Of a stretch of 57,818 bases of DNA, positions 1 through 57,818 are shown piece by piece (position 1 is the first letter of the stretch; every line of letters begins with the position of its first letter). Both the position numbers and the translations under genes were made by a program. The notes beneath the pieces are model-generated. The model was not told the DNA's origin and ran no database searches. It worked only from the letters and a program-made list of their open reading frames with translations. Source of the stretch: an uncultured Methanobrevibacter sp. (GTDB lineage: Archaea > Methanobacteriota > Methanobacteria > Methanobacteriales > Methanobacteriaceae); contig CACXWH010000008.1 in assembly GCA_902771225.1 (NCBI GenBank), forward strand, positions 1 through 57,818, given 5' to 3'.

Positions 1-1
1 A

Positions 2-459
2 AACCTGCAAAAAAGACGAATAATAGAAAAAGGAGACATCATAATTTTTGATAAAGGATATTACAGTTATAAAAACTACCAATTAGGAATTAGCAAATAC
101 AAAATTGTTCTTTTCATTTTTCCAAAAGATAATTTCAACAAAACAAAGCTCAACGACCAATTATCATATCCATTACAAGTATTTAAGAAAACAAAAAAAT
201 ATTGGCACAAAAACAATTCTATAACAACCTTAAAATAGAATTATTTAAAAAATTAGAGAATTGGAAGAAATTTAAACCCATTCGAGGAAAAATAGAAGAT
301 TTCTTCAAATTACTCAAACAAGGACTCAATATGAGAGAAATACACAAATATACACCAAAATCTGTAACAAAAACAGTATATTTAAATGTATTTTTAGGAG
401 CCTTAATCATATCGCAAGGATTCTACTCAAAAACAGACAGCCATACAACAATTATCTGA
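2..459 (+). pseudogene. IS transposase (DDE, IS4/IS1634-like), 3' part, frameshifted
   Basis: This is the C-terminal part of a DDE transposase running in from the left edge. The first half reads in frame 2 and includes 'FDKGYYSYKNYQ', where the Asp fits the second catalytic Asp of IS4-type enzymes. That frame stops at 236-238. The rest continues in frame 1 (about 202-459) with 'PIRGKIEDFFKLLK', which fits the R-(3)-E-(6)-K signature containing the catalytic Glu. The two halves join only if a one-base shift is assumed near the A7 run at 193-199, so the copy is broken or the run is mis-sequenced. The IS4/IS1634 assignment rests on the signature alone. No terminal inverted repeat was identified downstream. 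Confidence 0.75.
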
Positions 460-797
460 GAACTAAAAAATTCAGACCCCTAAACCCTTATATTCTTTTT
501 GTTTTGAATTCTACGGTGACATTTTTTTTGTTACAGTATTGTTTTATTCTGTTATGCTTGTCTGAAACAGGATTTTTATTTTTTGGTAAAATTTTGTAAA
601 GTTTGGTAGTGGGATTTGAAAAAATTACTAAAAGCTCTATTTAAATCACTATAAAATAGATTTAATCAATAAAAAAGATAAATATATCCAAAAACTGCAT
701 TTCATCCCATGCTTAAGAAAGTGTTGTATTCTTGCAGGCCATAGATAAATAGACTAATATGGGAAAATGGAAAAATATATTATTGAGGTTAAATATC
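460..797. other. Intergenic stretch, no gene seen
   Basis: AT-rich DNA between the transposase remnant and the DUF1847 gene. A TATA-like tract lies around 640-690. No convincing ORF, RNA or IS end was found. An ATG at 759 is in frame with the DUF1847 gene but has no ribosome-binding site. Confidence 0.4.
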
Positions 798-1428
798 ATG
801 AAAAAATACTCCTGTAGCCATTGTAGAATGTTAAACTGTAAACATCAGGACAGAGAATATCCTAAATTCTGCCCGACAAAAGAATTAACACGTGATGATA
901 TAATTGAAATTGAAAAATTATACAATGAAGACAACAACAAAGAAATATCACGGATATCGGCAGAAATAGAAGAGGAATTCTACTGCAAATACACTCGAGT
1001 AGAGGAAATTATTGAATTCGCCGCAAGACTGAAAATGAATAAAATAGGTATAGTGGCATGTGTGGGATTGATGGAAGAAAGCCGAACATTTGCTAAAATC
1101 CTGGCCAAACATAACTTTGAAATATATTCTGTTACATGTAAAGTCGGAGCAATGAAAAAAAACAGAAATAACTGGTTTGGATGAAGAAAAAACAACCATA
1201 ACTAGAGATATAATGTGTAACCCGATACTGCAGGCAAAAACATTAAACAATGAAAAGACAGACCTTAATGTTATAATAGGATTGTGTGTTGGGCATGATA
1301 GTCTTTTCTATAAATATTCTAATGCTCTATGCACAACACTTGTAACAAAGGATAAAGTGCTAGCACACAATCCTGTAGGGGCATTATATCAAACAGATAC
1401 ATATTATAAGAAGTTACTGAACGATTAA
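798..1428 (+). pseudogene. DUF1847 cysteine-rich metal-binding protein, frameshifted
   Basis: The N-terminal half carries a Cys cluster ('SCSHCRMLNCKHQD') and the motif 'GIVACVGLMEESRTFA'. The second half carries '[11 protein letters not shown]' and '[16 protein letters not shown]'. Together these are the hallmarks of the DUF1847 family (predicted metal-binding, function unknown). The frame breaks at an A8 run (1155-1162). Reading it as seven A's restores a continuous product through '[13 protein letters not shown]', exactly where the family has a similar sequence. The start at 798 is chosen over 759 because GAGGT lies 8 bases upstream. This is either a real inactivation, a slippage site, or a homopolymer sequencing error. 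Confidence 0.85.
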
Positions 1429-1516
1429 AAAAATGTCTGAATATGGAAAAACAGCTGATGATGTCTTCACTAAAAAAATGATTAGAATTTTAATTTGACT
1501 GTGGGGCATCTGAGAA

Positions 1517-1647
1517 TTATGTGTCTTGGTAGCTTTCTAGGAGCATTCTTTCCGATTCATTGATGGTCAGCTTATCGTCCTTTAAAATCAAAACTTCCCA
1601 GGACAGATGCTTGTACAGTCCCTGCAGTTATCACATTTGTCTTCTAA
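1517..1647 (-). pseudogene. Ferredoxin-type 4Fe-4S domain remnant
   Basis: On the minus strand about 40 residues of an iron-sulfur domain can be read. They begin with 'CDNCRDCTSICP' (the CxxCxxCxxxCP cluster-binding motif) and continue after a one-base shift as 'WEVLILKDDKLTINESE', ending at a stop at 1517-1519. An in-frame stop lies just upstream of the Cys motif, so only the C-terminal piece of a former oxidoreductase or ferredoxin is left. It sits with two other broken genes at the left end of the window. The rest of 1429-1779 holds nothing recognisable. Confidence 0.6.
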
Positions 1648-1766
1648 TTAATCTATAATAACATGCTTAATCATGAACATATGAATACAAATGTATAAAA
1701 TATTGGATAAATAAACAAAATAATGTTGTTAATAATCGTTAATACAACTTTATTAAATAATTCTGC

Positions 1767-1782
1767 GGGGGTAAATTATTTG
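1767..1782 (+). promoter_or_regulatory. G-rich ribosome-binding site and TTG start of adhesin 1
   Basis: GGGGGT at 1767-1772 precedes a TTG codon at 1780. This start gives a protein that begins directly with a basic/hydrophobic signal peptide. The upstream ATG at 1723 would add 19 residues before the signal peptide and has no ribosome-binding site. Confidence 0.6.
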
Positions 1783-4509
1783 AAGAAAAGATATTTATTT
1801 TTAATAATGCTTGTTTGTTTTTTTGTTATTTCTGCTGTAAGTGCAGAAAAAATAGAAAATGATACAAACAGTCAGGATTCATCTTTAAGTGAGTCTGTAA
1901 TTGAAGATGTTTTATATGGTGGTGGAAGTGCTGATAATGGTACTTTCAGTGATTTGCAAAAAAAGATTGATGGTGCCGATGAAGGTTCAACAATCTTATT
2001 GGAAAATAATTATACATATGATTTCGGATTTTCAACTGATGGGGTATCTATTAATAAAACATTAACTATTAATGGTAACGGTTATGTTATTGATGCTTCA
2101 GGTCAATCCAGGATTTTTAATGTTAATTCCGCTTCAGTAACTTTAAACGATATTGTTTTTAAAAATGCTAATTCAACTAAGGGTGGTGCAGTCTTCTGGA
2201 ACGGTGATAATGGAATAATAAACAACTGTAACTTCACCAACAGTATAGCAACACTAATGGGCGGTGCAATCTTCTGGTATGGAGCTAATGGAACGGTAAA
2301 CAACTCCACATTCATAAATAACACTGCAGCAAAATACAGTGGGGGTGCAATACAATGGGATTCCAGTTCTGATAATGGAACGGTAGATAACTGTATCTTC
2401 ATAAACAACACAGCAACACAAAGGGGTGGTGCAGTTTACTGGGAAAGAATAAACGGAACAATAATCAACTCCATATTCATAAACAGCACATCAATCAGTG
2501 GTGGTGCAGTCAACTGGAGCCCTAATGCTTTTAATGGTGTTTTAAATAATAGTAGTTTCATTAACAATACCGGTGATGACGGCGGTGCAATCTACTGGGA
2601 AGGACAAAACGGAAGAATGAACAGCTGTTATTTCACCAACAACACAGGAACCAATGGCGGTGCATTAAACTGGCAAAAAAGATATGGATTAATAAACAAC
2701 TGTAATTTCACAGGCAACACGGCAACACAGAATGGTGGTGCAATCTTTTGGGAAGGAACAAATGGAACAGTAAACAGCTGTAATTTCACCAACAATGGAG
2801 CAAACAATGGTGGTGCTGTATACTGGTATGCATATAACGGAACACTAAACAGCTCTAACTTTGCCAACAACACGGCAACACAGAATGGTGGTGCAGTAAA
2901 CTGGCAGGGCATTAACGGAACAGTAAGTATCTGTAACTTTGCCGAAAACACTGCACAATCCAATGGTGGTGCAATCAGTTTAGATACTGTTTCTTCTGTT
3001 TCAGGTGACGGATTAATCAGCAATATTGCCAATTATAATATAATTAATTCTGCTTTTGTAGATAACATTGCATTTGGTGCTGGAAGTGCTGTTTATAGGA
3101 CATGTAACAGTTCAGTTTCAATAAATGATAATTGGTGGGCATCCAATAGTCCGGACTGGAATGATTTGACTGGGGATTCAATTGCTTCTCCATCAAGTTT
3201 TGCTGTTTTAAATGCTACTGCAAAACCACAGGAAATTACCACCAATACCAAATCAGATTTGGATTATATATTATATCTAAATGAAACTGATGAAGTGGCA
3301 CTTATTCCTACAAGGGAAATTAAATTATCATCCGCAGGAGGACATTTGGATAATACTTCAGGTTATTTAATCGGCAGTGAGTTTTCAACTGAATTCACAT
3401 CCGATACATCAGGGGTTTATGAAATTATTGCAAATGTTGATAATGAGGAAATAAAAATCAGAATTAATGTTAGTGAGGCTCCTAAAAAAGATTTAAACAT
3501 CACGGCTATAGCTGAGCCTGTTGCTTCCGGTGAAAATATTACCATTATCGTTACCGGTTTTGAAAATGCTACCGGCAATGTTACTGCCAGAATAGATGGA
3601 GGCACTTGTTATGCTCCTATTGTAAATGGTACTGCGACTTTCACAGTTTCTGATGTAACATCAAACACTACTGCTTATATAATTTATGAGGGGGATAATA
3701 ACTATAATCCTGCCAATACTATGGTAGATATTACTGTTATTCCAAAATCAGATGTAAATATTGTTGCAGATAATCTTACTAAATACTATGGTGGTCCTGA
3801 AAGATTTGTTGCTAATGTATACGATTGCGAATTGAATCCTATTGCAAATAAATCAGTAAACATTACCATTAACGGAGTTACATATACTAAAATCACTGAT
3901 TCCAACGGTACTGCTTATTTAAATATTAGGCTGGGCAGCGGAACATATGATGTTACTGTTAAAGTTGACAATACTACTGTGAAATCCAGTGTAACTGTCT
4001 TATCAACTGTAATCGGCGGAGACATTACCAAATACTATAAAAATGCAACTCAATACGCTGTTCAGGTATATGATACTACAGGAAAAGCTGCTGGTGCCGG
4101 TGAAGTTGTTACATTTAACGTCAATGGTGTATTCTACAACCGTACAACTGATGCTAATGGTATTGCTGCATTAAACATTAACTTGCCTCCAGGTGATTAT
4201 GTTATCACTGCCGATTACAAAGGATGCAAAGTATCAAACAATATTACCGTATTGCCGGTTTTAAAGGCTGAAGACCTTAAAATGAAATATATGGATGGAA
4301 GTCAATTCAAGGTTAATCTGGTTGACGGTCAGGGAAATCCTTATGCTGGCCAATACGTAAAGTTCAATGTCAATGGTAAACTTTATGACAAATTAACTGA
4401 CGGTAATGGTCAGACAGCATTAAATATCAGGTTACCTTCCGGTGAATACATTATAACCTCAAGCTATAATGGAGCAAACATTGCAAACAGAATTATAATA
4501 ACTGGTTGA
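1780..4509 (+). CDS. Adhesin-like secreted protein, beta-helix plus Ig-like repeats
   Basis: Cell-surface protein of about 909 residues. A signal peptide (KKRYLFLIMLVCFF... ending AVSA) is followed by a parallel beta-helix region, roughly residues 40-430. That region is built of repeats of about 25 residues with the pattern 'GGAIxW...NGTVNNCxFxNN', as in Pmp-type/right-handed beta-helix proteins. Then come two Ig-like domains (about 460-660) and three related C-terminal modules of about 80 residues each, starting near 'KYYGGPERF', 'KYYKNATQY' and 'KYMDGSQF'. No LPxTG-like anchor or C-terminal membrane helix is visible. Asn-x-Ser/Thr sites are dense, consistent with a glycosylated archaeal surface protein. 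A role in attachment to other cells or host material is inferred from the family. The C-terminal modules recur in the two other complete adhesin genes of this window. Confidence 0.85.
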   Translation: MKKRYLFLIMLVCFFVISAVSAEKIENDTNSQDSSLSESVIEDVLYGGGSADNGTFSDLQKKIDGADEGSTILLENNYTYDFGFSTDGVSINKTLTINGNGYVIDASGQSRIFNVNSASVTLNDIVFKNANSTKGGAVFWNGDNGIINNCNFTNSIATLMGGAIFWYGANGTVNNSTFINNTAAKYSGGAIQWDSSSDNGTVDNCIFINNTATQRGGAVYWERINGTIINSIFINSTSISGGAVNWSPNAFNGVLNNSSFINNTGDDGGAIYWEGQNGRMNSCYFTNNTGTNGGALNWQKRYGLINNCNFTGNTATQNGGAIFWEGTNGTVNSCNFTNNGANNGGAVYWYAYNGTLNSSNFANNTATQNGGAVNWQGINGTVSICNFAENTAQSNGGAISLDTVSSVSGDGLISNIANYNIINSAFVDNIAFGAGSAVYRTCNSSVSINDNWWASNSPDWNDLTGDSIASPSSFAVLNATAKPQEITTNTKSDLDYILYLNETDEVALIPTREIKLSSAGGHLDNTSGYLIGSEFSTEFTSDTSGVYEIIANVDNEEIKIRINVSEAPKKDLNITAIAEPVASGENITIIVTGFENATGNVTARIDGGTCYAPIVNGTATFTVSDVTSNTTAYIIYEGDNNYNPANTMVDITVIPKSDVNIVADNLTKYYGGPERFVANVYDCELNPIANKSVNITINGVTYTKITDSNGTAYLNIRLGSGTYDVTVKVDNTTVKSSVTVLSTVIGGDITKYYKNATQYAVQVYDTTGKAAGAGEVVTFNVNGVFYNRTTDANGIAALNINLPPGDYVITADYKGCKVSNNITVLPVLKAEDLKMKYMDGSQFKVNLVDGQGNPYAGQYVKFNVNGKLYDKLTDGNGQTALNIRLPSGEYIITSSYNGANIANRIIITG

Positions 4510-4532
4510 GATTAATTTCTCAACTATTTTTT
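4505..4532 (+). terminator. Hairpin terminator overlapping the adhesin stop codon
   Basis: Inverted repeat gttgaga (4505-4511) / tctcaac (4518-4524), then a T-rich tail. The TGA stop codon lies inside the left arm. The same hairpin follows the other two complete adhesin genes (14007 and 16398). Confidence 0.7.
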
Positions 4533-4898
4533 GTGTATGAATTATTAATTTCATGATTAAATATCTTTAATAGTTTAACCATTAATGATTATTTAAATTG
4601 ATTTTTTTTAATTTTTTAATGTGCTTATGGGATAATATATTTAATTGTAAACTAAGAGGTATATTCACTGCAGGAAAGTTTAAGATTTTTTTAATTTTGG
4701 TAAATGCCGTTGACATGGAAAAACAGAATAAGGATGAAATAAATAAATCAAATGTTTCATCGGCTGATTTTTCAAAAAAGTTAATATGGTGGATAAAAAA
4801 GTTAATTAAGTAATATAAGTAAAAATTTGGCTTTTAACAATAAATCTTATAGTTTCTAGGATGAACAATATTGATAATGTATAAATAATATTACAAAT
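4533..4898. other. Intergenic stretch with one doubtful 32-aa ORF
   Basis: AT-rich. An ATG at 4715 opens a 32-codon reading frame to 4813 (Lys/Asn-rich, ending 'KKLIWWIKKLIK') with no ribosome-binding site. It could be debris from the missing 5' part of the truncated adhesin that follows. No regulatory signal was recognised. Confidence 0.35.
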
Positions 4899-6116
4899 GT
4901 GTATATTACCGGCTCTGAATTCAGTCAAAACAAGGCGAAAAATGGTGGTGCAGCCTACATTAAAGATGTATCAATGACTATTGACGGTTCTGAATTTATA
5001 GCTAATGAAGCGAAAAATGATGGTGGAGCAATCTGGTCCAATAAAAATTCCAGAATAATTAAAAATTCAAAATTCATTGAAAATAAAGCATTGAATGAAG
5101 CAGGTGCAATTTATAGAGGCACTCTTGAAAAATTACAGCTCACCAACAACACATTCATTGACAACACCCCTTACAACTTTGATACGCTTACAGGAAGTTT
5201 CACTGATTTGCAAAAATTACTTGATCTTGCTAATGACAAATTGTTTATAAATCAAATGATTTATAAATTTAACCCGAAAACCGACCGCAATCTTGCTCAG
5301 GGTATTTCAATCAACAAACCACTTGAACTATCCGGTTACCAATCCACTATTGACGGGTCTAATCTTGCCAGGTTATTTAAAGTTGATTGCTTTGATGTCA
5401 CTATTAAAAATCTCAATTTAATCAACGGTAAACTTAATGGAAAAGGCGGTGCAATCTACTGGAATGGTGCAAACGGAAAACTGGAAAACTGTGTATTGGA
5501 AGGAAACCTTGGAAGATTCGGTGGTGCGGTATTTGTAGGAAAACCAAAACTTAAAATTGATTCCTGTAAATTTATCAGAAACTATGCAACATACCGTGGA
5601 GGAGCAGTCTATGTCGTAAATAAAAATACAAACATTATAAACAACCTGTTCCAGGATAATCAGGCTGATAACGGATACAATAAGGCAATATATTGGGGTG
5701 ACAGGAAATACATAAGTTTATATAAGAATAACACATTCATCAACAACACAGGGTTTGACAAAGGAGGAGATGCTATGGATGATATTAATAACGAATATGT
5801 TGCGCCAACCCAGTATGACTCCTCATCAGATTATAGAAGCGTTTCCCAAATAACGGCGAATAATAATCAGGTATCTGCTAAAGACACTAAATTTACACTA
5901 AGCATGTTAAATCAGTTATTCAACAAGGATTTCAGAAACGGACACCTTCTGGTATACATAGATGGAAAACTGGTGTTCAATGCAACAACCACAGATAATC
6001 TTTTACAAATCATATTTGATTTGTTAAGCCTGTTATCAGGAAATCACGAAATTAAAGTAGTATTTACTGGCAGCGATGGAAATACAAACACATACACAGA
6101 GAATATGACAATTTAA
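4899..6116 (+). pseudogene. Adhesin-like protein fragment lacking signal peptide and C-terminal modules
   Basis: The reading frame encodes only beta-helix repeat material: 'NGGAAYIKD', 'DGGAIWSNKN', 'GKGGAIYWNGANG', 'RGGAVYVVNKN'. It ends with a short Ig-like segment (HEIKVVFTGSDG). Stops at 4872-4877 close the frame just upstream and the only start is GTG 4899. The product would therefore begin inside a repeat, with no signal peptide, and could not be exported normally. It also lacks the C-terminal modules and the terminator hairpin that mark the complete adhesin genes here. It is best read as an N-terminally truncated paralogue that could donate sequence by recombination. Confidence 0.7.
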
Positions 6117-6175
6117 TCATATTCTCATTATTTTTTTTTATTTTTTTCGGATTGTAAATTCAACCACCATCAAAT

Positions 6176-6517
6176 ATGATAATTGTCCATTCACCATCAG
6201 CTATTGGCTATTCCGATAATGCTGATAATAGTATAGAACAAATTTTTAAATCTGATGAGGATAGTGGAAATTATACTGCAGATAATGCTGATAATAGTGT
6301 AGAACAAATTTCTAAATCTGATGGGGATAGTGGAAATTACACTATTGGTGAAAATAATACTACAATTAAAATAGATAATATATCAGTTTATAGCTTGAGT
6401 GATTTGGCTAGAAATCCACCCAAAGATGGTTATATTGAAACTTTAAAAAAAGTATCAGATAATGTAATTTTTGACCTACTACCTTTAGCTAGAAAAATAT
6501 TAAAACTCATTAGTTAG
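6176..6517 (+). CDS. Hypothetical protein with a 22-residue tandem duplication (doubtful gene)
   Basis: 113-residue ORF following the adhesin fragment. Its first part contains two near-identical copies of a 22-residue acidic repeat ('ADNSIEQIFKSDEDSGNYT' type), encoded by 66-base direct repeats starting at 6215 and 6281. The C-terminal third is hydrophobic/basic (FDLLPLARKILKLIS). There is no clear ribosome-binding site before the ATG and no signal peptide. It may be a detached piece of a surface protein. Not recognised as any family. Confidence 0.35.
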   Translation: MIIVHSPSAIGYSDNADNSIEQIFKSDEDSGNYTADNADNSVEQISKSDGDSGNYTIGENNTTIKIDNISVYSLSDLARNPPKDGYIETLKKVSDNVIFDLLPLARKILKLIS

Positions 6518-6660
6518 TTATTTATTTTTTTTCAATGATTTTTTTTCTTTATTATTTGATGTTTTTGTGTTTGTGCCTGTTGAAATTCCAATTTGTTGTT
6601 ACTGATTTTTTCCATTCATTTTTAGGAAAGTTTTTTTGTCAATTTTCACCCTTATCGACA

Positions 6661-7026
6661 TTATGTTAATCCGTATTTGCTTGCACGTTCATCGAATGCT
6701 CTTGCTTCCTCTATTGTCATTCCTCCCAGTTGACCTCCGGGGAAATATTCTCCTTTTGAATTGTAACACCCTACAACCATTCCATTTTCATCAACTTCAA
6801 CATCACCGCCAATCAAATGCTCAGTATGTGTACCGCCGCTTCTTGAATTGCTTTTTTCATCGTCCGGAACAATTTTTTCCACATTCACAATGTCGGATGC
6901 ATTATTTGTAGAATTGATAGTCTGACTAGCTGGTGTCTGGCTGAATTGCATGGCCGTTATTATAGCTGCCGAAAGTACTATCAAAACACAGATTAAAATT
7001 ATTATTATAATGTTTTTGTTATTCAT
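6661..7026 (-). CDS. Small single-pass membrane protein
   Basis: 121 residues from the ATG at 7026. This start is chosen because it begins 'MNNKNIIIIILICVLIVLS', an uncleaved membrane anchor; the longer frame from 7092 adds residues that overlap the upstream gene. After the helix come a Ser/Asn/Thr-rich linker and a C-terminal domain ('HLIGGDVEVDENGMVVGCYN', 'GGMTIEEARAFDERASKYG'). It is the last gene of a leftward operon, 23 bases after the zinc-ribbon gene. A paralogue with the same anchor pattern (MDNKNIIILIL) is at 17827. The function is not known; an extracytoplasmic location for the C-terminal part is inferred. Confidence 0.65.
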   Translation of the reverse strand: MNNKNIIIIILICVLIVLSAAIITAMQFSQTPASQTINSTNNASDIVNVEKIVPDDEKSNSRSGGTHTEHLIGGDVEVDENGMVVGCYNSKGEYFPGGQLGGMTIEEARAFDERASKYGLT

Positions 7027-7049
7027 ATTATCATTTAATTCAAATAAAT

Positions 7050-7340
7050 TTACCCGTAGTGTTCTCCAATCCACCCCTGGTTGTTTGGCCATCCGCAGTT
7101 GAAGCAGTAGCTTTCATCTTCCAGTATTTCATCGCAATCCGGGCATCGGCATTCATGGAATCCGATTATTTCATCACAGCAAAATTGACATTCCCACAAT
7201 TCCCCATCCAAATCAAAAAGTGTTCCGCAGCTTTTGCAGGTGTAGAATCCTTCCCCCATATCCTCTTCGCCGCATTCCGGGCATTCAAATTCAACTTCAT
7301 CCTCATCTATTTTTTCTCCGCATTCCGGGCATTCAAGCAT
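7050..7340 (-). CDS. Multi-zinc-ribbon protein
   Basis: 96 residues that are almost entirely CxxC pairs: CPECGEK, CPECGEE, CKSCGTL, CQFCCDE, CPDCDEI and CFNCGWP. Several zinc ribbons of the rubredoxin/double-zinc-ribbon kind are therefore expected. The rest is acidic. GGAGTGA precedes the ATG. It is the third gene of the leftward operon, 13 bases after the TPR-HIRAN gene. It probably acts as a protein- or nucleic-acid-binding accessory; no enzyme motif is visible. Confidence 0.75.
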   Translation of the reverse strand: MLECPECGEKIDEDEVEFECPECGEEDMGEGFYTCKSCGTLFDLDGELWECQFCCDEIIGFHECRCPDCDEILEDESYCFNCGWPNNQGWIGEHYG

Positions 7341-7353
7341 TATTTTTTCACTC

Positions 7354-8928
7354 CTATCTAATTATCCTTGCAATATGGTAAAATTGTCCTGATTTGTAGT
7401 AATGAATCAGGTATTCCGCACAGGCATTTTCTGAAATAGTGATTTCATCGGATTTTGAAACCTCACTTGGACATCCGTACCTGGCCACATAACCTATCTT
7501 ATCTCCGTCAAGATATACTGCAATGTCGTCTCTGGCAATCAATTCTCTTTTCAATTTGAATTTCAATCCTTTTTCGAATTTTTTCAGGCAGTCATGGTAG
7601 GTTCCGGTAATTGAAATCAGATCTTTTTTGTTGTATTTTTCCAGGGTCAAATCATTTTCCCCGTACTTTTCAATCTTTTTCGTTTGATAGTTATATTCTA
7701 ATTTCAAATTTTCCCGTGAGTAATTCTTTTTAAAATACATTGTTGCCGGTGCTTCAATATGTGCCAATGAACAACTGTATTCATTTTCAATTCTTTTCAC
7801 TTCACGTTTAATTATTTCACTTTCCCGGCACCTTGATGAATGATAACAGCTTGAAACGTCAATGCTCTCTCTGCCGGATACTATTTTGCTGTCTTTCAGT
7901 GAAAAGTCAAATTCTCTATATAACAGGTTTTCTTTTTGAAATATTAATTCTAATTTTACAAGGGGTTCTGAACCCAGGTATCCAGTTCCAAGATATTCGT
8001 ATCCTTCTTTTTCCATTGTTTTTTTCAGTTGTGAAAGTTCAGTATTATCTGAAAAGTATTTTTCATCAATTCTTTCAACGCACATCTGATCGTATGATAC
8101 ATATTCCTGGCCTGGGTAGTATTCTGATATTATGCTTGAATTAAGGTATTTCCTATTTTTATGGAACTCCAGTAAAAGTCCGGAGACTATTCCGCTTCCT
8201 GAATCACTTCCGCTAAGGTTTCTGTTACTATAATATGCTCTGTTGAAAATGCAATCCATTTCCATTTCAAAATCCTTAATAAAACTTATCAAAGAGTATA
8301 TTTGAGAATCTAAAGCATTCCTGTTTTTAGTAAGTTCCCTGATGACATCTGAAGGAAGGTTATTTTTAAGATAATTGAATTCTTTGCTTTTTCTGGAAGT
8401 TTCTATGGCTTTAATTTTATCCCGAATCTCTTCGGCAAAATTCCTGTAGTTTGCGATATCTGATTCTTTTCCGGGTAAAGCTGAAAGTTCATCTATTGCT
8501 TTATTAACCAGATTCAATGCTTTAGGAAGGTCTTTTGATGAAAAATATAACTCGTTGGCCCATATTCTAAGCATTATTGCCTTGTTTTCAATGACCTGTT
8601 TGTCTTTATTCAGGGCTATTGCCCGGTCATAACACGCTTCCGATTCCTTAAATCTTTTCAGGCTCTGCAATATAAGGGCTTTCCTGTTCCAGTCATTATA
8701 ATATTTGTCATAAAGAGATAATGCCTCGTTTATTAAATCCAGGGCTTCCCCGTCCCTTCGATTCATATATAATTCCCATGCCTTATCCGATATGGCTGAA
8801 GCCTTTTGTGATTTGTCATTATCAGGGTCATCTTTTTCAATATAATAGTCACCGGTCCAGTTTTGAGCATCCATCCATCCGTCGCTTGTATAGTCAACCG
8901 GATCGCCGATTTTCCATTCTCTACCCAT
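7354..8928 (-). CDS. TPR and HIRAN domain protein with N-terminal 'EWKIGDP' signature
   Basis: 524 residues. It starts 'MGREWKIGDPVDY', followed by 'MDAQNWTGDYY', a signature shared with the protein at 20878. TPR-like helices lie at about 45-120 (AWELYMNRRDGEALDLINEA; DWNRKALILQSLKRFKESEA). A middle region of about 300 residues is unrecognised. A C-terminal HIRAN domain lies at about 435-524 ('ISITGTYHDCLKKF', 'ARDDIAVYLDGDKIGYVARY'). HIRAN domains bind DNA ends or stalled forks in HLTF/Rad5-type proteins; a DNA-repair role here is inference. The start at 8928 has AGGAGGT six bases upstream. It lies 16 bases after the 8945-9901 gene and is evidently cotranscribed with it. Confidence 0.8.
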   Translation of the reverse strand: MGREWKIGDPVDYTSDGWMDAQNWTGDYYIEKDDPDNDKSQKASAISDKAWELYMNRRDGEALDLINEALSLYDKYYNDWNRKALILQSLKRFKESEACYDRAIALNKDKQVIENKAIMLRIWANELYFSSKDLPKALNLVNKAIDELSALPGKESDIANYRNFAEEIRDKIKAIETSRKSKEFNYLKNNLPSDVIRELTKNRNALDSQIYSLISFIKDFEMEMDCIFNRAYYSNRNLSGSDSGSGIVSGLLLEFHKNRKYLNSSIISEYYPGQEYVSYDQMCVERIDEKYFSDNTELSQLKKTMEKEGYEYLGTGYLGSEPLVKLELIFQKENLLYREFDFSLKDSKIVSGRESIDVSSCYHSSRCRESEIIKREVKRIENEYSCSLAHIEAPATMYFKKNYSRENLKLEYNYQTKKIEKYGENDLTLEKYNKKDLISITGTYHDCLKKFEKGLKFKLKRELIARDDIAVYLDGDKIGYVARYGCPSEVSKSDEITISENACAEYLIHYYKSGQFYHIARIIR

Positions 8929-8944
8929 CAATATACCTCCTGAT

Positions 8945-9901
8945 TCAATACTTTCTATAATCCTTGCTGAGCTTTAAATTATCCAAATCAACGTCATATA
9001 CTGCTGTATGGCCGTTACACATATCAAATCTTGCTGTGACGTATATTTCATCGGTGAATATAAAGTCAAACCTGTTTTTATCCAGCCTTGCACCGTATCC
9101 GCCGTCACATTCCCTGAACTTAAATCCTGTTTCATATTCGGTTTTGCTGATTGACTTTTGAAATGAACTGTTTTGAAGAAGTCTTGTGTGATCATGGCTG
9201 ACTTCAAAATCCTCAAATATTCTTAAGGCATGATTTTCCTGGCAAAACAAACACCTATATGTGGTCTTGAAGTATTCATGCTCCTTTTCGAAAATGAAAT
9301 GGATGTTTAAAAAGTCGATTTCTTCTATTTTTACAAGCATTGAGTCATTTGAATCCATTAAAATCATTGACCTTGAAACCAGTTCGCCGATTGCTGATTT
9401 GTCATAAACTATCGGCTGCAAAGTTTCTGCAATTTTTTCCCTTGTTTCTTCATCACCTGACTTTTCAAATGATTTTTGACAGTTGACGCAGCTCTTATAA
9501 TTCTTCGGATAAATGTTCTGGCAGTTATCGCAGATGACTATCGGTATATTATGTCTTTCAATGATTTCCATTGCATCATTTTGCCTTTCATCGAATCTGT
9601 TATATATCGTTGTGCATAACTCAGCCACATACATATGGCTGAAGGGATTGTCGCTCAGCTGCTTTTTTTGATATGAATCCAGTTCCTGATAAATTTCAAA
9701 GGCTCCTCTTAAAAAATCAAATGCCAGATCATAGTTCATGGCCCTATAACCGCCATAGAACTGTCTGAAATAGAATCTGAAATCTTCCACTTTCTCATCT
9801 GCCCCGTCATCATCTTCTTTTAAATAGTCCATGTATCTGGTGTCTGGAACGCCGATGTCGTTTCCGTCTCCAGCCGGGTCTCCAACCTGCCATTCTCTCA
9901 T
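8945..9901 (-). CDS. 'EWQVGDP' family protein with an internal zinc ribbon
   Basis: 318 residues, first gene of a leftward operon. The N-terminus 'MREWQVGDPAGDGNDIGVPD' is nearly identical to that of the TPR protein at 29025. A helical region follows (about 40-120, perhaps degenerate TPR), then a zinc ribbon 'CDNCQNIYPKNYKSCVNCQ' at about 130-150. A C-terminal half of unknown fold contains a further 'CLFCQENH' pair. The start at 9901 is chosen because GGTGA lies five bases upstream; the GTG at 9913 overlaps that site. No enzyme motif was seen. Context (TPR-HIRAN, zinc ribbons) suggests a scaffold or nucleic-acid-associated role. Confidence 0.7.
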   Translation of the reverse strand: MREWQVGDPAGDGNDIGVPDTRYMDYLKEDDDGADEKVEDFRFYFRQFYGGYRAMNYDLAFDFLRGAFEIYQELDSYQKKQLSDNPFSHMYVAELCTTIYNRFDERQNDAMEIIERHNIPIVICDNCQNIYPKNYKSCVNCQKSFEKSGDEETREKIAETLQPIVYDKSAIGELVSRSMILMDSNDSMLVKIEEIDFLNIHFIFEKEHEYFKTTYRCLFCQENHALRIFEDFEVSHDHTRLLQNSSFQKSISKTEYETGFKFRECDGGYGARLDKNRFDFIFTDEIYVTARFDMCNGHTAVYDVDLDNLKLSKDYRKY

Positions 9902-9937
9902 GATATTCACCAAAAATTAATTACAACTTAACAATAC

Positions 9938-9952
9938 TTTATATACAGTAAC
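9938..9952 (-). promoter_or_regulatory. Putative TATA-type promoter of the leftward operon
   Basis: On the minus strand GTTACTGTATATAAA lies about 40 bases before the start codon. The same GTTACT-(A/G)-TATA core stands about 40 bases before the related gene at 29025 (29061-29073). Position and sequence fit an archaeal TATA box with an upstream conserved element. Confidence 0.45.
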
Positions 9953-10087
9953 ATATATAATTGGTGGTGAAAGTCTTTGACATTAAAAAAATATAAAATT
10001 TTATATCATATCTTGAATAAAATTATACTCATAGATATTTGATTTTTTTTGAATTGTATAATGTATATAGATTAATGGGGGTAAAAA

Positions 10088-13000
10088 ATGAACAAGAAAA
10101 TATTTATTTTATTATTTTTCATGTCTATATTAATATCAGTGTCTGCTGTTTCTGCAGTGGATTTGGATGACAATAATGGTACTGTTGCTTTATCCAATGA
10201 TGCAGACTCACTTGCCATTGCAAATGATGTTAATGCAGTTGATGAGTTGAACGAAAATGATTCCGACGGTGATGTTAATTCCGTTGCTGCTGGTAAAAAT
10301 AATGAAAATAATTTGTTATCTGTGAATAATTATGAAAATGAAAATATTTTAAAAGATGATGAGGCCGACTTTGAGGAACTTGAAAAGGAAATTACTCGTA
10401 TTGATCCGAGAGGTGTAGTCTTAAAACATAAAAATTATAAAATTGATGAAGGAGAAACTATTGTTCTTAAACAATATTCGCATGTTATTAATGGCAATGG
10501 TGCAACAATAGATATGAACAGAAAAGGTTTTGGTCTTTTAAGTGCATTTGCTAGTCCTTTAATTGTTATTGGAAATTTAACTATTAAAAATATGAATTCA
10601 GAGTATGCTCGGGGCGTTATTATATTTGGTGCCCGGGGTGCTGTTGAAAATTGTACTTTCGTGAATAACCGTGCTTCCTCTGGGGTTGGTGCTATTCAGG
10701 TGTCCGGGCCAGACCACGTCAGAATAATTAATTGTACTTTTGTCAATAATTTTGGTAATGAAAGTGGTGCTATTTATTTCAGGGAAGGTTGTTATGATAG
10801 TAAAGTGGAAAATTGTGCTTTTGTAGGTAATTCTGCAGACAGTGGAAAAAGTGCTATTGGAGGGAAAGACACAGGTAGTATTCCCCTCAATGATAATTGG
10901 TGGGGTTCCAATAATCCTGATTGGGCTAAATTAATATATGGTGCTGAACCATCAAGTTATGCTGTTTTAAATGTAACTACTGATACACCATCCATTGCCA
11001 TAGGTTCTAAAGCAAAATTAACTTATGCATTCTATAGAAATGGAACTGCTGACATGTTGCCTATTCCTGCAAGGCCAATTGAATTATCAGTAACCGGCGG
11101 AAAATTGGATGATACTTCAGGTAATCTGGTCAATGGTGAATTCACAACAGAATTCAGCGCAGATAATGTAGGAAATTATGAGATTACAGCAATAGTGGAT
11201 AATCAGGAAGTAAAAATTAATATAACTGTAGGACATCCTACTGAAATCAATATTACTAATGAAACAATTGATTTAAAAGCTAATAGTGAAGTTGCAACTG
11301 GTGCTACTTTATATCCTGCTGATGCGGGTAATTTAACCTACACTTCAAGCAATTCTAGTGTTGCTGTTGTTGAAAACGGTATGATTAAAGGTCTTAGGCA
11401 AGGTGTGGCAAATATTACAGTTTCATTTGCAGGTAACGAAAATTACGCTGCCGCAGAAAATAAGACAATTACTGTAACCGTTCACTTAAATGATGCCTGC
11501 GTTGAAGCTAAGGATATGGAATTGAACGCTGGTGAAAATGCCACTGTAGAATATAAAACTACTCCTGAAGGTTTAAAAACCACATTTCTATCTGATGAAT
11601 CTGGTGTTGTTCGTGTTGATGAAAATGGGGTGGTTAATGCTTTGAAAGGAGGTAATGCTACTATTGTGGTTAAAGTGGGTGGTGACGGTGTTTATGCTGA
11701 AAACTCAACTACTGTTACTGTTACTGTAAATAAAGTTCCTAGTGAAATCAATATTACTAATGAAACTGTTGATTTAAAAGCTAATGGTGAAGTTCCAACC
11801 GGTGCTACTTTAAGTCCTGCTGATGCGGGTAATTTAACCTATACTTCAAGCAATTCTAGTGTTGCTGTTGTTGAAAACGGCATAATTAAAGGTCTTAGGC
11901 AAGGTGTGGCAAATATTACAGTTTCATTTGCAGGAGATGATAAGTATATCGCCGCTGAGAATAAGACTATCGCTGTTAGTGTTAGTTTGGCTGATGCCGG
12001 CGTTACAGTTAACAATGACACTTTGAATTTAAAAATTGATGATACTTTTGTTATTAACGCTACTACTTCACCTGAAGGATTGAATGTAACTTATGTGAGT
12101 GATGATTCTGGTGTTTACAGTGTTGATGAGAATGGTGTTGTTACTGCATTAACGAATGGTACTGGTTTTATCATTGTTAGTGTTGGGGACGATGAAGTTT
12201 ATGCTAAAAATACAACTGTCGTTACTGTTAGTGTCAGTTTAAATGATGCTTGTGTTAGTGGTGAGGATATGGCTTTGAATGTTGGTGAAACTGGTGCTGT
12301 TAAATATTCCACTGACCCTGAAGCTTTGAAGGTTGCATTTATTGCTGATGATTCTGGTGTTGTGTCTGTTGATGAGCATGGTATTGTTACTGCTTTAAAA
12401 CAGGGCAAAGCTAATATTACGATTACTGTTGGTGATAATAGGAGATATGCTTTAAATTCCACTGTTGTTACTGTTAGTGTCAGTTTAAATGATGCTTGTG
12501 TTAGTGGTGAGGATATGGCTTTGAATGTTGGTGAAATTGGTGCTATAAAATATTCCACTGATCCTGAAGGTTTGAAGGTTTCATTTGTAGAGGATGATTC
12601 TGGTGTTGTGTCTGTTGATGAGCATGGTATTGTTACTGCTTTAAAACAGGGCAAAGCTAATATTGCAATTACTGTTGGTGATAATAGGAAATATGCTTTA
12701 AATTCAACCACTGTTTGTGTTGATGTGCACGGACTTCCTAGTAAAATTATTATTGAAAATGATACTTTGGATATGATAATTGGTGATGTAGTTGATCCTG
12801 GTGTCACTTTAATGCCTTCCGATGCAGGTAATTTAACTTTCATTTCCAGTGATTTAAAAGTTGCTTCTCTAGATAATAAAGGTATTGTTACTGCTGTAGG
12901 TGAAGGTAATGCCACTATTATTGTTAAATTCGATGGTAATGACAAATATCTCCCATCCAATGCCACTATAGTTGTAACAGTAAAAGAGGCATTGATTATT

Positions 13001-14011
13001 ACGGCTCCTGATGTAGTCAAATATTACGCTGGCCCTGAAAGATTTGTTGTTAACGTAACTGATAGTAAAGGCACTCCATTGTCAAATAAATCCGTAACTA
13101 TTGTCATTAATGAAATTACATACAATAGAACCACTGATAAAAACGGTATTGTAAGTATTGGATTAAACTTACACAGCGGAACATATAATGCAACAGTAAC
13201 TGTTGATAATAGAACTGTTAACTCTGTTGTTACTGTTTTAACTACTGTTAACGGTACTGATGTTGTGAAAATGTATAAAAACGGCACTCAATATTATGCA
13301 ACATTTGTTGACAGTGAAGGCAAATACTTGGCTGATGGTACTGTTGTAAAATTCAACATCAACGGTGTAATGTATGAGCGTAAAATCTCCGGTGGTAAAG
13401 GTCAGGCTAAATTAAACATTAACTTGCCTGCAGGTAAATATGTAATCACTGCAACTAATCCAAAAACTAAAGAAATGGAATCTAATAAGATTACTGTTTT
13501 ATCAAATATTGTGGAGAACTATGATTTGATTAAGTATTATAAGAATGCTTCACAGTATTCTCTTCGTTTGCTTGATGATAAAGGTAATCCTGTAGGTGCA
13601 GGTGTTTCTGTTAAATTTAATATTAATGGTGTATTCTATACTAGAACTTCTGATGCAAATGGTTATGTTAAAATGAATATTAACTTGCCTCCGGGAACAT
13701 ATATTATTACTGCTGAGTATAAAGGATTAAAAGCATCTAATACTATTAAAGTATTATCTGTTTTGGAAACTAAGGATTTGGTCATGAAATATAGGGACGG
13801 ATCTAAATTCGAAGCTAAGATTTTGGATGGTCAGGGCAGACCTTATGCGGGTCAAACTGTAAAATTCAATATTAATGGTGTATTTTATACTAAAACTACA
13901 GGTAATGATGGTATTGCTCGCTTAAACATTAATTTACTTCCGGGTCAATACATTATAACTTCCACTTATAATGGTTTGAATGCGGCAAACAAAGTTACCA
14001 TTTCTGGTTGA
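10088..14011 (+). CDS. Large adhesin-like protein with BIG_2 repeats
   Basis: 1307 residues. Signal peptide 'MNKKIFILLFFMSILISVSA'; acidic/Asn-rich region to about 100; a short beta-helix section with 'NCTFVNN' repeats at about 125-270; one Ig-like domain (about 290-385). These are followed by about seven bacterial-Ig-like group 2 repeats (about 385-970), recognisable by 'SSNSSVAVVENG', 'GVVTALKQGKANITI' and similar turns. Four C-terminal modules of about 80 residues, shared with the other adhesins, end the protein ('KYRDGSKFEAKILDGQG'). Some BIG_2 repeats are almost identical at DNA level. GGGGGT sits six bases before the ATG and a terminator hairpin overlaps the stop. It is predicted to be secreted and surface-bound; the ligand is unknown. 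Confidence 0.88.
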   Translation: MNKKIFILLFFMSILISVSAVSAVDLDDNNGTVALSNDADSLAIANDVNAVDELNENDSDGDVNSVAAGKNNENNLLSVNNYENENILKDDEADFEELEKEITRIDPRGVVLKHKNYKIDEGETIVLKQYSHVINGNGATIDMNRKGFGLLSAFASPLIVIGNLTIKNMNSEYARGVIIFGARGAVENCTFVNNRASSGVGAIQVSGPDHVRIINCTFVNNFGNESGAIYFREGCYDSKVENCAFVGNSADSGKSAIGGKDTGSIPLNDNWWGSNNPDWAKLIYGAEPSSYAVLNVTTDTPSIAIGSKAKLTYAFYRNGTADMLPIPARPIELSVTGGKLDDTSGNLVNGEFTTEFSADNVGNYEITAIVDNQEVKINITVGHPTEINITNETIDLKANSEVATGATLYPADAGNLTYTSSNSSVAVVENGMIKGLRQGVANITVSFAGNENYAAAENKTITVTVHLNDACVEAKDMELNAGENATVEYKTTPEGLKTTFLSDESGVVRVDENGVVNALKGGNATIVVKVGGDGVYAENSTTVTVTVNKVPSEINITNETVDLKANGEVPTGATLSPADAGNLTYTSSNSSVAVVENGIIKGLRQGVANITVSFAGDDKYIAAENKTIAVSVSLADAGVTVNNDTLNLKIDDTFVINATTSPEGLNVTYVSDDSGVYSVDENGVVTALTNGTGFIIVSVGDDEVYAKNTTVVTVSVSLNDACVSGEDMALNVGETGAVKYSTDPEALKVAFIADDSGVVSVDEHGIVTALKQGKANITITVGDNRRYALNSTVVTVSVSLNDACVSGEDMALNVGEIGAIKYSTDPEGLKVSFVEDDSGVVSVDEHGIVTALKQGKANIAITVGDNRKYALNSTTVCVDVHGLPSKIIIENDTLDMIIGDVVDPGVTLMPSDAGNLTFISSDLKVASLDNKGIVTAVGEGNATIIVKFDGNDKYLPSNATIVVTVKEALIITAPDVVKYYAGPERFVVNVTDSKGTPLSNKSVTIVINEITYNRTTDKNGIVSIGLNLHSGTYNATVTVDNRTVNSVVTVLTTVNGTDVVKMYKNGTQYYATFVDSEGKYLADGTVVKFNINGVMYERKISGGKGQAKLNINLPAGKYVITATNPKTKEMESNKITVLSNIVENYDLIKYYKNASQYSLRLLDDKGNPVGAGVSVKFNINGVFYTRTSDANGYVKMNINLPPGTYIITAEYKGLKASNTIKVLSVLETKDLVMKYRDGSKFEAKILDGQGRPYAGQTVKFNINGVFYTKTTGNDGIARLNINLLPGQYIITSTYNGLNAANKVTISG
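11242..11934 (+). repeat. Near-identical 192-base direct repeats inside the adhesin gene
   Basis: Segments 11242-11433 and 11743-11934 are nearly identical (offset 501 bases = 167 codons). They encode the BIG_2 unit beginning 'EINITNETIDLKAN'. Recombination between them would delete or add two Ig-like units in frame. Confidence 0.8.
12235..12716 (+). repeat. Tandem 246-base BIG_2 repeats
   Basis: Two adjacent near-identical units start at 12235 and 12481 (82 codons each), both encoding 'SLNDACVSGEDMALNVGE...'. Such head-to-tail copies within a coding frame permit repeat-number change without a frameshift. Confidence 0.8.
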
Positions 14012-14036
14012 GATTTAATCATCTCAACTATTTTTT
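14007..14036 (+). terminator. Hairpin terminator overlapping the adhesin stop codon
   Basis: Perfect 8-base inverted repeat gttgagat (14007-14014) / atctcaac (14021-14028), six-base loop, then T6 at 14031-14036. The TGA stop at 14009-14011 lies in the left arm, as at 4505. Confidence 0.75.
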
Positions 14037-14269
14037 CTATTTTTTTGCACATAAATTCATACATGAATGCTTGCTTTTAGGATTGATTATTTTTATATTA
14101 ATTGCCATATCCATAATTTTAAATTAGTCTAATTTTGTTATTATTAGTTTACTTATATGATTATTACATTTATTGCTAATTGGTGTAGATAAAATTAAAT
14201 CAAATATTTTATTAATCGGTTTAAACACAACTTATATTATACATAATAATATTGTGTGGGGGGACAAAT

Positions 14270-16360
14270 TTGTTAAAAAAAAGATATTTATTTTTAATAA
14301 TTCTTGTTTGTTTATTTGCTGTTTCGGCCGTAAGTGCAGAAGAAATGAGTAATGAAACAAACATGTTAGCAAATAATCATGATTCAAGTTTAACCACAGA
14401 ATCTGTGGATGAAAATATATTGACTGATTCTTATGAAACATTTCAGGAATTGCAAGATGAAAAAGAGAATGTTGAAAAATCCGGTTTTATAAATTTAACT
14501 GCTCCGGAGTTAACTAAATACTATGGGGGACCTGAAAGGTTTGTTGTTACATTAACGGATGATGATAATCCATTGCCTAATCAACAGATTCACATTGTAA
14601 TTAAAGGTGCTACATACACAAGAACAACTGATGATAATGGTGAAGCATCCCTTGCTATAAATTTAAACAGTGATGTGTATGATGTTGCAGTTAATTATGA
14701 AGATATTTCTGTAAATTCAAAAATAACTGTTTTATCCACAATTAATGCTGGTGGTGTTGAAATTTCTGGTAATAGTGGGGTGTATTATGCAACATTTCTA
14801 GATTCTTCAGGTAATTATTTGGCCAAACATACGGAGGTAACTTTTTATTTCAATGATATTTACACTGTTGAAGAAATTATAGACAATAAAGGCACTGCTA
14901 TATTGGATATAGGTGGAGAAAGTGGAGAGTATATTATAACTGCATTCAATCCTGTAACTGGAGAAATGTCTACTAAGGAATTTGCTGTTGTTTCTTATAT
15001 CAATGATAATAATGATTATGATAGTAATGATTATTTGATATATGTGCCTAATGTTACTAAGTATTATAAGGAATCTAAAATGTTATATGTTACTTTAAAG
15101 GATAAATATGGCCAGCCAATGGCTAATGGGGATGTAAAAATTACATTAAATGGTCAAACATACATAAAAACTACGGATAACGAGGGTATTGCTTCAAAGG
15201 CTATTGACTTGAATAGTGGTAAATATGATGTGGTGACAGAATACCGCGATTCAAAAGTCTATTCAACAGTCACTGTTGTAGATACGGTTGTTGCTAATGA
15301 TTTTACTAAAATATATAGGAATGGAACTCAATATTATGCCACTTTTCTTGATTCTAATGGAAATGCAATAGCTGAAAACACACCTATCGAAATTAACATT
15401 AACGGAGTATTTTATACTAGATACACTAATGATAAGGGTGTTGCTCGCATGAATATTAATTTAAACCCCGGAACTTATATTTTAACCGCTACCAACCCAG
15501 TCACCGGTGAACAGCACACAACCAAAATCACTGTTTTATCATCAATTGTTGAAAATAATAATATTGTGATGAATTATAAAGATGGATCAAGATATCAGGT
15601 TAAAATTATTGGTGATGATGGAAAACCTGCTGGAGCTGGTGTAAAAGTTAGATTCAATATCAATGGAGTCTTTTATGATAGGACAACTGATGCAAATGGT
15701 TATGCAGGGTTAAATATTAATCTAATTCCTGGAACTTACACCATTACTGCAGAGTATAATGGCCTGAGAGCATCAAACACTATTAAAGTATTGTCTGTTT
15801 TGGAAACTAAGGATTTGAATATGAAATTCCGTGATGGATCTAAGTTTGAGGCTAAAGTATTGGATGGCCAAGGTAATCCTTATGCTGGTCAAACTGTAAC
15901 TTTCAATATTAATGGAGTGTTCTATACAAAAACAACAGATGCTGATGGTATTGCTCGCTTAAACATTAATTTACCTGCCGGCACATACATTATTACATCA
16001 ATGTATAATGGTTTGAATGCTGCAAATAATGTTAAAATTGCTTCTGATTCTAATGATGAAATATTTTATATTGATTTGCCATTCCAAGATGATATTGATA
16101 TGATATTTCAAAAGGGCAAATATAAAGTTAATGTATGTCAATGGAGGATACCTATACGTTGCGCATTGAATATCATACTTTATGATTTAAATGATAACAT
16201 AATAAGTAAATTTGATTATTACTCTTATTATTTCTACGAAGGGGCATGGCATGAGATTACAGTTAATGATATGGGTGGTAACTACCACAAGTGGAGTTTT
16301 CCTCCTGATGCACATATTACCAAAGTTGCGGTTAAATTAAAAGACGCATCATGGTATTAA
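14270..16360 (+). CDS. Adhesin-like protein with a distinct C-terminal domain
   Basis: About 696 residues from a TTG at 14270, six bases after GGGGGG (14258-14263). Signal peptide 'LKKRYLFLIILVCLFAVSA'. No beta-helix or BIG_2 region: after a short acidic stretch the protein is a chain of about six modules of 75-90 residues, opening with 'KYYGGPERFVV', 'KYYKESKMLYV', 'IYRNGTQYYAT', 'NYKDGSRYQV' and 'KFRDGSKFEAK'. Where the other adhesins stop ('NGLNAANxVxI'), this one continues for about 105 residues rich in Tyr, Ile and Asp ('VNVCQWRIPIRCALNIIL', ending 'VAVKLKDASWY'). This tail resembles a beta-sandwich add-on and is not present in its neighbours. Secreted surface protein; the role of the tail is unknown. 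Confidence 0.85.
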   Translation: MLKKRYLFLIILVCLFAVSAVSAEEMSNETNMLANNHDSSLTTESVDENILTDSYETFQELQDEKENVEKSGFINLTAPELTKYYGGPERFVVTLTDDDNPLPNQQIHIVIKGATYTRTTDDNGEASLAINLNSDVYDVAVNYEDISVNSKITVLSTINAGGVEISGNSGVYYATFLDSSGNYLAKHTEVTFYFNDIYTVEEIIDNKGTAILDIGGESGEYIITAFNPVTGEMSTKEFAVVSYINDNNDYDSNDYLIYVPNVTKYYKESKMLYVTLKDKYGQPMANGDVKITLNGQTYIKTTDNEGIASKAIDLNSGKYDVVTEYRDSKVYSTVTVVDTVVANDFTKIYRNGTQYYATFLDSNGNAIAENTPIEININGVFYTRYTNDKGVARMNINLNPGTYILTATNPVTGEQHTTKITVLSSIVENNNIVMNYKDGSRYQVKIIGDDGKPAGAGVKVRFNINGVFYDRTTDANGYAGLNINLIPGTYTITAEYNGLRASNTIKVLSVLETKDLNMKFRDGSKFEAKVLDGQGNPYAGQTVTFNINGVFYTKTTDADGIARLNINLPAGTYIITSMYNGLNAANNVKIASDSNDEIFYIDLPFQDDIDMIFQKGKYKVNVCQWRIPIRCALNIILYDLNDNIISKFDYYSYYFYEGAWHEITVNDMGGNYHKWSFPPDAHITKVAVKLKDASWY

Positions 16361-16397
16361 TTTACAAGGCTTTTAATATCTTGAACAAAGTTAATTA

Positions 16398-16424
16398 GTT
16401 GGGATTATTTCTCAACTATTTTTT
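16398..16424 (+). terminator. Hairpin terminator of adhesin 3
   Basis: gttggga (16398-16404) pairs with tctcaac (16410-16416) with one G-T pair, followed by a T-rich run. It is the third copy of the adhesin terminator motif, here 38 bases after the stop codon. Confidence 0.6.
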
Positions 16425-16720
16425 CTTCTTTTTTAGTACATGAATAATTGATTTCATGATTTAATATCTTAAGGGTTACAGTAGAAACTACCATTTTAAA
16501 TTGATTTATTTTTGATATTATTGATTCATTTATGGAACTATTATTTAAATTCCAAACTAATGTATACGGATTATCATAATTTGATTAAAAAAGTATATCC
16601 TGATAAATTTATTCGTCATGTCATGGTTTTAGGTTTATTATAAATGGTGTGGGTTTTATTTAATTTTGACCATTAAATAGACTTTTAAAAAATGGTAAAG
16701 TGAAGGGTTTAGGCTTCACT
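16425..16720. other. Intergenic stretch between convergent genes
   Basis: AT-rich, no gene, RNA or repeat recognised. It separates the rightward adhesin from the leftward zinc-ribbon membrane protein. Confidence 0.4.
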
Positions 16721-17602
16721 TTATGTTATGGTTATATTTTGGCTATATAAAGGATTATTTGATTTGGCTGAATCAACTACCTTGATTTCTGCTTTTACAG
16801 GCTTGTTTTTATCAAAATACATGTGTGATATTTTGTAGGTATGTCCGCTTTCGGGATTCAAATCATTCCATCCTATGCCTGAAGTGATGATTTTTCCGTC
16901 CTTGTCATAGTAGTTAATGTTAACGGCCAAATAATCAAATTTGGAATCAACCTTAATGTCTCCTGTAACATATCCTGTATAATAGTCATATCCATTGTAT
17001 GAGATGTTTTGAGTAAGATTTCCTACAGTAACAGAGTTTTGGGCATTGATTTGATATGCTACACCGCCTAAAATTAAAATGAGAAATACTCCCGCGATAG
17101 TTATTACAGGTATTGTCCATAGCTTTTTATTTATTACTTCAAGTCCTTTGAAATATAATGTTATGATTGCTGTAATGATAAATAATATTGCTGAAATTTC
17201 ACCAAAACGTCCGATAAACATAAAAATGATTGCTCCAACACCAATAAATTCAACTGCAGCAATTAACGGTTCGTTCAGTTTTTCCATTAGGAATATTCCA
17301 ATGAGTCCTCCAACAATACCCACTCCCATAGCCATTAGGATGGAATTCCAACCCATTAGCATCGGTGTTCCCAATCCTTCAAAGACAGCCATGATGATTG
17401 CTATTACGGACAATATTAAGGGTAATCTTTTTATAAATTTATTTTTATCATCTGTTTCAATGTTTTTATTGTCAGTTATTGTATTGTCTTTGTTTTCTGT
17501 TTTTTCTTTTGTCGGATCATCATCAAGCGAAAATCCACATTCTTCACAGAATTTTGAATCATCATCAAGTTTCGCTCCGCATTTTCTGCAATATTGCACC
17601 AT
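16721..17602 (-). CDS. Zinc-ribbon membrane protein with FxLYD-like C-terminal domain
   Basis: 293 residues. An N-terminal zinc ribbon 'CRKCGAKLDDDSKFCEECG' (about 5-23) is followed by a charged linker and five or so hydrophobic segments between about 50 and 185 (for example 'LPLILSVIAIIMAVF', 'GVFLILILGGVAY'). The extracytoplasmic C-terminal domain (about 195-293: 'GYVTGDIKVDSKFDYLAVNI', 'SGHTYKISHMYF') resembles FxLYD domains. AGGAGGGAG lies before the ATG. This zinc-ribbon plus membrane layout is common in archaea and of unknown function; the gene appears monocistronic. Confidence 0.75.
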   Translation of the reverse strand: MVQYCRKCGAKLDDDSKFCEECGFSLDDDPTKEKTENKDNTITDNKNIETDDKNKFIKRLPLILSVIAIIMAVFEGLGTPMLMGWNSILMAMGVGIVGGLIGIFLMEKLNEPLIAAVEFIGVGAIIFMFIGRFGEISAILFIITAIITLYFKGLEVINKKLWTIPVITIAGVFLILILGGVAYQINAQNSVTVGNLTQNISYNGYDYYTGYVTGDIKVDSKFDYLAVNINYYDKDGKIITSGIGWNDLNPESGHTYKISHMYFDKNKPVKAEIKVVDSAKSNNPLYSQNITIT

Positions 17603-17826
17603 AAATTCTCCCTCCTTATTATAATATTATTATATTCTTGGGGTAATAAAGTTATCATTTGCCTAAACATTAATATTGTCTTTTCTGGTACTAAATGGGA
17701 TGAAAATATTTTCTAAAAATAACTATCATTAATTTTATTATTAAGTTGTTATAAAAAGTATATTAACTGATTATATAATGGGATTTTCACTAAATTTTAA
17801 ATTAAAATTTGGACAATGGAGTCAAT

Positions 17827-18528
17827 ATGGATAATAAAAACATTATAATTTTAATATTATCAGTAGTTCTGATAGCTGTGGCAAGTTTAACAGTGTATAT
17901 GTTCTTTTTTAATGAACATTATGAAACTGTGGAAATAAGTCCGACAGCATCACTGGAGATGCCTGTGGGAAATGGAATTAAAAGTGAATACGTAAACAAT
18001 TCTAATATATATGCTGTATATAATGGACACAGTGAAATTAAAGAAAAAATACTCAGTTACAATAGTAATAAAGGAGGCTTATCTGATGCCATGGCTTTTG
18101 CAATGTTGAGAACACTATATTGTGGGGATGTTCAGGATAAAATCGTTGAACAGGACATTAACGGCACACATTATTACTCTATTGCAACAGGAAACAATAA
18201 CACTCATGACAATATAATTATAACAAGCACTAATAAAGAAAAAACTCAGAAAATGTATGAATCCATTAAATACAATCAGAGCAACAGTGCAAATAATACT
18301 AATAATACTGTTGAGCGTATTAACAACGATACTGCCCAAACAAACAATAATCAGCAATCAAATAATAAGCAACCAAACGATAATTACATGAGAGATGGAA
18401 ATGGAAACATTATGTATGCTCATAATGATGTGGGCGGTGATGTACCTATGACTAAAGATGGACATTATTCATATAAGGATACGGATGAACCGAACAGTCC
18501 AAGCGGATGGTGGGTTGATAAAAGATAA
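17827..18528 (+). CDS. Single-pass membrane protein, paralogue of the 6661 gene
   Basis: 233 residues. 'MDNKNIIILILSVVLIAVAS' is an N-terminal membrane anchor like that of the gene at 7026. A folded region (about 40-160) and an Asn-rich low-complexity linker (about 165-195) follow. The C-terminal segment 'YMRDGNGNIMYAHNDVGGDV' resembles 'HLIGGDVEVDENGMVVG' of the paralogue. The ATG at 17827 is chosen over the TTG at 17809 because TGGAGT stands just before it and the anchor then starts at residue 1. Function unknown. Confidence 0.7.
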   Translation: MDNKNIIILILSVVLIAVASLTVYMFFFNEHYETVEISPTASLEMPVGNGIKSEYVNNSNIYAVYNGHSEIKEKILSYNSNKGGLSDAMAFAMLRTLYCGDVQDKIVEQDINGTHYYSIATGNNNTHDNIIITSTNKEKTQKMYESIKYNQSNSANNTNNTVERINNDTAQTNNNQQSNNKQPNDNYMRDGNGNIMYAHNDVGGDVPMTKDGHYSYKDTDEPNSPSGWWVDKR

Positions 18529-18541
18529 TTAAATGGTGTTG

Positions 18542-18662
18542 ATGAAAATCATTTCTGGGACATTGAATCAAATCAATAATTAAAAATGGCTTTCAGATGA
18601 AATAATAGTACAAACCTGACATTTCATGTCTTTAGGAGGCCAAATCAGTTGGGAGATTTCAG
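18542..18662 (+). pseudogene. Decayed copy of the 5' end of the exonuclease gene at 19579
   Basis: About 120 bases align by eye with the first ~125 bases of the ExoIII-like gene at 19579. Shared words include 'atgaaaat', 'aatcaaatcaataattaaa', 'gatgaaataatag', 'catttcatgtcttt' (compare 'tattttatgtctt') and 'caaatcag'. Several small indels and stops destroy the frame. It is a remnant of a partial duplication that now lies before the leftward gene 18740-19231. Confidence 0.7.
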
Positions 18663-18678
18663 ACCATTAGTGGATTAG

Positions 18679-18747
18679 TTAAGTGATTATTTGCCAATAA
18701 ATTCGTGATAAAAAACACTAAAATCACGAAAAAATATAATCACTTAA
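18679..18747. terminator. Nested inverted repeat, probable bidirectional terminator
   Basis: Outer arms ttaagtgattat (18679-18690) and ataatcacttaa (18736-18747) are perfectly complementary over 12 bases. Inner arms ttcgtgat (18702-18709) and atcacgaa (18723-18730) add an 8-base stem. The right outer arm contains the stop codon of the leftward gene (18740-18742). It probably ends that transcript; a protein-binding palindrome is the alternative. Confidence 0.6.
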
Positions 18748-19231
18748 GATCAAACATATGGTCATTCCTATTTAATTTGACGGAAGTATTGCCAATAACT
18801 TCAACATCTTTAACAAGAATACAGTTTTTAAATCCGCTGCCTAATGAATGGCTTTCAACAACAGTACATTTAATTATATTGTATTTTACATCATTTAAAT
18901 CAGTTCCATTATCGATAACGGGAATCTTTTCTGATTCTGTTTTATTCATCACGATAAATTCATGCCCTGTATCGTATATAAGATAATTGTTAATAGTTTC
19001 TAACCAGTCTCTTGTTTCGTTGTTGTTAAAATCACCAGGCTTTTTTTTAATAATATCAAGTTGCTTTTCTACCGGCAGGGGAGCATATCCATAAATCTTA
19101 AATTCGGTTTTTTCATTAGAATTTATTGGAGTGTTACTTCCATCGAATAAACCATCTAAAAGACCTGCACTAACTGCTGAAATGCTTAATATAAAAACAA
19201 TTGATGCAACCAGAATAATGTATTTTTTCAT
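18740..19231 (-). CDS. Secreted hypothetical protein
   Basis: 163 residues with a signal peptide 'KKYIILVASIVFILSISAVS' followed by 'AGLLDGLFDG'. The mature part (about 140 residues) has no motif I recognise. It contains 'DWLETINNYLIYDTGHEFIV' and a C-terminal stretch 'CTVVESHSLGSGFKNCILVK' with two Cys that could pair. The start at 19231 has AGGTG nine bases upstream; the GTG at 19243 overlaps that site. Predicted exported or surface-attached; function unknown. Confidence 0.65.
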   Translation of the reverse strand: MKKYIILVASIVFILSISAVSAGLLDGLFDGSNTPINSNEKTEFKIYGYAPLPVEKQLDIIKKKPGDFNNNETRDWLETINNYLIYDTGHEFIVMNKTESEKIPVIDNGTDLNDVKYNIIKCTVVESHSLGSGFKNCILVKDVEVIGNTSVKLNRNDHMFDLK

Positions 19232-19578
19232 TTTTTTCCACACCTGATGATTGAAGCAATATCCGTTTAATAACAGATTATAATTTTATTTTCCTTGTTT
19301 TTAAGTTTCATATTCCATCTATAAATATATGTCTATTTATTTTCGCATTTTTTAAGGAAAACCTAAATTAGTTATATTTTTTAATTTTTATTTTGAGGTT
19401 TTTTAAATCAAAAATATTGAGGATATCTGAGAAAATATTCATTTAAATAATTGGAAATTAATATAATAAAGTGTTTTCGGCAGTTTGAAAAAAGTCTTCA
19501 CTGGGGTTTGATTCGCATTAATTATATAATTTTATAAACAAACATAAATTATTAATATCATATTAACCTGGTGGTATA
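19232..19578. other. Divergent intergenic region
   Basis: About 350 AT-rich bases between divergently transcribed genes. It must hold both promoters; a TATA-like ttataaac lies about 40 bases before the exonuclease start. No gene was seen. Confidence 0.4.
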
Positions 19579-20835
19579 ATGAAAATTATTTCATGGAACA
19601 TAAATGGAATCAAATCAATAATTAAACAAGGATTTTTAGATGAGATAATAGCTCAAAAACCGGATATTTTATGTCTTCAGGAAGTCAAATCAGATGAAAT
19701 TCCTGAAATTGACGGCTATATTGCATATAACAATCCTGCTTTGGAAAATAGTAATTTTTATGGAACGGCAATCTATACGAAAATCGAACCTATTTCTCTT
19801 AGAAAAGGCTTTGGAGATAAGGAGTTTGACAGTGAAGGAAGAGTAATGAGGATGGAATTTGAAAATTTCAATCTCTTTAACGTTTATGCACCTTCAGGTG
19901 CTAAATCTGAAGAACGACTAAACCGCAAATACAGATTCTATGATGAATTTACAAAGTATGTTTATAAATCAAACAAGCCTTCGGTAATCTGTGGTGATTT
20001 CAACAGGATTTCTGCTGAAATTGATGCTAAAAATCCTAAAAATATTAAAAACAAATCCGGTTTCATGCCGGAAGAACAGGAATGGTTTAAGGAAATTTTA
20101 ACAAGATATGTTGATGCATTTAGAAAGTTTCATAAAGATGGTGACAATTTCACATGGTGGCCTAACAGGAAAGGATTTAGGCAGGAAAATAAGGGCTATA
20201 GATTTGACTATTTTTTAGTTTCGAAAAGTTTTTCAAAAACACTTACTGACTCGTATATTCTAAAAGACCAATTAGGTTCAGATCATGCACCTATTGTGTT
20301 AGAATTAAATTCCTGTCCAGTATGTGGCATAGTTAACAATGTTGATAATGAATACTGTTACCACTGTGGAATTAAATTAATAGAAAGTGAAGAGGAAGAT
20401 GAGGTTCGCTTGGATAAATTGGAAATTCCAAAGGATAAAATAATTCTTCTGGATTTAAACTATACATTAATAGCAAATTCAAAGGAAATAAAATACATGG
20501 CTTTGGATGAAAAAATCAAAAATCAGAAATATGAAAGCGAATTAATTGATTTGATAAAGGACAATTATGTTATATTAATAACAGCCAGCCCATACAAAAG
20601 AAGCCATAAAATACTAAGAGACATTAAGGAAAAAACAGGCTTTGTTGTAGATGAATCCTTTTGGAACTTTGGCCGTCAGCCGCCCGTATTAAAAAAATAC
20701 TGGGTGGAAACGGAAGTCATACCTAGACACGGCGCTGATATGGATAAATATCTGGCTATTGAGTCAAACCCGGCAACCAGACGAATGTATAAAAAACTTG
20801 GAATAGAGGCAAGACCTAAAAGCGACTTTATTTAA
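19579..20835 (+). CDS. Exonuclease III family nuclease fused to a zinc ribbon and a HAD-like domain
   Basis: 418 residues. Residues 1-245 form an ExoIII/AP-endonuclease (EEP) domain: 'MKIISWNINGIKS', 'LCLQEVKSDE' (metal-binding Glu), 'VICGDFNRISAEIDAKNPKN', 'NKGYRFDYFLVS' and the terminal 'GSDHAP' catalytic motif. The family cleaves DNA at abasic sites and removes 3' blocks. After it come a zinc ribbon 'CPVCGIVNNVDNEYCYHCG' (about 247-265), an acidic linker, and about 130 residues that look like a HAD-type fold ('IILLDLNYTLIANS' in the place of DxDxT, 'VILITASPYKRSHKI'). The nucleophile position is Asp but the second Asp is Asn, so phosphatase activity is uncertain. A normal ExoIII ends after SDHAP, so this is a fusion. 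GGTGG precedes the ATG. The TPR-HIRAN gene follows after 42 bases. Confidence 0.88.
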   Translation: MKIISWNINGIKSIIKQGFLDEIIAQKPDILCLQEVKSDEIPEIDGYIAYNNPALENSNFYGTAIYTKIEPISLRKGFGDKEFDSEGRVMRMEFENFNLFNVYAPSGAKSEERLNRKYRFYDEFTKYVYKSNKPSVICGDFNRISAEIDAKNPKNIKNKSGFMPEEQEWFKEILTRYVDAFRKFHKDGDNFTWWPNRKGFRQENKGYRFDYFLVSKSFSKTLTDSYILKDQLGSDHAPIVLELNSCPVCGIVNNVDNEYCYHCGIKLIESEEEDEVRLDKLEIPKDKIILLDLNYTLIANSKEIKYMALDEKIKNQKYESELIDLIKDNYVILITASPYKRSHKILRDIKEKTGFVVDESFWNFGRQPPVLKKYWVETEVIPRHGADMDKYLAIESNPATRRMYKKLGIEARPKSDFI

Positions 20836-20877
20836 TGATTTGGATGAATTGTAAATAATTAAGGTAATGGTGATTTT

Positions 20878-21771
20878 ATGACTTGGGAATGGAAAATAGG
20901 TGATCCTGTTGATGATGCCAACGGCGGCACTATGGATGCTCAAAATTGGCATGGTGATTATTATTTTGAGGAAGACAATCGTGATGAGGCTAGAATTAAT
21001 AATTCCAAAAGCAATCAATATTCAAAAAAAGCATGGGATTATTATATGGATTTTAAGGATGAAAAGGCACTTCATTATATTAACATGGCTTTGGATTTGG
21101 ATGAGAGAAATTCAAATAACTGGAACATAAAAGGTCTTATTTTGGCGAGTCTTAAAAGATATGAAGAATCACAGGAATGTTTTGATAAATCACTGCAGTT
21201 ATATCCGGATAATATAGTTTATGACAATAAGGCAAGGATGCTTCTTAAATGGTCAGCCAACTTACTTCAAGAGTCAAAAAATGTATCAAACGGTTTGAAT
21301 AAACTTCAAAAAGCAGAGGAAAAAATCATAAAAGCAATAAATACTCTTCCTGGTGAAAACACAGAAGAGATTCTCGACAGGTATCTTAATCAAAGAGATA
21401 CTGTCAGTTATTATATTGACTATGAAAAGGAATATCAGAATAATCTTGAAATTTTAAAAGCATGTGATAAATATGATTTATTCACAATCACCGGAACAAA
21501 ATTTTATGAATACAGTAAAAAACTTTATCCCGGTGCGCCTTTGAAGCTTTTAAAGGAGCCTGATAATGAATTTGATAGTGATGCAATTGCCGTATATTTC
21601 GGTGATGAAAAAGTCGGTTATGTGGCAAACAGTGACTATACAAAACATGAGCTGACAGCATCAGCATCCGAACTGCAGGATAAAGTTCCGGATAGTATTA
21701 AAGCCGAATATTTATTTTTTTTAAGCAGATATTCACCTGTACAATTCAATATCGGAAAAATAATCAGATAA
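20878..21771 (+). CDS. TPR and HIRAN domain protein with N-terminal 'EWKIGDP' signature
   Basis: 297 residues. The N-terminus 'MTWEWKIGDPVDDANGG' and 'MDAQNWHGDYYFEEDN' match the protein at 8928. TPR helices lie at about 45-115 ('AWDYYMDFKDEKALHYINMA', 'GLILASLKRYEESQECFDKS'). A C-terminal HIRAN domain lies at about 200-297 ('LFTITGTKFYEYSKKL', 'DSDAIAVYFGDEKVGYVANS'). It is a shorter version of the 8928 protein without the long middle region. GGTGAT precedes the ATG. Its place 42 bases after an ExoIII-like nuclease gene suggests cotranscription and supports a link to DNA ends or lesions. Confidence 0.8.
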   Translation: MTWEWKIGDPVDDANGGTMDAQNWHGDYYFEEDNRDEARINNSKSNQYSKKAWDYYMDFKDEKALHYINMALDLDERNSNNWNIKGLILASLKRYEESQECFDKSLQLYPDNIVYDNKARMLLKWSANLLQESKNVSNGLNKLQKAEEKIIKAINTLPGENTEEILDRYLNQRDTVSYYIDYEKEYQNNLEILKACDKYDLFTITGTKFYEYSKKLYPGAPLKLLKEPDNEFDSDAIAVYFGDEKVGYVANSDYTKHELTASASELQDKVPDSIKAEYLFFLSRYSPVQFNIGKIIR

Positions 21772-21934
21772 GTTTAAAGTAAATATCGCTCACTTTCTTA
21801 AAAGCATTGAAATCAACGGCAAAGAGTAGCTTACAAACACCACTAATCTAAGAACTTAAAAGCACAAGAGATATTAAAGATTGCAAATCAATGTAATATT
21901 AAGGATGTTATAAAAAATTTAGGAGGATGGTTAA

Positions 21935-23635
21935 ATGGATAAAGCAGAAATTGAAAAAACACGAAATTTTATTAAGAATAATCTGGCACAGGAATCCCGC
22001 ATAACTGACAGATTTTTTAAAGAGGCAAAAAGAAATCATCTGGGAGATGATTTTGAAAATTATGTTTTAAGAGATGAATTCAGCAAGGATGCAGACAGAA
22101 TCGTTTATACAAAATCTTTCAGAAGACTTGAACATAAGGAACAGGTATACTCAAATAAACTGGGAGACCACTACAGAACCAGGTTAACTCACAGTCTTGA
22201 AGTTGCACAGATTTCCAAAAGCATCTGCAGAAATCTGGGCTTGAATGAAAATCTCTCAATGTCAATTGCATTGGGCCACGACATTGGACACGCTCCATTT
22301 GGCCATTCCGGAGAAAGGGTTCTGGATGATATCATGAGGGGAAATGATGATCTTGGAGGCAAGCTCAATTTTCTCATTGATTACGGCGGATTCAAACATA
22401 ATTTCAATGGTTTGAAAATTGTTGAAATCGTTGAAAAGAGAAACGAAAGGCCGGGGCTTAATTTAACATGGCAAACCCTGGACGGAATATTGAAACATAC
22501 CGATGTGATTAAAAAAGATAAAAGATGGGATTTGACCCGATTCGTCAGAGATGCATCAAAGTATGAAAGCATAATGTATTATGATTATTTTGATGATGAA
22601 AGCCGTCCTGAATATCCATTTTCCTTAACTATGGAAGGTCAGGTTGCTGCTATTTCTGATGAAATTGCTCAAAGAGAACATGATTTGGATGACAGTCTAC
22701 TGGACGGGGATTTATATCGCATTGAAGATCTGGCAGGTCAGATTAACAGTATTATTGAAGACATTAAAAAAGACTCTTCCATTAAAGAGTGCAGCGGCTA
22801 TGACCTTTTCAGGGCTTTGGAGTTAGAACTGGCTCAATTGGGAAGAATTGATAATCATGTGAAGTGGCATGCAATGACAAGCACAATCATTTCATACTTC
22901 ATTATAGATGTCTCTCAAAACTCTATGAGAAATGTCAGTGATATTTTTAATTTTGATGAGGTGATATCAGTCGATGAGAATAACCGCAAACACATTATAA
23001 AAAATCTGGTTTACTTTTCACAGGCTGCAGAGAAATTTTTCACCGAAATCGATGAGTTTGTTGAAAACAGAATTATCAATTCATTCAATGTTAACCGATA
23101 CGACGGCAAGGGAAAGTATATATTAAGAAAGCTTTTCAAGGCATACTACGAAAATCCAAGACAGATGCCGAGAAAAGAACTGGTGAATCTTGTAAAAAAC
23201 ATTAAAAAGACTGTGGATTCATTTCCACATCTAAAAGATGATAATAAGCATTTTGACGTTGATTTGGAAGAGCTTTATGAAATAGATGAAAGCAATGTTG
23301 ATATAAGGAATCTGAAAAACATTCTCGATTGTGTGAAGTTAAACGTGTCTGTTAATGAATTTTCAGGCATTTTAAATTTTGCAGGCCATATTTTAAATGA
23401 AACGGATATTAAATACAGTGATTTTAAAACAAAGGATGAAGGAATGTTAAATGTCATGTTAAACTACTGCAATCAGCATTCTCTTGATAAACTTGAAGGA
23501 AATGATTTTTTAATGACTTTAAAACTTTTAAATGAGCTTCACTATGTTTATATGGCTGCAATTTGCGAATACATATCTCAGATGACTGATGATTTTGCGA
23601 TGAAAGAATATCGTGATTTGTATTTTGACCATTAG
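21935..23635 (+). CDS. dgt: dGTP triphosphohydrolase (HD domain)
   Basis: 566 residues. It hydrolyses dGTP (or other dNTPs) to the nucleoside and triphosphate. The N-terminal HD domain shows 'SKDADRIVYTKSFRRLEHKEQV', 'RTRLTHSLEVAQI' (His86) and 'GHDIGHAPFGHSGE' (His115-Asp116), which supply the metal ligands. The C-terminal half is helical with 'MEGQVAAISDEIAQREHDLDD', the downstream Asp region typical of Dgt. Length fits the long Dgt subfamily. A strong GGAGG lies nine bases before the ATG. In bacteria such enzymes limit phage by dNTP depletion, but here it may simply be nucleotide homeostasis. It is monocistronic. Confidence 0.9.
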   Translation: MDKAEIEKTRNFIKNNLAQESRITDRFFKEAKRNHLGDDFENYVLRDEFSKDADRIVYTKSFRRLEHKEQVYSNKLGDHYRTRLTHSLEVAQISKSICRNLGLNENLSMSIALGHDIGHAPFGHSGERVLDDIMRGNDDLGGKLNFLIDYGGFKHNFNGLKIVEIVEKRNERPGLNLTWQTLDGILKHTDVIKKDKRWDLTRFVRDASKYESIMYYDYFDDESRPEYPFSLTMEGQVAAISDEIAQREHDLDDSLLDGDLYRIEDLAGQINSIIEDIKKDSSIKECSGYDLFRALELELAQLGRIDNHVKWHAMTSTIISYFIIDVSQNSMRNVSDIFNFDEVISVDENNRKHIIKNLVYFSQAAEKFFTEIDEFVENRIINSFNVNRYDGKGKYILRKLFKAYYENPRQMPRKELVNLVKNIKKTVDSFPHLKDDNKHFDVDLEELYEIDESNVDIRNLKNILDCVKLNVSVNEFSGILNFAGHILNETDIKYSDFKTKDEGMLNVMLNYCNQHSLDKLEGNDFLMTLKLLNELHYVYMAAICEYISQMTDDFAMKEYRDLYFDH

Positions 23636-23794
23636 GAATTTGGTTAATAAAATGGCTGTCAATCATATCTAATTCAAAACCTTCAACTACAAAGGAAACA
23701 CAATAGATGAAGCTTTAGCCATTAGTTGACTTTACTGATGAACGATAACTTAGGTTTGAGTTGGGAAAGTACAAACAAATAAGCATTAAGATTC

Positions 23795-24162
23795 ATGAAT
23801 CCCATTCCCAAAAAAGTGAAAGTTCAAAAATATGGCATATATTCTGCTAAAAGCTATTTGTTTGTTGTGGATGAATTCGATGATATTAAGGAATGGTTGG
23901 AAAGGAGTGCAGTCTGAAAAGACCTGCAAGATGATTTACGCCGCGATAGTGAAGTCTGATGTGAAAACTGAGATATGGATGATGTCTTGTATGTATTGTA
24001 TCCTGCACTAGAAAGACTCATAAGCCGGAATTTCTTTTATGCAGCTTTAAAAAATCTGATTGATCTTGGGGTAATGGAATGTGTAAATCCTGATTAAGAG
24101 ATGGCAGAATGTATAGAATAGCCGAAAAGGGTGAAAGGTACCTGGACTTCTATAAATTATGA
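23795..24162 (+). pseudogene. Decayed winged-helix-type regulator
   Basis: Two reading fragments can be joined across frameshifts. The first is a 40-residue piece (23795-23917) containing 'KVQKYGIYSAKSYLFVVDEF'. The second is a C-terminal piece with 'LERLISRNFFYAALKNLIDL' and, after a shift, 'RDGRMYRIAEKGERYLDFYK' ending at 24162. The second piece has the look of a winged helix ('G.MYRIAEKGERYL' is a typical wing/last-helix pattern). Several stops interrupt it. The original function was probably transcriptional regulation. Confidence 0.5.
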
Positions 24163-24589
24163 TTTCAATTGGACAACATGTATTATTCCAGTTTGAAAAT
24201 TAAAACCAAAAACGTAAAGGGCACTGTTAATGTGAAAACCATTCCATTAAATTAAAAATAAAATGATTGCTATGGATTATATTGTTCATTTATCATTGGA
24301 AACATAAGCTATTCTCCAAGCAACTATCATAAGTGAAAGTAACATCCCGATACAATATAATTAAATTTGAAATGACATATGGGTTCAAAGTTATAGTGTA
24401 GAATACCGCAAAAATATAGTATGAAAAAGCACAAATTTGTAGTGTAGAATACCGCAAAAATATAGTTTAGAGTCTGTCCAATAAATAATTTTTTTATTCA
24501 CAACTTATGCCCATAACTTTATATTATCATTAAACTAAACCTTATATTAAATATCAAACGATATTAAAATTGATATGGGATTGATTGTT
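24163..24589. other. Intergenic debris before the TPR-HIRAN gene
   Basis: It holds a 25-codon ORF from about 24178 with no ribosome-binding site, the two 27-base direct repeats listed separately, and a segment from about 24471 (gagtctgtccaataaat) that resembles an IS end but has no partner in view. A TATA-like tract lies at 24541-24552 before the next gene. Confidence 0.35.
24394..24466. repeat. Two identical 27-base direct repeats 19 bases apart
   Basis: Copies at 24394-24420 and 24440-24466 are identical (core gtagaataccgcaaaaatat). With only two copies and a 19-base gap it is not a CRISPR array. It could be a protein-binding iteron, a duplication scar or the edge of a lost element. Confidence 0.7.
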
Positions 24590-25978
24590 ATGGGATACTG
24601 TTCATGCGGCAATTGGGTTGATGAAGGAGATATCTGCAGTCACTGTGGAGGCGGCGGAGGTTATGATGATACAGATGAAGATGAAGACGAAATAGAATTC
24701 AACGATTATGAAATCTATTGCAGGCAAGCCAGGATCTGCTCTATAAAGGAAGACCATTCAATTGCAATAAAATTCTATAATGAAGCATTAAGATGCACAT
24801 GGGTAATTCCTCAAAAATGCTTTGTGTTATCTGCTATTGCAGGTGAATATGAAGCGATTGAAGACTATGATTCGGCAGAAAAGTACTGGAAAAAATGCAT
24901 TTCACTTGAATACTCCCGCGGGCGTTATGCTGATTCAATAAATATTGCAGGCAGAGGCGATTTTTTATACCGCAGAGGCCGCTTTAAAGAAGCCATTGAC
25001 ACATATGAAAAAGTATTTGAATCCCTGAAAGCAGTAAACGGTAATCAATTTGGCGGGGATAAGTTAAAAATTTGTGCAAGAACAGCCCATTTCATCATTG
25101 ATTCATATGATATGCTTGAAAAAGATAATCAGAAAGAAAAATATCATAATGAATTAAAACATGGGATTGAGAAGTTTATTTCAACGCAAAGACATTTTAA
25201 GGGTAATGTAATCGCAGATTTTCTATCCGAAAAAGCCTGGAAGCTATATGAAGATGATGGCATAGCTGATGAAGCACTGATTATTATGGATTCTGCTATT
25301 GAAATGCGTTTTAATCCTCCTGCAGAATACTACAACATAAAAGCAATAATTCTGGATGAAAATCATCAATATGAAGAAGCATTAATATATTATGATGCGG
25401 CATTATCCAAAAAGCCCTCTAATGAAACATTTTTAAAAAACAAAGCAGGATGTATTAAAGCAAAATTATATATGGGTGTGCTTTTTCATAGAACAAAACC
25501 TCAGGATCTGGACTTAATCGATGAAGCAATAAAAATACTTCCTGAAAATTGTGATAGAGGATCATATTTTCAACTTAAAGGAGACATTTTAGACCAGCTG
25601 GGCGAGCCCGTAGAAGCAAGTATCACTCGTGCTCTTGGAGCTGAACGCTATGATGAAGTGAAAATGGCAGAAAAACAGCTGAAAAAATTAAAACCCACTG
25701 AAACATACATCAACATTACAGGAATTGACTACTACCAAGGTTTTGCACCCTTTAAGGAAGGAACAGTTGCTGATTTAATTACCGAGCCCGACAATCCCCA
25801 TGACCCCAACGCAATACGCGTTGAAATCAACGGCGAAACAGTAGGTTATGTTGCAAACAGCGAATATACGCTAATCTGGGAGGTCAAAAGCGCAACAGAT
25901 ATTAAAGATACCAATTCCAGACATGCGGAAGTACAATTCATCCTGTTAAATAATTGGGTTATTGCAAAACTGATTTAA
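24590..25978 (+). CDS. Zinc ribbon, TPR and HIRAN domain protein
   Basis: About 462 residues. The N-terminal zinc ribbon 'CSCGNWVDEGDICSHCG' replaces the 'EWKIGDP' signature of its relatives. Five or more TPR-like helix pairs follow (about 40-365: 'AIKFYNEALRC', 'RGRFKEAIDTYEKVFESLKA', 'HQYEEALIYYDAALSKKPSN'). A C-terminal HIRAN domain lies at about 370-462 ('TYINITGIDYYQGF', 'PHDPNAIRVEINGETVGYVA'). The start is uncertain between 24575 and 24590; 24590 places the zinc ribbon at the very N-terminus. The next zinc-ribbon gene follows after 14 bases. It is predicted to be a cytoplasmic scaffold that recognises DNA through HIRAN; this is inference. Confidence 0.78.
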   Translation: MGYCSCGNWVDEGDICSHCGGGGGYDDTDEDEDEIEFNDYEIYCRQARICSIKEDHSIAIKFYNEALRCTWVIPQKCFVLSAIAGEYEAIEDYDSAEKYWKKCISLEYSRGRYADSINIAGRGDFLYRRGRFKEAIDTYEKVFESLKAVNGNQFGGDKLKICARTAHFIIDSYDMLEKDNQKEKYHNELKHGIEKFISTQRHFKGNVIADFLSEKAWKLYEDDGIADEALIIMDSAIEMRFNPPAEYYNIKAIILDENHQYEEALIYYDAALSKKPSNETFLKNKAGCIKAKLYMGVLFHRTKPQDLDLIDEAIKILPENCDRGSYFQLKGDILDQLGEPVEASITRALGAERYDEVKMAEKQLKKLKPTETYINITGIDYYQGFAPFKEGTVADLITEPDNPHDPNAIRVEINGETVGYVANSEYTLIWEVKSATDIKDTNSRHAEVQFILLNNWVIAKLI

Positions 25979-25992
25979 GAGAGGTGTCAAGT

Positions 25993-26295
25993 ATGAAATG
26001 TCCATTTTGCCGAGAAAACCTGATTGAAGGGGATTTGAGATGTCCCAACTGCCGGGGTCTTGCTATTGATTTTGATTATTTTGAAAATATGGATAAGATG
26101 AGAGAAAAGTATTCCAAATCAAGTCTTTCAGACCTCTCCAGAGAAAAACTGACTTTTGATGAGATTGTAACCATTTATACCTACATTGAAAGGGCAGACC
26201 ACCACGGCGGTGACGGTGAAGTTTCAGATGAATGCAGAGAGGATGGAACCTACTCCAACCTATCCAAAAGATTAAAGGAAATAAAAAACGGATAA
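25993..26295 (+). CDS. Small zinc-ribbon protein
   Basis: 100 residues from the ATG at 25993, six bases after GAGGTG; the longer frame from 25954 overlaps the upstream gene. The zinc ribbon is 'CPFCRENLIEGDLRCPNCR' at 3-21, followed by a helical, charged region ('LSDLSREKLTFDEIVTIYTY'). Probably cotranscribed with the TPR-HIRAN gene. Function unknown. Confidence 0.65.
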   Translation: MKCPFCRENLIEGDLRCPNCRGLAIDFDYFENMDKMREKYSKSSLSDLSREKLTFDEIVTIYTYIERADHHGGDGEVSDECREDGTYSNLSKRLKEIKNG

Positions 26296-26352
26296 TATTC
26301 ACAAATTCAATTCAATATCGCAAGAATATTATGTGAGTATGGGATTAATGAG

Positions 26353-27249
26353 ATGATGAATATGAAAAATTCTGATGAAAAGATGGATGAATTAAAGAAT
26401 TTGAAAATCCCTGAAGAAAAGATAGAAGAATTAATGAAAGAATGTGCAGCGGATAATTCAAGACTGGAAGACTTAATAAAAGAGATGGATGAAGGTCTTG
26501 TAGATTCTAAAAAAAGAGAAGAATTTCTTGAGTTATTTAAGAAATCAAATTTACATATGCCGGTTATTTTAGGTGAAGAATGCTTTGATGATATTGAAAA
26601 TTTTGAACCGGGCAAAATTCGAACTACTGGTGAAAATTCTGGATTTAATATAAATTACATAAAATTGGATGGGGATGAGAAAGCAGTTCCTCTTTTCACA
26701 AGCAGTGAGCTGATGGAAAGCACAGGTCTTAAAAGTTCAACTATTGTTCTTTTCATGAGTGATTTAGCAGATATGTTAAAACAAACTAATAGGTATTCGT
26801 GGGTTTTAATTAATCCATTCACTGATTTGGATATCCATATGCCAATAGAATCATTTTTAGGTTTATTTAATGAAATGACTCTTGAGCAAAAGGAAGCTAT
26901 GGATAAAATTCTATTTCTCTTAAAAACCCAATCTATTATAATTGACCAAAATATTAAAGTTGTTTTTAGATGTGAGGAAGATGTCATGAAAGAACAGGCT
27001 GTTAATAGGGTATTTGTTCCTGATATTCCGTTTAAGGCTAGCTCTTTTCCAGATTTTCAAAAAGAATTAAAATATACAAATATAATTTTAATTCCAAAAA
27101 ATAAAAGAATATTATATTTGGGGGGAATTGTGGATAAGGATGTATTTGATACAGTTATTGCACCTGAAACTGAATTTGAATTTGTTGAAGAACTAGATGA
27201 GTTTACCAGGGTTTGGGGTGTTGGAAAGCAACCATTTTATGATGATTAG
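26353..27249 (+). CDS. SseB-domain protein
   Basis: 298 residues. A charged coiled N-terminus (about 1-60, Lys/Glu-rich) precedes an SseB-like domain (about 60-160: 'EEFLELFKKSNLHMPVI', 'KAVPLFTSSELMESTG', 'WVLINPFTDLDIHMP'). A second domain (about 175-290) contains 'GIVDKDVFDTVIAPETEFEF', like the SseB C-terminal part. SseB domains occur widely outside secretion systems and their role there is unknown. The start could also be 26362, which has GAGATGA just upstream. No partner gene is evident. Confidence 0.7.
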   Translation: MMNMKNSDEKMDELKNLKIPEEKIEELMKECAADNSRLEDLIKEMDEGLVDSKKREEFLELFKKSNLHMPVILGEECFDDIENFEPGKIRTTGENSGFNINYIKLDGDEKAVPLFTSSELMESTGLKSSTIVLFMSDLADMLKQTNRYSWVLINPFTDLDIHMPIESFLGLFNEMTLEQKEAMDKILFLLKTQSIIIDQNIKVVFRCEEDVMKEQAVNRVFVPDIPFKASSFPDFQKELKYTNIILIPKNKRILYLGGIVDKDVFDTVIAPETEFEFVEELDEFTRVWGVGKQPFYDD

Positions 27250-27291
27250 AATGGAAAAATAAGTAAGTTAAAGAAGATTACAAGTAAATAA

Positions 27292-29025
27292 TTATTCTTG
27301 TAATTGTTCGTTTTCTTCTTCGAATTCAATTATAGTTACTTCATTATCAGTACTATTCAATCTATTATTTTTATTTTCTTCATCATCATTTCTAATTATA
27401 TTCACTTCATCCAATACATCATAACTATTCTTTTCATCCACTAAACTCCAATATTCATCTTCCATTTCATCTAAAGATTTTGTTTTTGAAAGAGTGTCTG
27501 TGGGATTATTTAAACTATCATTATCATCTTCTTCATCAATTTCTATTATCCATGTCTCGCCAGGATTTCTAATACCATAAATATTAAAAATTTTTTTCCG
27601 TGTATAATCTGAAATATATTCATCAAAAAGAAGTTTAAAATCATAATCGTTATTTTCAGGATATTTATAAAAATTTAAAATATTTTCAATACTTTCTCCG
27701 GATTGCTTTGAGATATCTTCCATATATGCTTTTAAATCTTCATCTGATTCGCTTAATTTAGGACATTTTGTCTGATATACTGCATTTAAAATATTATATA
27801 AACTTTTTATTCGTTGATTTTTCAGATATTTTTGTTTTTGAGAATTTGCATAGGTATCATCTGATTTAACTTCAAGAATTTTATCTAAATATTTCAATGC
27901 TTTAAAATAATAGCCTTTACTTCTTAAAGACTTTGCCCATGAATGATAAAACTGGATTGCTTTATTTTTATTTGTTGCCAACAGGCATTCAAATTTTTTT
28001 TCCGTCCAATCATCTCTTAATGGGGCATGTTCTATACATTTGTCCAAATAAGGAATGGCTGATGAGTATTTTTTAAGTTCCATATAACAATTTACTATAT
28101 CCCAAACTTCATCATCATCCAGTGTGTTAGCTCTTTCAAAATAGGTTATCGCTTCACGATACCTTCCCAAATCTTTTAATGTATGTCCCAGATGTATTAA
28201 TGCTTCATTAAAATTAGGGTTAATATCAATAGCTTTTTTATAATACTTAACAGCTTTTTCTTTTTCACTTCCTCTGTTTTCAAATTTAAATCCCAAATCA
28301 TAATAATATTTGCTGGCTTTTTCACTATTGCCTAATTTAAGATTATATTCAGCCACACCGCAGAAACTATCTTCATCATTAACATTTCCAGTATTTAAGA
28401 TGTTCTCTCTATTCTGCTGCATAATTTCGTTATTGGGTGAAATTTTCAAAGCTTTATTAATATATTTGAGAGCTTTTTCATAGTCAAACTTGGAGGAATA
28501 AATGCATGATTTAAGATTTAAAGCAGTTGCATAGTAATCTGCTGTTTTATCTTCAATTAATGATAATGATTCATCAATTCTTGACATTGCTCGGTCATAA
28601 TCTTTAATATCATAATAATATCTTGCCCAATCATTAATGCATTTAGCTTTATTCTTTTTTAAGATTTTACCATCAGGTTTAATTAGTAAAGCATTATTGA
28701 AACATTTGTATGCTTCATAAAAGTTAGCACTGTCCATTTCAGCCATATCCCACAATATTATACCTTTAACATTCCAATTTTCATCATCATCAGGATTATA
28801 ATGAATGGCTGAATTAATGAAGGATAATGCATCAGATAATTTATTTTCTTCCCATAATTTTACAGCTTCTTCTTGAAACCTTGTTGATTTGTCAATATCA
28901 ACTGAAGATGGATAATTATTTCTTCTGCCATTATCATTGTTTTTTAAATAACCCATATATTTAATATCCGGAACTCCTATATCATTACCGTCACCAATTG
29001 GATCTCCAACTTGCCACTCTCTCAT
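27292..29025 (-). CDS. TPR protein with N-terminal 'EWQVGDP' signature
   Basis: 577 residues. The N-terminus 'MREWQVGDPIGDGNDIGVPD' matches the 9901 gene almost exactly. At least eight TPR units follow (about 45-385: 'AVKLWEENKLSDALSFINSA', 'KYYKKAIDINPNFNEALIHL', 'AITYFERANTLDDDEVWDIV'). A less repetitive domain lies at about 390-490, and there is a very acidic C-terminal tail (about 495-577). No HIRAN domain was found. GAAGGA lies seven bases before the ATG. It has its own promoter element resembling that of the 9901 operon. Likely a protein-protein interaction scaffold. Confidence 0.8.
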   Translation of the reverse strand: MREWQVGDPIGDGNDIGVPDIKYMGYLKNNDNGRRNNYPSSVDIDKSTRFQEEAVKLWEENKLSDALSFINSAIHYNPDDDENWNVKGIILWDMAEMDSANFYEAYKCFNNALLIKPDGKILKKNKAKCINDWARYYYDIKDYDRAMSRIDESLSLIEDKTADYYATALNLKSCIYSSKFDYEKALKYINKALKISPNNEIMQQNRENILNTGNVNDEDSFCGVAEYNLKLGNSEKASKYYYDLGFKFENRGSEKEKAVKYYKKAIDINPNFNEALIHLGHTLKDLGRYREAITYFERANTLDDDEVWDIVNCYMELKKYSSAIPYLDKCIEHAPLRDDWTEKKFECLLATNKNKAIQFYHSWAKSLRSKGYYFKALKYLDKILEVKSDDTYANSQKQKYLKNQRIKSLYNILNAVYQTKCPKLSESDEDLKAYMEDISKQSGESIENILNFYKYPENNDYDFKLLFDEYISDYTRKKIFNIYGIRNPGETWIIEIDEEDDNDSLNNPTDTLSKTKSLDEMEDEYWSLVDEKNSYDVLDEVNIIRNDDEENKNNRLNSTDNEVTIIEFEEENEQLQE

Positions 29026-29060
29026 ATGATTGTCCTTCTTTAATCTAATTATTAATTTAA

Positions 29061-29073
29061 TGTATATAGTAAC
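29061..29073 (-). promoter_or_regulatory. Putative TATA-type promoter of the TPR gene
   Basis: On the minus strand GTTACTATATACA lies about 40 bases before the start codon. The core is shared with 9938-9952, in front of a gene with the same N-terminal signature. Confidence 0.45.
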
Positions 29074-29274
29074 AAGTTTATATCAATTGCTAATATCTTT
29101 AAAGGAAATTGTTAATGTTCATTAACTTTTCAGATAATCTACATCCGGATGTTATAGCTATTCAATTTCCTAGCTGCTAATTACGATAGTCACAAGTATA
29201 TATAAAATAATTCATATGTTTATATATGGATAACTTAATTAATTCTGTTAAAGATTATGGATGGTGGTGTTGAA

Positions 29275-29973
29275 ATGAAAATAGTTACCTGGAATTCTAA
29301 TGGTTACTTTAGTGAAAGATTTCCAGCTATTCTTGAAGAGAATGCAGATATCTATATAATTCAGGAATGTGAAAATCCATTAATAATTGATTCACAAAAG
29401 TATAATGACTTTGCTTCTAATTATTATTGGGTTGGTGAAAACCAAAAGTACGGTCTTGGAATATTTGCTAAAGATAATGTTAAAATAGATTTGGTGGATT
29501 TGGATGATAAAGGATTAAGATATTTCATACCTGTTAGGGTTAATGATGATTTTAATCTTTTAGGTGTTTGGACCAATCCGGATATGGAAGGACGAAAAGA
29601 AATATATTATCCTAAAGAAATTACTAAATATTATGAAGAGCACAAGGATTCAGGATTTTTCAATGAGGACATGATTGTCTGTGGAGATTTTAACTGTGAT
29701 GTCAGATTAGCTAACAAACGCCATGGAAAAAATGTTTATGAAATGATAGAAAAATTATCTGAGAAAGGACTTGTGGATATATATCATTATTTAACTGGAG
29801 AGCAAGAAGGGGAGGAATCAATACCTACATTTTATTGGTATAGGAAATTAGATAATCCATTTCACTTAGACCATATATTTTCAGCACCCAATAAAGTTAA
29901 AGATTTGCAAATTGGTGATGCTGATAAATGGCTGAAGTTAAGTGACCACATGCCGCTTATCTTTGAAATTTAA
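29275..29973 (+). CDS. Endonuclease/exonuclease/phosphatase (EEP) family protein
   Basis: 232 residues, a single EEP domain. Motifs are 'MKIVTWNSNGYFSERFPA' (Asn ligand), 'ADIYIIQECENP' (Glu), 'DMIVCGDFNCDVRLANKR' (Asp/Asn), 'HLDHIFSA' and the terminal 'LSDHMPLIFEI'. It is closer to compact nucleases than to the ExoIII fusion at 19579 and lacks the 'NPKN' loop. The substrate is not predictable (DNA, RNA or a phosphoester). The ATG at 29275 has GGTGGTG upstream; the frame from 29257 adds six residues without a better site. A broken stretch near 29130-29160 ('HPDVIAIQ') hints at an older copy upstream. Confidence 0.8.
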   Translation: MKIVTWNSNGYFSERFPAILEENADIYIIQECENPLIIDSQKYNDFASNYYWVGENQKYGLGIFAKDNVKIDLVDLDDKGLRYFIPVRVNDDFNLLGVWTNPDMEGRKEIYYPKEITKYYEEHKDSGFFNEDMIVCGDFNCDVRLANKRHGKNVYEMIEKLSEKGLVDIYHYLTGEQEGEESIPTFYWYRKLDNPFHLDHIFSAPNKVKDLQIGDADKWLKLSDHMPLIFEI

Positions 29974-30118
29974 TTGACTGTCATTTACATCAAATGCAAC
30001 ATTCCCATAATTCAATTTGTTTTTGTGCTTGCATAGGGTTGTTTTTTTCAATTGGGAAAAGTGTTATATGTTTTCATGTTGATATATAATAACAAAGTAA
30101 TAACATGAGGTTGTGTTT

Positions 30119-30658
30119 ATGGATTATAATAAAATAATAGTTGTCTTAATAATAATTGTTATAGCTCTTGTGGTGACAGGAATCGTTGTTATTAATCCCT
30201 TCATATCAAAAACAGAAACTAAGGTAGTTATAACTAGTAACAATGAGTTAGATGATAATGGTCAATTTTCAATAACTTTAACTGATATTAATGGTACAGC
30301 TATTGCAGACCAAATAGTCAACATTACTTTTGTTGATGCGAATGGTGGGCAAAACACTCAGCGAGTGGTCACTGATGCCAATGGTAATGGAGTATTTACT
30401 TTAAATGGATTGGCTAGTGGTCAATACACTGTTGATGTAATATATGGTGGAAATGATAAATATCTAAATACTTCAACATCCCAACAATTAACAATCAAAG
30501 AAAAAGCAACTCAAACACAGAATAGTGGACGTAGTCTTGAATCATATAAAACAAGAAGTGATACTTCCATATCAATCATGCCATCAGGAGATATTGTAGA
30601 AATGGACAGAAAAGGAGATGTGGTGAGTGTTAATGGCGACCCTAATGGATTTTTCTAA
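30119..30658 (+). CDS. Membrane-anchored Ig-like domain protein
   Basis: 179 residues from the ATG at 30119 after GAGGTTG. An N-terminal membrane helix 'IIVVLIIIVIALVVTGIVVI' (about 5-27) precedes one Ig-like domain (about 35-125). Its 'QFSITLTDINGTAIADQIVN' and 'VTDANGNGVFTLNGLASGQY' resemble single modules of the adhesins. A Ser/Thr/Gln-rich linker and a short tail follow. It is probably displayed outside the cell; it could be a minimal relative of the adhesin modules. Confidence 0.7.
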   Translation: MDYNKIIVVLIIIVIALVVTGIVVINPFISKTETKVVITSNNELDDNGQFSITLTDINGTAIADQIVNITFVDANGGQNTQRVVTDANGNGVFTLNGLASGQYTVDVIYGGNDKYLNTSTSQQLTIKEKATQTQNSGRSLESYKTRSDTSISIMPSGDIVEMDRKGDVVSVNGDPNGFF

Positions 30659-31218
30659 TAATATGTCTTAGTTAAATATTTGTATTATAAAAATATTCTA
30701 ACTTCAACTCCATTGGGGGTGAAAGGTAGTTATACTAGGCAAAAACTCAAAATGAATAAATACATTTCATTTTTGCCATTTATGCATGCCATATATGCCT
30801 CAATTAGAACACTACAAAATCATAAAATAAGTTTGAAAATAACGTATTTTTAGATTAACCATCTATTTTTATTTATTTTTTGATGCGAATATTTATTATT
30901 TTAGAAAAAGACAAATATAATTATTTGCCTTTGATGAGGCAGTATTTTTATCGGTCAATCATTCAACGGATAGTTTCAGAAATGCCCAATTCAAATAATG
31001 AAAAATTTATTTCTTTATGTTTTTTTTGTAGATATTAATTTCAATCTATTTTTTGATGGTTTAATGGATGGGATTTTACCTAAGATGCAAGTCTTTCATA
31101 TAATTTTTTATAATAGGATGATTAAATATCTTATTAGTAAGATGTTAGTAATAATATAATATCATTATATAAGAACTAACAAACATGAAAATGTTATATA
31201 TATTTGGAGGTAATTTTT
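30659..31218. other. Gene-free stretch with one doubtful small ORF
   Basis: About 560 AT-rich bases. A 51-codon frame (about 30882-31037, product starting MRIFIILEKDKYNY) has no ribosome-binding site and no recognisable family. No RNA gene or repeat was recognised. A GGAGGT site at 31204-31209 belongs to the next gene. Confidence 0.35.
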
Positions 31219-31593
31219 ATGGCAAATTGCAGTGAATGTGGAAGCGAATTAAAAGAAGGGGCTCAGTTTTGTAGTAAATGCGGGGCTAATGTTGATAATA
31301 ATCAGCAAGAAAACAATGAAGTAATTGTCGAAAACAGAACTGATAATGAATTTGTAGTAAAATATTTGATGATATATGACCCAATATTAAAAAGATATAG
31401 ATATTCAAAAGCTAAGTTCATTGGTGCTATAATTTTTGCTTTATTTTTCATACCCGGACTTTTTTCTTTAATAATGGGTTTAATAACTTTCCAGTTTCTT
31501 GGTGCAATAATAGGATTTATCATTCCTTTAATTTTGGGAATTATAGGTTACTTTGTATGTTCTTTTATTGGAAATTTTGTTCGTGATATGTAA
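31219..31593 (+). CDS. Zinc-ribbon protein with two membrane segments
   Basis: 124 residues. Zinc ribbon 'CSECGSELKEGAQFCSKCG' at 4-22, Asn-rich linker, then two hydrophobic segments ('FIGAIIFALFFIPGLFSLIM' and 'GAIIGFIIPLILGIIGYFVC'). GGAGGT precedes the ATG at 31219; the frame from 31204 starts inside that site. It probably forms an operon with the next zinc-ribbon gene (25-base gap). Function unknown. Confidence 0.75.
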   Translation: MANCSECGSELKEGAQFCSKCGANVDNNQQENNEVIVENRTDNEFVVKYLMIYDPILKRYRYSKAKFIGAIIFALFFIPGLFSLIMGLITFQFLGAIIGFIIPLILGIIGYFVCSFIGNFVRDM

Positions 31594-31618
31594 TATTATT
31601 CTTTTATGGTGATTTTTA

Positions 31619-32449
31619 ATGTTTTGCGATAAATGTGGTGAAGAAATAACTAAAGAAGATTTATTCTGCCCGAATTGTGGAAATTCTATATATGGTGATT
31701 CGCCTGATAAACCTCTAGGGGATAAATTTTCAGATTCTGTTGATACTACAAAAGGTTATGCCGAATCAACATTAACAAGTATTGGTGGTGAAGATTTCGC
31801 TAAAAAAGCTTCTGGTAAAATAAGTACATTTGTATCTGATTTAGGGATAGATAAGGCTGTAAATGATGTTTCTAATACTATGAACAATTATTCTTATAAA
31901 AAAGAAGCTAAAAAATCTTTAAAGGAAGTTAAAACTAAAACTTTTGTTGAAGAAGAAATTAAAAATAATAAACCAAAAGGCGCATTATATTACGTTAATG
32001 GTAAAAATGCAACTTTGGCAGTTTTTGAAGATTATATTCAATTAGATTTCACCGGAAATATGGTTAAAAAGTTGATTAGTGGATTGGGTGGAGTAAAAAA
32101 GGTTTATTATTATCAAATTAACAGTATTCAAAAAAGAGACGCAACTAAAATGGTGAGAGGAAGTATAGAATTTGAACTTCCAGGTATGTCTCGTGCACCA
32201 TTAAGGGGGCCACGTGAAAATCTCGTTATTTATGAAGAAATGTATCAAAATGAAGTTGATAGAATTTATGACTATGTAAATCAGAAGATTTTAGATATTA
32301 ATAATGCAAAATTGGGAAGAACTCAACCTGTTCAACAAGAAGTAAATCCTATGGCTAAACTTAAAGAAGCTAAGGAATTACTGGATATGGGTGTTCTAAC
32401 TCAAGAAGAATTTGATGAAATTAAAGCTAAATGCTTAGAACAAATATAA
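31619..32449 (+). CDS. Zinc ribbon, PH-like and SHOCT domain protein
   Basis: 276 residues. Zinc ribbon 'CDKCGEEITKEDLFCPNCG' at 3-21, a low-complexity helical stretch (about 30-115), then a PH-like/DUF4429-type beta domain at about 120-225 ('GKNATLAVFEDYIQLDFTG', 'VYYYQINSIQKRD', 'GSIEFELPG'). The C-terminal SHOCT motif is 'KLKEAKELLDMGVLTQEEFD' (about 245-275). SHOCT domains are short oligomerisation/membrane-targeting helices. No membrane helix is present. GGTGA precedes the ATG. Cytoplasmic, perhaps membrane-peripheral, of unknown role. Confidence 0.75.
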   Translation: MFCDKCGEEITKEDLFCPNCGNSIYGDSPDKPLGDKFSDSVDTTKGYAESTLTSIGGEDFAKKASGKISTFVSDLGIDKAVNDVSNTMNNYSYKKEAKKSLKEVKTKTFVEEEIKNNKPKGALYYVNGKNATLAVFEDYIQLDFTGNMVKKLISGLGGVKKVYYYQINSIQKRDATKMVRGSIEFELPGMSRAPLRGPRENLVIYEEMYQNEVDRIYDYVNQKILDINNAKLGRTQPVQQEVNPMAKLKEAKELLDMGVLTQEEFDEIKAKCLEQI

Positions 32450-32467
32450 TATTAATTGTTATTGATA

Positions 32468-34234
32468 TCATGCTTTTGTTACAAGTACACAAATTCCAGA
32501 ATAATCAATAATATCATCTATCATTATTAAATGGTTATACATAACTTTTGATGTAATTAAGAATGATTTGGATTTTTCTGATAATTTCATCCAAGCAGAT
32601 TCTCCCATGGATCGGATGAGTTTTATTTTTTCTCTTTCATAATCATTATTTTCCATGATTTTAGGAGTATTGCTCATAATATTATCAATACATTCATCCA
32701 TGAAATTTTCAAGTATTTTTTCTATTTCTTCTTTAGAGTTTGCATTTTTAACTTGTCTTTCAGTAAACGATTGGATGGTGGAAATTTGATTTGTGATGTA
32801 ATCAATTTTTTTATCAATATTATCAATTTTTGTTTCAATACGTTCTGTGGAGGCAATATGTTCATTAAGGATATCCATACATTTTGCGAATGATTTACTA
32901 TTTTCATCAAGGTATTTTAGAATCAATTTAATTTTTAGGTTATTCAGTTTATTATTTTCTATTTCTTCATCTTTTTTAGCTAATTTCTTTTTAAGTGTTT
33001 GTTCATTTTTTTGTAATTTTTCTTTTTCTATCTGTTCTTTTTTAAGTAATTCCTCTTTTCTTTGAATTTCTAATTTTAATTTATTTATTTCATTGTCTTT
33101 AGAAGATTCAGCACGGACTATTTTTTCATCAAATTTGGGTGAAAAATCCAGTTTAAAAATTTTAGGTTGTTTAACCTGTTTTTTAGAGTTGGATTCATGT
33201 GATATGATGTCAACAATATTATTTTTATTTATCGAGTTTGATTTTTCATATTTTAATTTATATATTAATTTGCAACAGTTTTCTATTTTAAATTGGCTTT
33301 TTGAATTGTTTAATTGTGAATAGTAATTATCATACCATTGTATGAAATAACTAAATGCATTTAAAAATGATATTATGAGATTATTGGGGGTTATTGGTTC
33401 ATGTGCGAATTCATTCCGATATCTGTTAATTAAATTTAAAAATTTATAGCACTCCAAAGGAATAATTTGATTTTCATATGAAAAACGTATCATTTTAGAA
33501 AACATATAATAATTTTCTGAAATATAGTATCCCTCTTTTTTAATGAGTAACTTTAGCATTAATTCTATTATGTTTTGACCAACTAAAGCAAAATAATAAT
33601 TTTTTTCTGGAAATACTGATGTCAGTTGATTTTCATAATCAATCAGTAGTTTATTAATCTGATTGATGTAATTTTCCTCTTCTTGTTTTGTTAATTTATA
33701 ATCTTCAGTTTTATAAATTTTATTTAAATCGCTCATATGCATTGATTTAACTCTATTTTCTTTTTTGATTTCATTTCTTTTGGGTTTTAAAAGTGAATTT
33801 ATTTTTAAAATTAAAGATTCAGTTTTCAATTGGGGTTTTAAATAATATTTATCTAAATATGATGAATCAAACCAAGTAATATATCCGGAGAATCTGTTTA
33901 AGAGAGAAAAAACTTCTTGATAAGTTGGTTGCATTCCATGGATAACTTTATTATTGATTATTCTAATTTTGTAAAGATTTTCAATTTGATTTCCTGGAAT
34001 CATATTTGTCTTCCCAGAAATGCGTATCATTTGCATGGGTGTGATATGCTGAAAATCATTTTTAAAAATATGTGGATCTTCATTTTTTAATTGAAATTCA
34101 AGAGTTAAACCACAAATTTTTTGGGATATTACAATAATTGAATGATATGTGCTTTCAAAGGAAATTAAATCTATATTATTTTCCAATTCATTCAATAAAT
34201 TATTGATTTGATAGATATAATCTTTATCTTTCAT
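32468..34234 (-). CDS. Tandem HEPN (DUF4145-like) and coiled-coil protein
   Basis: 588 residues, leftward at the edge of the defence island. Two related helical domains are seen. The first (about 1-125) ends 'RIINNKVIHGMQPTYQEVF'. The second (about 185-305) contains 'RYRNEFAHEPITPNNLI', with the RN-x3-H motif typical of DUF4145/HEPN domains. In the first, the Arg-Asn pair is replaced by Asn-Asn, so it may be inactive. A long Lys/Glu coiled coil follows (about 375-430) and then a helical C-terminal domain (about 440-588). GGTGAG precedes the ATG. HEPN domains with RNxxxH often cut RNA in defence systems; here only the location and motif support that. Unknown system. Confidence 0.6.
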   Translation of the reverse strand: MKDKDYIYQINNLLNELENNIDLISFESTYHSIIVISQKICGLTLEFQLKNEDPHIFKNDFQHITPMQMIRISGKTNMIPGNQIENLYKIRIINNKVIHGMQPTYQEVFSLLNRFSGYITWFDSSYLDKYYLKPQLKTESLILKINSLLKPKRNEIKKENRVKSMHMSDLNKIYKTEDYKLTKQEEENYINQINKLLIDYENQLTSVFPEKNYYFALVGQNIIELMLKLLIKKEGYYISENYYMFSKMIRFSYENQIIPLECYKFLNLINRYRNEFAHEPITPNNLIISFLNAFSYFIQWYDNYYSQLNNSKSQFKIENCCKLIYKLKYEKSNSINKNNIVDIISHESNSKKQVKQPKIFKLDFSPKFDEKIVRAESSKDNEINKLKLEIQRKEELLKKEQIEKEKLQKNEQTLKKKLAKKDEEIENNKLNNLKIKLILKYLDENSKSFAKCMDILNEHIASTERIETKIDNIDKKIDYITNQISTIQSFTERQVKNANSKEEIEKILENFMDECIDNIMSNTPKIMENNDYEREKIKLIRSMGESAWMKLSEKSKSFLITSKVMYNHLIMIDDIIDYSGICVLVTKA

Positions 34235-34353
34235 AGTCTCACCGGATAATAATATTTATGAACACACCGATTATTAATAATTATATATGCTTTTAGAAAT
34301 AAGTAAATATTGTAAGGTAGATAAAATATTCTATAAAGTTGGAATGATTTTTA

Positions 34354-34668
34354 ATGAATGAAATAAAATCTGAAATTATTAGATTTCAAAAAGAACGGGA
34401 TTGGAAGAAATTTCACACACCAGAAAATTTGGCTAAATCAATATCAATTGAGGCAGCGGAGCTATTGGAACACTTTCAATGGGGTGAAGAATATGATGTT
34501 GATGAAGTTGCAGAAGAACTGGCTGATGTATTGATTTACTCATTGTACATGGCTGATGCACTGGATTTGGATGTCAAGGAAATAATTTTGGATAAGATGA
34601 ATAAGAATGCAATGAAATATCCTGTTGAAAAATCTCGAGGAAATGCAACAAAATATACGGAGTTTTAA
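34354..34668 (+). CDS. MazG-like nucleotide pyrophosphohydrolase
   Basis: 104 residues. A compact all-alpha NTP pyrophosphatase of the MazG-like/RS21-C6 type, which converts (d)NTPs to NMP and pyrophosphate. 'SISIEAAELLEHFQW' and 'EELADVLIYSLYMADAL' supply the ExxE-(n)-ExxD metal-binding motif, and 'NAMKYP' is the usual C-terminal signature. It ends two bases before the DUF2075 gene, whose ribosome-binding site lies inside its 3' end. Coupling to that gene suggests a defence or DNA-damage role more than general housekeeping. Confidence 0.85.
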   Translation: MNEIKSEIIRFQKERDWKKFHTPENLAKSISIEAAELLEHFQWGEEYDVDEVAEELADVLIYSLYMADALDLDVKEIILDKMNKNAMKYPVEKSRGNATKYTEF

Positions 34669-34670
34669 TC

Positions 34671-36542
34671 ATGATTATTTATGAAGCCACAAAGAAAGAG
34701 TTCTGTGATTCGGTTTTAATCGGTTCAATCACTGATGAAATCTATGATATCTATAAGCAGAAGATTGGAAAATCTGCAAAGTCACAGATAAGATCTTGGG
34801 AAAATTCAATGGAATATATGTATAAGGTCTTGAATGATTCAGAGATTCCATCCGATTGTGGTGTGGCAATCGAATTTACTATTCCAACAACTTCCAAAAG
34901 GATTGACTTTATTTTAACTGGCCTAAACCAATTTCAGGATGATTCTGTTGTAATCATTGAACTTAAGCAATGGGATTCCGCCCAAAAAGTTGAAGGTAAG
35001 GATGGTGTCGTGAAGACATATTTGGGTGGGGGAGTTAGAGAAACAACACATCCGTCCTATCAGGTTTGGTCTTATGCATCACTGATTAGAAACTTTAACC
35101 AAACCGTTGATGAGGAGGAAATTGGTCTGTTTCCATGTGCATATCTGCACAACTATGACTTTGCAAATGATGATCCTCTTAAAGATGAAATTTATAAACC
35201 TTATTTTGATGAAGCGCCATTATATGGAAAAAGGGATGTTTTAAGATTAAGGGAATTCATTAAAAAGTATGTGCGATATGGTGATGACTCAAACATTTTG
35301 TATAGGATTGAAAGTGGAAAAATCAAACCTTCAAAGAAACTGCAGGATACACTTTCAAGCATGCTTGATGGCAATAAAGAATTTGTCATGATTGATGAGC
35401 AGAAAATTGCCTATGAATTGGCTATCAAAATGGCTCGTGAGAGTTATTTGGATGATAAGAAACGTGTTTTGATTGTTGAAGGAGGACCTGGAACGGGTAA
35501 AAGTGTTGTTGCCATCAATCTGCTTGTGGATATCATGGCAGATGATATGGTTTCATTGTATGTTACAAAAAACTCCGCTCCAAGAAATGTATTCTTTGAA
35601 AAGTTACGTGGTGGAAGATATTCCCTAAGCTATCTGAAAAACCTGTTTAAAGGTTCAGGTTCATTCACACAGTCATCATCAAATGAATTTGATGCGATAA
35701 TCGTTGATGAGGCACATAGGTTGAATGAAAAGTCAGGACTGTTTGGCAATTTGGGTGAAAATCAAGTGAAAGAGATTATCAATGCCTCTAAATTTTCAGT
35801 GTTTTTTATAGACAAACACCAGAGAATTAGTTTAAAGGATTATGGTAGCATTGAAGTTATTAAGGAATTTGCAGATTATTATGATGCTAAAATGGAACAT
35901 ATTAAGTTGGAATCACAATTCAGATGCAATGGATCTGATGGATATTTGTCCTGGTTAAATGATGTATTGGAAATTGAAGAGACTGCAAACTTTGACGGGT
36001 TTGACTTTGACTATGATTTTAGGGTAGTCGATTCACCTAATGAATTGAGGGATTTAATATTTGAAAAAAACACTGACAATAATGCTCGATTATTGGCAGG
36101 ATATTGTTGGAATTGGATAAAGGAAGGAAAAAATAATACGGATGTTCATGATATAGTGATTGATGACTTTTCAATGAGTTGGAATTTGGGAAATTCCGAT
36201 ACATGGGCAATCGATGAAGATTCCGTGAATGAGATAGGTTGTATTCACACCTCACAGGGTTTGGAGTTTGATTATGTTGGTGTGATTATTGGTAATGATA
36301 TGCGATTTGATGGGGAGCATATTGTAACGGATTTTACTCAACGTGCAAGAACAGATCAGTCTTTGAAAGGTATTAAAAAGAGATATAAAGAAAATTCTTC
36401 TGAAGCTTTGGAATTGGCAGATGAAATAATTAAAAATACTTACAGAACTTTAATGACACGTGGGATGAAAGGTTGTTATATTTATTGTGAAGATATTAAG
36501 CTTCAAATTTATTTTAATGAAAAAATTTTTGATAAAAAATAA
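34671..36542 (+). CDS. DUF2075 nuclease/helicase-like ATPase
   Basis: 623 residues. The N-terminal part (about 50-200) has a PD-(D/E)xK-like core ('KRIDFILTG', 'VVIIELKQWDSAQ'). The C-terminal two-thirds is a DUF2075 helicase-like ATPase: Walker A 'VEGGPGTGKSVVA' (about 268-280), Walker B 'DAIIVDEAHRLNEKSG' (about 340), 'FIDKHQRISLKD', 'LESQFRCNGSDGYL' and the late motif 'CIHTSQGLEFDYVGVIIGND'. The family is common in defence islands and acts on DNA. It is translationally coupled to the MazG-like gene. Its target and mechanism here are not known. Confidence 0.85.
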   Translation: MIIYEATKKEFCDSVLIGSITDEIYDIYKQKIGKSAKSQIRSWENSMEYMYKVLNDSEIPSDCGVAIEFTIPTTSKRIDFILTGLNQFQDDSVVIIELKQWDSAQKVEGKDGVVKTYLGGGVRETTHPSYQVWSYASLIRNFNQTVDEEEIGLFPCAYLHNYDFANDDPLKDEIYKPYFDEAPLYGKRDVLRLREFIKKYVRYGDDSNILYRIESGKIKPSKKLQDTLSSMLDGNKEFVMIDEQKIAYELAIKMARESYLDDKKRVLIVEGGPGTGKSVVAINLLVDIMADDMVSLYVTKNSAPRNVFFEKLRGGRYSLSYLKNLFKGSGSFTQSSSNEFDAIIVDEAHRLNEKSGLFGNLGENQVKEIINASKFSVFFIDKHQRISLKDYGSIEVIKEFADYYDAKMEHIKLESQFRCNGSDGYLSWLNDVLEIEETANFDGFDFDYDFRVVDSPNELRDLIFEKNTDNNARLLAGYCWNWIKEGKNNTDVHDIVIDDFSMSWNLGNSDTWAIDEDSVNEIGCIHTSQGLEFDYVGVIIGNDMRFDGEHIVTDFTQRARTDQSLKGIKKRYKENSSEALELADEIIKNTYRTLMTRGMKGCYIYCEDIKLQIYFNEKIFDKK

Positions 36543-36662
36543 ATTAATTTTGAACTTTAAAATTAGTTATCAAATGCTCTAACTTTAACTATATAATATA
36601 CTAATATAAAAATATTATAATATAATTTAACTTGTATCTGAAATAATTAAGATGGAATTAAT

Positions 36663-38465
36663 ATGATTAAACTAGCTACGGTATTTAGTGGAATAGGTGC
36701 AATTGAGCATGCCTTAAATCGTATGGGGCTTGATAATACAATTGTTTTCGCATGTGATAATGGAGATATTGATATTCTTTCTAAAAAAATTGATGTTAAT
36801 CTCGATGCGATTCTAAATGAACTAATCTCATTGAAAATTTTAATAAATAATTTGGATTTTATTGATGAAGATGATGAATATAAAAAACAATTGTTAAATA
36901 TGCTTAATCATGCTGAAAGTGAATTTCATGAAATTGAAAATAATTTAAAATTAGTTGATATCGATAAATATGAAAAATGTTTGAAAAAAATATTGAAATA
37001 TATTATAAAAACATCTGATTTAAAAAAATTACGAAAAAAACAATATACTGAATTTTTTAATAATATTAATTCGGATTTATCTGATTCTCAAAAAAAATTA
37101 TTGATTTTTCGTATTATATTAAAATTAATTAATGATTTTAAAAAAGATAATTCTTTTGATGATCTTCATAAAACAGATGTTGAATTTGTATCCACCAATA
37201 ATATTCCGTGGTCTACATTCAACACTGAATTGAAAGTATTATATGATGATATGGAAAATTTTAATGGAAAAAGAACAATAAGAAATGTTCAAAACTTAAG
37301 TCAAAGAATAGGTCAGTTACACGGAAAAATCAAATCATTACATCATTTAAATCAAATTAAACAATTAAATTCTTTTTCTGAAAAGAAAAAATATGTGGAT
37401 GATTTGTATAAAGGTAATGAAAAGAGAAATAAAGTTAAATTAAGTTATATGGCTAATTATAATTGTCCTGAAGAACATTATCATTGGGATGCAACTTTTT
37501 TAGATGGAAATCAATATAAAAATGAAGTGGATTTGTTCGTTGGAGGAAGTCCTTGTCAATCATTTTCTTTGGTGGGAAAACAAAGAGGATTGTCTGATAC
37601 AAGAGGCACATTATTTTATGAATATGCTCGTTTAATAGATGAAATCCAACCAAAAATTTTTATTTATGAGAATGTTCGTTCAGTTCTGAGCAATGATTGT
37701 GGTAGAACTTGGGAAAAAATGAAGGAAGTGTTTGAAGAATTAGGATATGATGTTTATTACACCAATAACAACAAACCTTCAATTTTAAATGCTAAAGATT
37801 ATGGTATTCCTCAAAATAGAGAAAGATTGTTTGTAGTTGGTTTTAGAGCTGACTTAAAATTGAAACAAGATTTTGAATTTCCAAAGCCAATTCCATTAAC
37901 TAAAAAAATGCAGGATTTTTTAATGGATAATGCTCCAGGAGGTTATTTTTTACCCAAAAAAGGTGTGGCATTTGTAACTCAAGAAAAAAATATAAATAAA
38001 CGATTTACTCAAATAGACGGTGATATAGCATTGTGTCAGAAAAAAAATCAAGAATTTAATTGGCATGGTGATTTCGTGTTCCAATCAGAAGAAGATGCTA
38101 AAAATAATGATATTCCTGAATTGGAAAAGTATTTCTTGTCTGAAAAAGTTAAAAAATATGTTCTATCATCAGGAACAAAAAACTTCTACAGTAAACCTGA
38201 AATAGATTTAGAAGTCGCTAGACCACTTTTAACTACAATGCATAAAATGCATAGGGCAGGAGTGGATAATTATGTGACCACTGAAGGTAGGATAAGAAAA
38301 TTAACCCCAAGAGAATGTTTAAGGCTCATGGGATTTTCAGATGAATGGAAAATAGTTGTTTCAGACACTGCAATGTACCAACAAGCAGGTAATTCAATTG
38401 TAGTGGATGTATTAATTCATATTATGAATGAAATTATTAAATGTTATCCTCAATTAATTACTTAA
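36663..38465 (+). CDS. C5-cytosine DNA methyltransferase with a large insertion
   Basis: 600 residues. It methylates cytosine C5 within a recognition site. Motif I 'TVFSGIGAIEHALNRMG' (about 6-22), motif IV 'GGSPCQSFSLVGKQRGL' with the catalytic Cys at about 298, motif VI 'ENVRSVL', motif VIII 'GIPQNRERLFVVGF', and motifs IX-X 'LTPRECLRLMGF' and 'QQAGNSIVVDV'. Between motifs II and IV lies about 230 residues of Lys/Asn-rich helical sequence that the usual enzymes lack. It is followed by overlapping McrB-like and LlaJI-family genes, so it should protect the host from that nuclease. Classical LlaJI-type systems carry two such methyltransferases; only one large one is seen here. Confidence 0.88.
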   Translation: MIKLATVFSGIGAIEHALNRMGLDNTIVFACDNGDIDILSKKIDVNLDAILNELISLKILINNLDFIDEDDEYKKQLLNMLNHAESEFHEIENNLKLVDIDKYEKCLKKILKYIIKTSDLKKLRKKQYTEFFNNINSDLSDSQKKLLIFRIILKLINDFKKDNSFDDLHKTDVEFVSTNNIPWSTFNTELKVLYDDMENFNGKRTIRNVQNLSQRIGQLHGKIKSLHHLNQIKQLNSFSEKKKYVDDLYKGNEKRNKVKLSYMANYNCPEEHYHWDATFLDGNQYKNEVDLFVGGSPCQSFSLVGKQRGLSDTRGTLFYEYARLIDEIQPKIFIYENVRSVLSNDCGRTWEKMKEVFEELGYDVYYTNNNKPSILNAKDYGIPQNRERLFVVGFRADLKLKQDFEFPKPIPLTKKMQDFLMDNAPGGYFLPKKGVAFVTQEKNINKRFTQIDGDIALCQKKNQEFNWHGDFVFQSEEDAKNNDIPELEKYFLSEKVKKYVLSSGTKNFYSKPEIDLEVARPLLTTMHKMHRAGVDNYVTTEGRIRKLTPRECLRLMGFSDEWKIVVSDTAMYQQAGNSIVVDVLIHIMNEIIKCYPQLIT

Positions 38466-39967
38466 TAAAAAAATTAAAGGATGTGTTTACTATTAGTGAA
38501 AATAAAAAATATATTACATTTAATACTAGATATGAAATTTTAGATTATCTTAGATTATCTTTGCCAGATTCTTTTGTCAAAAATAAAATTGGTAAGGGTA
38601 GTGGTGAAGCTAAATTATATGTTGGTCAGTATAATGAAGAGTACCATAGTTTTTTTGATTATTTAGATAATGATTTTTTCTTTTTAAAGAGTGATATAAA
38701 TAAATATTTATTTGATGCAAGAAATGAATTTTTAAATCCTAAACAAGATTATCGTGATAAAAATTCAGTAATGGAACATTATGAAAATGCTTTAGAATTT
38801 TTAAACAATCAGCCTAATGAAATACTAAAATTTAAGATGTTTCGTAAAGGTGTTGAACCTCCAAGAGTTTATTTACAATCTGATTCTGAATATTATAATT
38901 TAATAAGAGACATTGGTCTTCCAAATATTTCACATTTATTGATTTTAAAGCTAAAAAGCTTTGAAAATATTATTTCTTATTATTGTATTATAAATTTTGA
39001 TAATTCTAAAAAATTTTCTAGGAATAGAATATTTTTTGGAGCTCCAGGAACTGGAAAGAGTTATGAATTAAATGAACAAAAAAACGAGTTATTAGGTAGT
39101 TTTACTAAAAATTATGAAAGAGTAACATTTCATCCAGATTATTCATACGCTAATTTTGTTGGAACATATAAACCTATTCCTAAAAAAGATGAACATGGTA
39201 AAGAAAGTATAACATATAAATATATACCGGGTCCTTTTTTGAGAATATTAACTAAAGCAATTAAATACCCCTCTGAACCTTTTTTATTAATTATTGAAGA
39301 GATTAATCGAGCAAATGTCGCCGCTGTTTTTGGGGATGTATTTCAGTTATTGGATAGGAAAAAAGATTATTGTAGTGAATATCCTATTGATATTTCAGAA
39401 GATATGAAAAAGTATTTCAAAGAAGTAGAAATTATGAATAGATTACCTGATGAAAAATTATTCATTCCTAAAAACATGTTTATTTGGGCCACAATGAATA
39501 GTTCTGATCAGGGTGTTTTTTTCATGGACACTGCTTTTAAAAGAAGATGGGATTTTAAACATATTGATATAAATAATAATGATTATAAAATTCAAAAATT
39601 TAAATTTAAATTAGAAAATGATAAAATAATTAATTGGAATTCTCTTAGAAAATCCATAAATAGCTATTTGTTGGATGAAAAGATAAATGAAGATAAATGT
39701 TTGGGTCCTTTTTTTATAAATATTGCCCAATATGAAAGTGAAATTTTAGATGAAGATTTCATTAATTTATTTAAAAATAAAGTTTTAATGTACCTATTTG
39801 AAGATGCGGGAAAATCTAAAAGGGATTATTTATTTGAAGGATCTAAAGATGATAATGATTTTACATATTCAAAAATTTGTAAAGACTTTGATAGTAAAGG
39901 AATTAACATATTTAATAGTAAAATAATTAGAGAATATAAAAGTATAGCAGATAAAAATGAAGAGTGA
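38441..39967 (+). CDS. McrB-type AAA+ ATPase/GTPase, restriction subunit
   Basis: Up to 508 residues. The N-terminal domain (about 1-185) is of unknown fold and probably recognises DNA. The McrB-like motor domain has Walker A 'FFGAPGTGKSYEL' (about 198-210), 'RVTFHPDYSYANFVGTYKPI', Walker B 'LLIIEEINRANVAAVFGDVF' (about 281), sensor 'IWATMNSSDQG' and 'FKRRWDFKHI'. It should drive translocation for the nuclease encoded next. The frame opens at ATG 38441 inside the methyltransferase gene, but no ribosome-binding site precedes it; GTG 38483 is an alternative. It overlaps the next gene by 11 bases. Member of the LlaJI R1/McrB group. Confidence 0.87.
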   Translation: MLSSINYLIKKLKDVFTISENKKYITFNTRYEILDYLRLSLPDSFVKNKIGKGSGEAKLYVGQYNEEYHSFFDYLDNDFFFLKSDINKYLFDARNEFLNPKQDYRDKNSVMEHYENALEFLNNQPNEILKFKMFRKGVEPPRVYLQSDSEYYNLIRDIGLPNISHLLILKLKSFENIISYYCIINFDNSKKFSRNRIFFGAPGTGKSYELNEQKNELLGSFTKNYERVTFHPDYSYANFVGTYKPIPKKDEHGKESITYKYIPGPFLRILTKAIKYPSEPFLLIIEEINRANVAAVFGDVFQLLDRKKDYCSEYPIDISEDMKKYFKEVEIMNRLPDEKLFIPKNMFIWATMNSSDQGVFFMDTAFKRRWDFKHIDINNNDYKIQKFKFKLENDKIINWNSLRKSINSYLLDEKINEDKCLGPFFINIAQYESEILDEDFINLFKNKVLMYLFEDAGKSKRDYLFEGSKDDNDFTYSKICKDFDSKGINIFNSKIIREYKSIADKNEE

Positions 39968-41402
39968 TATTCGACGAGATATGATTGAAGTATCTCTTAG
40001 GGAAGAATATAAATATTCGAAGTTTGATTTATTAAATAAGTTTAGTTGCTCTAAGGATAAGCTAAATATTATTCTTAATAAACTAATGGATTATGATATA
40101 GCAAAAATAGTAAATTTTGAAAAGAATTTATATGCTTCTAATTTAAATAATAATTATGTTAAATTTACATTTGTGGGCGTAATAATAATTGAAAACTATG
40201 TAATTAGTTTTTATCCAAAATATATTTCAAATTTTGATTTTACGGAGTTTAAAAGTGTTATTCGAGTAATTGAAAGATTTCAAAATGATGGAGAAATTGT
40301 TCATTTACAAAAGGACATAAATAATAAAAATTCATTTAATATGTTACCCTTAATCCTATTTTTCTTTAAAGATTATTATGAGTATGGTCTATATAATAAT
40401 TTTCATGAAATAATTGAAATTAATAGTAATAATGAAATTTTATGGGATAAAACAATTAATTATAATAAAGTAATTATCCAAAACAATGTGCCTTATTATT
40501 ATGAATTATTATCTAAGAAAAGAATTAATGATGATAATGATTATTTTAGGCGTTTACATGAAATAATAATAACAAAATGTTCAAATGATTTAAAAAATGT
40601 AAATTTATTAGAATTATTTGGATTAACTGAAGTTAATTTATCTGATAAAAAAATTGAGGAATTTGATAATGAAGAAAATTTATTGAACAAAATTAATCAA
40701 GAAATTCATTCTCAATTTAATACTAGAAAATTAGAATTATTAAATGCGATGAAATTATATATTTTAAATAAAAGTTCAGACATTGGTCTTGAAAATTGTT
40801 TTAGTTTGTATGGCACTTCTTCTTATTATAATATTTGGGAAAAATTATGCTGTTTTGTTTTAAATGATTTAAAGGATAAACCATTAACTGATTTAATTCT
40901 TCCAATTAAATTAAATAAAAAATATGAAAAATATGATGATTTAATTTCAATCATTGAAAGTCCTATTTGGCATTCATTTAATGAAACTGGCGAATTTACT
41001 AAATATGCTAAAGAAAATAAATTAAAACCTGATTTAATTACTTTTTATCATAATGATAATACTTTTAACTTTTTAATTTTCGATGCTAAATATTATAATT
41101 TACAACTAGAAAAAGAATTGCCTTTAAAGGGACAACCTGGAATAGAATCAATCACGAAACAATATTTATACCAATTAACTTATAAAGAATTTATAAATTT
41201 ACATGGATTCAATAATGTTAAAAATTGTTTTTTATTACCAACATGTGATGAAAATATTGTTAATAAAGGTTTTGTTAAATTAGAAATGTTAAATAAATTA
41301 AATTTAGAAAATATTCAAGTAATATTCCTCCCAGCTAAGTTAGTTAATCAATTATTTTTGGGTAATGAAAAATTAGATATATGCGAATTAAATTTAATGT
41401 AA
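39957..41402 (+). CDS. LlaJI-family restriction endonuclease (McrC-like subunit)
   Basis: 481 residues. The C-terminal PD-(D/E)xK nuclease core is 'LKPDLITFYHND' ... 'FLIFDAKYYNL' (about 355-383), followed by 'QPGIESITKQYLYQLTYKEF', typical of the LlaJI R2 family. The N-terminal half resembles McrC-type adaptor sequence ('FVGVIIIENYVISFYPKY'). It works with the McrB-like ATPase, whose gene it overlaps by 11 bases (ATG inside the upstream 3' end). It should cut DNA lacking the cognate methylation; the recognition site cannot be read from the sequence. Confidence 0.85.
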   Translation: MKSDIRRDMIEVSLREEYKYSKFDLLNKFSCSKDKLNIILNKLMDYDIAKIVNFEKNLYASNLNNNYVKFTFVGVIIIENYVISFYPKYISNFDFTEFKSVIRVIERFQNDGEIVHLQKDINNKNSFNMLPLILFFFKDYYEYGLYNNFHEIIEINSNNEILWDKTINYNKVIIQNNVPYYYELLSKKRINDDNDYFRRLHEIIITKCSNDLKNVNLLELFGLTEVNLSDKKIEEFDNEENLLNKINQEIHSQFNTRKLELLNAMKLYILNKSSDIGLENCFSLYGTSSYYNIWEKLCCFVLNDLKDKPLTDLILPIKLNKKYEKYDDLISIIESPIWHSFNETGEFTKYAKENKLKPDLITFYHNDNTFNFLIFDAKYYNLQLEKELPLKGQPGIESITKQYLYQLTYKEFINLHGFNNVKNCFLLPTCDENIVNKGFVKLEMLNKLNLENIQVIFLPAKLVNQLFLGNEKLDICELNLM

Positions 41403-41567
41403 TTTTTTCTTTATAATATATTTTATGAGGTTTTTTTGACAAAAAACTATTAAAAAAGTTGAATCCTTAATTTATAAAATGTTAAATGTGCATAATATTT
41501 ATTATTAATAAGTTATTATAATATTATTATGGGTTAGTTAATAAATCATTATTTGGATAGGGGTTAT

Positions 41568-43817
41568 ATGAAGAATCATTGTTTTTCTTTTTTAGAGGAT
41601 AGTTATGCTGATATTTGTAATGAAGCAATGTTTTGTGAAAAACATCTTGTTCAAAATAATTTTCAAGATTCGATTATACGTGCAGGTAAAGCTTCAGAAA
41701 TTATGACAGAATATATTTGTGAATTTGAAAATCAGGATTACTTGATAAGGTCTAGTCAAAAAAATAGATTAAATAAACTTGTTTATAATGGAACTATTTC
41801 AAGTGATTTATATGACAAATTAAATTTTATTCGTAAAATTAGAAATAAAGCTGTTCATGGCCATATAAGAGATATAGAAGATAATGCAAATAAAGTACAT
41901 GCTTATCTCTATGTAATTTCGGTATATTTCTTTAAAAAGTATAAAGATTCTAATTATGTAGTTAAAGAATATAATGGTCCTATAATAGATGTGAAATCTA
42001 AACCTTCAGAGTCTAATGATGAAGAAAATAAAGAAGATAATGATATGGATAATATTGCACCTAATTTATTAAATGATTACTCTTTTGAAAAATATGAAGA
42101 TAGTTATCTATTAAATGAATTATCAAAACTTAAAGATTCCTCTATTGAAGCTGTTGAAGATGATACGTTAAGTGATTTTAAAGAATATCTTCATGTTGAT
42201 AGATCCATACAAGATGATTTTTTAAAAGCTATGAATAAAGCTATTGAATTCCCTGATTCACATTTGATTATGCTTTGTGGTAGTGTTGGGGATGGAAAAT
42301 CCCATTTAATTGCAAATCTAAAAAAGAAGGAACCTGATTTATTTAATAAATTTTCTATTCATTATGATGCAACAGAAAGTTTCGATCCTGAGAAAGATGC
42401 AATTGATACGCTGGCTTCAGTGTTAAAACCTTTTAATAATGATAATATTTATAATTCTTCTGAAAAACTTATTTTGGCAATTAATCTAGGAGTATTAAAT
42501 AATTTCCTAGAATCTTCTTATGCAAATGAAAAATATACGGAACTTATATCATTTATTGAAGATGCAGATATTTTTGAATCAGGAAATGTTTCAAACAATA
42601 TTTATGGTAAGAAAGTTAGTTTCATAACATTCAGTGACTACAATATGTTTGAATTAAATGATGATGAAAATTCTAATTATGTCTCTTCCGAGTACATATC
42701 TTCTTTATTTAATAGGATAACTCAAAAAAATTATTCAAATCCTTTTTATGTTGCATATCATGAAGATAAAAAATCAAAGTATATTAATCCAATAATTTAT
42801 AATTATGAAATGTTAATGGATGAAGAAGTTCAAAAAGTGATTATTGATTATTTAATCAAAATTTTTATTAAATATCGTAAGATTATATCTACTAGAGATT
42901 TATTAAATTTTATATATGAAATCATTGTTCCTCCAGAATCCATAAAAAATGAAGATTTAGATAATATAAATGATTTTATGGATTATTCTTTACCTAATTT
43001 ATTATTTGGTAGTCCAAAACGATCAGATTTATTAAAGTTATGCAATGAATTGGATCCGACATTGTATCGTAATGAATCATTGGATAAGTTTATCATTGAT
43101 TTGAATATTAATGATGATATAGAAAAAGTATTAAATAGATATTTTGATTTTACTCACTTTAATTTCCTTGAAGAATATAAAGATTATTTAATTGATTTTA
43201 GAGATTTAAACAATTCCGAAAAAGAAAAAAATACTAAAACTCTAATTAGATTTGCAGTATTCTATGGTAAAGGAATTATAAAGAATAATTTTAAAGATGA
43301 AGTTTATTTAAAATATCTGAAATATTTATATTCATATAACACACAAGTTCATAAAGATTATAAAGATTTATTCGTTGAGATTAAAGAAGCTATTTTCAAT
43401 TGGAAAGGACGTTATAAAAAGAATACAATATGTATTGATATTTTAGATTCTTTTAAAGTATATAAAAATTTAAAATTAAAACCTACTCCAGATAAAATTG
43501 AAACCCAATTATTAGATGGTCTTTATTTAGGAAATAGATTTAAAACAGAAATAAAGATTTATTTCTCCACGGAATTCAGTAAAGAAAAAATACCTCTGAG
43601 TGTTGATTTTTCATTATATGAATACATAATGAAATTGTACAATGGTTTTAAACCTAATCAGTCAGATAAAGAAGATTTAATTGTTTTAAATGAATTTATT
43701 AACACGTTATTAGATAATGATGATGATAAAGATTTATATGTAACTAGTTTGGATTCAGATAAGGAATTCGTATTTGAATATAATGACTTTGGGATTTTTG
43801 AATTTAAGAGGGGTTGA
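41568..43817 (+). CDS. dptF: DNA phosphorothioation-dependent restriction protein DptF, with N-terminal HEPN-like domain
   Basis: 749 residues from the ATG at 41568 (AGGGGTT upstream). The core (about 190-749) is a P-loop ATPase with 'IMLCGSVGDGKSHLIANL' (about 233-250), 'FSIHYDATESFDPEKDAID' and 'DEEVQKVIIDYLIKIFIKYR', the pattern of DptF, which acts with DptG and DptH to restrict DNA lacking phosphorothioate marks. Residues 1-150 form a helical DUF4145/HEPN-like domain with 'RKIRNKAVHGH' (RN-x3-H at about 91-96), joined by an acidic linker. I believe this makes the protein longer than usual, but family length was not checked. dptG starts two bases after the stop. No dndBCDE genes lie in the window. 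Confidence 0.8.
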   Translation: MKNHCFSFLEDSYADICNEAMFCEKHLVQNNFQDSIIRAGKASEIMTEYICEFENQDYLIRSSQKNRLNKLVYNGTISSDLYDKLNFIRKIRNKAVHGHIRDIEDNANKVHAYLYVISVYFFKKYKDSNYVVKEYNGPIIDVKSKPSESNDEENKEDNDMDNIAPNLLNDYSFEKYEDSYLLNELSKLKDSSIEAVEDDTLSDFKEYLHVDRSIQDDFLKAMNKAIEFPDSHLIMLCGSVGDGKSHLIANLKKKEPDLFNKFSIHYDATESFDPEKDAIDTLASVLKPFNNDNIYNSSEKLILAINLGVLNNFLESSYANEKYTELISFIEDADIFESGNVSNNIYGKKVSFITFSDYNMFELNDDENSNYVSSEYISSLFNRITQKNYSNPFYVAYHEDKKSKYINPIIYNYEMLMDEEVQKVIIDYLIKIFIKYRKIISTRDLLNFIYEIIVPPESIKNEDLDNINDFMDYSLPNLLFGSPKRSDLLKLCNELDPTLYRNESLDKFIIDLNINDDIEKVLNRYFDFTHFNFLEEYKDYLIDFRDLNNSEKEKNTKTLIRFAVFYGKGIIKNNFKDEVYLKYLKYLYSYNTQVHKDYKDLFVEIKEAIFNWKGRYKKNTICIDILDSFKVYKNLKLKPTPDKIETQLLDGLYLGNRFKTEIKIYFSTEFSKEKIPLSVDFSLYEYIMKLYNGFKPNQSDKEDLIVLNEFINTLLDNDDDKDLYVTSLDSDKEFVFEYNDFGIFEFKRG

Positions 43818-43819
43818 AC

Positions 43820-45181
43820 ATGGATTTTTCAGAGAATTATAATCGGTTATTAGATTATATGAATGTAAATTTTGAAAAAAAGAAATTGCAACATATATTC
43901 AATAAAAAATCTCCTTTATTCCCTTTTAAAATGGATAAAGGTAGAGTAGTCTTTGATGATGGATTTTATAATGTTTTTGGGGAATTTTCAAGAATTCTAT
44001 TGGATAAAAGAATGAAAAATGATTTTTCACTAAATAACATCATTCAGGATATTACTAAGAATGATATTGAGATAGAGGATGGTAATGAGGAGTTTTTAAT
44101 TAAATTGTTAAAGGAATATATGTTTAATGAGAAGAATGAACTGAAGCTTTTACATCCTTATCTCTATTTGTATATTCCGTTGTCTTTTGGTAAACGTTCA
44201 AGTGGTGAAAAAGAACTTGCATTATTCTTAAGAGATATCTTCTGCTTAGATAATCAAAACTTAATCGATTTCTTCAAATCAAATGAATCAAACCACATAG
44301 TAATTAATTTAATTTTAGATAATGCTCCTGAGTTAGAATATTATAAAACAGAAATCAAATATTCATCTAAACTAAATTATATAAACCAATTATTCACAGA
44401 GGATATAAATTTCGCTATGAAAAATAAACAATTCTTTTTAGACAACATGGACAACATTTTTGCGTATTATTATTTTTTCTATATTTCTCAGTTGATTCTT
44501 AAACTTTCTAAAAGATTAAACTATGATGATAATGTTGAGGAATTATTTTATTTGTTGGATTGGGAGAATGCCAGTAAAAATCGTAAAACATTAAATAATG
44601 GTTATCGCTTCTTGAAGAACGAAACTGATAAAAGTTTATCTAAAGTTAATTTGATTTTCCAATTAAATACTTTGTTAGGAACCGAATTTTGCTTAGAAAA
44701 AGAATTGGAAGATTATTTTAATAGTTTGGGTTATGAAAGTCAACAAAATTGTTTAGAGGTTCTAAAAAAATGGATTTGTGATTATCGTGACATAAGAGGT
44801 TTTGAAGAAATTAATTTACCTGATGATTATAATCAACTGGTTGATATTTTATTGGAAACCTTGAATGAAAGTTTACAAAAAAAGCAGATAAGTTTATTTA
44901 CTTTAAACCTTGAAGAGATTGCTAAACCTTATTTTTTAAAACGCAGAGGTTCGTATGGTTATGTTTTAAATATAAATAGGGACATGTTATTGATGCTGAC
45001 AGCATTGTGTGTTAAAGATAATAAAATTAAGTTAAATCAATTGTTTAAGGAATATGAAAAGCGAGGAATTTTTTTGGACAAGTATTCGAAAGAAGAAGTT
45101 GTTAACTTTTTAACAAAGTTGAATTTGATTGATAAAAAAAGTGATAGTGGAGATGCTCAATATGTCAAACCAGTTCTATGA
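43820..45181 (+). CDS. dptG: DNA phosphorothioation-dependent restriction protein DptG
   Basis: 453 residues, second gene of the dptFGH operon. It is mostly helical, with no catalytic motif visible. Recognisable DptG-like stretches are 'HPYLYLYIPLSFGKRSSGEK' near 110-130 and the C-terminal winged-helix-like region 'LTALCVKDNKIKLNQLFKEY'...'GDAQYVKPVL'. The assignment leans on the position between DptF and DptH as well as on these features. The ATG at 43820 is preceded by AGGGG; the TTG at 43814 overlaps the dptF stop. It overlaps dptH by 20 bases, so translation is coupled. Confidence 0.72.
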   Translation: MDFSENYNRLLDYMNVNFEKKKLQHIFNKKSPLFPFKMDKGRVVFDDGFYNVFGEFSRILLDKRMKNDFSLNNIIQDITKNDIEIEDGNEEFLIKLLKEYMFNEKNELKLLHPYLYLYIPLSFGKRSSGEKELALFLRDIFCLDNQNLIDFFKSNESNHIVINLILDNAPELEYYKTEIKYSSKLNYINQLFTEDINFAMKNKQFFLDNMDNIFAYYYFFYISQLILKLSKRLNYDDNVEELFYLLDWENASKNRKTLNNGYRFLKNETDKSLSKVNLIFQLNTLLGTEFCLEKELEDYFNSLGYESQQNCLEVLKKWICDYRDIRGFEEINLPDDYNQLVDILLETLNESLQKKQISLFTLNLEEIAKPYFLKRRGSYGYVLNINRDMLLMLTALCVKDNKIKLNQLFKEYEKRGIFLDKYSKEEVVNFLTKLNLIDKKSDSGDAQYVKPVL

Positions 45182-48100
45182 TTATCTATCTAATAAATTA
45201 TTGGATTATTTTAAAGAAAATAAAATTTTAAACGGTGAAAGATTTTTTATTAGTTTAGATGAAGATGAACAGGTATTATTATTTTATAATAGTTTAAAGA
45301 AGATTGGAAACACTAAACTAGCTTGTTCTGATTTTTCATATATACATGAGAAATCTAATAAAAGATATGATACGTTTGCAATAAAAATAAATGATATTAA
45401 TTTGGTAGTTTCTGAAAGCTTAAGTATTAATATGGACTATTTAGTTACTTTAAGAAACCAGGTAACTTCTCAACAGGGAGATTGGGAAAATACTGCTTTG
45501 TTGGTTATTTGTACAGAGGGTATTGATAGTATTAATAAAGGTATGAGAGATTTACAAAAAGAAGGGATGCCATTAAATATCAAATCAATATCTGATAAAT
45601 TGGAAGAGGAAATCAATCATTCAAAGTTAAATCCAACTGATCAGCAAATCGCAAAATTTTCTTTAACTGTTTTGGAAGAAGATTTATTCCAAACTACATT
45701 GTGGGATTATGAGACTATTTTATCAATTATCAATAAAGGACATGTGGATGATGATGATCTCATAGAATTAAATCTTTTTAAAGATGGACAATTAGATTCA
45801 AATCCTCCGGCAACAAGAGTTAAAAGATTAAAAGAAAATTATGAAACTTTCAATGAAATAAATAAGATTTCACAATATGGCGATAAAAAAGAAAAACTTG
45901 AAAAAATGTTTTCAAGTACTGGAGTATCGTTATTATCTAAAGATGACTGGTATACTGCTGAATGGAAATCAGTCAAAAAATATAAGGATGATTATGTCAA
46001 TCAACAAAAACCATTAAATTATATTGAAAATACAGAAAAAGTTTCTGAAAATGGTTTGGTATACTGGGAAAGACCAAATTCCTTTACAACTAAAGTAGGA
46101 AAGAGAAAACGTAATATTATTGTATTCAATACTAATTCATCTTCAGAAGTTTCTCTAAAATTTACTTTTGATCAAATTTTAAATAATGCATATGTGGGTA
46201 AAAACTCAAAAAACATCACTGATGCAAGAGGAAAATCTCTTTCTGTTAAATTTGATGTAAATCAAAATGAACCAACTTTTAAATCTATTAGATATACTCA
46301 TAAAAATGAAAGCAGCTCTGATTTTACATTTAGAATTGCTGTTTTAAATGTTAAACCTGAAATAATTAATACAATCAAATCCCGATATATTGTAAATGCT
46401 TCACGTAAAAAAATTGAAGTAATCAACGATGAAGATAGTCATGAAATAGAATTCGGATTAAATTCTTCTAAAAAAACAGAGAAATCCATACTTGAAGAAG
46501 ATGAGAAAGTTTACTTGTATGATGATGAATCCATAATCATTTCCGAACAGTCCCCTGCCTGGGAAAACGGCAAATTGACTTTTATTCTAGATTATCATAA
46601 TAATTTTATTCCATTTGTAGTTAAAGAAAAAGATAAAAAAAGCTTACCTGTGAAGTCATATGTTTTGTGGAATCTTAAGAGAGTAAATATGGATAATTTT
46701 ATTTATAATGGTGTAAAAGCTGTTCAGGATGTAAATAGTTTTAATCTTAGAGAGGAGTTTAAAGATTTCTTAAAAATGGAACGGGAAATTATTAACAATG
46801 AAATTTTTTATGCTAAACGAAATATTGATGGTTCTTTAAGAAAAATTGATATTTCATTAAGTGAAGAATTAGAAAATGCTTATTTTGATATAATCAAATA
46901 TTATCAAACCTTTGATGATTCACCTGAAGACAATTTGCCAAGTTTGGTTTATTTGAATGATGATTTAAAAGAATTATATGAGAAATTTATTAAGCTATTC
47001 AATGAAGAAATATCTGAAATTGAGGAGAATTCTATTCTGTCTGATTTTGAAGATAAAAAGAATCTGCTTAAATTAGGTCGTGTGGAAACAGACACAAAAA
47101 TAATGTACTCTCCATTATCTCCCCTCAATATTGCTTACCAGTTAGAAGTGTCTAACCAATGTAAAAATGAGGATTTGTCTGTTAATATGATAGAAAGAGT
47201 AGTTCCGAATAATTTAGTTCCTTATATATGTTCGGATGATGGAAAAGATTTATTCAGACCTATTTATCAGGAGGAAGCTCATGAATGGTTAATTTATGAA
47301 AAAAGTGAAGAAGTTTCCATTGGAACAACAAATGTATTTATTTCAAATGTTGTAACAGAGAAATTAAATCAATTTGTAAAGCACTTCAATTATCTGTTTA
47401 GTTTTAATAATTCATCTCCAATCAGAATTAACTTAATTAATATTCAGGATGATAGGGAAGTAGTGAAAGGAATATTTAATTTTATTAGAGCAAGATTGCC
47501 TGATAAAACAAAAACAAAGAATGTCATTCCTGTGGAAATAAATATTTATAATGATGCTGAAAAAAGCTATTTTGACAATCTATTTGAGTGCCAGTCTGAA
47601 AATCAGTTACTTGAAGAATTTGGAATAAAAAATCTAAAAACGGATATTTTTGATGGTATTGATATTATTCACATGATTCAGAATAATATTTCATATTATA
47701 AACATCCATTGAAAAAAGAAGAATATGAATATGCTCATCTCTCCTTTTATAAAGTAAAATCCCATAATAATATTGCTAATGACAACATGGAAAAAATTGA
47801 TACTGGTTTATCCTTAAATGGTTTATTATCTTCAGTAACATCAACTACCAAGCATTCAGAGTATAGGACAGGTTTTGGAACTAATAATATTTTAAATAAA
47901 GAAAATCCGCTTATTCAAACAGTTATCAATCTGAATGAACTTGTTGAAAATAGTAGAAACTTTGGTAAAAACAAATATTTAAAAGACACATCTGTTGTAA
48001 CCACTGTAGAGCTGGAAGAAGACAATATTGAGGACTTATATGATAAATCTCATTGGGTTACATTTATTGAACCGACATTCGGTATTGAATATTTTGATAG

Positions 48101-50426
48101 TGAAGATGACTTAATTATTATTCATTACAGTGACCAATACAGTTCATCAAATAAATATGATACTATTACTGTAACAAATAAGTCAACCCAATATGAAGAG
48201 ATAATTAGAGATTTTCTTCATTCCAAGAATGTTAATGTAAGTGATGAAGAATTATATGATGTAATTAAATTATTCAACTCAATTAATGGAGAATGGCTAC
48301 TCAGAGTAATTTCGAATTCCGGTTATTATGACCGTGAAAAATTGAGCATCATTTCAACAATAAAATATTGCTTAGCTATTTTGGATCATGAGGATATTGT
48401 TTGGATTCCCATTTCAATGGAAGAAATATTAAGAATAGCTGGAAATGTAAAATTAGATAAAAATAAAGGAATCTTTGATTCTAAATTAATTAAAGGAAAT
48501 CATAGTGATGATTTATTATTTATAGGTGTTAAATTCAATGAAGATAATAGAATAGAAATAATATTCTATCCAATTGAGGTTAAAATAGGTTTAAATCAAT
48601 CTTCAACTATTAAAAAAGGAAAAAATCAATTAGATAATACTTATGAACTTTTAAAGACTCAATTACAAAAAATTAATAATGAAAGTTCAGAATTTAGAAA
48701 TAAATTTTTCAGAAACTTCTTTATTCAAATATTATTATCCAATGAACAAAAATTAGTAACCAATCATATTTGGGATGAAAAAGGTTTAAATAGAATAGAA
48801 GACTTTAAAGCAGAGCTTTTAAATGATGAATTTTCAATTAGTTATGATTTAGAAAAGTATATTGGTATTGGTTCTTTAGTTTCATTTAAAAAAGATTCTC
48901 ACCATATTTCTATCTATATGGATATTAATAAGCAGGTAATTGAGTTGCCTGAATATTATGCTTATTATGGTTTAGCTACTCCTATAGAAAAAATACATCA
49001 TGATATTCAGTCAGATAATACAGATATTCTTGCTGACACATTGTTGTCTCATGTAGATATAAGCGATATCGAAGTTGACGAAATTACAGATTCTGATGAA
49101 GATGTTGAAATATTAAATGATAATGTGGATTCTGAAAATGTTGATGAATCTAGTGAAGATTTGGATAAAGAAAAAGTAATTGATAATTCTGAAGAGTATG
49201 GTGTAGAAAAAAATGATTCGGATTCAAATATTGAAAATGAATCAACTGAAGATCCTGATAAATCTTCTTCTGATTTTTCTAACATCAGAGCGTTAATAGG
49301 AACTCAAAAAGGATATTCTCACAAAATTTATTGGGAATTTGGCCATTCTTCTTTAGCAAATAGGCATATGTTAATACAAGGAAAATCAGGTCAGGGTAAA
49401 ACTTATTTCATCCAACGCATGCTTAAAGAATTATCTAACCAGGGCATACCTAGCATTATTATAGATTATACTGATGGATTTAAAAAATCTAAATTGGAAA
49501 AAGAGTTTGTAGAATCTCTAGGAGATAAAATAGATCAGCATTTAGTATTTATAGATAAATTTCCATTAAATCCTTTTAAACGAAATTTAATAGAACTCGA
49601 TGATGAATTTTTCCCTGAGAATAATGTGTCTGTAGCAGGTCGTTTTAAATCAGTTGTAAACTCTGTTTATAATTTCGGTGATCAGCAATTAAATACAATA
49701 TACAATGCTGTTTTAAGAGGTTTGAATAATTATGATGAAGATATGGATTTATCTATTTTAAAAGAGGAATTGCGTAGTGAAGATTCAGGTTTTGCTAATT
49801 CCGTTTTAAATAAATTAAGTGAATTATTAGATATCAATCCTTTTGAATCAAATAAATTTGATTGGTCTAATGTTTTGGATAATGCTGATGGCAAGGTTTT
49901 AATTATTCAACTTACTGGACTATCTAAAGATATTCAGAGGGTTATTTCAGAATTAATTCTTTGGGATTTATGGTATTATAAAGCTAGTTCTGGTAGTGAA
50001 GACAAACCGTTTATTGTAGTTTTGGATGAAGCTCATAATCTTGATTTTGGTTCAGATTCCCCTTGTAGTAAGATTCTTACTGAAGGAAGGAAATTTGGGT
50101 GGTCAGGTTGGTTTGCAACACAATCTGTTAAAGGAACCATGAAACAAGAAGAAATTGCTAAATTGGCCAATGCTGAAGAAAAAATTTATTTCCATCCAAC
50201 TGATGTTTCTGCCATAGCTAAAGAACTTTCAAAAGATAATGAAGATAGAAGAAGATATGAGAACGAATTATCTCAATTAAATAAAGGGTATTGTATTGTT
50301 CAGGGAACTACATTAAATTCTAATGGAGAATTATATCATCCTAATCCTTTAACAGTTAAAATTGATGAAATAGTTGTTGATGATTTGGCTTTAGAAAAAT
50401 CAAAAGAAGATTATAAAGAAGGTTAA
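45162..50426 (+). CDS. dptH: DNA phosphorothioation-dependent restriction protein DptH, HerA/FtsK-like ATPase
   Basis: About 1754 residues, third gene of the dptFGH operon. The first ~1280 residues include a large domain with 'RMLKEL'-like motor parts absent, many Asn/Lys-rich beta and alpha segments, and a nuclease-like stretch near 1105-1150 ('DLLFIGVKFNEDN', 'FYPIEVKIGLNQSS'). A very acidic Ser/Asp/Glu linker (about 1290-1370) leads to a HerA/FtsK-type ATPase. Its Walker A is 'LIQGKSGQGKTYFIQR' (about 1405-1420) and Walker B 'FIVVLDEAHNLDFGS' (about 1617-1631), with a final 'GWFATQSVKGTM'. The start at 45162 is chosen over 45129 because GTGGAG stands upstream and overlap with dptG is smaller. 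It is probably the translocating/cleaving engine of the module. Confidence 0.8.
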   Translation: MSNQFYDYLSNKLLDYFKENKILNGERFFISLDEDEQVLLFYNSLKKIGNTKLACSDFSYIHEKSNKRYDTFAIKINDINLVVSESLSINMDYLVTLRNQVTSQQGDWENTALLVICTEGIDSINKGMRDLQKEGMPLNIKSISDKLEEEINHSKLNPTDQQIAKFSLTVLEEDLFQTTLWDYETILSIINKGHVDDDDLIELNLFKDGQLDSNPPATRVKRLKENYETFNEINKISQYGDKKEKLEKMFSSTGVSLLSKDDWYTAEWKSVKKYKDDYVNQQKPLNYIENTEKVSENGLVYWERPNSFTTKVGKRKRNIIVFNTNSSSEVSLKFTFDQILNNAYVGKNSKNITDARGKSLSVKFDVNQNEPTFKSIRYTHKNESSSDFTFRIAVLNVKPEIINTIKSRYIVNASRKKIEVINDEDSHEIEFGLNSSKKTEKSILEEDEKVYLYDDESIIISEQSPAWENGKLTFILDYHNNFIPFVVKEKDKKSLPVKSYVLWNLKRVNMDNFIYNGVKAVQDVNSFNLREEFKDFLKMEREIINNEIFYAKRNIDGSLRKIDISLSEELENAYFDIIKYYQTFDDSPEDNLPSLVYLNDDLKELYEKFIKLFNEEISEIEENSILSDFEDKKNLLKLGRVETDTKIMYSPLSPLNIAYQLEVSNQCKNEDLSVNMIERVVPNNLVPYICSDDGKDLFRPIYQEEAHEWLIYEKSEEVSIGTTNVFISNVVTEKLNQFVKHFNYLFSFNNSSPIRINLINIQDDREVVKGIFNFIRARLPDKTKTKNVIPVEINIYNDAEKSYFDNLFECQSENQLLEEFGIKNLKTDIFDGIDIIHMIQNNISYYKHPLKKEEYEYAHLSFYKVKSHNNIANDNMEKIDTGLSLNGLLSSVTSTTKHSEYRTGFGTNNILNKENPLIQTVINLNELVENSRNFGKNKYLKDTSVVTTVELEEDNIEDLYDKSHWVTFIEPTFGIEYFDSEDDLIIIHYSDQYSSSNKYDTITVTNKSTQYEEIIRDFLHSKNVNVSDEELYDVIKLFNSINGEWLLRVISNSGYYDREKLSIISTIKYCLAILDHEDIVWIPISMEEILRIAGNVKLDKNKGIFDSKLIKGNHSDDLLFIGVKFNEDNRIEIIFYPIEVKIGLNQSSTIKKGKNQLDNTYELLKTQLQKINNESSEFRNKFFRNFFIQILLSNEQKLVTNHIWDEKGLNRIEDFKAELLNDEFSISYDLEKYIGIGSLVSFKKDSHHISIYMDINKQVIELPEYYAYYGLATPIEKIHHDIQSDNTDILADTLLSHVDISDIEVDEITDSDEDVEILNDNVDSENVDESSEDLDKEKVIDNSEEYGVEKNDSDSNIENESTEDPDKSSSDFSNIRALIGTQKGYSHKIYWEFGHSSLANRHMLIQGKSGQGKTYFIQRMLKELSNQGIPSIIIDYTDGFKKSKLEKEFVESLGDKIDQHLVFIDKFPLNPFKRNLIELDDEFFPENNVSVAGRFKSVVNSVYNFGDQQLNTIYNAVLRGLNNYDEDMDLSILKEELRSEDSGFANSVLNKLSELLDINPFESNKFDWSNVLDNADGKVLIIQLTGLSKDIQRVISELILWDLWYYKASSGSEDKPFIVVLDEAHNLDFGSDSPCSKILTEGRKFGWSGWFATQSVKGTMKQEEIAKLANAEEKIYFHPTDVSAIAKELSKDNEDRRRYENELSQLNKGYCIVQGTTLNSNGELYHPNPLTVKIDEIVVDDLALEKSKEDYKEG

Positions 50427-50826
50427 AATATGATAAGTTAATCATTGGAATTTAATGGGATTTTAATGATAGTTTTATAAATATGGGAAATTTGTAAATA
50501 TATGATTACTACTGAAGATGATGTATACTTATGATTAAAAAATATTTTTAAAGGGCGTTGTCAATAAATCTATTTTTTCTTAATTTTTCGTTTTTTCTAT
50601 TTTATGTATTATTTGGTTTTATTTTTTATTTTTAAGTTCTAGGGTACTTTAATTTTTTTCTTGTTTTTGATGAACTTAATCGTAATTTTTATTAAATTTG
50701 AATTTCAAAAATTAAATTGAATTTCCATTTTTTGGATTTATGTATATTTGTTTATCATTAGATTTGATTCAAAAAAAGTTATTATAAAAAAATAAATGTA
50801 ATAAATAATATTTTAATGGTGAAACA
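50427..50826. other. Intergenic stretch before the CRISPR-associated genes
   Basis: 400 very AT-rich bases. A word at about 50549-50565 (gggcgttgtcaataaat) faintly resembles the one at 24471, perhaps an old IS end. No CRISPR repeats, RNA gene or ORF was seen. The promoter of the next gene probably lies at about 50770-50810. Confidence 0.35.
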
Positions 50827-52167
50827 ATGAAAAAAGCATTAATAGTTCATGTAGGAAATAATTACACACGTGCAATTAAATCTATTGAAAAAGTAAAACC
50901 AAATTTAGTTTATTTTATTTACACTAAAACTCATGAAAAATATATTGATTTAATTATAGATGAATCTTCAAAAACTTTTGAAAAAAAACTTAAATTAATT
51001 AGTGATTTTCAAAGTATTAAAGAATCTTATGAAAAATCAAAAGAGATTTTTAAAGAACTTAAAAAAGAAGAATATGAAATTCATGTTGGTGTTTCTAATG
51101 GAACAAAAGCAATGGTTGTTGGTTTATCTTTAGCCTCAGTAGGTTATGACTGTGAATTTTCATATGTTGGATCTGTTAAAAGTGGTAGAGATAAAACAGG
51201 TAAGGTAAAACCTGGTAATGAAAAGGTTTTTGATGAGTTCCATCCTATGAAGCAGTTGGCAACTATTGAAATCAATCGGGCAAAGAGATATTTTAATAAT
51301 TATCAGTTTAGTGAATCTTTATTTTATTTTGAAAAAGCAAAGGAATCATCATATAATACTGAAAGAGTTGATATGTATATAAAAATTGTTAAATTATATC
51401 AAATATGGGATAAATTTGAAAATATGATTTCATATATTAATAATAAGAATAATTATTCAGAAACTACTTTACAATATTATTTAAAAACTATGGTTCAAAA
51501 AGAGATAAATGATAATGAAAATCTTAAAGAATATTTTTATACTAATGAAAGAGATTTTATGAATCAAATGGATAAAAATATAATATTCTTAGAAAATAAA
51601 ATATCTACTAAAGGAAAGATTATAGAAGAAGATATTTATTATTATTTGCCTGATTTATTGAATAATGCTCAAAGAAGAATAGAAGAAGAAAAATTTGATG
51701 ATGCAACAGCAAGATTGTATAGGACTGCTGAATTAATTTCACAAATAAGGTTATATGAACATAATCTCATTGAGAAAAAACGATTAATGGATCATAAAGT
51801 ATTTCATATTCCTAAAGAAGAGCTGGTCAATAAAAGTAATTTAAAATCTTCACAATTCATTTCCCCTAGGCCGGATTTTCAAAATTATAAAAATGAAACA
51901 CTTAAACTTTCATTAAAAGAAAATTTTGAATTATTATGGTGTTTTGATGATAAATTAGCTATTAAATTTTTAAAGGATAAAAAACTTGACAATTTATTGT
52001 CTAATCGAAATAATTCTATATTAGCTCATGGATTAATTCCTGCTGATGGTGAAGATGTTATATTGTTATTCGAAAAATTGATTGATTATTCAAGGAAAAC
52101 TTTTTGTGAATTAGATGAATGTATGGAAGATGCCAAATTTCCAAAATTTAGAGATATTTATGATTAA
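50827..52167 (+). CDS. CARF-HEPN effector, Cas02710/TIGR02710 family (Csm6-like), copy 1
   Basis: 446 residues. The N-terminal CARF domain (about 1-150) carries 'HVGVSNGTKAMVVGL' (GTK at 92-94), the loop that contacts cyclic oligoadenylate in this family. A helical linker (about 155-270) leads to a HEPN domain with 'NNAQRRIEEEKFDDATARLY' and the catalytic 'RNNSILAHGL' (Arg394...His401, R-x6-H). Activated by cOA from Cas10, such proteins degrade RNA. GGTGA precedes the ATG. It is the most divergent of three tandem paralogues, lacking the 'MTVGIG' N-terminus of the other two, which suggests a different ligand or an earlier duplication. Confidence 0.85.
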   Translation: MKKALIVHVGNNYTRAIKSIEKVKPNLVYFIYTKTHEKYIDLIIDESSKTFEKKLKLISDFQSIKESYEKSKEIFKELKKEEYEIHVGVSNGTKAMVVGLSLASVGYDCEFSYVGSVKSGRDKTGKVKPGNEKVFDEFHPMKQLATIEINRAKRYFNNYQFSESLFYFEKAKESSYNTERVDMYIKIVKLYQIWDKFENMISYINNKNNYSETTLQYYLKTMVQKEINDNENLKEYFYTNERDFMNQMDKNIIFLENKISTKGKIIEEDIYYYLPDLLNNAQRRIEEEKFDDATARLYRTAELISQIRLYEHNLIEKKRLMDHKVFHIPKEELVNKSNLKSSQFISPRPDFQNYKNETLKLSLKENFELLWCFDDKLAIKFLKDKKLDNLLSNRNNSILAHGLIPADGEDVILLFEKLIDYSRKTFCELDECMEDAKFPKFRDIYD

Positions 52168-52388
52168 TATAATAAAATATTATTAGAAAGATTTAATTTA
52201 TTAATTAATAAAATAAATAGTACAAATTAATAATTATTAAAAATAGGCTTTTTAAAACAAAATCGGGATAATAATGTTTTTTACACTATTTAAAAATGGT
52301 CCTTAAGTAAATTAAAAATCTTTAAATAATTTTATAGTAATAATTAATTTTAGGTGATAAAATCGAAATAGAGTTATCTGCTTTAATT

Positions 52389-53591
52389 ATGACAGTTGGT
52401 ATTGGTAGGGATGACCCTGAAAAATTAGCTAATGCTCTTTTTGAAACTATTATTCAAAGTCGTGCTAATTTGATATTATTTTTTGTTTCAAAGGATTCAT
52501 TTTGCATGATAGATTTGGTTAAGACTATTTATCTCAAAAAGAAAAATAAGGAATTAAAAAATTATAAACCAATTTGTGTTGATAAAATTGATGATTTTGA
52601 TTATTGTTTTGAATTGTTTTCTTCTGCAATAATTAAATTAGATCAATTAGGTTATGAAGTTTTAATTTCTTTTAATTCAGGAACTAAAACCATGTGTGTC
52701 ACTTCAGCTTTGGTTGGTGCATTATATGATAAACAATTAATGTTTCTTGATGCAAAAAGGGGAGAAGATAATTTCTTTACTGGTGGAACTGAAAGTCTTA
52801 GACCTTTAAATCTTTATAGATATCGTGATACTTTAATAGTTCCAAAAGTAAAGTATTTATTTAATAATAATAGATTTGATGCTGCAAAAGCATTGATTGA
52901 TCAAGTATCTTATGATGCAATGAATAAAGATTTATTTAAGGATATTTTTGATGGATATTATTATTTTGATAATGTACAATTTAATAAAGCATTTGATAAA
53001 TTAAAAAACTTATATGAGCTGAATTCTCGAGAATATGGAGAATTTCAAAAGCAATTGAATCAAAATATCGACGCATTAAAGGATATTGTTAATAAAGAAA
53101 ATGATAGATGTTATTATATTTTAGCTTCAATTTTAAATAATGCTAGACGTAGATTTGATGAAAATAAATTTGATGATGCTATAGCTAGACTTTATCGTAG
53201 TTTGGAATTAGTTGCCCAAATTCAACTTTATAATAAATATGGGATAATTACAGAAAATGTAGATATTGATATCTTAAGGAGAGATAAGATTAATTCAAAG
53301 TTCATAAATAGGGTAAAAAAACGAAAATTTAAACGTATAGCTTTAAAGGAAGATTATGAACTATTATTATATTATGGTGATGAATTAGGCAAGTTATATT
53401 ATAAAAATAAAGATGAAATGATGGAATTATCAAATTATAGAAATGATTCTATTTTGGCCCATGGTTTAGTTTCATTAGATGATAAAAAATTTGATAAGCT
53501 AAATAAGAAAGTTTTTGAATTTGCAAGAGTTTTAAAACCCGATATTGATTATTATATAAAAAAAACTGAATTTCCAAAATTTATGGATTAG
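52389..53591 (+). CDS. CARF-HEPN effector, Cas02710 family (Csm6-like), copy 2
   Basis: 400 residues from ATG 52389, but the family N-terminus probably starts earlier. The paralogue at 53697 has nine residues before 'MTVGIG', and in-frame codons upstream here give a similar stretch. They contain no ATG, GTG or TTG. A ribosome-binding site GGTGA (52353-52357) points to ATC 52362 or ATA 52368 as a non-standard or mutated start. CARF motif 'SFNSGTKTMCVTSAL' (GTK at 98-100). HEPN region 'NNARRRFDENKFDDAIARLY' and 'RNDSILAHGL' (Arg351...His358). It should be a cOA-activated RNase. 221 bases separate it from copy 1. Confidence 0.83.
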   Translation: MTVGIGRDDPEKLANALFETIIQSRANLILFFVSKDSFCMIDLVKTIYLKKKNKELKNYKPICVDKIDDFDYCFELFSSAIIKLDQLGYEVLISFNSGTKTMCVTSALVGALYDKQLMFLDAKRGEDNFFTGGTESLRPLNLYRYRDTLIVPKVKYLFNNNRFDAAKALIDQVSYDAMNKDLFKDIFDGYYYFDNVQFNKAFDKLKNLYELNSREYGEFQKQLNQNIDALKDIVNKENDRCYYILASILNNARRRFDENKFDDAIARLYRSLELVAQIQLYNKYGIITENVDIDILRRDKINSKFINRVKKRKFKRIALKEDYELLLYYGDELGKLYYKNKDEMMELSNYRNDSILAHGLVSLDDKKFDKLNKKVFEFARVLKPDIDYYIKKTEFPKFMD

Positions 53592-53696
53592 TAAAATAAT
53601 TGAAAGATGAATTTATTTAAATTGTCAATAATTATGGATTAATTTATATACTTCATAAACACAATATTTAATTATATATTAATGTGAGTTGATTCG

Positions 53697-54944
53697 ATGG
53701 GTAGGGATAAAACAGCATTATTCATGACGGTGGGTATTGGTGGTCAGAACAAAGAAAGTTTAGTTAATGGACTTTATACATGTATTGATAAAACAAACAC
53801 TGATTTAATAGTATTTTTTGCATCTGAACAATCAATTGAAGGGATGATTCCTTTTATTAAAAAAGCATATTTAAAAGATAAACAAAGAGAACTCACCCAC
53901 TCCAAAACAATTAAACTAGAAAATGTTGATGATTTTGATCATATTTTCAATAAAATAAAAAATGAAGTTTTAACTTATCAAGATGAGTATAAAATAATTA
54001 TTAATTATAATTCCGGCACCAAAACTATGACTATGACTGCAGCTTTAATTTCAGCATTATATAATACAGATTTAATTTCAGTTATAGGTAAAAGAAATAA
54101 TAAGGGATTTATTGAATCTAAAACAGAACAAATTAATTATTTAAATCTTTATCAATATTATGATGAGTTGTTAATTAATAAATTAAGAGAATATTTTAAT
54201 AATAATAATTTTGAATCTGGAAAATTATTATTTAAAGATATTACTTCAAACAAAATCAATAAAGATGCATATGAAAAATTATTTAATGCATATTATGCTG
54301 CAGATAATGTAAATTTTGAAGAAACATTTGAAAATTTTGATTCTAAATTATTTAAAGAAGAATGTGAAGGTTTAGATAATAATCAATTAGATAATAATTC
54401 TAAAGCTTTTAATATAATCAATATTAAAAATAAAGATGGATCTTACCATTCAGAAAGAGACTATTATATTCTTGCTTCTATTCTAAATAATGCTAGGCGG
54501 AAATATGATGATAACAAATATGATGATGGAATTGCTAGATTATATCGTTCATTAGAACTTATTGCTCAGATTAGATTAAACAAAAAATATGGTATTGATG
54601 CTGGTAATGTTGATATTGCCCTTCTTGAAGATTATTCTGTTGATGAAAAATTTATTAAAAAAATAAAAAATAAAAAAGAAAAAAATATTTCTTTAAATGA
54701 TGATTATATTTTGTTAAAATTATTGGATGATGAATTAGGAATATATTATGAAAAAAATTATAATAAAATTAGAAATATGTTAACCTTTAGAAATAATTCT
54801 ATTTTAGCTCATGGTTTAGATTCATTATCAAAAGAACAATTTAAAAAATTTAATAATGAGGTTCTTAATATTGCACGTTTATTAAAACCAGATATTGATG
54901 ATTTAATTAAATATACAAAGTTTCCAACATTTAAATTAGATTAA
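53697..54944 (+). CDS. CARF-HEPN effector, Cas02710 family (Csm6-like), copy 3
   Basis: 415 residues. N-terminus 'MGRDKTALFMTVGIGGQNKE', CARF motif 'NYNSGTKTMTMTAAL' (GTK at 107-109), HEPN region 'NNARRKYDDNKYDDGIARLY' and catalytic 'RNNSILAHGLDSL' (Arg365...His372). It is closer to copy 2 than to copy 1. All three keep the catalytic Arg and His, so none looks dead. It ends ten bases before cas10, which places it in one operon with the cOA synthase. The in-between insert 'CEGLDNNQLDNNSKAFN' (about 225-240) is not in copy 2. Confidence 0.85.
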   Translation: MGRDKTALFMTVGIGGQNKESLVNGLYTCIDKTNTDLIVFFASEQSIEGMIPFIKKAYLKDKQRELTHSKTIKLENVDDFDHIFNKIKNEVLTYQDEYKIIINYNSGTKTMTMTAALISALYNTDLISVIGKRNNKGFIESKTEQINYLNLYQYYDELLINKLREYFNNNNFESGKLLFKDITSNKINKDAYEKLFNAYYAADNVNFEETFENFDSKLFKEECEGLDNNQLDNNSKAFNIINIKNKDGSYHSERDYYILASILNNARRKYDDNKYDDGIARLYRSLELIAQIRLNKKYGIDAGNVDIALLEDYSVDEKFIKKIKNKKEKNISLNDDYILLKLLDDELGIYYEKNYNKIRNMLTFRNNSILAHGLDSLSKEQFKKFNNEVLNIARLLKPDIDDLIKYTKFPTFKLD

Positions 54945-54954
54945 TAGGGATATT

Positions 54955-56940
54955 ATGGATAAATATCAAAAATTGAAATTAAATGTCTTATTTGAGGATA
55001 TTTTTTTATTTTATAAAAAAGCATTTAATTCAAAAACTTTTGAAAATTTTGTCGACGAATTTATTAATAGATTTTTTCCAAATATTTTATTAGATGATGA
55101 TGTTTCAATGAATATTATTAAAAAAGCAAATATTTTAAATAATTATGATTCTAATAATCTTGGTTTATCTTCAATTTTTTCTAAAATTTCTTTAAATGAT
55201 TCAATTCCTAAAAAATATTATGTACCTTTAATGAAATTAGAATTAAATGAAAAAATATATCCTTCATTAGAATTTAAAAAAAAATCTGATTATATAACTT
55301 TATGGTTTAGTTTTATTAATGAGTTGGAATTTTTAAATAATCATATAAATTTTGATAATTTATTAGCACTATTAAAAAAATATACTTCTACTATTTGTTA
55401 TAATGATGATATTTCATTATATGATCATCTTAAAATAACAAATGCATTGTCTAATTGCATATATTTACAATCCATAAATAAAGATATTAAAAATCCTTTT
55501 TTAATAATTAATGGCGATATTTCAGGTATCCAAAAATTTCTTTATAAAATTTCAAAACCTGGTAAAAAGAAACCAAGTATCAGTAAACGGTTAAGGGGAA
55601 GATCATTATACTTAACTTTATTAACAGAATCTATTGCCAATAGGATTATTTCAAAATTAAATTTAGATTCTACAAATATTATTTTTTGCAGTGGTGGAAG
55701 ATTTACTATTATTGCTCCAAACATTGATAAAACTCATGATTTAATTAATGACTTGGAATCCAAATTAAATATTGAGTTTATAGATAAGTTTAATGCGGAA
55801 TTATATTTAATTTTAGTTAGTCATGAAGTTTCATTTGATGATTTGATGGATTATAGTAATATATCATCTAAATCAAGAAAATTAATCAGTCAAAAGAAAA
55901 AACATAAATTTTTAGGACAATTTAAATATTTATTTAAAGAAGAAAAATTTAAAGATAATGACTTGAAATTATGTAAAATTTGTGGAAATAAGATTTTACA
56001 TGGAGCATCTAACGAAGAACAGGAAATTTGTAATGAATGTAATTCTCAAGAGTTTTTTGGTAAAGTTGTTGCTAATGCAAAATATATTGTAATGTATGAT
56101 AGTTTTGCTGATTATAAATCTACAATTTTTGGTTTAAATTATATGTTCTTTGGTTCTCAGGAAGAAGTAGTAAATTTTGTAAATTTAAATAATTATAATA
56201 ATTTTTACATATATAAATTAAATGATACAAATTTTATTGATATTGCTGATAAAATTTATAATACTAATGTATCTTTTGATTTTAAGTTTATTGGGAATAC
56301 AGTTCCAAATATTGATAATGAAATTTTAACTTTTAAACAGTTATCTGGATTAACAAAAGGTTTAAATAAAATTGGTGTTTTAAAGATGGATGTTGATGAT
56401 TTGGGCGAAATTTTTTATAAAGGTTTTAATAATGATTCTAAATTAAATATATATAGAATTTCATCTCTTAGTTTCTTTTTAGATTTTTTCTTTTTAGGCT
56501 TAATAAATGATATTGCCAATGATTTTCGAGTTTATACTAATTGTGGTTCATATCGAGATGATTTTATTGAAATTAAAGTATATGATTGGGAGGGATATGA
56601 ATCCTTTTTTAAACCTAAAGATAATTTTGATGTTCCAAAGGAACTAGAACGATTTTCAACTTCTACAATATATATTACTTATTCTGGAGGAGATGATTTA
56701 CTTGTATTGGGTCCATATGATGATATTATAAATTTTTCAATTCTATTGCGAGATAAATTTAAATGTTGGACATGTTGTAATAATTCGATTACTATTTCAG
56801 CAGGAGTTGGTGTGTATAATTACATGTTTCCAATAGGAAATGCTTCAATTGAAGTTGAAAGTTTTTTAAATAAATCTAAGAACTGTGGTAAAGATAAAAT
56901 TACCATATTTAATCAAACATTAAGTTGGGATGATGAAATT
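54955..56940 (+). CDS. csm1: Cas10/Csm1, type III CRISPR; 3' end replaced by foreign sequence
   Basis: About 660 genuine residues. Palm 1 'INGDISGIQKFLYKI' (about 185-199) with 'RLRGRSLYLTLLTESIA'; a zinc-binding insert 'CKICGN...CNEC' (about 340-362); palm 2 with 'LKMDVDDLGEIFYKGF' and 'YSGGDDLLVLG' (GGDD at 578-581), the cyclase site that makes cyclic oligoadenylate. The canonical 'LLHDIGKFYQRA' is here 'LFEDIFLFYKKA' (residues 12-23), so the HD DNase motif is lost. A typical 'SLYDHLKITNAL' motif is present. The protein should continue with a C-terminal helical domain, but at about residue 657 ('LSWDDE') the frame runs into a phage protein. Csm2-5 and the array are therefore missing. Confidence 0.88.
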
Positions 56941-57408
56941 GACGAAGGTCAGGAGTTTAAGATTGTACCTGATGGCGATTATGAATTTGAAGTTAGCAAT
57001 TTTGAACGTGGATATTACGAGGCAAAGGCAGGCTCGAAGATACCAAGTTGTGATCAGGCTGAATACGAATTAAGTATCGAATGGAAGGATGAGGATGGCG
57101 AAATTAGAACAAATAAGCTTACTCTCAGATTGAAGCTCACAAAGAAATTGCAGTGGCTTATTTATGAGTTCTTTGAAAGTATCGGACTTATTGAAAAAGG
57201 TTCAGGACCAAAGAAAATGCCATGGAAGGAAGCTGTTGGATGCAAGGGAATCTGTCGAGTTGGACACCACGATGCAAATGGTAAAAGCTTCAATGACGTT
57301 GTTAAGTGTTATCCTGTAGGGCTTGCACCAAAGGTTGTAGCTAACAAGGGTGTGTCTGACGAGTTTATGCAAATTCCAGAAGGAGCTGAGGAGGTGCCAT
57401 GGAATTAA
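56923..57408 (+). CDS. Phage DUF669-type protein, 5' end missing or fused at the junction
   Basis: In frame with cas10 but unrelated: about 160 residues from 'WDDEIDEGQEFKIVPDGDYE' through 'SNFERGYYEAKAG' and 'FFESIGLIEKGSGPKKMPW', ending 'EEVPWN'. This is the pattern of the DUF669 phage proteins, which lie next to helicases in phage replication modules. Base composition jumps from the low-20s percent GC in cas10 to about 38-50 percent, and codons such as AAG and GGC become frequent. The apparent fusion is most likely an assembly artefact: the shared 'SWDDE' region could have let two genomes be joined. Confidence 0.8.
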   Translation, partial: SWDDEIDEGQEFKIVPDGDYEFEVSNFERGYYEAKAGSKIPSCDQAEYELSIEWKDEDGEIRTNKLTLRLKLTKKLQWLIYEFFESIGLIEKGSGPKKMPWKEAVGCKGICRVGHHDANGKSFNDVVKCYPVGLAPKVVANKGVSDEFMQIPEGAEEVPWN

Positions 57409-57818
57409 GACCTTATCAGAAGGAAGCTATCAAGGCGATTAAGCAAGGTTGGAACGAGCATCAGAAGGAACTTCTGGTGCTGCCAACAGGCACAGGAAAG
57501 ACGGTTGTATTCAGCCAGATTGCCCACGATGAAAGCAAGAATGGCAGGGTGCTGATAATGGCACATCGAGATGAGCTTATAGAGCAAGCAAGAGCCAAGT
57601 ACACGAGTTTAACAGGCGATGCAACCGCCAAGGAAAAAGCATCAGATACGTGCATTGGCTCAAGTGAAAGAGTAGTCGTTGGTAGCGTACAGACCATGCA
57701 AAGGGATAGACGCTTATCGAGATTTAGTCACGACTACTTCGATACTATTATAGTCGATGAAGCGCACCATTGCCTTTCCGACAGCTATAAGAACATACTT
57801 GAGCACTTTCCCGACGCG
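57399..57818 (+). CDS. Phage-type DEAD/DEAH helicase, N-terminal part
   Basis: 140 residues, open at the right edge. 'MELRPYQKEAIKAIKQGW' (motif Q region), Walker A 'VLPTGTGKTVVF', motif Ia 'VLIMAHRDELIEQA', 'GSVQTMQR' and Walker B/DEAH 'TIIVDEAHHCLSDSY' identify a superfamily 2 helicase. The ATG at 57399 overlaps the end of the DUF669 gene by 10 bases and has a perfect AGGAGGTG three bases upstream, a bacterial/phage arrangement. Composition is clearly foreign to the rest of the window. It probably comes from a Firmicutes-type phage or prophage (inference). Confidence 0.88.
   Translation, partial: MELRPYQKEAIKAIKQGWNEHQKELLVLPTGTGKTVVFSQIAHDESKNGRVLIMAHRDELIEQARAKYTSLTGDATAKEKASDTCIGSSERVVVGSVQTMQRDRRLSRFSHDYFDTIIVDEAHHCLSDSYKNILEHFPDA

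Follow-up and report, generated by a model that had tools for sequence, protein, structure and literature searches.

An apparent in-frame fusion of cas10 with a phage gene in a Methanobrevibacter contig is very probably an assembly chimera

The reading frame under study

At the right end of a Methanobrevibacter contig, a single open reading frame of 817 codons (54955-57408) begins as the CRISPR gene cas10/csm1, ends as a phage gene and crosses the join between the two without interruption, which raises the question of whether such a fusion exists in the organism or only in the assembly. A genuine fusion would add a novel kind of type III effector, able to sense phage ssDNA itself. Should the join be false, the methanogen's seeming lack of Csm2-5 and the seeming bacterial phage are both wrong, and an 817-aa "Cas10-SSB fusion" would pass into databases as a predicted protein. 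A literature search combining Methanobrevibacter, Csm1 and type III-A found no paper.

The window, by which we mean the whole stretch of DNA that was analysed (57,818 bp), is the entire contig C8 of the genome G000, and the feature under study is its last 0.9 kb. G000, apparently a metagenome assembly, consists of 2,359,332 bp in 122 contigs with a completeness of 99.88 and a contamination of 1.48. It contains a complete mcrA and therefore includes a methanogen, mcrA being the one methanogen marker covered. Two further, partial mcrA copies lie at contig ends (G000:C5:2-865 and G000:C76:3-1394; L119-L121) and share 94.7% identity over 774 bp, and in the C76 copy about 52 model positions are skipped in frame (about 154 bp by the alignment ends). 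These two copies hint at mixed strains in G000 and perhaps at another misassembly.

The genes upstream of the frame form a defence island (34671-54944) with MTase_II, two REase_II-like genes, DndF, DndG, DndH and three CARF/HEPN genes, followed by cas10. An Rfam search at gathering thresholds gave no match in the window or in C18, a second contig of G000 that is described below. The features needed here are the following:

50827-52167, + strand: CARF-HEPN protein (Csx1/Csm6-like), upstream neighbour of the csm locus (NCBIfam TIGR02710, E 5e-44; PADLOC CARF_HEPN, E 5e-173)
52389-53591, + strand: Csm6-like CARF/HEPN gene 1 (PF09670, E 2e-33; 40% identity to a cas10 neighbour in the same-genus genome G014)
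53697-54944, + strand: Csm6-like CARF/HEPN gene 2 (PF09670, E 1.4e-31; 48% identity to a cas10 neighbour in G014)
54955-56928, + strand: 5' part of cas10/csm1, up to L-S-W (TIGR02578, E 4.7e-126; six same-genus relatives; 44% identity to the Cas10 of G014)
56918-56940, + strand: join zone (GC change point at 56924; end of the Csm1 match at 56940; phage gene of locus L092 identical and in frame over 56918-56936)
56923-57408, + strand: 5'-truncated phage gene of the family phrog_2698, relatives annotated DUF669 or SSB (phrog_2698 profile; 65% identity to an ORF of IMGVR_UViG_3300005279_000044)
57399-57818, + strand: phage DNA helicase, of which the N-terminal 140 codons precede the end of the contig (phrog_16, E 2e-37; PF04851)

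The cas10 part

The cas10 part on C8 is a genuine archaeal gene whose 3' end is absent from this contig. It matches the Csm1/Cas10 families PF22335 and PF18211 in Pfam, and the stretch 54955-56922 scores 422 bits against NCBIfam TIGR02578, for which the cut-off is 170. When the ORF is cut at 56922, positions 90-648 of the 753 in this profile are covered, and in the genome-wide search of G000 the match extends to 56940, at profile position 655. The GGDD of the second palm domain is present (YSGGDDLLVLG here, YSGGDDLLVVG in relatives), whereas the C8 protein differs from its Cas10 relatives, G014 included, in lacking the HD-domain residues that these have kept: it reads EDIFLFYKK where four aligned relatives read HDIGKFYQR and G014 reads KDIGKFYQR, and the later HH of the HD domain is also missing (54955-55250, five relatives aligned). 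Since some Csm1 proteins have lost the HD domain, the missing residues do not exclude Csm1 membership. Judged from its residues, with the GGDD kept and those of the HD domain gone, the C8 Cas10 may signal through cyclic oligoadenylate without cutting DNA. The C-terminal domain that follows the second palm domain is missing on C8. At the position of the join an L-x-W motif is kept in six same-genus Cas10s (three LSW, two LMW, one LAW), where it is followed by HTD, QSD, KSN, ESN, QSN or EEF and in none of them by DDE.

In another genome of the genus, G054, a degenerate cas10 (L023:1389-5177) with GEDD for GGDD and a truncated start stops right after LSWEEFEKIFDF. As this Cas10 ends just after LSWEE, loss of the C-terminus at this point can occur in nature by a stop codon, without fusion. 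The adjoining helicase of G054 is of the DEAD_2/Helicase_C_2 type and has its own frame, which begins after the stop codon. No csm2-5 were seen by eye near this cas10 among the ORFs of at least 90 aa in an 8-kb stretch.

The phage part and its relatives

Residues 651-787 of the ORF match phrog_2698 (E 8e-33), and 56923-57405 matches the same profile with an E value of 3.5e-32 over positions 12-139 of 167; the gene lacks about 8-15 N-terminal codons. The sequence-only reading of this DNA had called the protein DUF669-type. This holds in so far as DUF669 is named in two annotated phage records, while the window protein, like its 65% relative in locus L026, reaches no Pfam family at E 0.001. We use the name DUF669/SSB because the relatives in the phages FP_Lugh and EFC-1 are so annotated and because a published study describes a DUF669-domain phage protein as an SSB that works with Sak4, ssDNA binding being shown for the HK620 member (PMC5928155). 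By analogy with these, the window protein is a putative DUF669-type phage SSB. It is followed by the helicase of phrog_16 and PF04851, whose ATG is preceded by GGAGG at 57390-57394, in agreement with the helicase and bacterial ribosome-binding site that had been read from the letters.

When 67 genomes of the genus were searched with the phage part, by DNA and by protein, 1/67 gave a match, and this was G000 itself. Relatives were found by tblastn in 48 phage records, 44 of which carry the names of Firmicutes hosts (Streptococcus, Paenibacillus, Faecalibacterium, Enterococcus, Bacillus or Flavonifractor) and four of which are uncultured, and in 15/398 genomes of one bacterial family (that of a Clostridiales relative). 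In 58 IMG/VR loci with phrog_2698 relatives, which come from a two-sequence alignment (A1) and are not all independent (L059 is the L026 contig), the helicase lies downstream on the same strand in 56 (in one case 1.1 kb away) and a Sak4-type gene lies upstream in 53, and no locus has a Cas10 match (0/58). The motif frequencies of these loci are biased, as the A1 patterns contain [SD]W[DE]DEI[DE], and were left unused. The donor phage itself was found neither by megablast of 56923-57818 against phage records nor by a search for exact patterns in IMG/VR. Single-sequence protein scans of IMG/VR and of genome contigs gave no confirmed phrog_2698 relative, and those with the helicase gave 6 and 4 relatives.

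Searched separately, the two sides of the join thus lead to Csm1/Cas10 with same-genus relatives on the left and to phage families on the right. The proposal that the right side should not be read as an archaeal neighbourhood is supported, and an independent genome with the same fusion, which would have spoken for a real join, was not found among the 67 beyond G000.

Composition and shared sequence at the join

The turn from cas10 into a phage protein had been placed at about 56925-56945, which is close to the boundaries found here: within the single ORF, Csm1 identity reaches to about 56930-56940 and phage identity begins at about 56918-56923. The exact base of the join cannot be placed because the join zone fits both families. 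A shift in GC content and codon use at the same place had also been proposed, and the first is clear. The best change point, at 56924, separates a GC content of 0.215 on the left from 0.44 on the right, and none of the 5,603 other 890-bp windows of the contig (taken in 10-bp steps) reaches 0.439, the highest being 0.402. Scored for codon use relative to the remainder of the contig, the cas10 part reaches +0.389, the phrog_2698 part -0.023 and the helicase -0.216. Since an ORF at 8945-9913 of the same contig also scores -0.021, codon use alone is only suggestive for the phrog_2698 part.

Near the N-terminus of the phage family, 17 homologues share a tryptophan motif, with W in 17/17, [DE]D after it in 16/17, DDE in 8/17, SWDDE in 5/17 and LSWDDE in 4/17. 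The earlier suggestion that both families carry an SWDDE-like stretch is therefore right for the phage family, whereas the six Cas10s keep L-x-W only. At the DNA level, the phage gene of L092, which reads MAEFERALSWDDEI, has 19 bases identical to 56918-56936 of the window, in a homologous motif and in the same frame, and three further loci have 18 identical bases at this stretch. The search covered 86 phage loci (486 kb), for which the longest match expected by chance is about 12.9 bases; eleven archaeal loci that were compared have at most 12 bases in common with the join stretch, approximately the chance level. In view of the identity with L092, the stretch was plausibly present in the phage donor as far as about 56918, a position left of the GC change point.

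The remainder of the csm locus

The cas10 3' end, csm2-5 and the CRISPR array had been described as missing from the contig, and indeed no csm2-5 were seen within the window, while a simple spaced-repeat scan found no CRISPR array on C8 or C18. When G000 was searched for RAMP proteins, the result pointed to the initial 3 kb of contig C18 (46,952 bp), which starts inside cas10: its third frame reads KNIRNDLSRYYNFIPWIKIPLSWVSLR(L), then a stop. The features on this contig are:

G000:C18:1-82: C-terminus of cas10, last 27-28 codons (15 residues align at 67% to the C-terminus of the G014 Cas10)
G000:C18:94-4020: csm2, csm3, csm4, csm5 and cas6b (Csm2-5 by NCBIfam; Cas6b)

Csm2, Csm3, Csm4 and Csm5 each exceed the curated NCBIfam cut-offs and follow directly on the cas10 tail. 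Csm2-5 adjoining cas10, the arrangement of a type III-A csm operon, is thus present on C18 and absent from C8 alone. The GC content of the csm genes on C18 is 0.195-0.225, compared with 0.215 in the cas10 part of the window. The last 117 aa of the G014 Cas10 have a single match in G000, at C18:27-86, and since this sole match is the C18 tail, 250-odd bases of cas10 are absent from the assembly. In four distinct relatives, the distance from the L-x-W at the join to the point where C18 starts amounts to 83-85 codons.

The genome-wide search of G000 gave one Csm1 match, and as this search is blind to a tail of 27 codons (C18 was not listed), it excludes a second long Cas10 and not every remnant. 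To this extent the one match speaks against the idea that the C18 tail belongs to a second cas10. An overlap of the C18 start with another contig was also considered, and its first 120 bases match C18 alone. The earlier view of the junction as chimeric gains from this contig the remaining end of cas10 together with csm2-5.

Origin of the join

Because most of the real csm continuation begins another contig of the same genome, the apparent fusion is very probably a false join that arose from genome assembly at the right end of C8. The csm locus (type III-A) of the methanogen and a tailed phage of Firmicutes type would have contributed reads that were merged at a short identical stretch of about 18-20 bases around TTAAGTTGGGATGATGA, which encodes L-S-W-D-D in both frames. 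The assembler would then have passed from cas10 into the phage gene and halted about 0.9 kb later, the true continuation of cas10 (about 250 bp unassembled, the last 27-28 codons, csm2-5 and cas6b) being left to C18. When k is small, two genomes can be linked by a de Bruijn assembler at a shared stretch of this kind, and a shared k-mer is the probable cause here. The in-frame 19-base identity with a phage gene offers an explanation for the misjoin and also for the preserved frame: with the same reading frame in both genes along this stretch, no biological cause has to be invoked for the intact ORF. The missing cas10 bases presumably carried the shared stretch too. The two identities of the frame, the break in composition, the orphaned 3' half on C18, the intact locus of G014 and the normal context of the phage module all support a false join.

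A real insertion, in which a bacterial-type phage or prophage entered cas10 and is now flanked by the right end of C8 and the left end of C18, appears very unlikely. It is true that both contigs break off within cas10 and that the C8 end would look no different if an unassembled element lay in between, but 83-85 codons of cas10 are lacking on the far side, so that a clean insertion does not fit, and C18 begins with cas10, no phage sequence being seen at its start. Moreover, the join runs inside the phrog_2698 gene of a replication module, just after the usual position of Sak4, where an integrase or attachment site would not be expected, none of the other same-genus genomes among the 67 carries the phage module, and the GC content is 0.44 against 0.22. 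Less probable still is a real fusion in which the C-terminal domain of Cas10 was replaced in frame by a phage ssDNA-binding domain to give a type III signalling or effector subunit. The shared in-frame codons for L-S-W-D-D account for the frame that is intact over 817 codons, and while the Cas10 of G054 can end at this point, the base composition of the window changes at the same place, the phage gene is accompanied by its own helicase partner, and C18 supplies the matching 3' end of cas10 together with csm2-5. The same join occurs in no independent genome (G000 alone of the 67), nor was Cas10 found in any of the 58 phage loci.

Archaea carry head-tail viruses, which counts for the idea that a native archaeal virus or provirus of the genus, adjoining a decayed csm cluster, makes up the right side, as does the cas10 remnant beside a helicase in G054. 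The G054 helicase, however, is of the other type noted above and has its own frame after a stop codon, no other of the 67 genomes has a phrog_2698 relative in the protein search, the annotated relatives lie in phages of the bacterial genera already listed, and with csm2-5 present on C18 the csm cluster is not decayed; we regard this idea as the least probable of all, close to negligible. No new biology is seen at the join, a real fusion or insertion keeping a small residual probability. C8 should be trimmed at about 56918-56940, and the csm locus should be taken to run from C8 over a gap of about 250 bp into C18. The case is mainly a warning for annotation and shows that two genes joined by mistake can still yield an in-frame ORF if the stretch they share is translated into identical residues in each.

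Comparison with known systems

The same-genus type III-A locus of G014 has the same gene order, with two CARF/HEPN genes, cas10, csm2-5 and cas6b, and is uninterrupted. The two Csm6-like genes on C8 and csm2-5 and cas6b on C18 each have a counterpart there, with 31-61% identity. In contrast to G014, the G000 locus is divided between C8 and C18 and lacks about 250 bp of cas10, and the cas1 and CRISPR-like spaced repeats nearby (near 49-509 of L021) belong to G014.

The phage part resembles a replication module of Firmicutes phages in which Sak4, DUF669/SSB, helicase and primase follow one another. This order is found in FP_Lugh (Sak4-like gene, DUF669 gene, helicase, primase) and consecutively on the 6.2-kb IMG/VR contig IMGVR_UViG_3300005279_000044, which holds the nearest relative (65% over 141 residues). 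In Hayley and Javan68 the helicase directly follows the DUF669-type gene, and in EFC-1 two extra genes lie in between. The window likewise has a phrog_16-type helicase directly after the phrog_2698 gene; it differs from the module in that the N-terminal codons and the Sak4 gene are absent and cas10 stands in their place, the helicase is truncated where the contig stops and the best identity found is 65%.

As to the join itself, chimeric contigs in short-read metagenome assembly arise from shared k-mers, as described in general terms in an excerpt of a published study (PMC7299287). The contig C8 would likewise hold two genomes joined through shared k-mers; the cases in that excerpt mostly concern related species, whereas here the partners appear to be unrelated and the shared stretch very short.
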